A stretch of 42,270 bases of DNA from the IMG/VR virus record IMGVR_UViG_3300028844_005921, positions 1-42,270 of that record; one strand, 5' to 3'. This stretch comes from a virus. This document shows positions 1 through 42,270 of this stretch, piece after piece. Positions within the stretch are counted from its first letter, which is position 1, and the number at the start of each line of letters is the position of its first letter. Both the position numbers and the translations under genes were made by a program. The notes beneath the pieces are model-generated. The model was given only the letters and a program-made list of their open reading frames with translations. It was not told where the DNA came from and searched no databases.

Positions 1-846
1 CATCTTAGTATTATGAACACTAGCAATTGCTAGTTCTCGTCCTGTCAGTAGTCCAACGAATACCCAAGTCGTAGACATTGGTATTGAATTAAGTTCTTTG
101 AAGAAGTAGAGAATAATAAAATACGCTAAATCAATTAACGTAGCTGACCTAATATATCGTGTGGTACTTTTTTCCAACACAATATTTTGAATCTTGCCGC
201 CCTGCTCTCTAAACATAAAAGCAAGTCCGCCTACAAAGACAATAGAGATAAGAATCATTAAGTCCCAGGGAACTTGACGAGGTAAAAACACGGCAATATT
301 AGCCATGTCGTGTGATAACCAAGTCCACCATAGCAAGCCTGTTGTTCCCCACTGTGCTACCCGCCAATAAGGACGGCTCCAATGATCACCAATAGGTTTC
401 TTTTCGTTAATTAATCTAGCAATGATGTGCCAAAGAGCATAAGCTGCCACAGCGGCTACAGCATAACCCATGATTGATTTCATCAGCATCTTTTCCAACA
501 CAAAGGTTGACGCAAAAGCTGAGAGAACAAGGAAGGATGTAGAGACTGGCACACCAATGCGAGTTAGCACAAGGAGTACGGCAGGAGCCGCTGCGTGATA
601 CCATTGAATCTCTTGAAAAGGAATTTTAGTTAAACGTCCGTATGAAATGTCTCCTCCGTTGACATACCATCCATACCATAGCGCCCAAAGCAAAACCGCC
701 GAAGCGGCGGCCCAGAGCTTAGTCCAACTAAAACGTTCGTGGTTAGAAGCGACCCAAGTGCCAAGAGTTTGCACTGAATCATTTGCGATAACACTATATG
801 CAGCCATTAAAAAGCCTAGTACCATCCAGATAGTTAACATATCCAT
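1..846 (-). CDS. PiT-like inorganic phosphate (anion) permease, C-terminus cut by window edge
   Basis: This open frame runs off the left edge without a stop; 282 codons are visible. The protein is very hydrophobic with many membrane segments. It carries two copies of a PiT-like signature: ANDSVQTLG at residues 21-29 with PVSTS at 100-104, then SHDMAN at 178-183 with PMSTT at 256-260. In PiT carriers the paired N-D and P-STT motifs of the two halves form the phosphate and cation path. The phosphate role is inferred from these motifs; sulfate or another anion is possible. The start at 846 is the first ATG after the upstream promoter and operator; a second in-frame ATG lies two codons later. It is separated from the leftward operon by a region with no protein gene, so it is probably expressed independently. 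Confidence 0.65.
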   Translation of the reverse strand, partial: MDMLTIWMVLGFLMAAYSVIANDSVQTLGTWVASNHERFSWTKLWAAASAVLLWALWYGWYVNGGDISYGRLTKIPFQEIQWYHAAAPAVLLVLTRIGVPVSTSFLVLSAFASTFVLEKMLMKSIMGYAVAAVAAYALWHIIARLINEKKPIGDHWSRPYWRVAQWGTTGLLWWTWLSHDMANIAVFLPRQVPWDLMILISIVFVGGLAFMFREQGGKIQNIVLEKSTTRYIRSATLIDLAYFIILYFFKELNSIPMSTTWVFVGLLTGRELAIASVHNTKM

Positions 847-880
847 TAAAATATCTTCTTTCTATATAAATTTTAATTAG

Positions 881-912
881 TATACCACGTGGTATAATAA
901 GTATTATACTAC
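881..912 (-). promoter_or_regulatory. Palindromic operator with overlapping minus-strand -10 box upstream of the permease
   Basis: TATACCACGTGGTATA at 881-896 is a perfect 16-bp palindrome. It is followed by AGTAT-T-ATACT at about 900-910. A minus-strand TATAAT lies at 903-908, which would start transcription near 896, inside the palindrome. This is the usual place for a repressor site. The matching -35 is weak, so the promoter may need an activator. The regulator is unknown. Confidence 0.6.
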
Positions 913-970
913 ATTTATATTACAATTTCATTACAGGAATCTATCGAAGAGGTTTTGTAATTTTTTGTAG

Positions 971-999
971 TTGACGGTGAGAGAAATTTATGCTATTCT
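971..999 (+). promoter_or_regulatory. Sigma70-type promoter, plus strand (TTGACG-17-TATTCT)
   Basis: TTGACG at 971-976, a 17-nt spacer and TATTCT at 994-999 make a good sigma70 promoter reading rightward. Transcription would start near 1006. No plus-strand protein gene follows; only the structured segment 1006-1140 lies before the convergent 3' end of the hydroxylase-like gene. Confidence 0.6.
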
Positions 1000-1005
1000 A
1001 TGTTT

Positions 1006-1140
1006 AATAGCTTGTGAATAACTTTACACCGTAGGTGAAAAGCTGTTTAATACGAGTGCTCCATATTGAATAACGTAGTCTCGTAGAGACGCAGCCGGGG
1101 CACGGAGTGCCGTAACGAAGTGCTACGTCAGAATTGTGCC
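1006..1140 (+). ncRNA. Candidate structured small RNA
   Basis: This segment is GC-richer than its surroundings and has no credible ORF. Read rightward it folds into nested hairpins. AGCTT (1009-1013) pairs with AAGCT (1040-1044) around CACC-GTA-GGTG (1027-1037). ACGTAG (1073-1078) pairs with CTACGT (1123-1128), enclosing GTCTC-GTA-GAGAC (1078-1090) and GGCAC-GGA-GTGCC (1099-1111). A sigma70 promoter sits just upstream. It matches no RNA family I recognise and has no clear U-tract terminator. It could alternatively act at the 3' end of the leftward operon transcript. Confidence 0.45.
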
Positions 1141-1141
1141 T

Positions 1142-1588
1142 TTATTTTATTGCTTCGTATGTACCAAATACTCTATCCCAGATAGAGAAGAAGATACCAA
1201 AATTCTTAGTCCAATCCCTGTGGTGAACTAAATGCCACTGCCCACTAGTCAGTAATGGAATATTAAATTTAGGGTTATGTTCAATTACTTCTTGAATAAT
1301 TGCTGACCACGCCCAATAAAATATTGCTATCCACCAATACCCAGTTATATAACAGAAAACTACTGTTGGAATAACTTCTGTTACCCATTGGTCAGCAGTA
1401 CTCCTCCAAGTATCTACCCAAATAAATATATTTTTCCAGTTCCATTTAGGTTGATAATCGGTCACATAGTCATGGTGATCTTGATGAATTTCTTTAAATT
1501 TAGGAATATGGTGAATACCCCTATGAAACCAATAAAGAATAAAGGTCCATGATAAAAACATCACAATATTAATAAGTATGGCTTGCAT
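1142..1588 (-). CDS. Fatty acid hydroxylase / sterol desaturase superfamily membrane protein
   Basis: This is a short integral-membrane protein (148 aa) with the histidine clusters of the di-iron hydroxylase superfamily: HRGIHH at 22-27, HQDHH at 35-39, an isolated His at 104 and HLVHH at 119-123. In this family the histidines bind two irons that hydroxylate or desaturate a lipid C-H bond at the membrane. Hydrophobic stretches lie at about 1-21 and 72-98. It is shorter than most members, as compact microbial versions are. It is the last gene of the leftward operon and overlaps the PP-loop gene upstream by 20 bases. The substrate is unknown; a host or virion lipid, or a carotenoid-like molecule, is possible. 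Confidence 0.7.
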   Translation of the reverse strand: MQAILINIVMFLSWTFILYWFHRGIHHIPKFKEIHQDHHDYVTDYQPKWNWKNIFIWVDTWRSTADQWVTEVIPTVVFCYITGYWWIAIFYWAWSAIIQEVIEHNPKFNIPLLTSGQWHLVHHRDWTKNFGIFFSIWDRVFGTYEAIK

Positions 1589-2423
1589 TTAATACTATTT
1601 TTTCTCCTGTGTTTTCTAATGCTCTTAAGATTTTTTCCTTATTAATTACATCAATCCCTTCGTTATTAAAATGTGTAGCTGCATAAGAAAAATAAGGTCC
1701 TAATACTTCCCAACATTCTCTACTAAGATGATGGAACTCAATTTTAGGTCTATAGTCTAGAATTTCAAATAACTCGTATTTCCATTCTCCTACCGATATA
1801 TTAGGGTTGAATCTTTTTATAGTGTGGTAAACTATATCTGTATTGTATAAAAAGAATGGAATTTCTATTGACTCATCATAGATATCAGCGTAAAAGTCAT
1901 AAACGTTAAATCCCATAGAACAATGATCATGGGAACCAGTTATAAAATCTTGTCCAGTTAATAATTTTGCGTCTCTACTTTTTGCATACTCAGCTAAAAC
2001 CATACTAGGTATACTGTAAAGTCCGTCACCTCCCCAAGGTTTTACTTTTTGCATAAATATTTGTATAAATTGTTTTTCAGATAAAGTATGAATATAAGGA
2101 GTTATCCCAAACTTTTTACAAGTGTGCAAAGCGTATTGGTATTCTATTGAATTTCCTCCAAAAAAACAAATAATAGGCTCAAAAGGTATACCCCACTCAA
2201 TTAACTTGTAAAATACAAAATCTGAGTCTGCGCCCCCACTAAAACCTAAATAAAATTTTTCTGTGGCAGATAAGTCTAATAACTCTGTTAGTACTTTATC
2301 TGCTGCACTATTAAAGTCTGTAGAACTAATTATATCGGGAGTTAAAGTTACTTCTAAAGATAGCTGTCGTTCTTGTACTCGCTTTTTAATATTAGTTTGT
2401 AGCCAATTATTTTTCGTTAACAT
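1569..2423 (-). CDS. PP-loop ATPase, asparagine-synthase-like domain protein
   Basis: The P-loop-like pyrophosphatase motif SGGADS lies at residues 62-67 after a beta strand (FYLGF), as in the synthetase domain of asparagine synthase and in amidotransferases. Such enzymes adenylate a carboxylate or carbonyl and then attack it with ammonia or sulfide. There is no N-terminal glutaminase domain, so the nitrogen donor must be free ammonia or a partner. It is one of four PP-loop proteins in the window and is the most distant from the 34-36 kb tandem pair. It overlaps both neighbours by about 20 bases, so co-expression is likely. The substrate cannot be inferred. Confidence 0.65.
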   Translation of the reverse strand: MLTKNNWLQTNIKKRVQERQLSLEVTLTPDIISSTDFNSAADKVLTELLDLSATEKFYLGFSGGADSDFVFYKLIEWGIPFEPIICFFGGNSIEYQYALHTCKKFGITPYIHTLSEKQFIQIFMQKVKPWGGDGLYSIPSMVLAEYAKSRDAKLLTGQDFITGSHDHCSMGFNVYDFYADIYDESIEIPFFLYNTDIVYHTIKRFNPNISVGEWKYELFEILDYRPKIEFHHLSRECWEVLGPYFSYAATHFNNEGIDVINKEKILRALENTGEKIVLNASHTY

Positions 2424-2652
2424 TCTTTAATCCTAAATAATACTTCTGATTTTTATGAAAATTTAAATAATAAGGTAGGTCATTACCATAGGGAATTTGT
2501 ATTCTTTCTATACCTAAACTATCTATAATTATATCTAGTTCTACAGGTTCATTACTTTTTTCTAATATTTTAACTATTTTTTCTATAGTTTCTGTTATTT
2601 GTTGCCCTTCCATTCTGACAGCAAATCTAGATCTTATTTTAGGGAGCATCAT
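2407..2652 (-). CDS. Hypothetical protein, 81 aa
   Basis: I do not recognise this protein. The N-terminal half looks helical and charged, with a possible short coiled stretch ([13 protein letters not shown]), and the C-terminal part has aromatic residues around [18 protein letters not shown]. It overlaps purT upstream by 14 bases and the PP-loop gene downstream by 17 bases, so it is probably translated by coupling within the operon. It could be a partner of the PP-loop protein, but position is the only support. Confidence 0.5.
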
Positions 2653-3814
2653 GCGTACTAATATCGAAAATTATAATTTTACTAGCAGCTTTTTTAGCCT
2701 TTCCTACAGTCGGAGCTAGTACTACTCCCATTCTTCTATTAGGCCTTGCCACTGGTTTTCCAAAAATTCTAACATCGACGCCTGTAATTTTCATTGCGGC
2801 TGGGATACCAGTAATAATAAAGTCAGGACTTGTACAGTCTGCTAAAATAACTTGACTTGCCCCTTCTCTTAAAATTTTTATCTCATCAATTGGAAGCCCT
2901 AAGATTGCACGAGCATGTAAATCAAATTCACTTAAATTTTGAGTATATAAAGTTACTAGTCCTGTATCATGTGGACGAGGACTAAGCTCACTAAAGATAA
3001 CAGTTGGATTATCAGTACTTATGTCTACAAAAAATTCAACACCAAAAATACCCTCTCCTCCGAGATCGTCTGTAATAATCTTAGCCATCTCTTGTGCGTG
3101 AGTTTCTATAATATGATTAGTAAAAGTTTCCTCTTGCTTACTTTGCCAGCTTCTTTGGTAATCCCCTCTTTCTTGCTCATGCTCTATGATTGGACAAAAT
3201 AAAGTAGGACCGTCTTTTTGCCTTACTGTAAGAAGAGTAATTTCATAACTAAAGTCAATAAACTCTTCAACTATAACTCTATGCCTATCCCCTCTCATAT
3301 TATCAATAGCATATTTCCAAGCAGCTTGAATTTCATTCTGATCATCAACTACCATCTGACCTTTGCCGCTAGAACTCATTACTGGCTTTACAACGCAGGG
3401 GAAGCCAATTTGTCTAGCTGCCGATTCTAGTTGGTCTAAGTTTTCAGCATATCTAAAATTAGCTGTTTTTAACCCTAGTTCGACAGCACGATCTCTAATT
3501 TTATCACGGTTCATAGTTAGATTTACAGCTCTAGCGGAAGGAACAACTTTATATCCTTGCTGTTCCTTCTCTACTAGAAACTCCGTGTTGATCGCTTCTA
3601 TTTCTGGGACAATTAAATCAGGTTTATAGTAACTGATAACTTTCTCAAGCTGACTTGCATCAAGCATATCTAAAACTTCAAAGTCGTCCGCAACTTTCAT
3701 TGCAGGTGCTCCTACGTAAGAATCACATGCAATAACTGTGCATCCATATTTCTTTGCACTAATAGTAAACTCTTTTCCAAGCTCACCGCTCCCCAAAAGT
3801 AGAATTTTTTTCAT
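2639..3814 (-). CDS. purT: Formate-dependent phosphoribosylglycinamide formyltransferase (GAR transformylase 2)
   Basis: PurT makes formyl-GAR from GAR, formate and ATP, the third step of purine synthesis, without needing formyl-folate. The sequence is full length (391 aa) and of ATP-grasp type. It has an N-terminal nucleotide-fold start ([15 protein letters not shown]), a substrate-binding segment around [15 protein letters not shown], the ATP-grasp region ([16 protein letters not shown]), the metal-binding part ([22 protein letters not shown]) and the terminal [14 protein letters not shown] block typical of PurT and PurK. Marine phages often carry purine genes. Here purS lies elsewhere in the window. 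The gene follows the glycosyltransferase directly with no spacer, so they share an operon. Confidence 0.93.
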
Positions 3815-4636
3815 TTACTGTCTCGCTAAATTAATAATTTTACCGATGTCACCCTCAAAAGTATACGAGCCAACATGGTTTAATTTTGTATTTGGGTCTA
3901 GCCAAATTTCTCCACCAAGCCTTTGCCACAATCGACAAAAAGCATAGTCTTCAGAAAGATACCTATTATCGCCATTTTCGTCTCTGTCAATAAGGGTATC
4001 AAAAAATGCATAACAATACTTCTGCAAGGAAGGATCAATATTACTATCATTTTTATAATGAAGATCAGGGTACTCAATCATCATTCTTTCAAAAACTTCA
4101 CGTTTAATACAGAAAAATCCTGTTGACGCATCCCAAACTTCCACCGCTCCATTTTCAATACGAATCTGTCTTTTAACAGGGTCTACGTATTTAAAATTAA
4201 CAGCGTATTGAACAGGGAGCGCCTTTTTTGGATACGCAGCTGCCACAATAGGTTTATCCATTGCTACAGCTCTGATTACAGATTCCTCATCAAACTCAAT
4301 ATCTGCGTCAATAAAGAATAGATGAGTTGCATCTGTAGCTAAAAACATTGCTGTAAGAATGTTTCTAGCTCTAGTTACAAGACTTTCATTTCTGAGGGTT
4401 GTTAGACGAAAGCTAACATTGTGTCGTGAAAGATTTTGGCTTGCCTTGAACATACTCAAGAAGTATTGATCCGTGATCATACCTCCGTAGCATGGAGTAG
4501 CAAAGAAGATACTTTGCTGTCGTAACCAGTCAAGGTCTACTTCTCCTCCTTCTCCCCCAATTCTAAGAGGATTAGGAGCTTCTACTTCAGTTGAGTCTTC
4601 TGAAGTAGAAATATCACTAAGCTTAATTCCAGCCAT
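3815..4636 (-). CDS. GT-A type glycosyltransferase
   Basis: After about 35 polar residues comes a GT-A-like domain opening with FFATPCYGGMITDQYF, followed by a helix with RARNILTAMFLA and a DxD-type metal motif, FFIDADIEFDEE, near residue 100. Further on are a substrate-side TGFFCIKREVFERM and an acidic SEDYAFCRLW, as in many family 2-like transferases. It therefore probably moves a nucleotide-activated sugar. It sits between SSB and purT, away from the main sugar cluster at 24-34 kb, and could act on virion or DNA. Donor and acceptor are unknown. The start at 4636 is close behind SSB (2-base gap). Confidence 0.75.
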   Translation of the reverse strand: MAGIKLSDISTSEDSTEVEAPNPLRIGGEGGEVDLDWLRQQSIFFATPCYGGMITDQYFLSMFKASQNLSRHNVSFRLTTLRNESLVTRARNILTAMFLATDATHLFFIDADIEFDEESVIRAVAMDKPIVAAAYPKKALPVQYAVNFKYVDPVKRQIRIENGAVEVWDASTGFFCIKREVFERMMIEYPDLHYKNDSNIDPSLQKYCYAFFDTLIDRDENGDNRYLSEDYAFCRLWQRLGGEIWLDPNTKLNHVGSYTFEGDIGKIINLARQ

Positions 4637-4638
4637 TA

Positions 4639-5295
4639 TTAATCTAGATCCTCAACTTCTTCGTCTGGGCGAAATTCGTCGCTAGCTTCTCCAGCAAAAT
4701 ATGCTGTGTTTTGAAGTAGCCACTCTTTCTGCTCTTCGTAGCTTTGACGCTTGTAAATCTTATCAAGCTCAAATAAATCACCAGACTTTTCTGCATCACT
4801 CAATGCAGAATTTGAACGAGCTGGGATGACAGAATACTTTACATTCTGTGGTAAAGGTCCTGTCTTTTCCTTCTTAATTGTGATATCATATCCTGCGTCA
4901 TCATCGGCAGGGTTCCCGTAGTCAGGATTTGTAGCATAATCTACAATTTGCTTATAGATAGTTGAACGAAGATCAAAAATCTTAATCTTGTTATCTGATC
5001 TATCAATAACATTACATACATAGGCAAACTGTGGCTTATCAGAGTAAACATCCTCATCAATTTCTTTCACAGGGTCTTTTGCGTTGTTGTTAAACCCTTC
5101 TGTCTGACGATCAAACTGTAGACACTCAACCGGCATCTTCTTGCCTTCTGATGTAACTACCCAATAAACATATCTAGGTAGAACTTCTCCTATTAGTCTA
5201 ATTTTTGTATCCCCAATTGGAAGAGTTAATCTTTCAATTTCTCGGCGTTGACCTCCGCCGCCTGTATTACCTTTTGTTTTGTCCCAAGAGACCAT
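4639..5295 (-). CDS. gp32-like single-stranded DNA-binding protein
   Basis: This 218-aa protein has the pattern I associate with T4 gp32-like SSBs of marine phages: a basic Gly-rich N-terminus (GNTGGGGQRR), an OB-like core (IRLIGEVLPRYVYWVV, FAYVCNVIDR, KIFDLRSTIYKQIVDYA), a mid-region GPLPQNVKYSVIPAR, and a strongly acidic tail ending DEEVEDLD. The acidic tail normally recruits replication and recombination proteins. I do not see the zinc-binding Cys/His set of T4 gp32. An AAGGAA ribosome site precedes the ATG. It would serve the replisome encoded at 9.7-14.9 kb. The call is from pattern memory, not a search. Confidence 0.7.
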   Translation of the reverse strand: MVSWDKTKGNTGGGGQRREIERLTLPIGDTKIRLIGEVLPRYVYWVVTSEGKKMPVECLQFDRQTEGFNNNAKDPVKEIDEDVYSDKPQFAYVCNVIDRSDNKIKIFDLRSTIYKQIVDYATNPDYGNPADDDAGYDITIKKEKTGPLPQNVKYSVIPARSNSALSDAEKSGDLFELDKIYKRQSYEEQKEWLLQNTAYFAGEASDEFRPDEEVEDLD

Positions 5296-5319
5296 TTTAG
5301 TTTTTCCTTTCTTGTTGAA

Positions 5320-5787
5320 CTATGTTCTTTGTGTGTAGGTATTTTCAAAGATAAAATTAATCTTATCATCTTCAATACTAATAAATGGATTACTTTTAAT
5401 TCCATCTATTTCTTTTAGTCTTAGGTAGTCTCTTTTTATATAAGGAGACTCCTCATCAATTCTTCTATATGATAGTAGCCATAAATACTGTATTTTATGC
5501 TCTACTTTTGTATATGTTGTTAAAAAATCTTTATTTAAAAAGTAGCTCTGAGGCTCCTCAGTTTTATAGTTATTAAATAACTCAAATGATTGAGTGTTTA
5601 TTTTAATTTGATTTTTTAGCCAGCTCGGCACTCTATCAACGTAAAGTGTCTTTATCAAATCAAGAGAGCCATTAGCAATTTTCTTATTATAACCAAAAGT
5701 AGAAGCATATGTCAACACGATAATTGAATCATAATCTTTTTTGGATTTTTTAAGAAGTTCGCACCAGTTAAAATAATATTTTTTCAT
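5320..5787 (-). CDS. Hypothetical protein, 155 aa
   Basis: I recognise no family. The protein is rich in Lys, Asn, Tyr and aromatic residues, with no signal peptide or membrane segment. Its start overlaps the end of the UvsW-like helicase gene by 4 bases (ATGA-type junction), suggesting translational coupling, and SSB follows 24 bases downstream. A position between a helicase and SSB suggests, weakly, a DNA-metabolism accessory role. The middle segment, VEHKIQYLWLLSYRRIDEES, looks helical. Confidence 0.5.
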   Translation of the reverse strand: MKKYYFNWCELLKKSKKDYDSIIVLTYASTFGYNKKIANGSLDLIKTLYVDRVPSWLKNQIKINTQSFELFNNYKTEEPQSYFLNKDFLTTYTKVEHKIQYLWLLSYRRIDEESPYIKRDYLRLKEIDGIKSNPFISIEDDKINFIFENTYTQRT

Positions 5788-7076
5788 AACTTATAGCCTC
5801 TCTGCCCATACCACTTAAACCTATTTTCTTGTTGTTTTCGTACTATCGGTCCCGTTAGCCAAAAATCGCATATTAAAGGACGTTTTTTCTCTGGGTGTTC
5901 TCTAATAATTCTACCAATTCTTTGCTCTAGTTTTATAGGATTATTTGATGGAAATACTAAAAATAAAGTGTCAAGTCTGTGACAACTAATTCCTTCATCA
6001 AAAAGTTTTGTAGTGAGAACTACTTTATACTTAGGACCTACATTGTCTAATATCTCTTTTCTCTGTTCTTCTCCAGTTTCCCCAATTAAAAGAACAGAGT
6101 CAGGTATAATTTTATTTAATTCACGAAGCCAATCTAGACGTTCTCCTAGAATGAGTACGCATCGACCTCCACTCACTTTCGATATGGCATTTTCAGCAAC
6201 TAACCGGCGCAACTGCGAGTTCGATGCTAATTTGTTGGTTTGTCTGCTCCAATCACGTTTTGGGTCAAGCACATTAAATCTGATGTCAGTTTGTAATATT
6301 TCTACTTTTGGCACAGCTAAAACTCTGGGGTCATACGCATATGATTTAAATGAAGTAAAGTAGTCATCTAATACAATGTGTTTTCCATCTTTTCTACGAG
6401 GGGTAGCTGTAATAGCAATTTTTGCTCTACAATTTATAGCATTTACTGCCTGAGAAAACATATCTGCAGGGCATAAATGCGCCTCATCTACCATTAAAAG
6501 ACCAAATTGATCATGTAGTTGGGGAATATTATTTAATACGCTTTTATAAATTCCAACGGTGATTTCTTGTATATCTAACAGTCCATCTCCTATTTTGCCA
6601 ATTTTAACATTTGGAATCTGTTTTTCTAACTCTTCTATCCACTGTCTAAAAAGTAGTTTTGTGTGCACCAAGATTAGAGTAGGTTTATTAGCACGGGCTA
6701 AAAGATTACAGCCAACGTAGGTTTTACCCCACCCGCAGGGTGCTTGGAATAGACCGCTTCTAACTCTGTCGTTTATTTGGAAAAAAGTATTTACCATATC
6801 TTGTTGTTCTTCTCTTAACTCACCACTAAATGTAAACTCTTGAGTGGCGTCGTCAAAATTGCGTAAATCTTCAACAGAATCTATTTTTAGTTTAGAATAT
6901 GAGTTACTAGGCACTGAATAGGTGCCTGTATCTTCATCATATTCATATGTGTAGTGAAAATCATCTACTATTTGATATGTGTAGGCTTGTTCAAAAGAAG
7001 AAATATTCTCAATATCTTCTTCTTTGATATAAATTTTATCACTAATAGTAGCTGATTTAATATTAAGTTTTTCCAT
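5784..7076 (-). CDS. UvsW-like superfamily 2 DNA helicase
   Basis: This is an SF2 helicase of DEAH type, like T4 UvsW, T5 D10 and XPB-like enzymes. It shows Walker A APCGWGKT at 112-119, motif Ia LILVHTKLL, motif II DEAH (in LLMVDEAHLCP), motif III ITATPRRKDG, and motif VI EQRIGRIIREH near the C-terminus. About 90 N-terminal residues form an accessory domain of unclear fold. UvsW remodels R-loops and branched DNA and helps switch from origin- to recombination-driven replication; the same is inferred here. It starts at a TAATG junction with the carbamoyltransferase stop upstream and is followed by the unknown 155-aa gene and SSB. Confidence 0.85.
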   Translation of the reverse strand: MEKLNIKSATISDKIYIKEEDIENISSFEQAYTYQIVDDFHYTYEYDEDTGTYSVPSNSYSKLKIDSVEDLRNFDDATQEFTFSGELREEQQDMVNTFFQINDRVRSGLFQAPCGWGKTYVGCNLLARANKPTLILVHTKLLFRQWIEELEKQIPNVKIGKIGDGLLDIQEITVGIYKSVLNNIPQLHDQFGLLMVDEAHLCPADMFSQAVNAINCRAKIAITATPRRKDGKHIVLDDYFTSFKSYAYDPRVLAVPKVEILQTDIRFNVLDPKRDWSRQTNKLASNSQLRRLVAENAISKVSGGRCVLILGERLDWLRELNKIIPDSVLLIGETGEEQRKEILDNVGPKYKVVLTTKLFDEGISCHRLDTLFLVFPSNNPIKLEQRIGRIIREHPEKKRPLICDFWLTGPIVRKQQENRFKWYGQRGYKL

Positions 7077-8578
7077 TAAGAGAAAATTTTAACTCCATAT
7101 GTTTCAGAAAACTTTTTACAGTCTTCTTTTGTATTTACTATTGGCTTTCCTTTAACATTTAAGCTAGTATTAAGTAGCATTGGGCAGCCAGTAAGTGTTT
7201 TCCAAGCTTTTAAAACACCTTTTATTTGCGAGTCAAAATCGTTAGATACCATTTGAACTCTACTTGTCCCGTCTATATGGCAAATACCGGGATATTTTTC
7301 TGGGTACTTACATGTAGCTGTAAATTGCATATACATATAATTTTTCTGTTGTCCTTCAAATTCAAAATACTGAGTTGCGTCTTCTTGAAGAATAACAGGA
7401 GCAAATGGTCTAAATGTTTGTCTATTTTTAACTAAGTTAACAATACTCTTAATATCTGATACACGAGGATCAGCTAATAAACTTCTATTACCTAATGCTC
7501 TAGGACCAAACTCTGCTTTTCCTGTTGCAACGCCACACACTTTATACTTATTTAAATATCTTGCTACTTCTGCAGGATCAATTTTATTATTTAAATCATA
7601 CCCAAGGTAGTTTGTTGGCGTAATTTTAATCTTATATTTAGCTAATACGGCTCCTATTGCATTTCCAGCGTCCCCTGGATTTGGGGGAATCCAAACCTCT
7701 TCAAAATATTTAAATAAAAGATTATTCGCAACACAGTTTAAGGCGCATCCTCCAGAAAATACTATATTCTTAGAGGGAACCATTTGTAGTGCTAGCTCTA
7801 ATACTTTTTCTAAGTACTCTTCGTATATTTTTTGTGTAGCAGCTGCTACATCAAAATAATCTTTTTCTTCTAAAGAAGGCATCCATTCTAAACACCCTTG
7901 ATGAATATTATGGTGCATACCAATTATATTATGGTTATTGTACGTAGTAAAAAAATCACGCTTTATTTGATGATAAAATCTATCTGGGTCTCCAATAGCA
8001 GCCATTCCCATCAGAATATATTCTTCTTCGTTGGGTTTTAGCCCTACTCTTTGAGTCATAGCAGAGTACCAAAGACCTAAACTATGGGGATAACCCTCTG
8101 AATATACCTGTTCTAGCGTATCTCCAGTTCCTTTCCAAATAGTAAATGTTTCAAACTCTCCTATAGCATCAAGAGTTACTACACAGGCTTCTGAAAATCT
8201 ACTTGTATAGTATCCATTTGCAGCATGACTGTGGTGATGTTTAATATATTTTATTGGAATACGCTTATTAAAGTACTTATCTATATACTTTCTAGGGTAA
8301 CAGAATAAATTTATAGGTTCTTTTGCGTATATTTGCCTAGCTATCTTTAATAATGGTTTTTCGTGCCAGATAATTTGCTCTGGTTCGCCAAAATTTTGCG
8401 TAGCATATTCAATAATTTCTTTATTTAAGTTTTGATCACCTTTGATACCGCTAAATCTTTCAGTTTGACTAGCAAATTCTAGTTTTAAAGTGGGTATATT
8501 TAATAACCCTCTAGATTTTAGAGTAAAAACTGCTATTGCTGCATCGTGATTATCTGCACTAACTCCCCAAATTATCAT
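7076..8578 (-). CDS. NodU/CmcH-family carbamoyltransferase
   Basis: These enzymes transfer a carbamoyl group from carbamoyl phosphate, via carbamoyl-adenylate, to a sugar or other hydroxyl. The 500-aa protein has both family domains. The ASKHA-fold N-terminal part contains IKYIKHHHSHAANGYY near residue 115, VTLDAIGEFETF and FSGGCALNCVANN near 275. The C-terminal part contains the hallmark EFGPRALGNRSLLADPR near 360 and LNTSLNVKGKPIV near the end. The known members TobZ, CmcH and NodU act on small molecules and Nod factors. Here the acceptor may be the deoxyaminosugar made by the 29-34 kb cluster or a modified base. The start is preceded by, and overlaps, the metallothionein-like ORF. Confidence 0.9.
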   Translation of the reverse strand: MIIWGVSADNHDAAIAVFTLKSRGLLNIPTLKLEFASQTERFSGIKGDQNLNKEIIEYATQNFGEPEQIIWHEKPLLKIARQIYAKEPINLFCYPRKYIDKYFNKRIPIKYIKHHHSHAANGYYTSRFSEACVVTLDAIGEFETFTIWKGTGDTLEQVYSEGYPHSLGLWYSAMTQRVGLKPNEEEYILMGMAAIGDPDRFYHQIKRDFFTTYNNHNIIGMHHNIHQGCLEWMPSLEEKDYFDVAAATQKIYEEYLEKVLELALQMVPSKNIVFSGGCALNCVANNLLFKYFEEVWIPPNPGDAGNAIGAVLAKYKIKITPTNYLGYDLNNKIDPAEVARYLNKYKVCGVATGKAEFGPRALGNRSLLADPRVSDIKSIVNLVKNRQTFRPFAPVILQEDATQYFEFEGQQKNYMYMQFTATCKYPEKYPGICHIDGTSRVQMVSNDFDSQIKGVLKAWKTLTGCPMLLNTSLNVKGKPIVNTKEDCKKFSETYGVKIFS

Positions 8579-8732
8579 TTTTTTCCTTATTTAGTGATGG
8601 TGCACAAACGCATTTTTCACACGCACAATAGGTCGATTTATCACTCATTCCGATACCAACTTCTTTTTTGCAATAGTTTTCTTTACAGTGGCATGAATGC
8701 CCACAGGTGAAACAAAAAATATAATTAATCAT
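8559..8732 (-). CDS. Cys-rich metallothionein-like protein, 57 aa
   Basis: This short ORF starts at an ATGA junction with the stop of the upstream 169-aa gene and ends 20 bases inside the carbamoyltransferase. It encodes 57 residues with nine cysteines (7, 10, 14, 16, 21, 36, 38, 41, 43) and His at 12 and 15. The motif CACEKCVC at 36-43 closely resembles the CAC-xx-CxC core of bacterial metallothioneins such as SmtA. The N-terminal part, CFTCGHSCHC, adds a second Cys/His cluster. It probably binds zinc or a similar ion, for storage, buffering or detoxification. A small zinc-ribbon-like adaptor is the alternative. It has no membrane segment or signal peptide. Confidence 0.6.
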   Translation of the reverse strand: MINYIFCFTCGHSCHCKENYCKKEVGIGMSDKSTYCACEKCVCAPSLNKEKNDNLGS

Positions 8733-9238
8733 AACCAAATATCTTTTTTTGATGATTTTGTATCAGTAAACCCTAAAAAGTACCAAATTCTATCAATATA
8801 TACTAATTTCCCATAATAATATTGTTTATTTTCTGCTATATGCGATATATTCTCTAAATTAACTTCAAAAGGGTAACTTATATCTTTAAACCAAAAATAT
8901 TTCTTTCTATTTTTTACAATTTGACTTTCTGCGTAAGGAAATTGCTCTTTTATAATAAAACTATAAATAGCTCCAGTATCGTCAATTCCTATAGCGCACT
9001 TAGACTTTAATAGCTCTTCCATATTTCTTATGGTGTAGTCAAATTTAAGTCTTTGATACTTTTTTCTATTATCTAACTCAATTAACCTACTCAAATAAGA
9101 GTTATTTTTTATTGATCTATCGTCAACAATATATTTTTGACCATTTATAGTTGTAAATATTTTGTCTAAGGTAAAATCAAACTCTATATAGTTTTTAATA
9201 CCATATACAGGAAATTTTATAGCACTAAACTTGCTCAT
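8729..9238 (-). CDS. Hypothetical protein, 169 aa
   Basis: I recognise no family. The protein is basic and rich in Tyr, Ile and Lys, with alternating hydrophobic residues that suggest beta strands (IEFDFTLDKIFTTINGQKY, YYGKLVYIDRIWYFLGF). It has no signal peptide or membrane segment. It overlaps peptide deformylase upstream by 14 bases and couples through ATGA to the metallothionein-like ORF downstream. Confidence 0.5.
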   Translation of the reverse strand: MSKFSAIKFPVYGIKNYIEFDFTLDKIFTTINGQKYIVDDRSIKNNSYLSRLIELDNRKKYQRLKFDYTIRNMEELLKSKCAIGIDDTGAIYSFIIKEQFPYAESQIVKNRKKYFWFKDISYPFEVNLENISHIAENKQYYYGKLVYIDRIWYFLGFTDTKSSKKDIWL

Positions 9239-9668
9239 TTTGTCTATGAATAAAAGTTATTCCACTTAAGTGGTCTAGCTCATGCTGAAAACAACGTGAT
9301 TCTACTCCGTCTAGTGTTTTTGTAATTTTACGTCCTTTTAAATCTACCCAATTTGCTATAATTTTCTCTGGGCGTTTTAACTTGACCCATGTATTTGGAA
9401 AACTTAGGCAGCCTTCTTTCATTTCAACAATATTTTCAGATTCCCAAGAAATAGAAGGATTAATACATGTAATAATTCTACCTTCTAATACCATAAGAAA
9501 CATAGCAATAGATTTTCCAACTTGGGGAGCGGCTAATCCAATCCCTCGTTCTTTTATCATAATCTTTTTCATTCTATCTCTGAACATTTTTATTGTTAGA
9601 GACGTTGGATTATCTACTGCTACACAATTTTCGTATAGTACTTCTTCGGTTGTATCAACTAACCTCAT
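9225..9668 (-). CDS. def: Peptide deformylase
   Basis: Peptide deformylase removes the formyl group from the N-terminal Met of new proteins, releasing formate. With the start at 9668 the protein is 147 aa, the usual size of phage versions, and has all three motifs in order: GIGLAAPQVG at 42-51, EGCLSFP at 85-91 (metal-binding Cys) and QHELDHLSG at 128-136 (HExxH metal site). A longer in-frame extension to 9782 exists but lies inside the polymerase gene and lacks family similarity, so I prefer the internal ATG, which overlaps the polymerase end by 14 bases. Phage deformylases are thought to keep phage or organelle-type proteins maturing quickly during infection. Confidence 0.93.
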   Translation of the reverse strand: MRLVDTTEEVLYENCVAVDNPTSLTIKMFRDRMKKIMIKERGIGLAAPQVGKSIAMFLMVLEGRIITCINPSISWESENIVEMKEGCLSFPNTWVKLKRPEKIIANWVDLKGRKITKTLDGVESRCFQHELDHLSGITFIHRQNEQV

Positions 9669-11886
9669 CAAGTTCTCCCCAACTTTCGCCAAGCTCAAAA
9701 TCCATTCCAATTGGGCACTCTGTAATAGAACAACCTCTATCAGTCTGAATAAACTCTTTTGTTTTAGAAATATAAAGGTCAACTAAGTCTTCTTTAACCT
9801 CTGCAACAATAGAGTCATGAACTACCGTAAAAGGTAGAATATCATTCTCGTATCCATTATCATCAATCCATTTGATTAAATCAATTAGCCCAAGAATATT
9901 AATATCAGAAGCAACACTTTGTACTAAGAAGTTGACTCCAGAGCGAATTGCATGTTGAGCAACTCCACGATTTGTAGAACGAGACTCTGGAAGTCTACGT
10001 TTACGTCCAAAGAAACTATAAATAAAAGCGTTATTCTCGATCTGAGAGTTACTGTCCTCAATATAAGACTTAAGAGCATAAGCTTCGTTAAAATATTTTT
10101 TGATGAACATTTTTGCTTCGGGGGTTGTAACATCAGCTGTTTCTGCAATTTTAGCAGGCCCTGCCTGATACATGATCCCGAATGTGATTGCCTTAGCGTG
10201 CTGTCTCTTATCTGGAAACTGAGATTTAACTTCATGAATTTCACACGGTAAATTGAAAATTTGTTTTGCAACGTAAGAGTGAAAGTCTAGCTTTTCTTGG
10301 AAAGCCTTCATTAGAAACTTATCATTACTTAATGCAGCAGCAATATAAACTTCTGCGGTTCCAAGGTCTCCTTGTACAATTTTATAGCCTGGTCTAGCTT
10401 TGAACAGCTTTTTAACGTCTTTGTTATCTCGTGGAATGTTTTGATAGTTTAGAACTCCAGAACTAGAAAGACGCCCAGAAGTTGTTCCATGAATATTGAA
10501 ACCACTACGAAGCCGCAAGTCTTCGTCAACACCTTTTCTAATGCTAGAAATATAGGTGTTTAAAAGCTTATTCTTTTCACGAAGGTCAAGAATAGCTTTT
10601 GACAGTGGATGCTCTAGTTCAGCTAAAACTTCTTTGTCAACAGACCACGCACCAGTTGCGGTCTTTTTAGTTGGCTTTAGCTTAATAATCTTAAAGAATA
10701 GTTCTTGAAGCTGTTGTGTACTATTTGGATTAAAAGTTTTATTATGAAGTCGCTCAAAGGTTTTTACATCTTCGTGCATTTCAATTTCTGCTAAACATTC
10801 TTCAATATCAATTTGATAGTCACTTTCAAGAGCCGATAGTTTATCCATATCAATAGGACCACCATTACGTTCTAGCCTCATCAAAGCTAGAGTAGCTGGT
10901 TTTAGAATTTTATTATATAAATTATTAAAATACTTATTCTTTTCGATTAGAGGATTAAACTTATTCCATAACTGAAAAGTAGCATCAGCATCTTTTTCAG
11001 CGTATGGAGCGAGAATATCCGTAGGAATCATACTATAATTAAAGTCTTCTAGTTTGATTTTACTCTTACGAGCAAAAGTTTTCTTATATTCATCAAGTTC
11101 TCGCTCATAGTCCCCAAGATCAGTAAATCTTAAGGCAAGAGGTTTTAGACCGTGAGTCCCTACTGCTTCTTCTAAACAATAGTGCATAAGCATAGTATCT
11201 TCAAAATCTGGAAACTCAAAACCAAATTCATAGGTTAAGAATCCCATATCGAACTTAGCGTTATGTAATACACACTTGCGCCCCTTAAATAGTTCGTGAA
11301 ACCATTCTTTATTTTTACTTACAAGATCACAATGAATATAGTATCCTTCATTAGCTTTAGTAGCTAGAGCAATACCAATCACATTACCAGTTCGAGGGGA
11401 TAGGCTAGATGTCTCAATATCGACTACCAATGGATTAGCTTTCATAAACTTATCCATCAAAGGATCAAGCTGTTGCTGAGTTTCAACAAAGAAGTAGTCT
11501 TTTTCTTTCTTATCAGAATCAATATCACCAGATAATACTTTTTGAAGTGTATTACTCGCTTTTACAATTTCATCTTCATACTGGGGCTTAAATACCGTCA
11601 TATTTGGATGTAAGAAAGGAACATATTTTTTCTCAATAAACATACCATTATATTTTGTAATACCAGTTAGACCAGCTACGTACTTTAAAGGTTCTGCCCC
11701 AACTGGGCACACAACTTTGTAATCTTCTAGAACTGTTAAATCTAGATCAATATCTTTCTTTAAAATTTTATCTTTTGGCTTTGAGCACAAAAAATGAACA
11801 TCAAACTTATCATTAAAGTATTTACCCATTATATTAGGGTCTTTTTCTGATGTTGATGCAAATACAAAAGCTACGTTATTTGACAT
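9655..11886 (-). CDS. Family A DNA polymerase with 3'-5' exonuclease domain
   Basis: This is the replicative polymerase, 743 aa. The N-terminal 120 residues are of unknown fold. The exonuclease domain has Exo I VVDIETSS (Asp156, Glu158), Exo II LHNAKFDMGFL and Exo III YAEKDADATF, so proofreading looks intact. The polymerase domain has motif A as QGDLGTAEV (Asp and the downstream Glu kept, the usual YSQI replaced), motif B RQHAKAITFGIMY with Phe at the position equivalent to E. coli 762, and motif C VVHDSIVAEV (HDS instead of HDE). It overlaps the primase end by 11 bases and forms one operon with primase, helicase and the HTH protein. Confidence 0.95.
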   Translation of the reverse strand: MSNNVAFVFASTSEKDPNIMGKYFNDKFDVHFLCSKPKDKILKKDIDLDLTVLEDYKVVCPVGAEPLKYVAGLTGITKYNGMFIEKKYVPFLHPNMTVFKPQYEDEIVKASNTLQKVLSGDIDSDKKEKDYFFVETQQQLDPLMDKFMKANPLVVDIETSSLSPRTGNVIGIALATKANEGYYIHCDLVSKNKEWFHELFKGRKCVLHNAKFDMGFLTYEFGFEFPDFEDTMLMHYCLEEAVGTHGLKPLALRFTDLGDYERELDEYKKTFARKSKIKLEDFNYSMIPTDILAPYAEKDADATFQLWNKFNPLIEKNKYFNNLYNKILKPATLALMRLERNGGPIDMDKLSALESDYQIDIEECLAEIEMHEDVKTFERLHNKTFNPNSTQQLQELFFKIIKLKPTKKTATGAWSVDKEVLAELEHPLSKAILDLREKNKLLNTYISSIRKGVDEDLRLRSGFNIHGTTSGRLSSSGVLNYQNIPRDNKDVKKLFKARPGYKIVQGDLGTAEVYIAAALSNDKFLMKAFQEKLDFHSYVAKQIFNLPCEIHEVKSQFPDKRQHAKAITFGIMYQAGPAKIAETADVTTPEAKMFIKKYFNEAYALKSYIEDSNSQIENNAFIYSFFGRKRRLPESRSTNRGVAQHAIRSGVNFLVQSVASDINILGLIDLIKWIDDNGYENDILPFTVVHDSIVAEVKEDLVDLYISKTKEFIQTDRGCSITECPIGMDFELGESWGELDEVS

Positions 11887-12757
11887 TTTTATATCTATCC
11901 TTTGGTAATATCATATTTAATTCTGGTTGACTTAAGTCTCCTGGGTCTTTGCCTGGAGCTAAATTAATAATTTTAGACTGTATAAACCTTTTTTCAAGTA
12001 AATCAGCTATTTTTCTGGCACCATTTTTTCCCGCCTCGTCGCCATCAAATAGAATTTCTACAAATGTTGTACCAATTCTATCCAATATTTCCAGTTTAGG
12101 CTTATTAAAATTATTAGCACCAAAAACACAAACGGTATTCTCGTATCCTTTATCCCACATATTTAACATATCGAATATGCCCTCTACAAGAATTAAATGA
12201 GATTTATCTTTAATCTTATCTAATGGGTATAACATATCTACTGATCTTGCTTTAGCAGGACGCCGGTAATATTTTGGCTTTTCAGACTTTGTAAAGCGAT
12301 TTCTACCTTCTATAAATCTTATTTTACCAAATTGTGATACAGGAAAGCAAACATAATCTTCTAACCCCAGCTTCTCAGTAAAGAAAGCATTGAAATTTTT
12401 TAAGGTGTCCGAGCTTATGTTCTTAAATGTTCCGTTTACAGGTCTAGCATCTTCTGGCATAACCATATTATCTTCATAAATTATTTCATTTAATTTATCT
12501 TTTAATTTTTGTATTTTAAAGGGCTGTTTACTATCAAAGGGTATATCTGTATTAATACCAATACTCTGTAAAAACTTACGTTTTGTGCCTCTAAACCCAC
12601 AAGACCAGCAATGAAAAATATCTTTATCAAGATTATACATCATGCTTGGTCGATTATCCGCATGATTTCCAGAAGTACACTGTAATACTACTTCTGTAGG
12701 ATTATTAGTTTTTTCATACTTTAGACCGTGCTGATCTAAAACATCAATCATATTCAT
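11876..12757 (-). CDS. DnaG/gp4-like primase with zinc ribbon and TOPRIM domain
   Basis: This short primase (293 aa) resembles the N-terminal half of T7 gp4. The zinc ribbon uses Cys27, His32, Cys50 and Cys53 (HCWSCGFRG). The TOPRIM domain shows the glutamate motif HLILVEGIFDML near 190 and the Asp pair FDGDEAGKNGARK near 240. It makes the RNA primers for lagging-strand synthesis. It starts at an ATGA-type overlap with the helicase stop, so the two are made as separate but coupled chains rather than one fused protein as in T7. The full set of metal ligands contrasts with the zinc-free LigA and MutM in this window. Confidence 0.9.
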   Translation of the reverse strand: MNMIDVLDQHGLKYEKTNNPTEVVLQCTSGNHADNRPSMMYNLDKDIFHCWSCGFRGTKRKFLQSIGINTDIPFDSKQPFKIQKLKDKLNEIIYEDNMVMPEDARPVNGTFKNISSDTLKNFNAFFTEKLGLEDYVCFPVSQFGKIRFIEGRNRFTKSEKPKYYRRPAKARSVDMLYPLDKIKDKSHLILVEGIFDMLNMWDKGYENTVCVFGANNFNKPKLEILDRIGTTFVEILFDGDEAGKNGARKIADLLEKRFIQSKIINLAPGKDPGDLSQPELNMILPKDRYKNVK

Positions 12758-14154
12758 ACGTCACGACTCACTTCTGATGACTTACTAGACTCGTCGTCTC
12801 CGTACATAGCTACTCTATGAGGTTTTTCATTAATTAACGCACTTTGGGTAGGGTCAACCTTGACACACGCCCAATCCATATAAACATCAAAGCTCATATG
12901 TTTACCATTACGAATTTTTGTTGTATGAATCTGTAGTTTATTTTCTTGCGCTCTATCATCGCCTTCTTTGGCGGGAAAGAACGCAAAACTCCTATCTGCA
13001 CTATCAAGAATACCTTTTGCAAATCTAGCTTCTCCAGTTGCATCAATCTGATATGGAGAAAGCATTGTAAGATTAAACTTACGGCTTATACCTTTTAGTG
13101 CTTCCGCTAATACAATTTGAGTTTTCCAGTCTTTAGAATCATCGTGTTTAATAATGTTAATATAATCTACGACTGCTAAATTAAATTTAGCATGTTGATT
13201 AGAGAACATATTACAGTAGTGGTCAATGCGATTTAGTGTAAGACTCTCATCATCAATAATAAAAAATCTATTCTCTCTCAAAGTTGGTTTTTCAGATTTT
13301 ACTCTACGTTCAAACTTTTTAAAATCTTTTGTAGAATACAGTTCTTTATACCAATCGTCAATTACTGAATCTTTATCATAAAAATTATCAATCTTTGCTT
13401 TTACGAGAGATAGTTTCTGATCGTTGGATAGTTCATTCTTAAAAATAGACAGAAAAGGAACTCCACTAAGAATACTTAATAGACGATCATAAACTTCTTT
13501 ATACCTCATTTCGATTGTAAAGAATGCAACAGTATTGCCTTGTAAAAATCTATTTATAGCTAAGTTAAGACTTATAATAGACTTACCAGAGCCTCTTCGG
13601 CCTCCAAGAAGTACCAGTTCTTGTAATGCAAGACCCCCGTTAGCAGAATCATAATCCGCACTAAGTCCAGAGGGAAATAGAACAAAGTCATCTGGATTTG
13701 GAAAAAAGTCTAAATCAGCAACATCGTAAAGCTCATCTGTCATTGGAAGAGCTTTATTTAAATTTAGTAAGTGTGTTTGAAGTTGATCAACAATTTCTAC
13801 TTTTTCTAAATCTGATAGATTATCAATAAATTTATCTAGAAAGGATATTGTTTCGTCACGGATATAGTAATCCTGTAGCTGCCCAATTAAAAATTCATCA
13901 GCAACTTCATCGTATTTATTATCTTCATCTAAGATTTGCGTATCAAAATATTCTTGTAAAGAAGATTCTTTCTTTAGAACTTGAAACTCATCAAGAGTTG
14001 GTATTCTAATATTTGCTTTATAAAATGATTGAACCCTATCAAATAAAGCAGAATTAGCCCCCGTAAAATATACGGAGGATAATTTTGAATACAAATCTGG
14101 GTCTTTGCCCTCTAATAATCTTCTGAGAGCGAGTTTTTGTAAATCTAATGCCAT
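12754..14154 (-). CDS. DnaB-like replicative helicase
   Basis: This is a RecA-fold ring helicase of 466 aa. The Walker A motif is GGRRGSGKS at 184-192, followed by a helix (SLNLAINRFL) and FFTIEMRYKEVYDRLLS, the DnaB motif 1a region. A Walker B-like strand, FNLAVVDYINIIKHD, comes before LAEALKGISRKFNLTMLSPYQ, which matches DnaB motifs 2-3. The N-terminal 150 residues are helical and would bind primase. It unwinds the fork together with the polymerase and primase downstream. It abuts the HTH gene at a shared base (TAATG-type junction), so all four genes read from the promoter at 14952-14980. Confidence 0.9.
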   Translation of the reverse strand: MALDLQKLALRRLLEGKDPDLYSKLSSVYFTGANSALFDRVQSFYKANIRIPTLDEFQVLKKESSLQEYFDTQILDEDNKYDEVADEFLIGQLQDYYIRDETISFLDKFIDNLSDLEKVEIVDQLQTHLLNLNKALPMTDELYDVADLDFFPNPDDFVLFPSGLSADYDSANGGLALQELVLLGGRRGSGKSIISLNLAINRFLQGNTVAFFTIEMRYKEVYDRLLSILSGVPFLSIFKNELSNDQKLSLVKAKIDNFYDKDSVIDDWYKELYSTKDFKKFERRVKSEKPTLRENRFFIIDDESLTLNRIDHYCNMFSNQHAKFNLAVVDYINIIKHDDSKDWKTQIVLAEALKGISRKFNLTMLSPYQIDATGEARFAKGILDSADRSFAFFPAKEGDDRAQENKLQIHTTKIRNGKHMSFDVYMDWACVKVDPTQSALINEKPHRVAMYGDDESSKSSEVSRDV

Positions 14155-14930
14155 TAACTACCCTTTACTGGAAATAAGTTTTCTCTAAGTTCATCTCTAA
14201 AATGCCCATAGTCTCCTTCTACGAAGATTCTGTAATATTCTCGTCCAGTTTCTTCAATTACACTTTCTGTATATCTAATCTTTTCTTTAATTGCCATTTC
14301 TTTCCATTCACTGCCGTCTTCATACTGCCAATATATATTCCAATGAACATCTTCACGTCCTTCAAACTCTGGTCCGTACTTTTTTCTAGCGGCAACAAAT
14401 CCGTGTAATTCTACATAACGACGACGATCTGGCTGACGATGATAATCAATCCATTCTTCATCAAAAATCTGTTTTACTTTACCAAAAGAGTTAATCTTAG
14501 GAATAAAAACTCTATCACCTTTTGAAAAAATTACATCTAAGTCTTGAACAACGTGATCTACCTGTGCTGCACCAGTTTTTGATCGAGCACGAATAGGAAC
14601 ATTCATTTCAATAAGAACATTCTTAATACGTTGGGGTGACGCATATAAACGTGTAGCAATAGCAGACTGACTCTCACCATTGTTATAGTCGTTTACGATT
14701 GCTACTTTTTCTGCCTCTGTAAAAGGAGTTTTAGAACGTTTTTTCTTTAGCTCTTTTAGGCGAGTTTCTTTGTCTTGAAACTCTTGTAAAATCGTATCAA
14801 GACGTTTTGTATTATAAGCAATACCAAGATGTTCACAAATAGACTTTTTAGTCTTATTTGCTTTTACCATCCAAATTGCTTGTCTAATCTTTGTTTCTGA
14901 TATTTCAGTTGCGGCTGGTTTTCTAGCCAT
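14154..14930 (-). CDS. Helix-turn-helix DNA-binding protein, 258 aa
   Basis: The N-terminal part shows two HTH-like segments: KIRQAIWMVKANKTKKSICE with IAYNTKRLD (about 14-45), and a recombinase/Hin-type HTH, FTEAEKVAIVNDYNNGESQS followed by AIATRLYASPQRIKNVL (about 70-110). The C-terminal 130 residues are acidic and aromatic with no recognised fold. It is the first gene of the replication operon behind a near-consensus promoter and an AGGAG site, so an early regulator or replication-initiation role is plausible. No recombinase or transposase catalytic residues are visible. Confidence 0.65.
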   Translation of the reverse strand: MARKPAATEISETKIRQAIWMVKANKTKKSICEHLGIAYNTKRLDTILQEFQDKETRLKELKKKRSKTPFTEAEKVAIVNDYNNGESQSAIATRLYASPQRIKNVLIEMNVPIRARSKTGAAQVDHVVQDLDVIFSKGDRVFIPKINSFGKVKQIFDEEWIDYHRQPDRRRYVELHGFVAARKKYGPEFEGREDVHWNIYWQYEDGSEWKEMAIKEKIRYTESVIEETGREYYRIFVEGDYGHFRDELRENLFPVKGS

Positions 14931-14951
14931 ATCAATCTCCTATTTTTCTTT

Positions 14952-14980
14952 ATTTTATCATAAAGAAAATCACCTGTCAA
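14952..14980 (-). promoter_or_regulatory. Sigma70 promoter of the replication operon (TTGACA-17-TAAAAT)
   Basis: Reading leftward, TTGACA (14980-14975), a 17-nt spacer and TAAAAT (14957-14952) form a near-consensus host promoter. Transcription would start near 14945, and an AGGAG ribosome site follows before the ATG at 14930. This is the only strong promoter seen before the HTH, helicase, primase and polymerase genes. Confidence 0.75.
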
Positions 14981-14999
14981 ATAAAATATTACTTACTTA

Positions 15000-15158
15000 T
15001 CACCAATGGCGTAGTGCGTTTGCTATGATAGCAAAGCAAGTAAGAATGTGTAATACTACCCAAATGCTGCGAATGATCGCAACTCGGTCAGCTTTATCGT
15101 CCTCTTCATATGCTTTACTCCCTATTGCTTTACACCAGTATTCCCAAATTTTTTGCAT
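15000..15158 (-). CDS. Small single-span membrane protein, 52 aa
   Basis: This short ORF starts inside the last codons of the UV endonuclease, out of frame, and ends 70 bases before the HTH gene. It has an AGGAG site 9 bases before its ATG. The N-terminal half is charged (WCKAIGSKAYEEDDKADRVA) and the C-terminal half is one hydrophobic helix (IWVVLHILTCFAIIANAL) ending at the chain end. This layout recalls small conserved proteins I associate with marine phages, with the N-terminus in the cytoplasm, but I cannot name a function. The promoter for the HTH operon overlaps its downstream flank. Confidence 0.6.
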   Translation of the reverse strand: MQKIWEYWCKAIGSKAYEEDDKADRVAIIRSIWVVLHILTCFAIIANALRHW

Positions 15159-16219
15159 GTTAGTGACTCTCCTGCCATAGTTTCTTCTTCTTGAATAAAT
15201 TTGTAAAAGTGTTGCACTGCAACTTCTTTGTTTTTAGCTTCTACTTCAAAATCTGCATACTCAAGCATTGGAATAGCCAATGACATCAACTCTTCATCAT
15301 GATACATATCAGAGTGTGCATTTGGCTTCATCCAGTAATTTTCATTATCTATTGTAAAAGACTGAGATTTATGAAATAGAGGACGTACATCACCCCATGT
15401 TTTTACTGCTTCTTTGAAGAAATCATCATTCACAGTAATATGGGTAACTTCATCCCTAATCTTTTTATTAACTTTTTTACCTGATGAATTGATAGCTTTT
15501 TCAGAGGTACGCATACGATGGCAAGCATAATGATGAATGTCTAGGCAAGTTCTAATAGGAACTCGTTGGGCAAGCTCTAGTGTATGTTCAATATCGTATC
15601 CGTTTGGTTTGTCTTCATTTTCAACAGTGAGACATTCTTTAGCATAGTCTGAAAGATAGTCGAAATGTGTGGCGAAACGCTTAATACCATCAATGTGTTT
15701 GCCCCCATATAGCCCTTGAAGGTGAATATTCATTGCAAAATCTTTAGCAGGGATACCCATCAGAATACCGTATAAAGCATGATATTCTAGATCTTTAACG
15801 GAGTTTTCAACTACCTGTGGGTTATTAGACGCAAGAACTGTATACTGCCCTGGATGAACAGATAAACGAATTTCATGCTCTTTAGCAATGTCACCTGCTT
15901 GTTTTAGAAGTTTAGCAATCTCTGGCATGATTTCTTCGTACCAAGGTTCTGTAAATTCTAGGGTATAGCAAGGGAACAGCTCAGAAGAGATTCTGAAACT
16001 ACGTAAGTTTTTAGGTTGTTTTGTAAAATATGTAGAAAGAATATCTACTAGTTTTGTGCAATTTTCAATAGCTTTGGATTGAACACGTTCTTTACCTCCA
16101 TCTTTAAGAGCATAAGTTTTAGTAGTTGTGCCAAAATTATATCGTTTTGCAAGTTTTGGGTCATGAAATTGGCAGCATTGAGACAGCCGCCAATCTGTTT
16201 GTGATTGGTTAAAATACAT
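15122..16219 (-). CDS. uvsE: UV damage endonuclease (UvdE/UvsE family)
   Basis: UVDE nicks DNA 5' to UV photoproducts, starting an excision repair that does not need UvrABC. The family motifs are in place in a TIM-barrel arrangement: FRISSELFPCYT, EIRLSVHPGQYTVLASNN, YHALYG, AMNIHLQGLYGGK, LTVENEDKPNGYD, and CLDIHHYACH with metal-binding His and Asp. The start at 16219 gives 365 aa and is preceded by TAGGAGAT. The longer in-frame start at 16252 falls within the -10 box of the upstream promoter and is unlikely. The gene is transcribed from its own promoter at 16244-16272. Its product would protect the phage genome in sunlit water. Confidence 0.92.
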   Translation of the reverse strand: MYFNQSQTDWRLSQCCQFHDPKLAKRYNFGTTTKTYALKDGGKERVQSKAIENCTKLVDILSTYFTKQPKNLRSFRISSELFPCYTLEFTEPWYEEIMPEIAKLLKQAGDIAKEHEIRLSVHPGQYTVLASNNPQVVENSVKDLEYHALYGILMGIPAKDFAMNIHLQGLYGGKHIDGIKRFATHFDYLSDYAKECLTVENEDKPNGYDIEHTLELAQRVPIRTCLDIHHYACHRMRTSEKAINSSGKKVNKKIRDEVTHITVNDDFFKEAVKTWGDVRPLFHKSQSFTIDNENYWMKPNAHSDMYHDEELMSLAIPMLEYADFEVEAKNKEVAVQHFYKFIQEEETMAGESLTCKKFGNTGVKQ

Positions 16220-16243
16220 ATTATCTCCTACTTGTATTTTATA

Positions 16244-16272
16244 AGTATACAATAAGTGAGAGTAATAGTCAA
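16244..16272 (-). promoter_or_regulatory. Sigma70 promoter of the UV endonuclease gene (TTGACT-17-TATACT)
   Basis: Reading leftward, TTGACT (16272-16267), a 17-nt spacer and TATACT (16249-16244) would start transcription near 16237, 18 bases before the preferred ATG at 16219. The box also overlaps the 3' end of the frameshifted cupin gene. Confidence 0.75.
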
Positions 16273-16301
16273 ATCTTATTTTCTTTCAATATCCAGTTCT
16301 G

Positions 16302-17039
16302 TTAAGTTATCACCAATCCAGGTTTCAATAATTTTAACTTCTGTATCTGTTGGGTTTTGTAGCTGTGCCAGTCACCTTTTTGAATAAAAGCGCTTTGTCC
16401 TGCCACTAATACCTTCTCACGCTCATAGTCACTTGCTATATTTATAGTATTAATAAATATTTTTCCAGAGACTACAACCCAATGTTCTGACCTATCTTTG
16501 TGTTTTTGCATAGACAAACTTGATTTAGGATTAACTATAATTTCTTTTGTAAGGAATCCTTCTCCATGAGATAAAATTATATATTTGCCCCAAGGTCTTT
16601 CTACTTCTGGACGAGAATAGTTTTTTAATAGTGTAGAGCTAGAATTTTTCTTATCTTCTCCCCCAATACCAAAAACAAAGCTAACGCTATCATCAAGTCT
16701 GTAAGTCTCTAGTTCTGGTATATTCTCTACTGTTCTATCTCCTCCATTAGCAAAAATTACTTTTCTATTAGGATATTTTATCATAGCTTGCTTAATAGCA
16801 TCTATAGCAGTTCCATCTCTGTCATCAAAAGCAATAACATGATCTACCATTTCTAAATTTTCTAAAACACAGGCACGTTCATCCCATAACATAAATGGCT
16901 TGCCTTTTTTCCGGGCAAGCCATAAATCAGAATTTAAACCAACAATTAAAACATCTCCCAGCTTCTTTGCTTCTTGAAATAGGGAAATATGTCCTGAGTG
17001 AATAGGGTCAAAACCTCCAGTTACTACAACTATTCTCAT
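16302..17039 (-). CDS. Cytidylyltransferase-like nucleotidyltransferase fused to a cupin (type II PMI-like), C-terminus frameshifted
   Basis: The N-terminal domain (about 1-140) is of the HldE/TagD nucleotidyltransferase type: VVVTGGFDPIHSGHISLFQEA with its HxGH-like site, then GDVLIVGLNSDLWLARKKG. The C-terminal part is a cupin like the mannose-6-phosphate isomerase half of ManC: RPWGKYIILSHGEGFLTKEI, LSMQKHKDRSEHWVVVSG, and FIQKGDWHS. In the window frame it ends in an atypical KLKLLKPGLVIT. One missing A in the run at 16355-16358 would restore NPTDTEVKIIETWIGDNL and a stop at 16276, the family's usual ending. It probably activates or isomerises a sugar for the glycan cluster. The truncation is either an assembly error or a real mutation. 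Confidence 0.8.
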   Translation of the reverse strand: MRIVVVTGGFDPIHSGHISLFQEAKKLGDVLIVGLNSDLWLARKKGKPFMLWDERACVLENLEMVDHVIAFDDRDGTAIDAIKQAMIKYPNRKVIFANGGDRTVENIPELETYRLDDSVSFVFGIGGEDKKNSSSTLLKNYSRPEVERPWGKYIILSHGEGFLTKEIIVNPKSSLSMQKHKDRSEHWVVVSGKIFINTINIASDYEREKVLVAGQSAFIQKGDWHSYKTQQIQKLKLLKPGLVIT

Positions 17040-17048
17040 GTTACTCTC

Positions 17049-17369
17049 CTAATGTATTATTAAATCGTCGTCGGTATAATACATATCCATCCAAATGTTT
17101 CTTATTAAACCAGTTTGTGTGTATACCATAGTAAATGACTCTTTTAAAAATATATTATTACGATATAATTTTTCCATCATCCAACAATCTCTATAAGCTC
17201 GTTGAAGTTCTGTAAATCTTTTTTCGTCTTCCATAGCTTGAGGATAATAATTAGATATTATCTCACCAAAAATTTTTATTTTAGCTGTATCAGAAAGAGT
17301 TAAAACTGCATCAATTTTGTTTTCATCTACTTCACTCAAAATAAGGGGTTTTACTACTGCCATATACAT
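17049..17369 (-). CDS. Hypothetical protein, 106 aa
   Basis: I recognise no family. The protein looks mostly helical and acidic-aromatic, with no signal peptide or membrane segment. Two near-adjacent ATG codons exist at 17369 and 17363; neither has a strong ribosome site. It lies between the HTH-repeat gene (with a stem-loop at 17375-17408 in between) and the nucleotidyltransferase-cupin gene 9 bases downstream. Confidence 0.5.
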   Translation of the reverse strand: MYMAVVKPLILSEVDENKIDAVLTLSDTAKIKIFGEIISNYYPQAMEDEKRFTELQRAYRDCWMMEKLYRNNIFLKESFTMVYTQTGLIRNIWMDMYYTDDDLIIH

Positions 17370-17374
17370 ACACT

Positions 17375-17408
17375 TATAGAGCGGGGTAGTTGCCTACCCC
17401 TCTCTATA
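17375..17408. other. Strong stem-loop between the HTH-repeat gene and the 106-aa gene
   Basis: TATAGAG-C-GGGGTAG (17375-17389) pairs with CTACCCC-T-CTCTATA (17394-17408) around a TTGC loop, giving 14 pairs with one bulged mismatch. In the minus transcript there is no U-tract after it, so it is not a standard intrinsic terminator there; in the plus direction an ATTTTT follows. It may protect the 3' end of the upstream mRNA or separate expression levels within the operon. Confidence 0.6.
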
Positions 17409-17429
17409 ATTTTTACCTTAGCTACTGAA

Positions 17430-18110
17430 TTACTCAGCGGTCTTTGGTGTGTAATCTGATGCAGAAAGACCACGACGAGTTAGAACTGTCTTAACACCAC
17501 GAACTGTCTTACCGAAGTGATCAGCGATCTCTTCAACAGTCTGGCCAAGCATATCCTCGATACCCTCGTAAGGATCGGCCTTTGTGCCCTTCTTATCACG
17601 CTGGTCAGCCTTTAGGCCCATGCTTAGAAGCTTACCACGAACTGAGTTAACAGTCTTGCTAACAGCTTCTGCGATGTCCTCAAGGAACGCACCGTCTTCA
17701 ACCATAGAAGAGATCTGGCTCTCCTCGTCCTCTGTGTAAGAACGTGGGGTAATCTTCTTCTCAGCTGGCTTAATGTGTGAGGTCATCTCAAGTGAGAGAG
17801 CCTTACCATTGATCTGACGAGCGGTGAACTTACCGTCAGCGAAACCTGCAGAAATCTCTTCAGCGGTCTGATTACCAGAATTTGCCTCAAGATAAGCAGC
17901 AAGTGCATCAGTCTCTTCTGATGTGAAGACAGGGGCTGCACCTGGCTTCTTAGGAACGTCGTAACCTAGCTTACGAAGCTTTGCGGTTACTGAACGACGA
18001 GGATAACCGAATTCGTCACAAAGTGACTCGATTACGTCCTCGGTTACGCCACTACCACATACGCCTTCCATGCGGGTGACCATTTCATCTGTATATTCGA
18101 ACTTAGACAT
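17430..18110 (-). CDS. Repeated HTH (SANT/Myb-like) DNA-binding protein, probably abundant
   Basis: The 226-aa protein contains about four copies of a short HTH pattern. Each opens with an acidic aromatic stretch and ends in a recognition helix: EYTDEMVTRM...RRSVTAKLRKLGY, FTSEETDALAAYL...TARQINGKALSLEM, SYTEDEESQISSM...KTVNSVRGKLLSMGL and MLGQTVEEIADHF...VRGVKTVLTRRGL. I recall similar proteins in marine T4-like phages. Its codon use is GC-richer than its neighbours. It has its own near-consensus promoter, a hairpin at the 5' end of the mRNA and an AAGGAG site, all of which suggest high expression. A nucleoid-like or transcriptional role is inferred. Confidence 0.75.
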   Translation of the reverse strand: MSKFEYTDEMVTRMEGVCGSGVTEDVIESLCDEFGYPRRSVTAKLRKLGYDVPKKPGAAPVFTSEETDALAAYLEANSGNQTAEEISAGFADGKFTARQINGKALSLEMTSHIKPAEKKITPRSYTEDEESQISSMVEDGAFLEDIAEAVSKTVNSVRGKLLSMGLKADQRDKKGTKADPYEGIEDMLGQTVEEIADHFGKTVRGVKTVLTRRGLSASDYTPKTAE

Positions 18111-18150
18111 TTTTTCTCCTTATTTGTATTAAAGTTTAAGTTTTTAAATG

Positions 18151-18211
18151 GTTGAGAGTTTTTTTCTCAACGTTATAAAAGGATTATAGCAGTTAAAACA
18201 TGATATAGCAA
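18151..18211 (-). promoter_or_regulatory. Sigma70 promoter (TTGCTA-17-TATAAT) with a 5' mRNA hairpin
   Basis: Reading leftward, TTGCTA (18211-18206), a 17-nt spacer and TATAAT (18188-18183) give a start near 18176. Five bases later the RNA forms GTTGAGA / TCTCAAC (18151-18171) with a 7-base A-rich loop. Hairpins at the extreme 5' end are known to shield mRNAs from degradation. An AAGGAG site precedes the ATG at 18110. Confidence 0.75.
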
Positions 18212-18256
18212 GATTAATGTGACAGTATTTAGTCTTTTGGTCTTTTGTGAAATTCA

Positions 18257-19993
18257 TTAAAAAGCACCTCTTAACACTTCAGTTCTATTTTCCCAATAGT
18301 CTACGACTTTAGTGTTATTTGCTATAGCTTTTTTATATTTGCTACTACTATTATCTCCGTCAGTAATCAAAGCATAGCAGTCTTTTGTGACTGTGTTAGT
18401 GACTTTAAATCCCTTGCTTTCTAGTATTTCAGCAAGATCATTACGAGTCATGTCTAATTTCCCTGTTATACAGACTTTCTTAACTTCGTCGGAATTACTC
18501 TCGAAGTCTATGCTTTGACTCTGCTCTAGTTGAAGAGGAAGGTCATAGACCCATTCTTCATTTGTGTCAAGCCAACTAAGTAGATTTTCTACGGTTTTTG
18601 GCCCAATTCCGTGTATCTGTACCGTTTCGATCTCTCGCAACCGACCGAACGAAGGTATGTGCTTTACGATCAGCTTTGCAGCTGATTTTCCAACACCAGG
18701 GATACCTAAAGATGCAAGAACTAACTCATATGGTTTTGTCTTGCTACGTTGTATTTCTGTTAAAACCTTTTCGCCATTTGCCCCGAGCGTACTCCAATCG
18801 TGAGATTGATATAAATCAACCGGATGTTTCAGCTGCATCTTAGACACAGACGCAGGCCCAAGCCCCTTGATATCAAGAGTCTTGATAAAATGTTCTAACA
18901 ATTTGATTGTGCTATGCTGCGATACATCAGTCACAAACAATTTTGGGCCGACCCTTCGAAGAGCGTGTCCAACAGCTTCTTCGGCATGTCTTTGTTTAAC
19001 TTTGAGATTATGTTGTGAGTGCTGGATAACTCTGTTAAACTTTGGAATTACACCACCTGCACGTTCAATTTGTATCAGGTCGCCAAGGCCCAAGTCATGG
19101 CTTTCCATAAATTCCATATTGTGAAGAGTAACACGACTTACAGTCGCACCGTCAAGCTCGACTGGTTCTACTATACCAGTAGGATTGACAGTCCCAGTTC
19201 TACCAACAACCCAAATCACATTTTGTAGTGTTGTAACAGCAGTTAAACTTTCTTTTTCTTTCAGAGCGACAGCAAAGCGTGGATACTTAGAAGTATAACC
19301 AAGCTTTTTGCACTTTTCCCACTCATCAATTCGGTATACTAAACCGTCTTGAGGGTATTTAGCGCAAAAGTCCTCATCAAAAACAGTTTTAAAGCTTGCT
19401 GCTTTTAGAACTTTCATTTTTGTAGAGTAATTCATCTCAACACCTAGTAATTCGTGAGCGATGAATAGAATATTACGAGAGTGAAACTCTTCTAGGTCAA
19501 GTAACCCAAGTGCTCCACTGACGTAGTTTCTAAAATTTTCTACATCATTATCAGTTACACACTCTCCATTAATCACATAATCGCCAGACATATAATCTGG
19601 TAGACCTTTGATTCCTGGTGTGAGATGTGTAACATCTTCACCGAACTCGCCATTACCACGAGTTAGTGCCATATATAACTTACTATCTTTATAGATTAAC
19701 GTAAGATTAGCTCCATCAATTTTTGGAGTCTCAACAATAAAATCATCCTCTACTTCAGCTTCATCATAAACTTTGCGAAGTGAATACAAAGGAAAAGGAT
19801 GACGCACTTTTCCTGATACCCCTCCAACACGCATGGTTGGGGAGTCAGAATCGTGCCACCCTTGATCTGTTTCTACCTTGAGAAGCTTATCATATAATTG
19901 ATCAAACTCACTATCACTAATTTCTGGACGGTTTACGTCATAATACAGGTGACAGTGGTGAGCAACAATGTTTTTAAGTTCTTCGTATGTCAT
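18257..19993 (-). CDS. ligA: NAD-dependent DNA ligase lacking the zinc finger
   Basis: LigA seals nicks using NAD. At 578 aa it is shorter than the usual 670. Domain Ia (YYDVNRPEISDSEFDQLYDKL region, 17-37), the adenylation site KIDG with Lys91, an OB fold (VGRTGTVNPTGIVEPVEL) and VTLHNMEFM are present. So are the helix-hairpin-helix region (LDIKGLGPASVSKM, GIPGVGKSAAKLI, IHGIGPKTVENLLSW) and a C-terminal BRCT domain (KKVCITGKLDMTRNDLAEIL). The four-cysteine zinc finger normally placed before HFIKTLDIKGLG is absent; that stretch has no cysteine at all. It is expressed from its own promoter at 20022-20051. Confidence 0.93.
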   Translation of the reverse strand: MTYEELKNIVAHHCHLYYDVNRPEISDSEFDQLYDKLLKVETDQGWHDSDSPTMRVGGVSGKVRHPFPLYSLRKVYDEAEVEDDFIVETPKIDGANLTLIYKDSKLYMALTRGNGEFGEDVTHLTPGIKGLPDYMSGDYVINGECVTDNDVENFRNYVSGALGLLDLEEFHSRNILFIAHELLGVEMNYSTKMKVLKAASFKTVFDEDFCAKYPQDGLVYRIDEWEKCKKLGYTSKYPRFAVALKEKESLTAVTTLQNVIWVVGRTGTVNPTGIVEPVELDGATVSRVTLHNMEFMESHDLGLGDLIQIERAGGVIPKFNRVIQHSQHNLKVKQRHAEEAVGHALRRVGPKLFVTDVSQHSTIKLLEHFIKTLDIKGLGPASVSKMQLKHPVDLYQSHDWSTLGANGEKVLTEIQRSKTKPYELVLASLGIPGVGKSAAKLIVKHIPSFGRLREIETVQIHGIGPKTVENLLSWLDTNEEWVYDLPLQLEQSQSIDFESNSDEVKKVCITGKLDMTRNDLAEILESKGFKVTNTVTKDCYALITDGDNSSSKYKKAIANNTKVVDYWENRTEVLRGAF

Positions 19994-20021
19994 AGATAGT
20001 TATCCGTTAATTGTATAAATC

Positions 20022-20051
20022 ATTATACAAAAACTTTTGGGTGTTATGCAA
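20022..20051 (-). promoter_or_regulatory. Sigma70 promoter of the ligase gene (TTGCAT-18-TATAAT)
   Basis: Reading leftward, TTGCAT (20051-20046), an 18-nt spacer and TATAAT (20027-20022) would start transcription near 20015, about 22 bases before the ligase ATG at 19993. The ribosome site is weak (CGGATAAC). Confidence 0.7.
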
Positions 20052-20065
20052 TTTTTAATTGATTT

Positions 20066-20512
20066 TTAAAAGGAGGGAATGTATTTAAATCTTAGAAAAT
20101 CTGCTCTTTTAGTTTTGATATGTTCACAAGTTCCCGAGCGCACAAAAGCTTTTGCGTGCCCTATAGACGAAACTCTTTCAACGCTCCAACAAAATGGAGG
20201 TATAGTAAATTCTTCTGTATAAGACTGATTTTCTAAGACTCTTACAAAAACTTCCCCATCATCTCGTAGATTATGGTTCATCTTTGCAAGATATGTGTAG
20301 ATTTCTAACGCAGTCCCCTCTGAAAGTATTTCCCACGTAGAAATTATATGATACGCTTTTTCAGGATAATGTTCAAGAAAATTATTTTCTTCAATCAGAG
20401 TAATTTTAGGGTTAGTTATAAATTTTTCTACTTGCGCTTTATTTTTTACTATTAACAAGCTTCGTTTGTATTTTTGTTTATTAAGGTAGTTAAGAATTAC
20501 CCAGTCTATCAT
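20066..20512 (-). CDS. Hypothetical protein with a partial methyltransferase-like pattern, 148 aa
   Basis: The middle of this protein (YHIISTWEILSEGTALEIYT followed by a helix and LRDDGEVFVRVLE) resembles the second half of a class I SAM methyltransferase, where a strand, a helix and a loop-strand follow the cofactor site. No glycine-rich SAM motif is visible in the N-terminal part, so it may be a degenerate or non-catalytic relative. It overlaps the small HTH gene upstream by 23 bases. The ligase promoter lies downstream. Confidence 0.45.
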   Translation of the reverse strand: MIDWVILNYLNKQKYKRSLLIVKNKAQVEKFITNPKITLIEENNFLEHYPEKAYHIISTWEILSEGTALEIYTYLAKMNHNLRDDGEVFVRVLENQSYTEEFTIPPFCWSVERVSSIGHAKAFVRSGTCEHIKTKRADFLRFKYIPSF

Positions 20513-20804
20513 TTAGTGCATCTACTAACTTTACTAAGTTTTCTTTCTTATTAAGATTAATACCTTCAATCTCAATGCCTAATAAATCTTCAATTTCTCT
20601 TAGCATTGTCTTGACGGTTTTAGTTTTGCCTTCTTCTTCTGCATCTGGTTTTTGATATATTTTTAATTGAACGAGTTTACTGATTACTGATCGGTATCCT
20701 TTTCCAAAAATTCTAGCTAGATCGTGTACATCTTTAGTGTTTTCTTCCGTATATAATCTAATTAGTTTTGCTTCTTGTTCATCAGACCATGCTTTAATAC
20801 TCAT
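20490..20804 (-). CDS. Small SANT/Myb-like HTH protein, 104 aa
   Basis: Residues 5-50 have the same layout as the repeats of the 17430-18110 protein: an acidic aromatic opening (AWSDEQEAKLIRLYTEE), a helix (VHDLARIFGKGY) and a recognition helix (RSVISKLVQLKIY). The remaining half is charged and helical and may form a dimerisation or partner-binding region. It probably binds DNA as a regulator. It couples to the PC4-like gene upstream by a 4-base ATGA overlap, so the two may work together on transcription. Confidence 0.65.
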   Translation of the reverse strand: MSIKAWSDEQEAKLIRLYTEENTKDVHDLARIFGKGYRSVISKLVQLKIYQKPDAEEEGKTKTVKTMLREIEDLLGIEIEGINLNKKENLVKLVDALNDRLGNS

Positions 20805-21085
20805 TCGTCTGTGTCTCCCTTAAGGTCAAATTCCAGTTGGTTTTCATCATATTCTATAAACCTAGAATACTTTGCATATGTTTCACTAGCAAGTTCGAGT
20901 CCTTCGATTACCGAATCAATTTCTCCTGCATCAAAAGCATAACCTGTTTTAGTAGGATACCAAAATCCTGTATCCCCATCCATTTGATATTCTCTAATAT
21001 GAGTGTAGACCAGTCCTCTAAACTCATTCATAGTAATTTTTACTACATTTCCATTTGGCTTTCTAAATACCTCACATTCAAACAT
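20801..21085 (-). CDS. PC4-like ssDNA-binding transcription cofactor, 94 aa
   Basis: The core matches the PC4/Sub1-like fold: a strand with VVKITMNEFRGLVYTHIREY, then MDGDTGFWYPTKTGYAFD, then a helix (AGEIDSVIEGLELASETYAK). The IREY, the aromatic-Pro-T-K-x-G turn and the final helix are hallmarks of PC4 domains, which dimerise and bind melted DNA. The C-terminal tail is acidic, as in several phage SSB-like proteins. It could act at promoters or on replication intermediates. The neighbouring small HTH gene supports a transcription role. The call is by pattern. Confidence 0.65.
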   Translation of the reverse strand: MFECEVFRKPNGNVVKITMNEFRGLVYTHIREYQMDGDTGFWYPTKTGYAFDAGEIDSVIEGLELASETYAKYSRFIEYDENQLEFDLKGDTDE

Positions 21086-21620
21086 AAATCTGCTCCTTTA
21101 GCCATTTATTAGGTTTACCTACTATATTTAATGTATATCTATCAGTGTTTCCTAGATTTGCGGCTCCATGAGGATAGTTAGGGTTAAAAACCAGTATTTG
21201 CCCTTTTTTTAAGATAACTTCTTCTTTTTCTTTTCCAAAATAAAATTTAAAATTATCGTCTTCATTTAATGCCGCCCAAAGTCTAATAATATCTTTATCG
21301 TCTTTATCTATGTGTAAAGGCGTACTATTTTTTGGAGACTGTTTGAATATTCTTATTCTTGTAGTCTCCATCTTAAAATAATCTACAAGCTCTTTTACTT
21401 CTTTTATACTATATAGTTTTGTATATTGATAGTTTTCTGGAGAGTCTGTCTTTGTACTTTTATATAAATTATTTATCTCTCCATCTGCACTTTTTATTGC
21501 AGTTGCAGTAATAGCATCTTTAAGATCATAATCATTACATTTAAAATATGGAATAGTCCATAATAGTAAAGCCCAAAGATCACCTATTTCTACTTTTTGG
21601 TCAAGAATTTTATAATTCAT
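21078..21620 (-). CDS. 2-oxoglutarate/Fe(II)-dependent oxygenase, 180 aa
   Basis: A double-stranded beta-helix oxygenase pattern is visible: the HxD iron motif in STPLHIDKDD near residue 110, a core strand (KFYFGKEKEEVILKKGQILV) and the distal His with a 2-oxoglutarate-binding Arg in NYPHGAANLGNTDRYTLNIVG. Such enzymes hydroxylate amino-acid side chains, nucleobases or small molecules. It is one of three unrelated-looking 2OG oxygenases in the window. It overlaps both neighbours by 8-11 bases. The substrate is unknown. Confidence 0.75.
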   Translation of the reverse strand: MNYKILDQKVEIGDLWALLLWTIPYFKCNDYDLKDAITATAIKSADGEINNLYKSTKTDSPENYQYTKLYSIKEVKELVDYFKMETTRIRIFKQSPKNSTPLHIDKDDKDIIRLWAALNEDDNFKFYFGKEKEEVILKKGQILVFNPNYPHGAANLGNTDRYTLNIVGKPNKWLKEQIYV

Positions 21621-22956
21621 TAATACTTTGACCCCTAATTCTATTATTTAAATGATCTGCCCCAAAAACTGTTAGAGTTGGATTTTTATCTTGTAATGCT
21701 TTAATCCAGTTATTATTGTAATGATTAGTAAGTTCTTCTAAACTTTGTGTATAATGCGCAGTAACTGTATGAAAAGCATTGCTCCACCAAATTACACTAT
21801 CTTCTGTACCATTTACGCAGTTAGTTACTTTTTCTGGATTTTTTAATATATCACAATATATAAAATGATGTTTTAACTTTTTATAGTCAGTCCAATGAGC
21901 TTTTAGATTATCTGCACTGCCCCAGTTTTCTAACTCTAGCTCCCATAAGTCTTCATAAGATTTTCCTTCTGTTGATGCGCCAAATGTTTCATTAATTTTA
22001 TATTTTTTCTTAGCCCATCTTAAAAAAGCAGGGTAGTCTTCGCCATCCCAGTGTTCTACTAACATTCTTTTAAAAGCTAGTGCTTGCTTACTATAGTCAA
22101 AGTATAGAATCTCTGTATCTTTAAAAAATCCATATTTATTTAAAATAAAATTAGGCTTAAATCCCGCAGCTACAGAATAAAATCTTTTAATAGGCTTTAG
22201 TTCTGCTTTCGTAGTATCTGTATAGTTTTCTGTATTCCAGAAAAATACACAATCTGTAGCAGCACTTAAAATATTATTAATCCAAGTAAGTTGAGTTTTT
22301 AGTTCTTCTATAGATTTTTTTGGATAAGTGTACCTTTTTGTATTTCTAATTTTAGAATGAAAATTATATACTGTTAGATTATTTTCTAATGATACATTAA
22401 TAAAATTCCATCCATCTACATATGTAGTGCATACTTGAGTTTCTTCTGTAGGAGCTAAAAATATAGGAGTATAGTCATCGTGAACATCATGAAGAGATCT
22501 TCTAGCTTTGGCTACTTCAACCATAGTACTTGTGTCTTTACTTCCAAAGTTTGGTTGCCCAAATTGTTTATAGTATTTTAAATTTATAACCATACACTGA
22601 TTATGTAGTCCCCAATAATTGCCATCGCTATCAGCTTGTGAATTATTAGACTGCTTATCAATAATATGTCCAGTTACGAAAAAATCTAATTTACTTATCC
22701 AAGCTTCTATATACTCAAAAAACCGAGAATCTTGCAAAAAATGTCCCACAGCCATTACTACACAGTAATCATACCCTTTTTCTAATGCTTTATCTAAGAC
22801 ACCATTGATAGTTCTGTCTACTAAATATTTAGAACTATCTTTTCCCTTGCCCATATGTCTAATGAAAAACTCTGTTAGTTCTTTATACCGAGTTGCTATA
22901 TTTTGATTAAAAATGTGCTCTCTGTCGTCATAGAGTCCAATTACATAATTATCCAT
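21610..22956 (-). CDS. Hypothetical protein, 448 aa, possible glycosyltransferase-like N-terminal domain
   Basis: I do not firmly recognise this protein. The first 200 residues look like an alpha/beta domain. They include YDYCVVMAVGHFLQDSRFF, a site like those where GT-A enzymes bind nucleotide-sugar, then WGLHNQCMVINLKYYKQFG and DDYTPIFLAP. The rest is rich in Trp, Asn and Lys with no known motif. It has no signal peptide or membrane segment. It lies between two 2OG oxygenases, overlapping each by about 10 bases, so it may supply or share their substrate. Confidence 0.5.
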   Translation of the reverse strand: MDNYVIGLYDDREHIFNQNIATRYKELTEFFIRHMGKGKDSSKYLVDRTINGVLDKALEKGYDYCVVMAVGHFLQDSRFFEYIEAWISKLDFFVTGHIIDKQSNNSQADSDGNYWGLHNQCMVINLKYYKQFGQPNFGSKDTSTMVEVAKARRSLHDVHDDYTPIFLAPTEETQVCTTYVDGWNFINVSLENNLTVYNFHSKIRNTKRYTYPKKSIEELKTQLTWINNILSAATDCVFFWNTENYTDTTKAELKPIKRFYSVAAGFKPNFILNKYGFFKDTEILYFDYSKQALAFKRMLVEHWDGEDYPAFLRWAKKKYKINETFGASTEGKSYEDLWELELENWGSADNLKAHWTDYKKLKHHFIYCDILKNPEKVTNCVNGTEDSVIWWSNAFHTVTAHYTQSLEELTNHYNNNWIKALQDKNPTLTVFGADHLNNRIRGQSINEL

Positions 22957-23578
22957 GTTCTTTTAAATAACTTCTTTCTACTAAAGATTTATATTGACTA
23001 TTTGGCACCCCGTGAACAATTATATGAAACCTATCTTCTTTTGAGGCATTAACATAAGCATGAATATTTCCAACATCTAATAGCATTACTGTTCCCGGCT
23101 TCATTGGTACTATTCCATGCTTTTCCATTTTAAATATACATTTCTTGGGATGATTAAGGGCGATATTAACAGGCGAAAGTATATTTTCTTCAGTATCTTT
23201 GTGGGGTAAAATATACCCTCCTGGTTCCAGTAGCATGAATCTAACTCTGTAGTATTTTTCTTGTGGATATTCATTTTTAAACCAATTAGTTGTTATAGGA
23301 CATTTTTCTGCTATATCAGTCCAAGTGTACGGGGTTTCTTCATTAGATTTATAACCGTATCCAGTAAAATGGTTAGTTTTTTCTGAAGAAATTCCATGTA
23401 TACACACACTTTTCCAGCCTTTATGCCTATATCCTCCTCTAGCATCTCCGTCTCTATGTCCTACGAAACTTTCTTTTACTGCTTTTGCTTCCTCTAACAT
23501 TTCTTCATAAGGTAGGTCAATATCAAGAGGAAGCCACGGTAGTTTACTTTCGTTTCTTATCCCGTTAAAAGAAATCAT
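22949..23578 (-). CDS. Aspartyl/asparaginyl beta-hydroxylase-type 2OG oxygenase
   Basis: The C-terminal half has the signature of this oxygenase family: GGYILPHKDTEE carrying the HxD iron ligand, NIALNHPKKCIFKME, then GTVMLLDVGNIHAYVNAS with the second His and DRFHIIVHG with the 2OG-binding Arg. Members hydroxylate Asp, Asn or Pro residues or small molecules. I choose the internal ATG at 23578 (209 aa), preceded by GCGGAAG. The longer form to 23629 reads through the 3' end of the Fe-S carrier gene. It overlaps the carrier by 14 bases. Confidence 0.75.
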   Translation of the reverse strand: MISFNGIRNESKLPWLPLDIDLPYEEMLEEAKAVKESFVGHRDGDARGGYRHKGWKSVCIHGISSEKTNHFTGYGYKSNEETPYTWTDIAEKCPITTNWFKNEYPQEKYYRVRFMLLEPGGYILPHKDTEENILSPVNIALNHPKKCIFKMEKHGIVPMKPGTVMLLDVGNIHAYVNASKEDRFHIIVHGVPNSQYKSLVERSYLKEHG

Positions 23579-23993
23579 AATTAAAACTACTTCCGCATCC
23601 ACACGATTGAGTAGCCCCTGGGTTGTCAATATAAACTCGCTGAGTGACTTCTGTATCTTCGAGTTTAATTACCGCTCCCCTCATAAATTTTAAACTTTCA
23701 CTATCAATAATTACTATAGGAGATTCGTTAATCTGAACATCTTGAGCTTCAATTAAATTAATTTCTTCAATGTAAAATTCATATTGAAATCCAGAACACC
23801 CTCCACCAGTTATTGCAACTCTTATTACAAAATCTTCATGACTCAACATTGTTTTAAAATATTCAGCACAATTTTCATCTACGTAAGGGATAGCTGTTTG
23901 CTCATAGTCAATTATTACGGGATTTCCGTGAAAATCCCGTAATAATTTTTGTTCTAAGTTATTTAATTCTTTTTGGTTTATCTGATCTTCCAT
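23565..23993 (-). CDS. IscA/HesB-family iron-sulfur carrier protein
   Basis: A-type carriers hold and deliver Fe-S clusters or iron. The family's three cysteines are present: Cys66 in ITGGGCSGFQYEF and Cys131/Cys133 in TQSCGCGSSFNYDFF. The rest of the fold (VIIDSESLKFMRGAVIKLED) also matches. An N-terminal extension of about 30 residues is unusual. Similar HesB-like genes occur in marine phages. Here it sits directly before an iron oxygenase, suggesting support of iron enzymes in the infected cell. The start at 23993 lies inside the upstream glycosyltransferase gene (35-base overlap). Confidence 0.88.
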   Translation of the reverse strand: MEDQINQKELNNLEQKLLRDFHGNPVIIDYEQTAIPYVDENCAEYFKTMLSHEDFVIRVAITGGGCSGFQYEFYIEEINLIEAQDVQINESPIVIIDSESLKFMRGAVIKLEDTEVTQRVYIDNPGATQSCGCGSSFNYDFF

Positions 23994-25113
23994 GTACTGC
24001 TACAATAGCGCTTTGATATTTTTTAGCTATTTCACTCCAAGTATTAGGATTTTTATACTGTTTTACCGACTCAAAAAACTTCTTTCTTTCGTGATGAGAA
24101 TAAATAAGTCTTAAATTCATTTTTAAGCTATCTGGATTAGGCTCTAAAATCCAAGAGTGACCTCCCATACCTGTCAGGCTGTCTCCTGGTTTAGTAGCAA
24201 ATAGCTCTGGATCAAGTAAATTAACCGGAGCTTTTTGAGAATCAATCCTAAATCCGATTTCTTGAGGAATAAATTCTTCAGTCGGTCCTTGAGCGGTAAA
24301 AATAGGAACAGCTCCACAAGCTGCGGCTTCTTGAACATGCATACCAAAGCCTTCTCCCCGATATGGGTGTACTATAGCTTTAGAATTTTTATAGATATTT
24401 GCCATTTCTTTATCAGATAGCATATCTGAGTTATAGATAATTTTACCACAATCTACATGATATTGCAACTGTAGAATTTGCGAAAGTAAGTTGTTATCTC
24501 CATAAATAGAAGGCGTATCCTTAATAAATAATTGAACATTGTCTGCTCTTACAAATGCGTCTCTCCAAACATTTAATAATACATCTAGCCCTTTTCTTTT
24601 TTGGTGATTTCCTACAAAAGTAAACGTAAACTTTTTGGAATCAAAAAACTTTGATTCCTCTGGTCTAATATTAAATACGTCAGGGTTATAACCATTAGGG
24701 ATAACAAAAATATCATCTGGGTCAAGACCTGCATCTAAGTATTTATCTGCGGTCCAAAGACTAGGGGTGATTACTGCATCAGCAAAAGTTTCCCATTTAT
24801 ACTGCCACTCAAATGGAATCTTTGAGTATTCCCAAGGCTGAATGTACATTATTTTAGTTCTTTTTGATACAGGGTGCCTCCACATAGGGGGATATGTATG
24901 CCTAATTTGAACATCGGCTTCTCCAGTATCTTTGGAGGCTAGCTTCTTTAAAATTTTAACATCTTCTTTTGGAATTCCCGCAGAAGGAGAAAATGCGTCA
25001 AGTGGCGTAATAAATACATTTAGCCCAAGATTGTCTAGGCCAATGGCCACATTCCTATTTACGATTGATAAAGAATGATTATCGTAAAATTTTCCTAGTA
25101 TTTCTACAATCAT
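23959..25113 (-). CDS. GT4/GT1-type glycosyltransferase (GT-B fold)
   Basis: The 384-aa protein has a GT-B architecture. The C-terminal domain carries FTFTFVGNHQKRKGLDVLLNV, then KIIYNSDMLSDKEMANIYKN and the donor-binding EGFGMHVQEAAACGAVPIFT with the E-x7-E pattern (HPYRGEGFG before it). The N-terminal domain includes a segment VITPSLWTADKYLDAGLDP, typical of retaining family 4 enzymes. It would add a nucleotide-sugar residue to a glycan. The ATG at 25113 shares a base with the upstream stop (TAATG), so I prefer it to the longer in-frame form to 25143. Confidence 0.88.
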   Translation of the reverse strand: MIVEILGKFYDNHSLSIVNRNVAIGLDNLGLNVFITPLDAFSPSAGIPKEDVKILKKLASKDTGEADVQIRHTYPPMWRHPVSKRTKIMYIQPWEYSKIPFEWQYKWETFADAVITPSLWTADKYLDAGLDPDDIFVIPNGYNPDVFNIRPEESKFFDSKKFTFTFVGNHQKRKGLDVLLNVWRDAFVRADNVQLFIKDTPSIYGDNNLLSQILQLQYHVDCGKIIYNSDMLSDKEMANIYKNSKAIVHPYRGEGFGMHVQEAAACGAVPIFTAQGPTEEFIPQEIGFRIDSQKAPVNLLDPELFATKPGDSLTGMGGHSWILEPNPDSLKMNLRLIYSHHERKKFFESVKQYKNPNTWSEIAKKYQSAIVAVHGRSDKPKRIK

Positions 25114-25934
25114 TAGTACATATTCTCCGTTTCCATTTTGCAAATTTGCATCAGTTCGTTCTTTTTAATTCTAGTTAGTCTAGCCCACTGTCTTGGGTCG
25201 CCTAGCCCTGATGTTTTAAAATTTCTTAGTTGTTCGTAGTTTTCTAAAGTAGTCTGCTGCCAGATTCCAAAAAATGGATCTTCTTTTGCTCTGTCAGAGT
25301 GACCAATATTATTAATTTTTTGCTTCAATTGATCTTCTTTTCTGCACAAACTCCAGTGTAAAATACCAAGAGGAGTATCAATTCTTTTTTGATTGTTAGT
25401 CCAACGTGCGTAGGTAAATCTATTATCTTTATGAGTTGCGAATCCTTGTTTTTCTGATTTTACAAAAGAAGTATCTTCTTGTGCAATCATCAAAATATCT
25501 TCTTCAAACTCTTTCCAAGGTAAAAACCAAGTAAAATTTAAATCGACCTTTTTATAGTATGGTTCAAATAAGGGACAAAATCTAAAGAAAAATTCTTTTG
25601 CATTTATTAGCTGTTCATCTGCATCAAAAGACATAATCCAGTCATGCGAGCATTGTGACTTTAAAAAGTTTCTTTCATAATTATCATTTTCAATAGCGAT
25701 CCCGCTTGGGTGAAAAGGCTCTTCTACAACAGTAATTTTCTCCTGTTTATCAATCTTCTTTAGTTCTGCCCAAAGCTTATTTTCGTCAAATTTAAAAGGT
25801 TGATGGCTCCAAGTAATTCTATCTTTATCTAGCCCAAGTACGATTTCGTCTACATAGTCGTAATACGTTTTAATACTATCAGGTAGCATATGTGCATCAT
25901 AACTAATTAAAGATATTACAGATTTTTTAATCAT
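25113..25934 (-). CDS. Family 2-like glycosyltransferase, 273 aa
   Basis: A GT-A-like N-terminus (MIKKSVISLISYDAHMLPDS) leads through YYDYVDEIVLGLD to the metal motif HDWIMSFDADEQL near residue 100. A further block, PLGILHWSLCRK, resembles the acceptor side of the LPS/glycan transferases that use a DADE motif. The C-terminal part, with GHSDRAKEDPFFGIWQQ, is not familiar. It is probably an inverting sugar transferase of the glycan cluster. It overlaps the methyltransferase upstream by 8 bases and passes ribosomes to the GT4 gene through TAATG. Confidence 0.75.
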   Translation of the reverse strand: MIKKSVISLISYDAHMLPDSIKTYYDYVDEIVLGLDKDRITWSHQPFKFDENKLWAELKKIDKQEKITVVEEPFHPSGIAIENDNYERNFLKSQCSHDWIMSFDADEQLINAKEFFFRFCPLFEPYYKKVDLNFTWFLPWKEFEEDILMIAQEDTSFVKSEKQGFATHKDNRFTYARWTNNQKRIDTPLGILHWSLCRKEDQLKQKINNIGHSDRAKEDPFFGIWQQTTLENYEQLRNFKTSGLGDPRQWARLTRIKKNELMQICKMETENMY

Positions 25935-26637
25935 CAGTTTCCGCCTTTGCAGCTGTCTTTAATTCTATAACTGAAATAGAAAATCCATTATACCAATTAG
26001 CGGTATCCCCTGTGTTTGAGCTTTGTTTTTCTACAACTAATTCAATATCAAGACCAGGAGTTTGACCTAATCTTTTCCAAGCATCTCTAACCCCTTTTGA
26101 GTTCCAATTTGAAATTAAAAAAATAGTAAATTTATCTAAAATTGGAATATAGTGACGCATTGTACTTTCTAAATTAGTATGGTGCTCATCTAAGTCATAA
26201 TGAATAATATCTAATTTTTTAACTAGTTTTTTTACATCTACTTTATCTGCAGTAGACTCAATAATTGTTGGTTTTAGTAAATTACTAAGTCTATTAGTAG
26301 TTGTTAACTCAGAAAAAGCATTTCTAACATTATTCCACCCAGATTCTCTATAAGGGTGCCCCTCTTTCTGGTCAATGGTGTAATCATCTACTGCATAAGC
26401 AGTTGAAACTTTTGTGTCATAGAGAGCAGAAATAAGAGTAGATCCTCTATAAATTCCCAACTCTAAATAAACTGAGTTTTCTTTGATATTACATACATTA
26501 TTAATAGCGTGTTTGACTTTTCTTCCACTATTACCATATAAATCTCTTTCAAATTCTGTGAGATTTGATTTATCCTGTTCCGCCATAAAAATTGCGTCGT
26601 TTAAGGCTTTTTTAGTCTGTGCTGTGACTACTTTCAT
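25927..26637 (-). CDS. Class I SAM-dependent methyltransferase, 236 aa
   Basis: The SAM motif region is SVYLELGIYRGSTLISALYD near residue 60, in the layout of the Methyltransf_24-like family, followed by an acidic residue at strand 2 (AYAVDDYTID) and a catalytic strand DIIHYDLDEHH. The product may methylate a sugar of the nearby glycan cluster, as such enzymes do in polysaccharide loci; small molecules are also possible. It overlaps the membrane-protein gene upstream by 26 bases and the glycosyltransferase downstream by 8 bases. Confidence 0.75.
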   Translation of the reverse strand: MKVVTAQTKKALNDAIFMAEQDKSNLTEFERDLYGNSGRKVKHAINNVCNIKENSVYLELGIYRGSTLISALYDTKVSTAYAVDDYTIDQKEGHPYRESGWNNVRNAFSELTTTNRLSNLLKPTIIESTADKVDVKKLVKKLDIIHYDLDEHHTNLESTMRHYIPILDKFTIFLISNWNSKGVRDAWKRLGQTPGLDIELVVEKQSSNTGDTANWYNGFSISVIELKTAAKAETDD

Positions 26638-26875
26638 CTTGTAGCTCCTTCTTTTGTTGCGATTTTTTAATTAAATACTCTGTAAAAATTACTGGTGACG
26701 CTATTACTAGTAAAATAGCCGCTAGTACACAAGCTACTCCAATGGTTAAAAGCATGACAATTGCAACTGATCTAGGAAGGTTTTTGCTTATCGTAGTTTT
26801 ACTTTTTCCTTCCATCAATAGTTTAACAGCATCTTCTTTAGAAATTACATTTAAAATGTCTTCTGAAATATCCAC
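26612..26875 (-). CDS. Small membrane protein, 87 aa
   Basis: The N-terminal 35 residues are polar and helical (LNVISKEDAVKLLMEGKSKT). One long hydrophobic segment, VAIVMLLTIGVACVLAAILL with VIASPVIF (about 38-66), could cross the membrane once or make a hairpin. A short charged tail (KKSQQKKELQDESS) follows. It may anchor the glycosylation enzymes, but only position supports this. The start shares a base with the upstream glycosyltransferase stop. Confidence 0.6.
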   Translation of the reverse strand: MDISEDILNVISKEDAVKLLMEGKSKTTISKNLPRSVAIVMLLTIGVACVLAAILLVIASPVIFTEYLIKKSQQKKELQDESSHSTD

Positions 26876-27618
26876 TATATTACCTCATTGTCTACTGTTG
26901 TAAACCACTCTGTATTTTGCCATTTTGTTTTTAGTCTTTCTTTATTTCTTGCTTGAGCATCATAAAGATTTTGGGTCATTATTCTTTTATTATCCTTACT
27001 TTCCCAGTGTAATAAGGTTGCCGGGGTCATATAAATTTTCCAGCCCGCTTTACGTGTTTCCATGCAGTAATCTACATCTCTTTCATATGTATATTCAAAT
27101 GTTGGGTCAAAATCTCCAACCTCGTCTAGAACTTCTCTTCTAATATAGAGTCCTCCAAAAGTGCACCAAGCAACTTCCCTAACTTTGTCGTATTGTCCAT
27201 CATCTATCTCTGGAGATTTCCAGAACTGCTTATCTTCCATTCTGAGTCCACTACCAAAGTGATCAGCTGTACCATCCTCATTAATTTTTCCGCCAGCGTG
27301 CTGAATGATGAATTTCCCATCTTCATTTTTAGCTGGATATAAAAGTTTACACCCTAACATTCCCGCTTCGGGGTATTTTTTAGCATAATTGCATAACTCG
27401 TGATACCAATTGTTAGTTTGGGCATCTCCTTCTAGAGGAGTCATATCTGCGTGTAAAATAATAATATCATCATTAGTTTGCTTCCAAAGTTTTTGATACA
27501 TCATATCTGATCCAATTTTAGACGTATCTTCTTCAAAAATACAGTCAAATTCCCATAACATATCTCTAAGAGGGGCTACTTCGTTCTCCCACACATAGGG
27601 ACAAATAATTGTTGCCAT
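26875..27618 (-). CDS. Family 2 glycosyltransferase, 247 aa
   Basis: A typical GT2 layout: MATIICPYVWENEVAPLRDML at the start, a metal motif DDIIILHADMTPLEG, a long insert, and an acceptor-side segment AWCTFGGLYIRREVLDEVGD followed by ERDVDYCMETRKAGWKIYMT and TLLHWES, as in rhamnosyl and related transferases. The start at 27618 shares a base with the epimerase stop (TAATG), so I prefer it to the form starting at 27639. It would build a glycan together with the neighbouring transferases; the donor may be the dTDP-sugar made here. Confidence 0.88.
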   Translation of the reverse strand: MATIICPYVWENEVAPLRDMLWEFDCIFEEDTSKIGSDMMYQKLWKQTNDDIIILHADMTPLEGDAQTNNWYHELCNYAKKYPEAGMLGCKLLYPAKNEDGKFIIQHAGGKINEDGTADHFGSGLRMEDKQFWKSPEIDDGQYDKVREVAWCTFGGLYIRREVLDEVGDFDPTFEYTYERDVDYCMETRKAGWKIYMTPATLLHWESKDNKRIMTQNLYDAQARNKERLKTKWQNTEWFTTVDNEVI

Positions 27619-28643
27619 TACATTAACCTTTCTACCCAAGTTTTAGGGGTACTTTCCGTAATAAATTCTAAATCAAGAGCATAGTTAAATTCTTCTGCTC
27701 CTCTATCTGAAATCCAATTAACCATTTCTATAATAGTATCATCAATATTTCTAGTAGTGTTGTAATTAAATTGAGTTTTTATCTTTTCTGAAGAACACCA
27801 AGCATTTTTTACTTCAGCAGGTCTATCTGGAAAATACTCAATTTTTGGATAAATACCACAATGATGCCCTACTCTATACGCTAAATCTTTAATAGTTATC
27901 TCATTATCGTCGGGACCAATATTAAATACTTCTCCTGTTAAGTCTCTGTCTGAATTTACAAGATTCCAGATAGCATCTCCACAGTCTCTAATGTTCGAAA
28001 AACTACGTTTTTGTTCCCCATCTCCATAAATAATAATAGGTTTTTTGAGAAGAGTTCTATTAATCATGATAGCTACTACATTTCTGTAAGGGTCCATATA
28101 TCTTTGCCCAACTCCCACTACATTATGAGGAACCACAGTAAAATATGATAATCCATGTAGCTTATTGAGAAGTTCTAAATGTTCCTCTGCTTGTGCTTTT
28201 GCTAACCCGTAAGGGTCTTCTGGACTACGAGGTAAATCTTCTGTAAACGGAGGTTTCTGCGCTCCGTATCTAGCCATAGAGCTAAAATTAACTAAAGTTT
28301 TTACCCCGTTGGCTAAACAAGCTGAAGCTACACTTACAGTACCTCCTACAATATTTTCTGTGACAATTTTAGGAGAAAATACAGACAGCCCTTCATAAGG
28401 AAGTGCGGCACAATGAAAAACAATATCTGAGTTTCCAATATGTTCTCTTAAAGATTTATAATCTAAAATATCTATTTCTTTAAAATCTATAACATTTTTT
28501 CTTTTAAATAAGTCTAGATTTGACTCTAGTCCTCCAATAAAAGTGTCACAGCCTTTTACTTTCCAGTTATTAAAACAAAAAAGGCGAACTAGTTCACTAC
28601 CTACTAGTCCAGCAGCTCCTGTTATATATACAGTATTAGTCAT
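27618..28643 (-). CDS. NAD-dependent NDP-sugar epimerase/dehydratase (SDR family)
   Basis: An extended SDR with NAD-binding GAAGLVGSELV at the N-terminus, DIVFHCAALPY, the serine in LVNFSSMARYG, and the catalytic Tyr-x3-Lys in DPYGLAKAQAEEHL. The sugar-side segment GDGEQKRSFSNIRDCGDAI is also present. It could epimerise or reduce a nucleotide sugar; related enzymes make UDP-galactose or dTDP-sugars. A second SDR at 32499-33449 and RfbB at 29340-30284 lie in the same cluster. It overlaps the 235-aa gene upstream by 8 bases. Confidence 0.85.
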   Translation of the reverse strand: MTNTVYITGAAGLVGSELVRLFCFNNWKVKGCDTFIGGLESNLDLFKRKNVIDFKEIDILDYKSLREHIGNSDIVFHCAALPYEGLSVFSPKIVTENIVGGTVSVASACLANGVKTLVNFSSMARYGAQKPPFTEDLPRSPEDPYGLAKAQAEEHLELLNKLHGLSYFTVVPHNVVGVGQRYMDPYRNVVAIMINRTLLKKPIIIYGDGEQKRSFSNIRDCGDAIWNLVNSDRDLTGEVFNIGPDDNEITIKDLAYRVGHHCGIYPKIEYFPDRPAEVKNAWCSSEKIKTQFNYNTTRNIDDTIIEMVNWISDRGAEEFNYALDLEFITESTPKTWVERLM

Positions 28644-29343
28644 TATTTATTACTATTCCTTCCCACATGTGAGTCCAATCTGTATAAGGACTCATGTGAC
28701 CTTCTTTTAGGTGCGTAGCTACTCCTGGTAGGGGATTTATACAATATGATTCTTTTAAGATGTCCTTTAACATATCTACTTCAAAAACTTTAGCAGCATT
28801 TATAAAAGTATCAATGTGTTGCTTAAAAATTAAGTTAGTTCCAAATATATTCCAGCTTATATTATCTGTAGTTTTCCAGTGTCTATCAGCCCCTAAGAAA
28901 GTTATACCTTCTTTAACTGTTGAATACGTAGAAACATCATCTTCTGGCACTAAAAATTGGGGCCATTTCTTAAACGCTTCTTTGATAACTTTAAAAGATC
29001 GGGAAGACCACAAGTAGTCATCTTCGAGAAGAGCATATATTTCTTCATTATCGTCATTTTCTAATAATGAATTTTTCATATCAGTTAAGGGTTTTACAAT
29101 AGAATCTTCTTTTGACTCAATTTGTATAAACTCTATAAGTCCTTTTGTGTGTCTTTTAGATAGCCAGTTTAATGTTTTTTTCCTAACATCATGATGATAC
29201 ACTTTTAGAGAATCTTCTTCCCCCATATTTAGCATTAAGCTAATCCAACATTTTTTAAGAATAAGTCTCTTGTCAAAAGAGTTCCATCTTTCTTCGCCAC
29301 TTAAGCTTGTTTGATTTTCACTAATTCTTAAATAAATATTCAT
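28636..29343 (-). CDS. Possible glycosyltransferase, 235 aa
   Basis: I do not firmly recognise this protein. It has a GT-A-like acidic motif, IYALLEDDYLWSSRSF, near residue 103, a following WPQFLVPEDDV, and a later ITFLGADRHWKTT. The N-terminal region, RISENQTSLSGEERW, looks like a short phage-type transferase start. No membrane segment is visible. It couples to RfbB by an ATGA junction upstream, so it is likely part of the same glycan pathway. Confidence 0.5.
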   Translation of the reverse strand: MNIYLRISENQTSLSGEERWNSFDKRLILKKCWISLMLNMGEEDSLKVYHHDVRKKTLNWLSKRHTKGLIEFIQIESKEDSIVKPLTDMKNSLLENDDNEEIYALLEDDYLWSSRSFKVIKEAFKKWPQFLVPEDDVSTYSTVKEGITFLGADRHWKTTDNISWNIFGTNLIFKQHIDTFINAAKVFEVDMLKDILKESYCINPLPGVATHLKEGHMSPYTDWTHMWEGIVINND

Positions 29344-30284
29344 TTAGTAATAAACCTATTTACATTAAAGTTTCTATAAATAACGTCAGCTAGCTCTGCA
29401 GGACCTTTTGTAGGAGCCCAGCCCAGATTTCTAATCTTGCTGTCATCAATATGATAATCTAAATCTTGCCCTTGTCTATTTTCTACATACTTAAGGGGAT
29501 AATCTTCTACTCCTGCAGCTTTTATAAAGAAATTAATAATTTCTTTATTACTAAATCTCCAATCACCAGAGATATTATAAATTTCGTTTTCAATGCCATT
29601 TTCCATTACAGTAGCAATGCCTTTAACTGCATCTTCTACCCATAACCACGTTCTTATATATTCTCCAGTTCCGTGTACAGGAATTGGTTTATTTTTCTTC
29701 AGATTAAAACAAACTGTCGGAATAAGCTTCTCTGGATATTGGTGATTACCAAAACAATTTGTCATCCTTACGATATTGTAAGAAATACCGTATGTTCTAC
29801 CATACGCTAGTACCAGTTGATCTGCTGCAGCTTTAGAAGCTGAATATGGACTAGAGGGCTGAAGAAGGGTTTTTTCATCAAAAATTTTTCCTGCAACACT
29901 ATCTCCGTAAACTTCATCAGTACTAATATGAATTAGGTGTGGACGATGACTTGTAGGCATACGTCTGATTAACTCAAGTATATGATGAGTACCCCCCACA
30001 TTACTACTAATAAACTTAGAACTATCGGCAATAGAATTGTCAACATGAGACTCCGCTGCAAAATTAATTACATAATCACAAATAGGTAAGTACCCTAAAT
30101 TGTGAATATATTCTCTAGATTCTGTATAGGTTACTTTCTGTTTAAACTGCGCAGATTGTTGTCTGTCTGCAGCGTATGTATAACAGTCAATATTAATTAT
30201 ATTATTGTGGTATAAATACCTATCAATAAAGTGCTTTCCAATAAATCCTAGTCCACCAGTTACTAATATTACTTTATTTTCCAT
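29340..30284 (-). CDS. rfbB: dTDP-glucose 4,6-dehydratase
   Basis: RfbB turns dTDP-glucose into dTDP-4-keto-6-deoxyglucose. Visible are NAD-binding VTGGLGFIGKHFIDRY, VINFAAESHVDNSI, the Thr/Asp/Glu catalytic set in HISTDEVYGD, and Tyr-x3-Lys in SPYSASKAAADQLV. The C-terminal segment includes GEYIRTWLWVEDAVKGI. At 314 aa it is slightly shorter than the bacterial enzyme (about 350). FdtA lies directly upstream with an 11-base overlap, giving the first two committed steps in order. No RmlA (dTDP-glucose synthase) is in the window, so the host or another phage gene must provide dTDP-glucose. Confidence 0.93.
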   Translation of the reverse strand: MENKVILVTGGLGFIGKHFIDRYLYHNNIINIDCYTYAADRQQSAQFKQKVTYTESREYIHNLGYLPICDYVINFAAESHVDNSIADSSKFISSNVGGTHHILELIRRMPTSHRPHLIHISTDEVYGDSVAGKIFDEKTLLQPSSPYSASKAAADQLVLAYGRTYGISYNIVRMTNCFGNHQYPEKLIPTVCFNLKKNKPIPVHGTGEYIRTWLWVEDAVKGIATVMENGIENEIYNISGDWRFSNKEIINFFIKAAGVEDYPLKYVENRQGQDLDYHIDDSKIRNLGWAPTKGPAELADVIYRNFNVNRFITK

Positions 30285-30672
30285 ATGTTTCTAAATATAC
30301 ATCCCAATCTCTAATATAATCAGTTTCGTCATGCTCTGCAGAACAAAGCACCAAACAAATAGTGCCTTTACTAAATCTGTACAGCTTTCGCCATATATGA
30401 GGATACAGTAAGAGCCCTTGTCTAGGATTATTTAATTCTATTTGTTTATGCTGATTTCCATCCGTTAACTCTACCCAAAGACTTCCATAAAGAGGAATTA
30501 ATACTTCTTGTAGCGCATGATGCGCATGATCCCCACGGGACGCCCCTAAAGGTACGTTGTCTATAGTAAAGACTCTTTTAATTTCAAAGGGGATTTCTAT
30601 TAGATTATCAATAAAGGTTAGGCAGCCTCTTGAATCAGAAACGGTAGGAAATTTTAAAATTTTATACAACAT
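30274..30672 (-). CDS. fdtA: dTDP-4-oxo-6-deoxyglucose 3,4-ketoisomerase (FdtA/QdtA-like)
   Basis: A single-domain cupin of 132 aa, the usual size. The family signature is clear: RGCLTFID near the start, IPFEIKRVFTIDNVPLGASR followed by GDHAHHALQEVLIPLYG with the catalytic His pair, and the terminal EHDETDYIRDWDVYL. FdtA moves the keto group from C4 to C3 so that an aminotransferase can place an amino group at C3. The matching aminotransferase is at 33442-34554. The 4-ketoisomer type (axial or equatorial product) cannot be read from sequence. A strong GAGGGG site precedes the ATG, just after the tmRNA. Confidence 0.88.
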   Translation of the reverse strand: MLYKILKFPTVSDSRGCLTFIDNLIEIPFEIKRVFTIDNVPLGASRGDHAHHALQEVLIPLYGSLWVELTDGNQHKQIELNNPRQGLLLYPHIWRKLYRFSKGTICLVLCSAEHDETDYIRDWDVYLETYGK

Positions 30673-30684
30673 TTACCCCTCAAA

Positions 30685-30978
30685 ATAACAGGTATTCTGT
30701 TGCTAGGAACCTGCCGAACCCCAGAAAGACTATGCAGCTAGTGCATACTCCTCAGATGCTACGAAATTATCGTTTGCATTTATTTGTTTTCTTGCGGTTG
30801 AGGTCGCTTGCGCACCTGTCTCTCGGTTTCCCTATTATCTGCCTGTCGATCCTATTTCGCCCCCATCATAAGCATACCACAACAAACTCTTTCGTGTCTA
30901 GCAAGGTCTCATTACTAGAGACGGTGGTATGCTTATGGTGGAGGCGTCGGGTACTGCCCCCGAGTCCAGATCAGTTTT
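30685..30978 (-). ncRNA. ssrA: Circularly permuted two-piece tmRNA
   Basis: Reading leftward the gene is in permuted order. The acceptor piece comes first (about 30977-30936), ending CGCCTCC-A-CCA. Next is an intervening segment (30935-30865), then the coding piece starting GGGGGCGAAATAGG at 30864. The 5' GGGGGCG pairs with CGCCTCC in a 7-bp acceptor stem that has a G3-U70 wobble, the alanine identity element. The intervening segment closes in a 14-bp stem (30867-30880 with 30924-30937) that joins the two ends for processing. The tag frame is 30730-30777: resume codon GCA, then ANDNFVASEEYALAA and TAG. The conserved AGGATCGACAGG follows the 5' end. The outer limits are approximate. tmRNA rescues stalled ribosomes and tags the nascent protein for degradation. 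Confidence 0.92.
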
Positions 30979-31208
30979 CAGTCTACGTCATCAAGACACT
31001 CTATTTGGTACTCTTCCATAACTTCATTATAAAGATGTTTGATAATATCTTCTATATTATCTTCTGTAGTAATATAAATGTTTTTACCTATTTTTACATC
31101 TTTAACTTCTGAAAACCCTAATCCAAGTAAAGATTTAGTGACTGCTTTTCCTGCGTTATCAAGTATGCCAGAGCGCAGCATTATTGTTATCTTATACTGT
31201 TTCTTCAT
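30978..31208 (-). CDS. purS: Phosphoribosylformylglycinamidine synthase subunit PurS
   Basis: PurS is the small partner of the PurLQS complex, which makes FGAM in purine synthesis. The 76-aa sequence has the family core ITIMLRSGILDNAGKAVTKS, LLGLGFSEVKDVKIGKNIYI, and a final helix (IIKHLYNEVMEEYQIE). The ATG at 31208 is chosen over the upstream TTG at 31220. It is the second purine gene in the window, with PurT. It ends where the tmRNA acceptor piece begins, so the stop and the RNA gene are practically contiguous. The promoter at 31316-31344 probably drives both. Confidence 0.93.
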   Translation of the reverse strand: MKKQYKITIMLRSGILDNAGKAVTKSLLGLGFSEVKDVKIGKNIYITTEDNIEDIIKHLYNEVMEEYQIECLDDVD

Positions 31209-31335
31209 TAGGGAATACAACAGATTCGTTAGTAATTTTATCTCTTTTTATGCCATCATCATCATAATACCAAGACCTTTTGTCTGGGTCATGATCAAAA
31301 GTAGTATGTTCAATTATTTTACCAGTTTCTTTCAT
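31192..31335 (-). CDS. Small acidic protein, 47 aa
   Basis: This short ORF of charged residues (TTFDHDPDKRSWYYDDDGIK) ends 17 bases inside purS. An AGGGG lies 10 bases before its ATG. The ORF start falls between the -35 and -10 of a strong promoter, so transcripts from that promoter cannot encode the full protein; only read-through RNA from upstream can. I recognise no family. It may be a real, conserved small gene or simply a leader overlapping the promoter. Confidence 0.4.
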   Translation of the reverse strand: MKETGKIIEHTTFDHDPDKRSWYYDDDGIKRDKITNESVVFPNEETV

Positions 31336-31344
31336 AAGTGTCAA
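31316..31344 (-). promoter_or_regulatory. Sigma70 promoter (TTGACA-17-TAAAAT) before purS and tmRNA
   Basis: Reading leftward, a perfect TTGACA (31344-31339), a 17-nt spacer and TAAAAT (31321-31316) would start transcription near 31309. The first gene downstream is purS, followed by the tmRNA and the FdtA/RfbB sugar genes. Confidence 0.75.
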
Positions 31345-31359
31345 CCCCTTTTTTAATTT

Positions 31360-31614
31360 TTAAATTTTTAGATAAAAACTACTGTCTACTTCTAATTCTT
31401 TTAGATCACCTGTTACAGTCTTATAGTTAAATATCCTAAAGTCATCAGCTTCTAAATCCCAGACAAGTTCCATACCTTCTGGGTAACCACGTTCTGTACC
31501 TGTACCGACTACTCTTGCAGCCACAAAACTTCCTGGTAAGTCTTTGATTCGAGAGAATACCATTTCTCTCTTTTCGCCATTCTTTTTGGTGAATGAACCT
31601 TTATATGCTTTCAT
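31360..31614 (-). CDS. Conserved phage-type protein, 84 aa (DUF2693-like pattern)
   Basis: The sequence KAYKGSFTKKNGEKREMVFS leads into LPGSFVAARVVGTGTERGYP, then MELVWDLEADDFRIFNYKTV, a small all-beta pattern I associate with the DUF2693 family of phage proteins. It is probably an SH3-like or OB-like fold. Function is unknown. A consensus AGGAGG site lies just before the ATG and is also part of a hairpin with its own internal promoter (31622-31656), suggesting tight timing control. It is one of few genes here with a private promoter. Confidence 0.6.
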   Translation of the reverse strand: MKAYKGSFTKKNGEKREMVFSRIKDLPGSFVAARVVGTGTERGYPEGMELVWDLEADDFRIFNYKTVTGDLKELEVDSSFYLKI

Positions 31615-31621
31615 AAAAAAA

Positions 31622-31656
31622 TCCTCCTAATATTATGTATTATAACACTAGGAGGA
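31622..31656 (-). promoter_or_regulatory. RBS-sequestering hairpin with an extended -10 promoter in the loop
   Basis: On the minus strand TCCTCCTA (31656-31649) can pair with TAGGAGGA (31629-31622), the ribosome site of the 84-aa gene. Between them lies an extended -10, TGT-TATAAT (31647-31639). RNA reading through from upstream would carry both arms and hide the ribosome site. RNA started at the internal promoter (near 31632) would lack the upstream arm and be translated. Confidence 0.6.
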
Positions 31657-31674
31657 GTATAAGAGAAGAATTAA

Positions 31675-32364
31675 TTAAACCCAGAGTCGAGCATTCCAAC
31701 TAATCGAACGTCGCTCTCCTTCTCCTTTAAATGGAGGAACTTCATGGTTTAGCCACGCTGGAAAAATATAATAGTCTCCGACCTCTGGTTTTAAAGTTAG
31801 CATACTAGGAAACTCTAACATGTTGGGGTTGCCTCTGTCACTCCATAAAAACTTAATCATGCCGTCATCAGCTTTTGGGTCTTCATTATTAGTAATTTGT
31901 TCTGGAATTTTTAGATAAACTACTGAACTGAGCGCAGGAAAAGACTGACAATGATTATGTAAAGGGTTATAGTCAGCTTCCAGTTGCTTGTTTACCCACA
32001 TTTCATAAATGTCTACACTAATAGTATCATTCCAAACTGCCTGTGCTTTTGGGTTGTAATGTAAATACCCATTCATCCACTCTAGGCATAAATTAGTTGA
32101 AAAACTCATAAAATTAGATAAAGCTTTTGACTTTTTAGTATCCTCAGTAACTGGGATAAGTCTCTGTTTACCATTTTTAAGCTGCCCTGCTAATCTATCG
32201 TCATAGCTTAGTCCGTCTAGATCTGGATCATCGGCTAGAATTACGTCTGATAGTTCATTTAAGAAATCAACGGTTTGTGTTGGAATTTTTACCTTTAAAA
32301 TTCCTGCTGCGGTTAGTGGAACCCACTGAACCTGTATTTGGTTTTCCTGCGTTTCTGTTGTCAT
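31675..32364 (-). CDS. 2-oxoglutarate/Fe(II) oxygenase of the PF13759-like family, 229 aa
   Basis: The C-terminal half fits this family: LEADYNPLHNHCQSFPALSS with the HxH-type iron ligands, VVYLKIPEQ, and the ending VGDYYIFPAWLNHEVPPFKG with the distal His, then ERRSISWNARLWV with the Arg. These enzymes are common in marine phages and their substrate is unknown. The start at 32364 has a GAGGGG site; the longer form to 32400 has none. It overlaps the bS21-like gene by about 98 bases in another frame. Confidence 0.75.
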   Translation of the reverse strand: MTTETQENQIQVQWVPLTAAGILKVKIPTQTVDFLNELSDVILADDPDLDGLSYDDRLAGQLKNGKQRLIPVTEDTKKSKALSNFMSFSTNLCLEWMNGYLHYNPKAQAVWNDTISVDIYEMWVNKQLEADYNPLHNHCQSFPALSSVVYLKIPEQITNNEDPKADDGMIKFLWSDRGNPNMLEFPSMLTLKPEVGDYYIFPAWLNHEVPPFKGEGERRSISWNARLWV

Positions 32365-32515
32365 TATTTCCCCTCTTATTGTATCTAACTTGTGACTCAA
32401 GTTTTAATAGAAGCGCTTCTTTCTTCTTTTGGTCTTTTTTCCATTCTTTATGAAGTTTGCGATTTAAAATCTTGAACGCTTTTAAAGCGTCACCGTTTCT
32501 AACTATCACTTTCAT
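32267..32515 (-). CDS. bS21-like small basic protein, 82 aa
   Basis: The first 25 residues, KVIVRNGDALKAFKILNRKL and the following HKEW, closely match the start of ribosomal protein bS21, including forms in pelagiphages. The usual middle (KELKKRxxYEKPS-type) is missing; KKDQKKKEALLLKLES follows at once, resembling bS21's basic end. The last 33 residues are Asn/Gly-rich and overlap the oxygenase gene. bS21 helps initiation on the 30S subunit, so a phage copy could change which mRNAs are translated. The call rests on the N-terminal match. It overlaps the epimerase upstream by 17 bases. Confidence 0.5.
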   Translation of the reverse strand: MKVIVRNGDALKAFKILNRKLHKEWKKDQKKKEALLLKLESQVRYNKRGNNDNRNAGKPNTGSVGSTNRSRNFKGKNSNTNR

Positions 32516-33449
32516 GTGTCTCTTTCATATACAAATTAAAGTAGTCTTTAATTGTCTCCTCGTAGGTATTAAATTTTGGTTTCCAGTTAAACGTATTCAT
32601 TAATTTAGAGTTATCTAGTCTACCTCTTGGTTTTCCGGTAGGACCAGATTTAGTAGTAGTTTCTATATCAATTTTTAGTATTTCTGAAGATAGAGTTTTT
32701 ATTACATTTTTATCTCTTACAAAACCTGAACTTAAATTATAAATTCCAGGCACCCAGCTGTCAACTAAAATATTAATTACATCTACTAAATCCTTAATAT
32801 AAATACAGTCAGCTTCTTCTACATTGACTGGTTGATTTTTTTCCGCCTGTCTTTCTATATTCATAGTAATAGGAAACTTACCATCTCCATACCCATATAC
32901 ATGCATAGGTCGTAAAATAATATCATTTTCTGTTACTAACGATTCACTTTCTTTTTTAGCCTTACCATATAAATCTACCGGGTTTTGAGGATAGTCTTCT
33001 TGTATAGTTCCCTCCCACGTTCCATAAGACATAGAGCTTGAAAAGTGTAATATAGGGACTTTAGGGTATAATTCTTTAATTTTTTCTAATCCAGTTACAA
33101 TAGACTTATGTGTAAAATCTTTAAAATATTGAGATAAAATTGCCTCAGACAGGCTACCACAATTGATTATTAAATCAACATCTTTTATATGCCATGATCC
33201 AAAAGTCCACTTATTTACGAAATATACTCCTTGGGTTAAGAAGCTTCTGTAGTTTGCAGCAATATTTCTGTGTTTTATCTCTAGAGCAGAGGCTTCTTTT
33301 AGACCATCTTTACCACGATGAATAGCTTTGTATCCGGGGTAGTTTTCTGTCCAACCATCTAAAACTGTAATATTATGTCTATCTTTTAAAGAATAAACTA
33401 GATGAGCCCCGATGAATCCTTTTCCTCCAGTGATTAGTATATTAGACAT
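32499..33449 (-). CDS. NAD-dependent NDP-sugar epimerase/reductase (SDR family)
   Basis: The extended-SDR features are ILITGGKGFIGAHLVYSL at the N-terminus, DLIINCGSLSEA, SSSMSYGTWEG, and the catalytic Tyr-x3-Lys in VDLYGKAKKESESL. The C-terminal part has HVYGYGDGKFPITMN. It probably reduces or epimerises a nucleotide sugar. It lies next to the aminotransferase, overlapping it by 8 bases, so it may act on the amino-sugar made there. A role as a 4-reductase is possible but unproven. Confidence 0.82.
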   Translation of the reverse strand: MSNILITGGKGFIGAHLVYSLKDRHNITVLDGWTENYPGYKAIHRGKDGLKEASALEIKHRNIAANYRSFLTQGVYFVNKWTFGSWHIKDVDLIINCGSLSEAILSQYFKDFTHKSIVTGLEKIKELYPKVPILHFSSSMSYGTWEGTIQEDYPQNPVDLYGKAKKESESLVTENDIILRPMHVYGYGDGKFPITMNIERQAEKNQPVNVEEADCIYIKDLVDVINILVDSWVPGIYNLSSGFVRDKNVIKTLSSEILKIDIETTTKSGPTGKPRGRLDNSKLMNTFNWKPKFNTYEETIKDYFNLYMKETHESDS

Positions 33450-34554
33450 TGGAAAGGGCTTTCTTAATTCTTTCTAGTTCTTCCTCTTCTAAATAATGAT
33501 GACAAGGAAGCATAACTGTAGATGCGGTAAATTGTTCTGTTAAAGGACACCAAGCGTGATAATCATTTAAAAAATTAAATTGATGAAGGGGTTCCTTAAA
33601 AAAGGTTCTAGCTAGACAACCTACCTCGTTAAGTGACTTTATCACGGACTCAACCTGGTCGGGTAAGACTGCCATCGTGTATCTCTCCCATATATAATTA
33701 TCGCCCGGTATGTTTGGGTAGGGAAGATTCTCTTTATACCATGTTGCAATTGCGTCTCTTTTCTTTCGATACTCATGTTTCTCAAACAACTCAATTTCCT
33801 TTAAAAGAACTGCGCAAGAAGTATTATCCATATATGACTTAGTACCAAAGGTAACAATTTTTTTATTATTACCTCTTCCGTGAGATGTAATTTCGTCTAT
33901 TCTATATTTAGCGTATTCTGAATTAGTTGCAATTGCTCCTCCGCTACCAAGAGTCCCAGGATATTTTGTGAAATCAAAAGAAAAACACGCTGCATCAGAC
34001 CCTGTGCCAGGTACATAAGCATATGGCTCTCCCATATAAAATGCTGGTGCTGCATCTTCTATGATAGCGGTTCCCGTAAAACCATAATCATCAAGTATTT
34101 CTCTTATAGCAAAGCAATCAACAATTGTTCCAAAATTATGAACTACAATAATTGCTGAAGGAGTTAGCGTATTATTCTCACAATAATTTTTCAAAGACTC
34201 TAAGCTAATATTTCCAGTTTCATCTATATCAATAAACTGAATTAGCCTGCCCATAAATTTAACAGCATTAGCAAAAGCTCTCCAACCATAGGCAGGAACT
34301 AATATTTCGTCTCCGGGCTCCGTAAAAGCTGTAATTGCTATTTGTAAGGCATCTGTGCAGCAGTCTGTAAAAGTCCAGTATCCTACTCCACTAAAATCAG
34401 CACACTTTTGTTTAAGAGCCTGTTGTACAGGAGAAGGGTCTCTACCATCTTCTGACTGGTAGGGATAATCCATTGCTTCATTAATTGCCTTTAGATAGTC
34501 TACTCTATGACGATCTAAGCGTCTTTGGTGTGGTATAAAAGCTATTTTTTTCAT
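33442..34554 (-). CDS. DegT/DnrJ/EryC1/StrS-family sugar aminotransferase
   Basis: This PLP enzyme has the family layout: VPAYGWRAFANAVKFMG, AIIEDAAPAFYMG with the PLP-contacting Asp, and the Schiff-base lysine in FSFDFTKYPGTLGSGGAIAT. At 370 aa it is full length. With FdtA and RfbB in the same cluster it is the natural candidate to place an amino group at C3 of a dTDP-keto-deoxyhexose. Other members act on C4 or C5-keto sugars, so the position of amination is inferred. The ATG shares a base with the PP-loop gene stop upstream (TAATG). Confidence 0.85.
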   Translation of the reverse strand: MKKIAFIPHQRRLDRHRVDYLKAINEAMDYPYQSEDGRDPSPVQQALKQKCADFSGVGYWTFTDCCTDALQIAITAFTEPGDEILVPAYGWRAFANAVKFMGRLIQFIDIDETGNISLESLKNYCENNTLTPSAIIVVHNFGTIVDCFAIREILDDYGFTGTAIIEDAAPAFYMGEPYAYVPGTGSDAACFSFDFTKYPGTLGSGGAIATNSEYAKYRIDEITSHGRGNNKKIVTFGTKSYMDNTSCAVLLKEIELFEKHEYRKKRDAIATWYKENLPYPNIPGDNYIWERYTMAVLPDQVESVIKSLNEVGCLARTFFKEPLHQFNFLNDYHAWCPLTEQFTASTVMLPCHHYLEEEELERIKKALSNV

Positions 34555-35639
34555 TATTCACCTAAATAGTATTCCTCAGAAACTCCAGCATGTTTTAAAT
34601 CTAAATATTTTTTATCTAAAAAATTAGGATCTATAGCTGATAAAGAATCTTTTATTTTTGATTTGTATACACTGTATAAATCAATATTATTGTTTTTCAT
34701 ACATTTATAAACAATACTATCCTCTGTATCTTTTTTATTAGTTAAATCAATACCTAACCCCATTGCTTTTAGTGGTTGAAATGAAGAATCATGTTTATAT
34801 CTACAAGCTTTTACTAAATCATCTTTATATTCAGTATTTTCCCCAATAAATATAGTACTTTTCTCCATAGAATCCTTAACAATATTTGTTTTTTTAAAAT
34901 ATTTTTTAACTAAATGACACTGTTTAATATGTAATTTTGGTAATTCTGTAGAACAGTAAAACCAATCACCATACTGAGTTGTACTGACTCTGTGAGTCAT
35001 TTTTACATAAAATTTACCTAATTTTACAATTAGCTTTGGTTTAATTTCTCCCACAATGTGTCCGTCATAAGAAACTTTTGTGTTTATATGCCCTAGTTCT
35101 TTTAAGACAGGTAAAGAAAACCGTCTTACATTTCCTATTGACCAGTTAAATGTAGAGTTAAACCAATAGTTACTTTCTAGCACATATTTAATAAATTTTT
35201 CATCTATTTGATTAATTGTAAACTTAGTTTTAGGAAGTAACTTTGCGTAAAACTTCATTTTCTCAATAGCTAATACGTTATCTTTAAGAGGATTGATTCC
35301 ATTAATAGTTAGAACAGTCAAAACAATTTCATCTACAAAAACTTTAGATTTTACAAATGCTTGCAGCATTGTTTCAGAATCTGCCCCTCCACTAAAATAG
35401 AGAGTTAAATATTTATGTTTATCTCTTAATTGTTTACATCTTTCGTGTAAAAGTTCATCAAAAGACTCTGATGGTTCTGTTTCCCAGTTATAAGTATCCC
35501 AGCTTCCATTTTCAATTAATACTTTAAGCTGCGTTGGATGCACAGAAGCGTTAATTACCTCTTGTTTAGTATAGTACTTTTTATTATCGGCTAAATTAAC
35601 CCAACATATGTTTTTTGGTATAAAATCTATATCAAACAC
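34554..35639 (-). CDS. PP-loop ATPase, asparagine-synthase-like, tandem copy 2
   Basis: The PP-loop is in YLTLYFSGGADSETMLQAF near residue 100. The protein has no N-terminal glutaminase domain. It is clearly a paralog of the next gene upstream (35641-36711): both share NWETEPSE or DWETEPSE followed by LLH-RC-Q-RDK, the PP-loop, SIGN-RRF, ADWFY or GDWFYCS, and LHIKQCHLVK. The two probably arose by tandem duplication and then diverged. Members adenylate a substrate carboxyl or carbonyl; the substrate here is unknown. Confidence 0.7.
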   Translation of the reverse strand: MFDIDFIPKNICWVNLADNKKYYTKQEVINASVHPTQLKVLIENGSWDTYNWETEPSESFDELLHERCKQLRDKHKYLTLYFSGGADSETMLQAFVKSKVFVDEIVLTVLTINGINPLKDNVLAIEKMKFYAKLLPKTKFTINQIDEKFIKYVLESNYWFNSTFNWSIGNVRRFSLPVLKELGHINTKVSYDGHIVGEIKPKLIVKLGKFYVKMTHRVSTTQYGDWFYCSTELPKLHIKQCHLVKKYFKKTNIVKDSMEKSTIFIGENTEYKDDLVKACRYKHDSSFQPLKAMGLGIDLTNKKDTEDSIVYKCMKNNNIDLYSVYKSKIKDSLSAIDPNFLDKKYLDLKHAGVSEEYYLGE

Positions 35640-35640
35640 A

Positions 35641-36711
35641 TTATTTTCCTAAGTAAAACATATGAGCAGGAGGAATATTTTCTACGTCTCTTTTTCTAGG
35701 GCTAAGAAGACTTTTATCAATAGCAGAAATTGTATCTAGTACTTTATAAGAATACTTACTAAAAAGTTCTGGATCATCCTTTTTCATAGCTTGATATACT
35801 ATACTATCTTCATTTTTTACATCTGTAAATAAATCTACGCCTAATCCAATAAATTTTGCTGGTTGATAGCTACTATCATACTCATATCTACAAGCTTTAA
35901 TAACATGCTCATTATACTGACTACGCTCACTTAAAAAGCCGTCTGCATCTGGAATATTCTTTTGAAAATAGTTTTTCACTAAATGACATTGTTTTATATG
36001 TAGTTCTGGGCAATCTAAACTATAGTAAAACCAGTCTGCGTATTGAGCAATTGCAATTCCTTGATAAGAAGTACTATAGTATTTTCCTTCTTTAATAACT
36101 ATGTGCGGTTTTTCACTTGCAGTAATATGACCAGTTGTAGGGGCATTTTTATGACCCTGCCCTAAAATCTCTAAAATATGATTTGGAAAACGACGAAGAT
36201 TTCCAATTGACTGATTAAAAGTTGATTCCCACCAGTTATATGAGTTTAAGAATCCCAGAACATAATCACGTCCTAGTTCATTTACAGTAATTTTTGTTTT
36301 AGGGAGAAATTGTTTAAAGTGGTGTAGTTTTTGAACTGCTAAATCTAAGTCTTGAAGGGGGTTCTGATTTCCTATTTTTAAAATATTAATTACAATCTCA
36401 TCAGGATGCACTCCAGACTCAATGAAAGCACGAACCATTGTTTCTGAGTCTACTCCCCCGCTAAAATAAAGAGTGACATATGGATATTTATCTCTAATTT
36501 GTCTACAACGTCTATGAAGAAGCTCCTTAAAAGTTTCAGAGGGCTCTGTCTCCCAATCAAAGCTTTGCCATTTACCGTCGTGTAAAACTAGTCTTAAATT
36601 AACGGGATTTGAATGTCCAGAAATTAAGTCTGTTTTATTATAGTACTTTTTTCCAGTTTTTATATCTAATACGTGAACATGTCCAATGACAAAATCATCA
36701 TCAAACCTCAT
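35641..36711 (-). CDS. PP-loop ATPase, asparagine-synthase-like, tandem copy 1
   Basis: The PP-loop is in YVTLYFSGGVDSETMVRAF near residue 88. As in its downstream paralog, shared blocks follow: SIGNLRRF, YADWFYYSLDCPELHIKQCH, and KACRYEYDSSYQPAKFIGLG. No glutaminase domain or signal is present. It follows the thioredoxin-like gene with an 11-base overlap and precedes its paralog by one base. Both copies may act on related substrates; an amidotransferase or ligase acting on the sugar pathway is one idea. Confidence 0.7.
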   Translation of the reverse strand: MRFDDDFVIGHVHVLDIKTGKKYYNKTDLISGHSNPVNLRLVLHDGKWQSFDWETEPSETFKELLHRRCRQIRDKYPYVTLYFSGGVDSETMVRAFIESGVHPDEIVINILKIGNQNPLQDLDLAVQKLHHFKQFLPKTKITVNELGRDYVLGFLNSYNWWESTFNQSIGNLRRFPNHILEILGQGHKNAPTTGHITASEKPHIVIKEGKYYSTSYQGIAIAQYADWFYYSLDCPELHIKQCHLVKNYFQKNIPDADGFLSERSQYNEHVIKACRYEYDSSYQPAKFIGLGVDLFTDVKNEDSIVYQAMKKDDPELFSKYSYKVLDTISAIDKSLLSPRKRDVENIPPAHMFYLGK

Positions 36712-36982
36712 CTATTTTCCAGTTTAGTCCCTTCAACCACTCTTCGTACTTATCCCAAGTCCACTTTCCAAAAATCTGTCTCCAAGGTTGGTCATGCTTT
36801 ACTGCAACAAAGGCAGGTAAATACGTAAAGTTATAGTGATAGACTCTAGGATCGTCACTGCTAAAGTACTCGATCTCTAGGTCAACTTCATCATTATCAA
36901 TATAGGCTTCCATTTTATCGCCCATCTCACGAACCCACTGCTCTAGTAGAGGAGAGTAAACACCCCACATTTTATACTGCAT
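36701..36982 (-). CDS. Thioredoxin-fold-like protein without active-site cysteines, 93 aa
   Basis: The C-terminal half resembles the second half of thioredoxin: a cis-Pro-like YLPAFVAVKHDQPWRQIFGK, then WTWDKYEEWLKG as the last helix. The region where CxxC would lie (KMWGVYSPLLEQW) has no cysteine, so redox activity is unlikely. A binding or chaperone role is possible. The first 40 residues look helical. It overlaps both neighbours by 11 bases. Confidence 0.4.
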   Translation of the reverse strand: MQYKMWGVYSPLLEQWVREMGDKMEAYIDNDEVDLEIEYFSSDDPRVYHYNFTYLPAFVAVKHDQPWRQIFGKWTWDKYEEWLKGLNWKIDEV

Positions 36983-37145
36983 GTTGATACTCTCCTAAAG
37001 AGTAGCGTTCAATATACCAAGAAGCAAAGTCAGGATTGTCTCTAAAAGTATCAATAACCTGTTTTGCTGATAGCTGTTCTGATCTAATGCAGGCAGCTAA
37101 GTTCTCCCAGTCTTTTTTATCCTCTACAAAACTATGTGCTGTCAT
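36972..37145 (-). CDS. Hypothetical protein, 57 aa
   Basis: A small helical, acidic protein (SFVEDKKDWENLAACIRSEQ, then VIDTFRDNPDFASWYIER) with no recognised family. I choose the ATG at 37145, one base after the upstream stop and behind a GGGAAG site. A longer in-frame form to 37208 runs back inside the upstream gene by 61 bases and is less likely. Confidence 0.5.
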   Translation of the reverse strand: MTAHSFVEDKKDWENLAACIRSEQLSAKQVIDTFRDNPDFASWYIERYSLGEYQHAV

Positions 37146-37146
37146 T

Positions 37147-37413
37147 TTAATCTTCCCAAAAGTTTCTTTCTCGTTTAATATATAAGGGTGAAGTTGTGCC
37201 ATCATCAAACTCTAAAAAAGAGTGATGACCTTCTTCATCTGAAAGTTCTGCTACACCTTCACGATCACCTTGAAATGTAAGAGTAATCTCTCCCCATTTA
37301 TCTTGTTCGGGAGTGACATGAGAACTTACAAGAGTAAATCCCATTTCTTCATACTCTGCTACTACTTCATTGTAGTTGATTCTCATGCAAGTAGCTTCTA
37401 GTAAATTACGCAT
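37147..37413 (-). CDS. Hypothetical protein, 88 aa (79 aa from the internal ATG)
   Basis: This is an acidic, mixed alpha/beta sequence (ITLTFQGDREGVAELSDEEG) with no family I recognise. It is the first gene of the long leftward block. The promoter's predicted start (near 37412) falls at the ATG at 37413, so a 5' leaderless mRNA is possible. Alternatively translation starts at the in-frame ATG at 37386, with a weak AGAAG before it. No signal peptide or membrane segment is seen. Confidence 0.55.
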   Translation of the reverse strand: MRNLLEATCMRINYNEVVAEYEEMGFTLVSSHVTPEQDKWGEITLTFQGDREGVAELSDEEGHHSFLEFDDGTTSPLYIKRERNFWED

Positions 37414-37418
37414 ACTTT

Positions 37419-37447
37419 ATAGTAACAAAAACTCTTACCAGAGTCAA
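37419..37447 (-). promoter_or_regulatory. Sigma70 promoter of the leftward block (TTGACT-17-TACTAT)
   Basis: Reading leftward, TTGACT (37447-37442), a 17-nt spacer and TACTAT (37424-37419) give a predicted start near 37412, at the first codon of the 88-aa gene. It sits in the divergent intergenic region opposite the rightward promoter at 37510-37515. Confidence 0.7.
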
Positions 37448-37509
37448 ATAAAATGTAATAGTAAACACCTAATTGCTATATTTTTCTGGTAAAGAGGCGT
37501 AAAATTTAG

Positions 37510-37515
37510 TATAAT
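37510..37515 (+). promoter_or_regulatory. Rightward -10 box (TATAAT) of the divergent region
   Basis: A consensus TATAAT lies 20 bases before the ATG at 37535. The -35 region at 17 nt (TGGTAA) is poor, so the promoter may depend on an activator. The GGAG ribosome site follows the predicted start. Confidence 0.5.
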
Positions 37516-37534
37516 TAAAAGATTGGAGAAAAAG

Positions 37535-37792
37535 ATGGCTAAAAGAATAGCATATAAAGTATCATACAAACGAGTTGGGTCTTGGTTATGGAAAACTAGA
37601 TTCATCTATGAAGATGGTATTATTGAGGGAACTGACATTCGTTTCTTTATTGATACAAAAGAACGTCGTTGGGAAGTTCCTCTATCTCAAATCGAACTGC
37701 GCTTCTCGCCAGAACGAGTTGAGGCAATTGAAGAACTAAATCGTAAAAATCGGGAATCTGCCCAAACCGGAATGGTTCCTCCAGTGAGGTAA
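37535..37792 (+). CDS. Hypothetical protein, 85 aa
   Basis: A small beta-rich basic N-terminal half (AKRIAYKVSYKRVGSWLWKT, then RFIYEDGIIEGTDIRFFID) and a helical tail. I recognise no family. The ATG at 37535 has a TTGGAG site; the upstream in-frame TTG at 37523 is not needed. It is the first gene of the rightward block. Confidence 0.55.
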   Translation: MAKRIAYKVSYKRVGSWLWKTRFIYEDGIIEGTDIRFFIDTKERRWEVPLSQIELRFSPERVEAIEELNRKNRESAQTGMVPPVR

Positions 37793-37795
37793 AAA

Positions 37796-37984
37796 ATGAG
37801 TAAATATTTAGAATCACGTGCCTGGGTACGCCAGCTCCAAAATGAAGATCAAACAGGAATTAAAGAACTTGTAGATGAATATAATGATGTCTACAGTCAG
37901 TGCGGTGAATTTACTGCTGCACGTTTTCTGATTGATGTATATACAACTTTTCAACTAAATTTAGAGGAAGCACAAAATGGCTAA
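37796..37984 (+). CDS. Hypothetical protein, 62 aa
   Basis: A short acidic helical protein (WVRQLQNEDQTGIKELVDEY) with a GAGGT site. Nothing recognisable. It overlaps the next gene by 8 bases. Confidence 0.5.
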   Translation: MSKYLESRAWVRQLQNEDQTGIKELVDEYNDVYSQCGEFTAARFLIDVYTTFQLNLEEAQNG

Positions 37985-38267
37985 GAAACCTACTTCTATT
38001 AATATTGGTTTTTCTACATGGGAAATCAATGACTATATTCGTGAATGTCGAAACGTAGTACGCTGGAACGCTCGTCTAGCAATTGACTGGATGGATGCAA
38101 TTCGTCCACGTCTACAAACTGAAATTCAGACTAACAACTACAATCGTGCTGTTGAATATATCAACACATTTCTAGAAAATCTGGAAACTTATCGCTACTA
38201 TGATAAACGTGAAATTTGGGAAAATGATAGAGTTCGACGAGCTACACCCTGTCATGATTTTGACTAA
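37977..38267 (+). CDS. Hypothetical protein, 96 aa
   Basis: A Trp- and Arg-rich helical protein (IRECRNVVRWNARLAIDWMD) with no family I know. A GAGGAAG site precedes the ATG, which lies in the end of the 62-aa gene. A stem-loop (38268-38290) follows its stop directly. Confidence 0.5.
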   Translation: MAKKPTSINIGFSTWEINDYIRECRNVVRWNARLAIDWMDAIRPRLQTEIQTNNYNRAVEYINTFLENLETYRYYDKREIWENDRVRRATPCHDFD

Positions 38268-38290
38268 TGCACTGGCCGAAATCCAGTGCA
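38268..38290 (+). other. Stem-loop after the 96-aa gene
   Basis: TGCACTGG pairs with CCAGTGCA around CCGAAAT (8 bp, 7-base loop), starting right after the stop. There is no U-tract, so an mRNA 3' end stabiliser or processing signal is more likely than a terminator. Confidence 0.55.
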
Positions 38291-38311
38291 GGAATTAATG
38301 AAATTTAATGA

Positions 38312-38340
38312 TTGCACATACCTTAAAACTGTGCTATTCT
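38312..38340 (+). promoter_or_regulatory. Sigma70 promoter (TTGCAC-17-TATTCT)
   Basis: TTGCAC (38312-38317), a 17-nt spacer and TATTCT (38335-38340) predict a start near 38347. That is at the GTG codon where the open frame of the next gene begins, with the in-frame ATG 17 bases later. Confidence 0.75.
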
Positions 38341-38345
38341 AATTT

Positions 38346-38717
38346 GTGGAAAAAAACAAACAAATGATTCGTTGGAAAAACAAAAATCCATATCTTAACC
38401 TTCATCGAGAATCATCTAAAGTGATTACATCTTATGAATCTGTTGAAACAAAGTTGAACATGATTGAAAAGATGATTCAGCATTCTTACGAAGGTTCATG
38501 GTTATTTGAACATCCTTCACATAAATATCAAGGGAACGGAGTTCCGCAGCGGGGTGATAACGTATCTTCTAACCCTTACTATATGTTTTTATGCAAGACT
38601 CGAAGTGTGCTTCGAGATAGGGAGGTAACGTCCGTGGAAAAACTTCGATCTATTAGTGAAGAACTTGCCTGGATGTCTAACTTTGCCCATCTTCAAGATT
38701 GGGCATATACTGATTAA
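38346..38717 (+). CDS. Hypothetical protein, 123 aa (117 aa from the ATG at 38364)
   Basis: A helical, charged protein (SVETKLNMIEKMIQHSYEGS; KLRSISEELAWMSNFAHLQD) with no known family. The open frame begins at a GTG at 38346, next to the predicted transcription start, or translation begins at ATG 38364 with no clear ribosome site. It has its own promoter and a terminator (38728-38755), so it is probably a single-gene unit. Confidence 0.55.
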   Translation: MEKNKQMIRWKNKNPYLNLHRESSKVITSYESVETKLNMIEKMIQHSYEGSWLFEHPSHKYQGNGVPQRGDNVSSNPYYMFLCKTRSVLRDREVTSVEKLRSISEELAWMSNFAHLQDWAYTD

Positions 38718-38727
38718 ATTTTACACT

Positions 38728-38755
38728 ACTCCTGCACCGTTGGTGTGGGAGTTTT
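38728..38755 (+). terminator. Rho-independent terminator
   Basis: ACTCCTGCACC pairs with GGTGTGGGAGT (11 pairs with two wobbles) around a GTT loop, followed by TTT. It ends the single-gene unit of the 123-aa protein. Confidence 0.65.
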
Positions 38756-38774
38756 GTGCTTATAGGATGGAAAT

Positions 38775-39155
38775 ATGAAACCCTTAGAAAAAGAAATATT
38801 ACACTATTTACAAGCTTTTCCTTTAGACATTTATGATGAATGGGAAGAGCATGTTATGGGAGCAGACAGGTGGAGACTCAAAAAACCTAGAAAAGTAAAT
38901 GGAGTTTACACTAATAAAATTGGTTGTTTCAATATTTGGTTAGCATCTAAAGCAGTTTCAGATGCACTAGAGACTAGTATTGGAGATGATATAGCTGTTG
39001 ACACTTTGTTATCTATATGCGATAATTTAACTTCTAAAGGTTTGCTGGTAGAATCACCAGAAGCTAGAAGAGAAAAATTTAACTTAATTACAAACGAGGA
39101 ATTAAATGCCAGAAGAGAAGAAAGAGGTCCGGTTAGTAGACCCGAGCATGATTGA
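38775..39155 (+). CDS. Hypothetical protein, 126 aa
   Basis: The N-terminal part (LEKEILHYLQAFPLDIYDEW) and a later helix pair (VDTLLSICDNLTSKGLLVES) recall winged-helix proteins, but the resemblance is weak. A GGATGGA site precedes the ATG. It overlaps the DsbA-like gene by 50 bases in another frame. No signal peptide. Confidence 0.45.
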   Translation: MKPLEKEILHYLQAFPLDIYDEWEEHVMGADRWRLKKPRKVNGVYTNKIGCFNIWLASKAVSDALETSIGDDIAVDTLLSICDNLTSKGLLVESPEARREKFNLITNEELNARREERGPVSRPEHD

Positions 39156-39408
39156 TAAGCAAGAACTTACACATAAAATTACAACGATTACTGATAATCT
39201 TCTTCAGATTGAAAGTTTTCGTGAACTTAATAATGAAATTGTGAAAGAGATTAAAGAAACCTATGGTTTCAACGCTACTGCTATTCGTTCTGCTGCACAG
39301 GCGTTATTTAAGCGCAAGAAAGAAGAGCTTGAAGAAAAGCAAATTGAAATTATGACTATCATTGAGTTGGTTGAAAGTGCAAAACGAAGAAGCGCCTCCG
39401 ACCTTTGA
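39106..39408 (+). CDS. DsbA-like double-stranded DNA-binding protein, 100 aa
   Basis: The central and C-terminal parts (ITTITDNLLQIESFRELNNE, IVKEIKETYGFNATAIRSAA, then KRKKEELEEKQIEIMTIIEL) follow the layout of T4 DsbA and its marine-phage relatives: a short N-terminal strand, then three helices. DsbA binds dsDNA near late promoters. The match is by pattern and is moderate; a helical protein of other function is possible. A GAGGAATT site precedes the ATG. Confidence 0.45.
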   Translation: MPEEKKEVRLVDPSMIDKQELTHKITTITDNLLQIESFRELNNEIVKEIKETYGFNATAIRSAAQALFKRKKEELEEKQIEIMTIIELVESAKRRSASDL

Positions 39409-39529
39409 TTGGCGGGTAAAAAATCCCTATGAAAGCTGGGATGCCTACCAAGTTAGAAAACTAAGAGAATATAGAGAATACAATGCCAGAAGGTCCAGAA
39501 TGTACCATTGTTGCAAGACAACTAAATAA
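39377..39529 (+). CDS. Possible small ORF overlapping the DsbA-like gene and mutM
   Basis: From the GTG at 39377 a 50-codon frame runs through the gap between the DsbA-like gene and mutM and into mutM. The segment TFDWRVKNPYESWDAYQVRK is aromatic and charged like a real protein, but the start is weak and the tail is forced by the mutM sequence. Low confidence. Confidence 0.3.
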   Translation: MQNEEAPPTFDWRVKNPYESWDAYQVRKLREYREYNARRSRMYHCCKTTK

Positions 39530-40343
39530 TTTTATTGCAGATAAAGGACTTTGCGATATAGAAATTTTAACAGGGAGATACACTAAAAAAGAGCCAGAAG
39601 GCTATTCCGAGTTTTATGAAACTCTAGTTGATAATCCCCACCATGTTTTAGGAGCTACTAATAAAGGTAAATTTATTTATTGGTTAACACAGCATGGGTG
39701 TATTTTTTCTACGCTTGGTATGACTGGTACTTATAAGACAGAAGATAATAAGTACGCTAGAGTTAGATTTGAATTTGTAGATGGAACTAACATTTACTAT
39801 TCTGATATGCGTAATTTTGGTACACTTAAATTTTTTGTAGGCGAAGAGGCAACTCGTCAACTTAATAAAAAACTAAATGAGATTGGTCCAGATATGCTAA
39901 ATGCTCCTTGTGATGAGGAAACGTGGTTATCAATCTGCGAAAAGCGTAAAAATCAATCTTTAGTAAAATTTTTAATGGAGCAAAAAAATGTATCAGGTGT
40001 GGGAAATATTTACAAATCCGAAAGTTTGTTTCTCAGTGCTTTGGCACCACATCGTAGAGTCGGTGACTGTTCTGAAGAAGAACTTTTGCGACTTTACAAA
40101 TCAGTAAAAACTGTACTAAAAAATTCTTTTGAGTCTGGTGGCGCAACTATTAGAAACTACTCTGATTTGTATAATAATCAAGGTGAGTATGTGGCTTTTC
40201 CCTCAAAAGCAGATGATATGATGAAATCTCGCATTGGAGTTATGGTATATTCTCAAAAAGAAGACCCATACGGAAATCCAGTAGAAAAGATTACATTAGA
40301 TGATGGAAGAACGACTCATTGGTCACCTGTAATCCAAAAATAG
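39483..40343 (+). CDS. mutM: Formamidopyrimidine-DNA glycosylase (Fpg) with zincless finger
   Basis: MutM removes 8-oxoguanine and other oxidised bases and cuts the strand. The N-terminus MPEGPE carries the catalytic Pro and Glu. GKFIYW holds the conserved Lys, TLGMTGTY follows, and the H2TH region is VSGVGNIYKSESLFLSALAPHR. The C-terminal finger is kept in layout (VYSQKEDPYGNPVEK, then RTTHWSPVIQK with its Arg), but all four zinc cysteines are replaced by Tyr, Pro, Ser and Ile, as in zincless-finger relatives of plants and large viruses. At 286 aa it is the normal size. Its own promoter is not obvious. Confidence 0.93.
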   Translation: MPEGPECTIVARQLNNFIADKGLCDIEILTGRYTKKEPEGYSEFYETLVDNPHHVLGATNKGKFIYWLTQHGCIFSTLGMTGTYKTEDNKYARVRFEFVDGTNIYYSDMRNFGTLKFFVGEEATRQLNKKLNEIGPDMLNAPCDEETWLSICEKRKNQSLVKFLMEQKNVSGVGNIYKSESLFLSALAPHRRVGDCSEEELLRLYKSVKTVLKNSFESGGATIRNYSDLYNNQGEYVAFPSKADDMMKSRIGVMVYSQKEDPYGNPVEKITLDDGRTTHWSPVIQK

Positions 40344-40354
40344 AGAAATTTTTC

Positions 40355-40383
40355 TTGCACAGTAGTTTTGAATATAGTATAGT
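40355..40383 (+). promoter_or_regulatory. Sigma70 promoter of the hsp20 gene (TTGCAC-17-TATAGT)
   Basis: TTGCAC (40355-40360), a 17-nt spacer and TATAGT (40378-40383) give a start near 40390, leaving a leader of about 66 nt before the ATG at 40456. An AGGAG site (40443-40447) follows. Confidence 0.75.
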
Positions 40384-40455
40384 TATTATTAATAATTCAT
40401 AGGACTTGCCGAAATGGAAGTCCATAATATATCTTGCTTAATAGGAGAAAATAAA

Positions 40456-40884
40456 ATGGTAAGTAATCAATTACAACTTTTTGACGTAAACCGTCTAACA
40501 CCTTATGCGGTAGGTTTTGACCGCATGTTTGATCAGCTAATGAGTTATGCACAACATCAAACACAGTCAACAGGGTTTCCTCCCTACAATATTCGTAAGG
40601 AAGATACCAAGTATTATATTGATCTAGCTGTAGCTGGACTATCTCGAAAAGATTTGGAGGTAGAAGTCGCTGACGGAGTACTAACAATTCGTTCAACTTA
40701 CGAAAATATCGGTGCAGACAATATGATTCACAAGGGAATTTCATTTAAGAAGTTCACTCGCAAGTTTACTCTTGCCGACGACCTTCTTGTAAATGGTGCT
40801 GAGTACTCGAATGGTATGCTCACAGTAGAACTTGAGCGCATTATTCCAGAAGAGAAAAAGCCCAAACTTATTACAATTAAGTAA
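40456..40884 (+). CDS. Hsp20-family small heat-shock chaperone
   Basis: The alpha-crystallin domain is visible as FPPYNIRKEDTKYYIDLAVA, then GLSRKDLEVEVADGVLTIRS, then FTRKFTLADDLLVNGAEYSN and GMLTVELERIIPEEKKPK, with the I-x-I-like tail ITIK. At 142 aa it is like bacterial IbpA. The N-terminal arm (LQLFDVNRLTPYAVGFDRMF) is also of IbpA type. Small heat-shock proteins bind unfolding proteins; marine phages often carry one, perhaps to help capsid assembly. I choose the ATG at 40456, with its own AGGAG, over the upstream ATG at 40414. A terminator follows. Confidence 0.92.
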   Translation: MVSNQLQLFDVNRLTPYAVGFDRMFDQLMSYAQHQTQSTGFPPYNIRKEDTKYYIDLAVAGLSRKDLEVEVADGVLTIRSTYENIGADNMIHKGISFKKFTRKFTLADDLLVNGAEYSNGMLTVELERIIPEEKKPKLITIK

Positions 40885-40908
40885 ATTAAATAAAAAGGTT
40901 AGGTATAG

Positions 40909-40939
40909 GTGGGGGGAGAAATCCCCCCACTAATTTTTT
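40909..40939 (+). terminator. Rho-independent terminator after hsp20
   Basis: GTGGGGGG pairs with CCCCCCAC around AGAAAT (40909-40930), followed by TAATTTTTT. The stem also contains the GTG from which a longer form of the next ORF could be read. Confidence 0.85.
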
Positions 40940-40941
40940 AT

Positions 40942-42267
40942 ATGCTAGAATTTCCAAAATCATATATGTTTCACTCTCAAGAGTTAGACAAAAGTGTGTC
41001 TTTTTTAAATGAATTTAGAGGAGTTCATACTATATCAGACGAAATAGTTCGTATTATGTATGATGATAGCATTTTTAGATTTTCTCTGTCTAAGTTTTTA
41101 AGATACACTGCTACTAATCCTTTAAATCCTAAAATATTTTGCCCATTAGACGGTGTAACAGATGTAACCCCTTGGACCGACCTATTAAAAATAAAAGTAG
41201 ATCAGACAGATGATTTTGAATGGTACAAAACAGAAACAACTGCTATTTTAGCAAAAGAAATAAGTAAATTAAAAGATAAAAAAAATATTCTTTTTTTAAG
41301 TGACGGTATTGATAGTTGTTGGTTGTTGTATATTTTTTTAAAAACTGGTGTTGATTTTAAAGCAATTCATTTAGTTAATAGAGAGTCGTATGACTCTAGA
41401 GCAGCTAATATGTATAAGCATAGCAAAACTTTTAATTACGATTTAGATGTCAGAATTATAGATGATTACGATGTCATGAATATTAGAGATAAATTCTTAG
41501 AACTGGGTCCCATACTAAATCTATGGGGTAATTACTGGGATTGTTATTTTGGGGCAGTTTTACTCTCTGAAGAATACAAAGAATATGAAAATGTTGTAAT
41601 AGGAATTACTAATGAAGTGGTTATGCAACAAGTATCAGAACTTGGCTACTTTTTAGAAGAAGATTTTTCTGAGTTAAATAATAAATATGGTAAGTATTTA
41701 CAGGTTAAAACAGGAGAAAACCCTTATATTAGAGAGTTTTATAAAGATAAAGATATTTTTTATTTTTTTAGGCTTTGTGGCATCAGACATACAGATAAAT
41801 TAAGCGTAGTAACTAATAAAAATGTTATTCCAATCTTTTGTAATTTAGACTTGGTCTCTGCTACTGCAAAATTAAAAGGGGAAGCCCTACTAAAAAATAT
41901 GTATAAGCTCACTCAGTATGAAATATTATCTGAAGAAGGTATGTGGCACGATACAGTAAAATGGTCAAATCCAGGCACAGTTGACGGAACTCCTTGGAAA
42001 CATTCTAAAGAGCACTTAGACTATTACGGAGTACCCCGCAGAGGAGGCACTTCTTTGCATGTTATAGACTTTATAGACTGGTATAACTACTATAACTTTG
42101 ATACTCCTATAAGAAACCATAGAGAAGATAAAGACTCTTATAAAAATGATATAAAAAATATTTACTTTGATAGATATTTGAAATCTAAAAATTCAGAAGT
42201 TTTTACGATAAAAAACTTTACTCAAGAAAAGATAAAACAATTTTATGATAAATTACAATATAACTGA
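40942..42267 (+). CDS. PP-loop ATPase, asparagine-synthase-like, 441 aa
   Basis: The fourth PP-loop protein in the window, and the longest. The motif is KNILFLSDGIDSCWLLYIFL near residue 112, with SDGIDS in place of SGGxDS. Residues 1-100 form an N-terminal domain of unknown fold, not a glutaminase; after the PP-loop come DVRIIDDYDVMNIRDK and a Trp-rich C-terminal segment near GTVDGTPWKHSKEHLDYYGV. The ATG at 40942 is chosen because the earlier GTG lies in the terminator stem. The ribosome site is poor, and no promoter is seen between the terminator and the gene, so read-through may be needed. The substrate is unknown. Confidence 0.65.
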   Translation: MLEFPKSYMFHSQELDKSVSFLNEFRGVHTISDEIVRIMYDDSIFRFSLSKFLRYTATNPLNPKIFCPLDGVTDVTPWTDLLKIKVDQTDDFEWYKTETTAILAKEISKLKDKKNILFLSDGIDSCWLLYIFLKTGVDFKAIHLVNRESYDSRAANMYKHSKTFNYDLDVRIIDDYDVMNIRDKFLELGPILNLWGNYWDCYFGAVLLSEEYKEYENVVIGITNEVVMQQVSELGYFLEEDFSELNNKYGKYLQVKTGENPYIREFYKDKDIFYFFRLCGIRHTDKLSVVTNKNVIPIFCNLDLVSATAKLKGEALLKNMYKLTQYEILSEEGMWHDTVKWSNPGTVDGTPWKHSKEHLDYYGVPRRGGTSLHVIDFIDWYNYYNFDTPIRNHREDKDSYKNDIKNIYFDRYLKSKNSEVFTIKNFTQEKIKQFYDKLQYN

Positions 42268-42270
42268 CTC

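Follow-up and report, generated by a model that had tools for sequence, protein, structure and literature searches.

A candidate small RNA gene, conserved at a fixed site in uncultured and mostly marine phages

The question raised by this locus is what a promoter transcribes when no gene stands behind it. The window, which is the whole stretch of DNA that was analysed, comprises 42,270 nt (virus record IMGVR_UViG_3300028844_005921, positions 1 to 42,270), and a first-pass annotation had proposed that an orphan sigma70 promoter near its left end (TTGACG-17-TATTCT) feeds a structured small RNA, possibly a regulator or antisense RNA. The promoter is indeed present and conserved in homologs. It is regarded as orphan because the next plus-strand ORF in the window gene set starts at 30732, leaving more than 29 kb without a plus-strand gene. 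The segment with homologs in other phages spans 969-1140 (+), and its features and flanking genes are as follows.

1-846 (-): membrane-protein gene, the start of which flanks the RNA segment
971..999 (+): extended -10 promoter, with -35 TTGACG at 971-976, a 17-nt spacer, TG, and -10 TATTCT at 994-999
1004..1140 (+): putative small RNA gene, predicted transcript ~135 nt
~1004-1007 (+): RNA 5' end, as predicted from the promoter
1006..1047 (+): outer helix P1, AAUAGCUU (1006-1013) with AAGCUGUU (1040-1047); in homologs [UC]AGC with GCU[AG]
1027..1037 (+): hairpin P2, CACC-GTA-GGTG, 100% paired in 53 sequences
1078..1090 (+): hairpin P4, GTCTC-GTA-GAGAC, 99.6% paired in 53 sequences
1099..1111 (+): hairpin P5, GGCAC-GGA-GTGCC, 99.1% paired in 53 sequences
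1125..1140 (+): 3' tail ACGTCA...TGTGCC, conserved for the most part
1135-1140 (+): putative RNA 3' end, TGTGCC, placed where homology stops
1142-1588 (-): fatty-acid-hydroxylase-like gene (Pfam PF04116), with its stop codon at the 3' end of the RNA segment, on the other side from 1-846

The promoter and its setting

The segment runs into the 3' end of the minus-strand gene at 1142-1588, as had been annotated, and past the tail, where the convergent gene has its stop codon, homolog sequences diverge. The assigned 3' end is a guess, because no recognisable intrinsic terminator was found for the small RNA; the only terminator-like site nearby, at 1171-1187 (-), lies outside the element. The segment is also GC-rich in an AT-rich genome, in agreement with the annotation (G+C of 0.467 compared with 0.343 for the whole window), and contains no conserved ORF, its short frames being interrupted by stops and 1-nt indels in the homolog sequences.

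In the family, the promoter follows the pattern TTG[AC]N2-17-TATTCT/TAATTT with an extended TGn -10 and is preceded by an AT-rich stretch. TGnTA is present in 43/43 homologs and the TTG of the -35 lies at exactly 17 nt in 39/43. Sites resembling the consensus occur at shuffled level (3 in 761 bp, 4.0 expected), so that the consensus match alone does not single out the RNA promoter, whereas its conservation in homologs does. The same promoter type (TTGCAC-17-TATTCT, TG before the -10) is found at 38312-38340 (+), before the oppositely directed, rightward operon, and a near-identical one stands at the matching place in a 117-kb relative (17188-17216, minus strand), again before the operon of the other direction. 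From these occurrences, it would seem to be a promoter class in regular use by these phages, probably the early one. We infer that it is read by a host-type sigma70 RNA polymerase, which would transcribe the RNA, probably early.

Several observations concern the rest of the window. The gene at 1-846 (-) has at least 566 confirmed relatives in viral contigs and no match in Pfam, PHROGs (searched with a homolog) or INPHARED phages. Its product resembles a phosphate permease by eye only, and a PiT-like name was dropped, as the homologs have no Pfam match even at E = 10. Ahead of it, 903-936 (-) contains a Pho-box-like direct repeat (CTGTAATGAAATTGTAAT, 10 bp, then TATAAT), with a similar repeat at the matching place in contig L003, and a perfect 16-bp palindrome, TATACCACGTGGTATA, lies at 881-896, immediately downstream of the minus-strand promoter of this gene, and is possibly an operator. 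A phage-encoded tmRNA occupies 30639-31058 (-), with tag ANDNFVASEEYALAA (ARAGORN); both the alphaproteobacterial and the permuted tmRNA models match it, which suggests a connection with an alphaproteobacterial host.

Homologs, covariation and the selected strand

Related contigs were reached through the neighbouring proteins, and BLAST among those contigs then found the element, the first homologs being ~70-73% identical. Three pattern scans of IMG/VR yielded 51 usable copies, 43 of them below 97% identity. The homologs lie throughout in uncultured phage contigs, dozens in number and mostly marine or estuarine, the habitat being inferred from the sample sources. A covariance model of the element, R1, scores the window, one of its own member sequences, at 118 bits (E 1e-28 to 2e-27). 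The search of Rfam 15 that had been advised with the annotation gave no match of any covariance model to the segment or its diverged homologs at the gathering threshold; the sole Rfam matches in the window were to the tmRNA (30.7-31.1 kb). INPHARED phages gave no significant match to the element. Bacterial genomes contained 113 pattern-matching stretches, none with promoter plus hairpins, and these were dismissed as chance matches lacking the rest of the element. No earlier description of the RNA was found in the part of the literature covered, comprising work on phage sRNAs, on structured RNAs of marine origin and on PeSLs.

The three hairpins of the annotation, two with GTA loops, were recovered at 1027-1037, 1078-1090 (GTA) and 1099-1111 (GGA). 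Its description of the RNA as strongly structured found no thermodynamic support, since the fold energy of the window does not differ from shuffles on the plus strand (z = 0.04; minus strand, z = -2.25) and the energy model gives an alternative fold an advantage of ~6 kcal/mol over P1/P4/P5. Among 43 homologs, the mean z was -0.77 for the plus and -2.05 for the minus strand. Neither energy nor promoter consensus makes the case for a plus-strand structure; conservation makes it, and the evidence for RNA structure, as read from aligned sequences, is covariation and not fold stability.

Covariation of the stems in related phages, without which the annotation would have abandoned its proposal, was looked for and found. 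In a MAFFT alignment of 53 diverged sequences, made without reference to the structure, P1, P2, P4 and P5 together have 94.0% standard pairs, with double changes in 13/20 pairs (0/500 shuffles) and a covariation score of 0.275, compared with 0.107 when shuffled and 0.019-0.079 with partners slid. Kinship alone can beat shuffles without any structure, and the slid control and the count of independent stem types weigh more. A second alignment, of 70 distinct sequences aligned to the covariance model, has 93.4% of cells paired, 14/19 pairs with double changes and 142 double-change cells; the first alignment made had amounted to ~19 effective sequences at 85% identity. Stems vary with their partners in P2 (CACC/GGTG, CAAC/GTTG, ACAC/GTGT), in P4 (GTCTC, GGCAC, GGCGC, GTTTC, AGAAC) and in P5 (GCAAC, GGAAC, CGCAC, CGAAC, TGCGC, GAAAC). 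Each of these hairpins is closed as c(GNA)g in the family, and C-G-N-A-G is invariant round the P4 and P5 loops. P1 is wobble-rich and has moderate support, as one pair fails in a clade of L037-like sequences and the helix is absent from the computed fold of the window. Two single strands of the RNA, GUGAAYA and AAAAGCURUUGAACA, are also conserved.

Other helices were considered and set aside. P3 (NAGC with GCUN, 11-nt loop) competes with P1 for the same bases, dropped to 81% in the larger set and is possibly an alternative to P1; pairing of GCUG with CAGC in the P4-P5 linker was inconsistent. The long-range stem of the first-pass annotation, ACGTAG (1073-1078) with CTACGT (1123-1128), exists in the window, where it forms part of the minimum-energy fold, but is not conserved in homologs and is private to the window sequence.

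Which strand carries the selected molecule is a separate question. P2, P4 and P5 are almost purely Watson-Crick, with G.U nearly absent in the 53 sequences, and therefore cannot tell the strands apart; DNA hairpins would give the same pattern. P1 is more telling. One of its core pairs is U.G in 33, U-A in 11 and C-G in 8 of the 53 sequences, and the inner pair is C-G in 44 and U.G in 8. The four core pairs are standard in 202/209 cells on the plus strand (97%) and in ~160/209 on the minus strand (about 77%), since each U.G becomes A.C there, so that P1 pairs on the plus strand only. Together with the plus-strand promoter, this wobble pattern favours a plus-strand RNA as the selected molecule. 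A minus-strand RNA, such as a leader or an intercistronic element of the operon mRNA, keeps a small probability because the minus folds have the better energy z-scores (means and window value as given above). It is nevertheless very unlikely, as it would turn the P1 wobbles into A.C, leave the strictly conserved plus-strand -35 and -10 unexplained, and have a varying gene downstream of it.

A fixed site among exchanged genes

R1 finds the element within 3 kb of a D12/SbcD-like DNA-repair nuclease gene (PHROG 100) in 73/77 D12-bearing contigs. The RNA lies upstream of D12 and divergent from it, always on the opposite strand. Of the four exceptions, L349 belongs to a contig with a copy farther than 3 kb upstream (L157); in L353 and L355 the sequence ahead of D12 extends for only 0.5-0.6 kb; and the D12 protein of L421 is the most diverged. 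One full-length copy was present in 12/12 records, extra hits being weak, short and promoter-like, at the promoter end. Flanking genes run opposite to the RNA in the loci examined, bar a few short ORFs over the element that are seemingly spurious.

The surrounding region belongs to a replication/recombination operon. DNA polymerase and D12 have ~37-40% identity to T5-type phages, in two records of which the D12 region has no comparable gap, and the 117-kb relative (locus L335) has packaging and tail genes of siphovirus-like appearance. An assignment to T4-like phages, from the gp32-type protein, was rejected because DNA polymerase and D12 match T5-type phages. On these gene comparisons, the lineage, uncultured and mostly marine, has a replication module of the T5 type.

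The promoter abuts the D12 start codon in 39/73 loci, and in many phages this codon and the -35 share one base. In 34/73 loci, cargo of 0.57-2.6 kb separates RNA and D12, and in the window another gene occupies the D12-side position. On the other side of the RNA lie varying genes (ATP-grasp, radical-SAM-like, oxygenase-like, cytidylyltransferase-like and others, several named by sequence reading and only some from Pfam or PHROG), beyond which are a glycosyltransferase-like gene and the gp32-type SSB. Cargo is thus swapped at both ends while the element stays whole. In L034 (3661-4149), and at the matching place in L023, the cytidylyltransferase-like frame runs into the element, so that the antisense strand of the RNA gene would code for the C-terminus of the protein.

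This arrangement bears on the antisense role that had been entertained for the RNA, which now appears weak: the gene at its 3' end differs among phages, belonging to several unrelated families, and complementarity of the RNA to gene starts in the phage itself was nowhere clearly above control. A broader proposal is that the element acts in cis, by divergent transcription or as an antisense RNA regulating the opposite-strand operon, chiefly D12, in which case the duplex could be where RNase III cleaves the operon mRNA. The abutment on D12 and the invariably opposite orientation would fit, but the RNA structure is kept in the cargo-bearing loci and in the window, and a perfect antisense RNA needs no covariation; regulation in cis is accordingly considered unlikely.

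Proximity to the SbcD-like gene in a replication/recombination operon also brings to mind an origin of replication. Transcripts prime replication in R-loops at T4 origins and in ColE1 (RNA II), and GNA triloops are unusually stable in DNA. The element could similarly prime replication through its transcript, or its hairpins could function in single-stranded DNA, where their c(GNA)g turns would be very stable; the AT-rich stretch ahead of the promoter and the near absence of G.U from P2, P4 and P5 would suit such a role in replication. GC skew, however, is unchanged at the element in the 117-kb contig and two others, where it tracks gene direction, and the U.G pairs among the P1 variants are specific to a plus-strand RNA, making an origin a rather improbable explanation. 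A DnaA-box-like TTATNCACA (-) in the window and some relatives was discarded, as its positions differ and it is not conserved.

Possible function and comparison with known systems

Comparison of the homologs has shown a conserved promoter, a covarying plus-strand structure, a single copy, a fixed site and independence of neighbours. With the plus-only wobbles and the lack of an Rfam match, these features bear out the first-pass proposal of a plus-strand small RNA with its own promoter, so far as sequence can. The presence of one copy in nearly every member while neighbours are exchanged suggests that the RNA product is what functions, and in trans. The explanation considered probable, with appreciable room for others, is that the locus encodes a small noncoding RNA that is specific to phages and core to one lineage, is made by the host-type polymerase and acts in trans.

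Such an RNA would be a structured regulator or a protein-binding RNA, a regulatory role being possible. The c(GNA)g hairpins may be rigid elements for binding or stability, with contacts made by the conserved single strands. As no phage mRNA target stood out from control, the partner is more likely to be an RNA of the host, or a protein of either host or phage. A bolder and doubtful suggestion is that the RNA forms the core of a phage ribonucleoprotein or host-takeover machine that has no known counterpart, is required across the whole marine lineage and is recognised through a single scaffold bearing three rigid c(GNA)g hairpins. The apparently undescribed family, nearly universal in one phage lineage, was found from one intergenic segment, and core RNAs are rare in phages, those understood (pRNA, tmRNA) being mechanistically important. 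It offers precise experimental handles, since its 5' end is predicted, its helices come with naturally occurring compensatory changes and some single strands are invariant, and its site also marks where these phages exchange metabolic genes.

Among known systems, decoy RNAs of the CsrB/RsmZ type carry GGA in hairpin loops, and the RNA here likewise has several hairpins, many with a GGA loop. A CsrA-binding decoy was nonetheless rejected because GGA is not kept: loops are GGA, GTA, GCA or GAA, P2 usually has GCA or GTA, and only G-N-A is constant. The packaging pRNA of phi29 is a core phage-encoded structured RNA of comparable size and supplies the model for the ribonucleoprotein suggestion above, but the present RNA has no Rfam match and is not near packaging genes.

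The PeSLs of T4-type phages occur at high density and shuffle genes (Arbiol 2010 and Comeau 2014, as described in PMC4503421). On that description, the likeness is real, as a host-like promoter and stem-loops stand here too at a place of gene exchange, and a shuffling cassette, in which promoter and stem-loop provide homology for exchange, would explain why unrelated cargo changes on both sides while the element stays. In contrast to PeSLs so described, the element is at one site in a single full-length copy in each of the 12 records, is an RNA with no gene behind it to be driven, contains no terminator-like hairpin with a T-run, the only nearby terminator-like site being outside it, and covaries across the conserved RNA beyond what a homology tract explains. 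A cassette of this kind is therefore regarded as highly improbable, and a trans-acting RNA is preferred.

Structured RNAs of marine phages in Rfam include manA, wcaG and PhotoRC-II, and manA sits in 5' UTRs of same-strand genes (PMC2864571). The present RNA shares with these three a covarying structure, mostly from marine metagenomes and phages, but differs from manA in having its own promoter and facing away from all neighbours, and no Rfam model matches it. Phage-encoded small RNAs form a class that includes P22 sar, lambda OOP and cyanophage CfrI, the last an antisense RNA at the 3' end of psbA (PMC12197685). A conserved overlap with one target gene, as in CfrI, was not found, the convergent gene varying and ending near the RNA 3' end; unlike CfrI, the RNA here retains its structure beside changing neighbours and has no conserved cis target. 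It resembles the class in being a short noncoding RNA of a phage genome, outside coding transcripts, and it has the features of a phage small noncoding RNA gene, namely its own conserved promoter, no conserved ORF and a conserved structure.

Follow-up and report, generated by a model that had tools for sequence, protein, structure and literature searches.

A phage-encoded circularly permuted tmRNA gene and the variable slot formed by its spacer in related phages

Permuted tmRNAs in phages

The phage Melnitz, whose host OM43 is a gammaproteobacterium, carries an alpha-type permuted tmRNA (PMC9004378; MZ577097), for which capture has been proposed as the origin. A 2021 survey by the authors of the Melnitz work put the number of two-piece tmRNAs in phage genomes at 53, with 50 coming from marine or aquatic samples (PMC9004378). 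Likewise, one motif scan of IMG/VR carried out here retrieved at least 120 viral stretches with the tmRNA head motif. Permuted tmRNAs were also present in isolated roseophages and in phages of Rhodobacter, Erythrobacter, and Mesorhizobium, several of them unannotated. Isolated phages whose records carry no tmRNA annotation despite a permuted tmRNA are vB_RpoS-V10 (L239), RcXuper (L241), RcSimone-Hastad (L242), vB_EliS-L02 (L245), and Cp1R7A-A1 (L246). RCRUDOLPH_61, listed as a hypothetical protein in another record (OP009285; L243, 1428-1763), extends over the acceptor piece plus the spacer of a permuted tmRNA and was probably annotated in error.

The tmRNA described here adds one more to the published phage cases, and the kind itself is not new. 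It is encoded in what we call the window, i.e., the whole analyzed stretch of 42,270 nucleotides, a 42-kb IMG/VR record. A sequence-only reading of this DNA had considered permuted tmRNAs to be rare in phages, a view that the 53 surveyed cases and the IMG/VR stretches do not support. It had also taken the ANDN start of the tag as pointing to an alphaproteobacterial host. The tags of viral permuted tmRNAs are diverse, and the tag type leaves the host unfixed; this host inference is weak because Melnitz has an alpha-type tmRNA yet infects a gammaproteobacterium.

Both the Melnitz and the window genes are alpha-type permuted tmRNAs of marine phages, but the two belong to different phage groups. 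In Melnitz a glutamine riboswitch follows the coding piece, whereas none was detected at the window locus at E values up to 1. The Melnitz spacer measures 142 nt and holds an open frame, which goes unmentioned in the searched text of PMC9004378, while that of the window measures 71 nt and holds no gene. With Caulobacter ssrA and the RF01849 family, the window gene shares the permuted order, the acceptor stem and T-stem, an encoded CCA, G3-U70, a tag starting with ANDN, and the coding-piece head GGGGGCGAAAUAGGAUCGAC. It differs from them in lying within a phage operon, overlapping purS, scoring lower, and having a longer closing stem. A further difference from alphaproteobacterial tmRNAs is that relatives of the window carry a protein gene in the spacer, whereas most bacterial spacers are short. 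The tmRNA database paper describes a repeat element and a tRNA gene inside spacers, and no protein gene (PMC11915505). Like the group I intron form of tmRNA, these inserts are extra sequence within a tmRNA gene that is absent from the mature RNA, but they consist of a repeat or a tRNA gene, whereas viral slots hold protein genes.

The tmRNA gene of the window and its carrier phage

Covariance models, tag prediction, and base pairing confirmed at the sequence level a complete circularly permuted two-piece tmRNA gene at 30685-30998 (minus strand). The features of the locus are as follows.

31360..31614, minus: gene of 84 aa, function unassigned; a tmRNA lies nearby in 31 of 80 related viral loci
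30978..31190, minus: purS-like gene directly upstream of the tmRNA (PF02700, E 1.3e-14)
30936..30998, minus: acceptor piece, the 3' half of the tRNA-like domain (RF04321 match starts at 30998; T-stem, acceptor stem, and CCA visible)
30938-30936, minus: encoded CCA of the acceptor piece, read directly in the sequence
30924..30937, minus: 5' arm of the closing stem, CAUAAGCAUACCAC, including the CA of CCA (sequence and fold)
30865..30935, minus: spacer (intervening sequence) of 71 nt, predicted to be excised (hairpin fold)
30867..30880, minus: 3' arm of the closing stem, GUGGUAUGCUUAUG (sequence, fold, and covariation across viral spacers)
30685..30864, minus: coding piece with the 5' half of the tRNA-like domain, tag frame, and pseudoknot region; 3' end approximate (RF01849 match ends at 30685)
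30730..30777, minus: tag frame ANDNFVASEEYALAA plus UAG, resume codon GCA (ARAGORN and coordinates)
30274..30672, minus: fdtA-like gene directly downstream of the tmRNA (PF05523, E 1.3e-41)

The Rfam model RF01849 (alpha_tmRNA) matched 31058-30685(-) at 115.1 bits (gathering 50, E 7e-31) and RF04321 (tmRNA_permuted) matched 30998-30730(-) at 112.3 bits (gathering 47); both matches were reproduced with 1.8 kb of locus sequence. ARAGORN reported a permuted tmRNA with tag ANDNFVASEEYALAA followed by a stop. These results bear out the sequence-only reading, which had called a permuted two-piece tmRNA and proposed a search with the alpha-tmRNA family as a check. The Rfam matches and coordinates also uphold its order of acceptor piece, spacer, and coding piece along the minus strand, as ARAGORN does its alphaproteobacterial-type tag ending in TAG (frame 30777-30730, GCA to UAG). 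The neighboring PF02700 and PF05523 genes agree with its placement between purS and fdtA. Its gene start at 30978 has to be moved, since the acceptor piece begins near 30998 and overlaps the last 20 nt or so of purS.

The 7-bp acceptor stem (GGGGGCG/CGCCUCC) with its G3-U70 pair and the encoded CCA were found as described by that reading, and the alanine identity set of G3-U70, A73, and CCA is complete. The tag frame likewise retains its resume codon, hydrophobic end, and stop. The 14-bp closing stem (CAUAAGCAUACCAC/GUGGUAUGCUUAUG), noted earlier as a spacer stem, pairs exactly and forms with the acceptor stem one long hairpin of -46.3 kcal/mol. The mature ends predicted here, a CCA end at 30936 and a coding-piece start (G1) at 30864, coincide with those first proposed. 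In the distal P2 helix, UGUCU from 30998 and AGACA from 30821 are able to pair; the middle of P2 is scored as unpaired in the Rfam alignment, and minimum free energy folds differ. Stems of the AGGU..ACCU type are visible by eye near 30722-30683, in the PK1/PK2 region. The last purS codons overlap the 5' end of the acceptor piece, and no more than about 15 nt separate the coding piece from the start of fdtA; therefore, the tmRNA must be cut from the operon message.

The DNA polymerase, ssDNA-binding protein, and helicase of the window are most similar to those of T5-like phages, at 30-40% identity. Near relatives of the ssDNA-binding protein (86-87% identity) come from marine contigs, one of which measures 117 kb. 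The phage encodes purine synthesis genes, namely a PurT-like ATP-grasp protein (2639-3814) and PurS (30978-31190), and nucleotide-sugar or glycan genes at 27618-34554 and 16302-17039. The glycan set comprises FdtA, dehydratase/epimerases, an aminotransferase, a glycosyltransferase-like protein, and a cytidylyltransferase fused to a mannose-6-phosphate isomerase-like cupin. Four proteins (1569-2423, 34554-35639, 35641-36711, and 40909-42267) carry a PP-loop motif (SGGxDS-like or similar), two of them adjacent and alike in an apparent duplication. No smpB was found among 15 related viral records; therefore, host SmpB is presumably used.

Spacers of viral and bacterial permuted tmRNAs

Sister phages carry the tmRNA at the same locus, behind the same upstream gene, with both pieces and the tag conserved and the spacer changed.

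L236/L388: spacer of 18 nt, no ORF
Window: spacer of 71 nt, hairpin, no gene (no ORF of 20 codons)
L237/L389: spacer of 165 nt, 42-aa ORF behind a Shine-Dalgarno-like site
L238/L394: spacer of 213 nt, 65-aa ORF
L412: spacer of 232 nt, 69-aa ORF of another family

The spacer thus varies within the phage group of the window, and its sequences mark it as a slot that is either empty or merely structured, or else filled by small protein genes. The slot claim rests on the relatives because the spacer of the window is itself without a gene. We found no report of protein genes within the spacer of permuted tmRNAs in the open-access literature searched, and as far as those papers show, this gene-slot behavior is unreported.

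We consider it very probable that the window encodes a functional-looking two-piece phage tmRNA that rescues stalled ribosomes, its excised spacer being the variable slot. The operon transcript would fold so that one long hairpin joins the acceptor and coding pieces, RNase P would cut before G1 (30864), and 3' processing would stop at CCA (30936), yielding the two-piece RNA. Charged by host AlaRS and assisted by host SmpB, it would rescue ribosomes stalled during infection and append the phage-encoded ...YALAA degradation tag. The excised spacer would escape the constraint acting on the mature RNA, and it is variable in this phage group. The earlier functional guess of sustained rescue, or of phage-specific tagging, appears reasonable.

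It is improbable, in our view, that the gene is a host ssrA passively captured by imprecise prophage excision or transduction and now decaying with no role. Capture is the origin proposed for Melnitz (PMC9004378), and the window's 115 bits lie well under most bacterial alpha tmRNAs (about 150-310), but all essential elements are intact and permuted tmRNAs recur in at least 120 viral stretches. Moreover, the sister phages retain the gene with a conserved tag and compensatory T-stem changes (UCGGG/CCCGA in the window versus CGGGG/CCCCG in L237, changed on both sides with pairing kept). Also improbable is that the RNA acts as a decoy, sequestering SmpB or AlaRS and thereby inhibiting host trans-translation, as for the tRNA-like-only tmRNA of mycobacteriophage DS6A, a form reported as a tmRNA inhibitor; in the window the tag frame is intact, with both its resume codon and its stop codon, features that would be superfluous for a decoy.

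The closing stem is conserved across viral loci. Over 79 distinct viral arm pairs, 86.6% of cells were paired at eight stem positions scored independently of locus finding, versus 63.0% (SD 1.4) with partners shuffled, the paired fraction being inflated by relatedness. Many of these pairs differ on both sides, and in several families a Shine-Dalgarno-like GGAG lies within the 5' arm.

Spacers extracted from 144 distinct viral tmRNAs had a median of 91 nt, and 48 measured at least 110 nt. Among the distinct spacers, 59 reached or exceeded 100 nt, and in 51 of them a single ORF filled at least 70% of the length, against 6.3 expected with shuffled interiors; the locus set is partly biased, as some loci were retrieved via the nested protein or a neighbor gene, while about 40 long spacers came from the motif-only IMG/VR scan, unselected for a nested gene. 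These slot ORFs start with ATG in 41 cases, follow a Shine-Dalgarno-like site in 36 (loose criterion), and form 23 clusters mutually dissimilar at BLASTP E 1e-3, among which singletons are less secure than multi-member families. All 17 loci submitted to Rfam gave a tmRNA match surrounding the ORF. In three families the changes are mostly synonymous, a pattern of protein-level selection (few sites, rough estimates): dS 0.43-0.71 versus dN 0.03-0.11 in the 73-aa family, dS 0.81 and dN 0.012 as well as dS 0.78 and dN 0.072 in examples of the 38/44-aa family, and dS 1.86 versus dN 0.12 in the 35-aa family.

A protein scan placed the 73-aa family in 68 viral loci. Seven of these have it nested, within two tmRNAs that differ clearly, and many of the remaining loci carry it as an ordinary operon gene (nested versus free was checked with Rfam in 20 loci). 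Two slot-ORF families also occur as ordinary genes elsewhere. On a contig of 236,751 nt (L470, 1480-1860), a permuted tmRNA is immediately preceded by the gene for a relative of the 65-aa nested protein, an arrangement that suggests moves into and out of the slot. In Melnitz and ten relatives collected with a DNA pattern, the open frame runs the whole length of the spacer and on into the tmRNA, meeting no stop codon ahead of G1, and it is preserved across a difference of 24 nt in spacer length among the relatives. Searches of the nested proteins against Pfam and PHROGs gave no confident family; a 68-aa protein (L044) resembles DUF2061 at E 1.8e-4, just under the cut-off. By tblastn, neither the 65-aa nor the 73-aa family was found in cultured phages.

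An origin of the slot ORFs by chance or through errors of assembly is disfavored as most improbable: about a tenth of shuffled spacers yield such an ORF, conserved sequence beside G1 partly sets their stops at -1 and +13, and several singletons have no Shine-Dalgarno-like site, but the excess over 6.3 is large, dN is much below dS, homologous free-standing genes exist, the Melnitz length change preserves the frame, and the arrangement recurs in many metagenomes as well as in a cultured phage.

Among 66 parsed bacterial alpha tmRNAs, a set that takes in the longest spans listed, the spacer median was 33.5 nt and the maximum 104, and no ORF preceded by a Shine-Dalgarno site was found in a spacer. 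A second bacterial set, low-scoring and mostly from small genomes, had mostly very short spacers. The exceptions were L495 (105 nt, 31-codon frame), L513 (333 nt, no frame longer than 37 codons), and L494 and L512 (each about 500 nt or more, containing repeated sequence). The notion that host spacers are always short was rejected, as a few divergent bacterial tmRNAs have long ones, at least two of them repeat-filled; because of these exceptions, long spacers are not phage-only. Spacers holding conserved protein genes were seen only in viral records among the sets examined here.

Frame ends, possible feedback, and meaning

The slot frames often end right at the 5' end of the mature tmRNA or within it. 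Relative to G1, stops fall at -1 in 17 (UGA, then one U) and in 15 at +13, already within the mature RNA (...AUGAUG/GGGGCGAAAUAG), and the remainder are spread from -28 to +84. UGAU directly precedes G1 in 86 of 103 viral spacers. Because the sequence beside G1 is conserved, two of the three frames stop by default at -1 or +13, and selection on these positions is therefore not required. Judging by these positions, RNase P cleavage at G1 should strip the nested stop codon or leave it at the very end.

Comparable arrangements are known in bacteria. Expression of arfA in E. coli stays low owing to cleavage of its mRNA by RNase III and tagging of the protein by trans-translation (PMC3985003). The smpB gene of Carsonella extends into ssrA, and non-stop transcripts are expected there (PMC4131195). 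Both cases resemble the slot genes in that a small gene has its transcript cleaved during RNA processing, or extends into ssrA, with a non-stop message as the expected result. They differ in that the cut in a slot gene would be the tmRNA's own maturation, which we infer. By analogy, an arfA-like loop is possible for slot genes.

A rather unlikely extension, as we judge it, is that each slot gene comes under the control of its enclosing tmRNA, with the excised message as a trans-translation substrate and translation of the frame delaying tmRNA maturation. Maturation would remove the nested stop (+13 or beyond) or leave it one nucleotide from the 3' end (-1). The nested protein would then be tagged while tmRNA is plentiful and would accumulate only once rescue capacity is exhausted, and ribosomes translating the nested frame would open the closing stem and so delay maturation.

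For annotators the locus carries a warning, as the nested genes and several of the tmRNAs are missing from the annotation of the records examined. The nested-gene case is testable because it is present in the cultured phage Melnitz. The slot proteins are mostly uncharacterized and often membrane proteins, and use of the slot apparently arose many times independently. The phage tmRNA would thus be more than a captured host gene, its discarded spacer housing small proteins, and the nesting of a protein gene within an RNA that is both structured and processed may provide a built-in link of ribosome rescue to gene expression.
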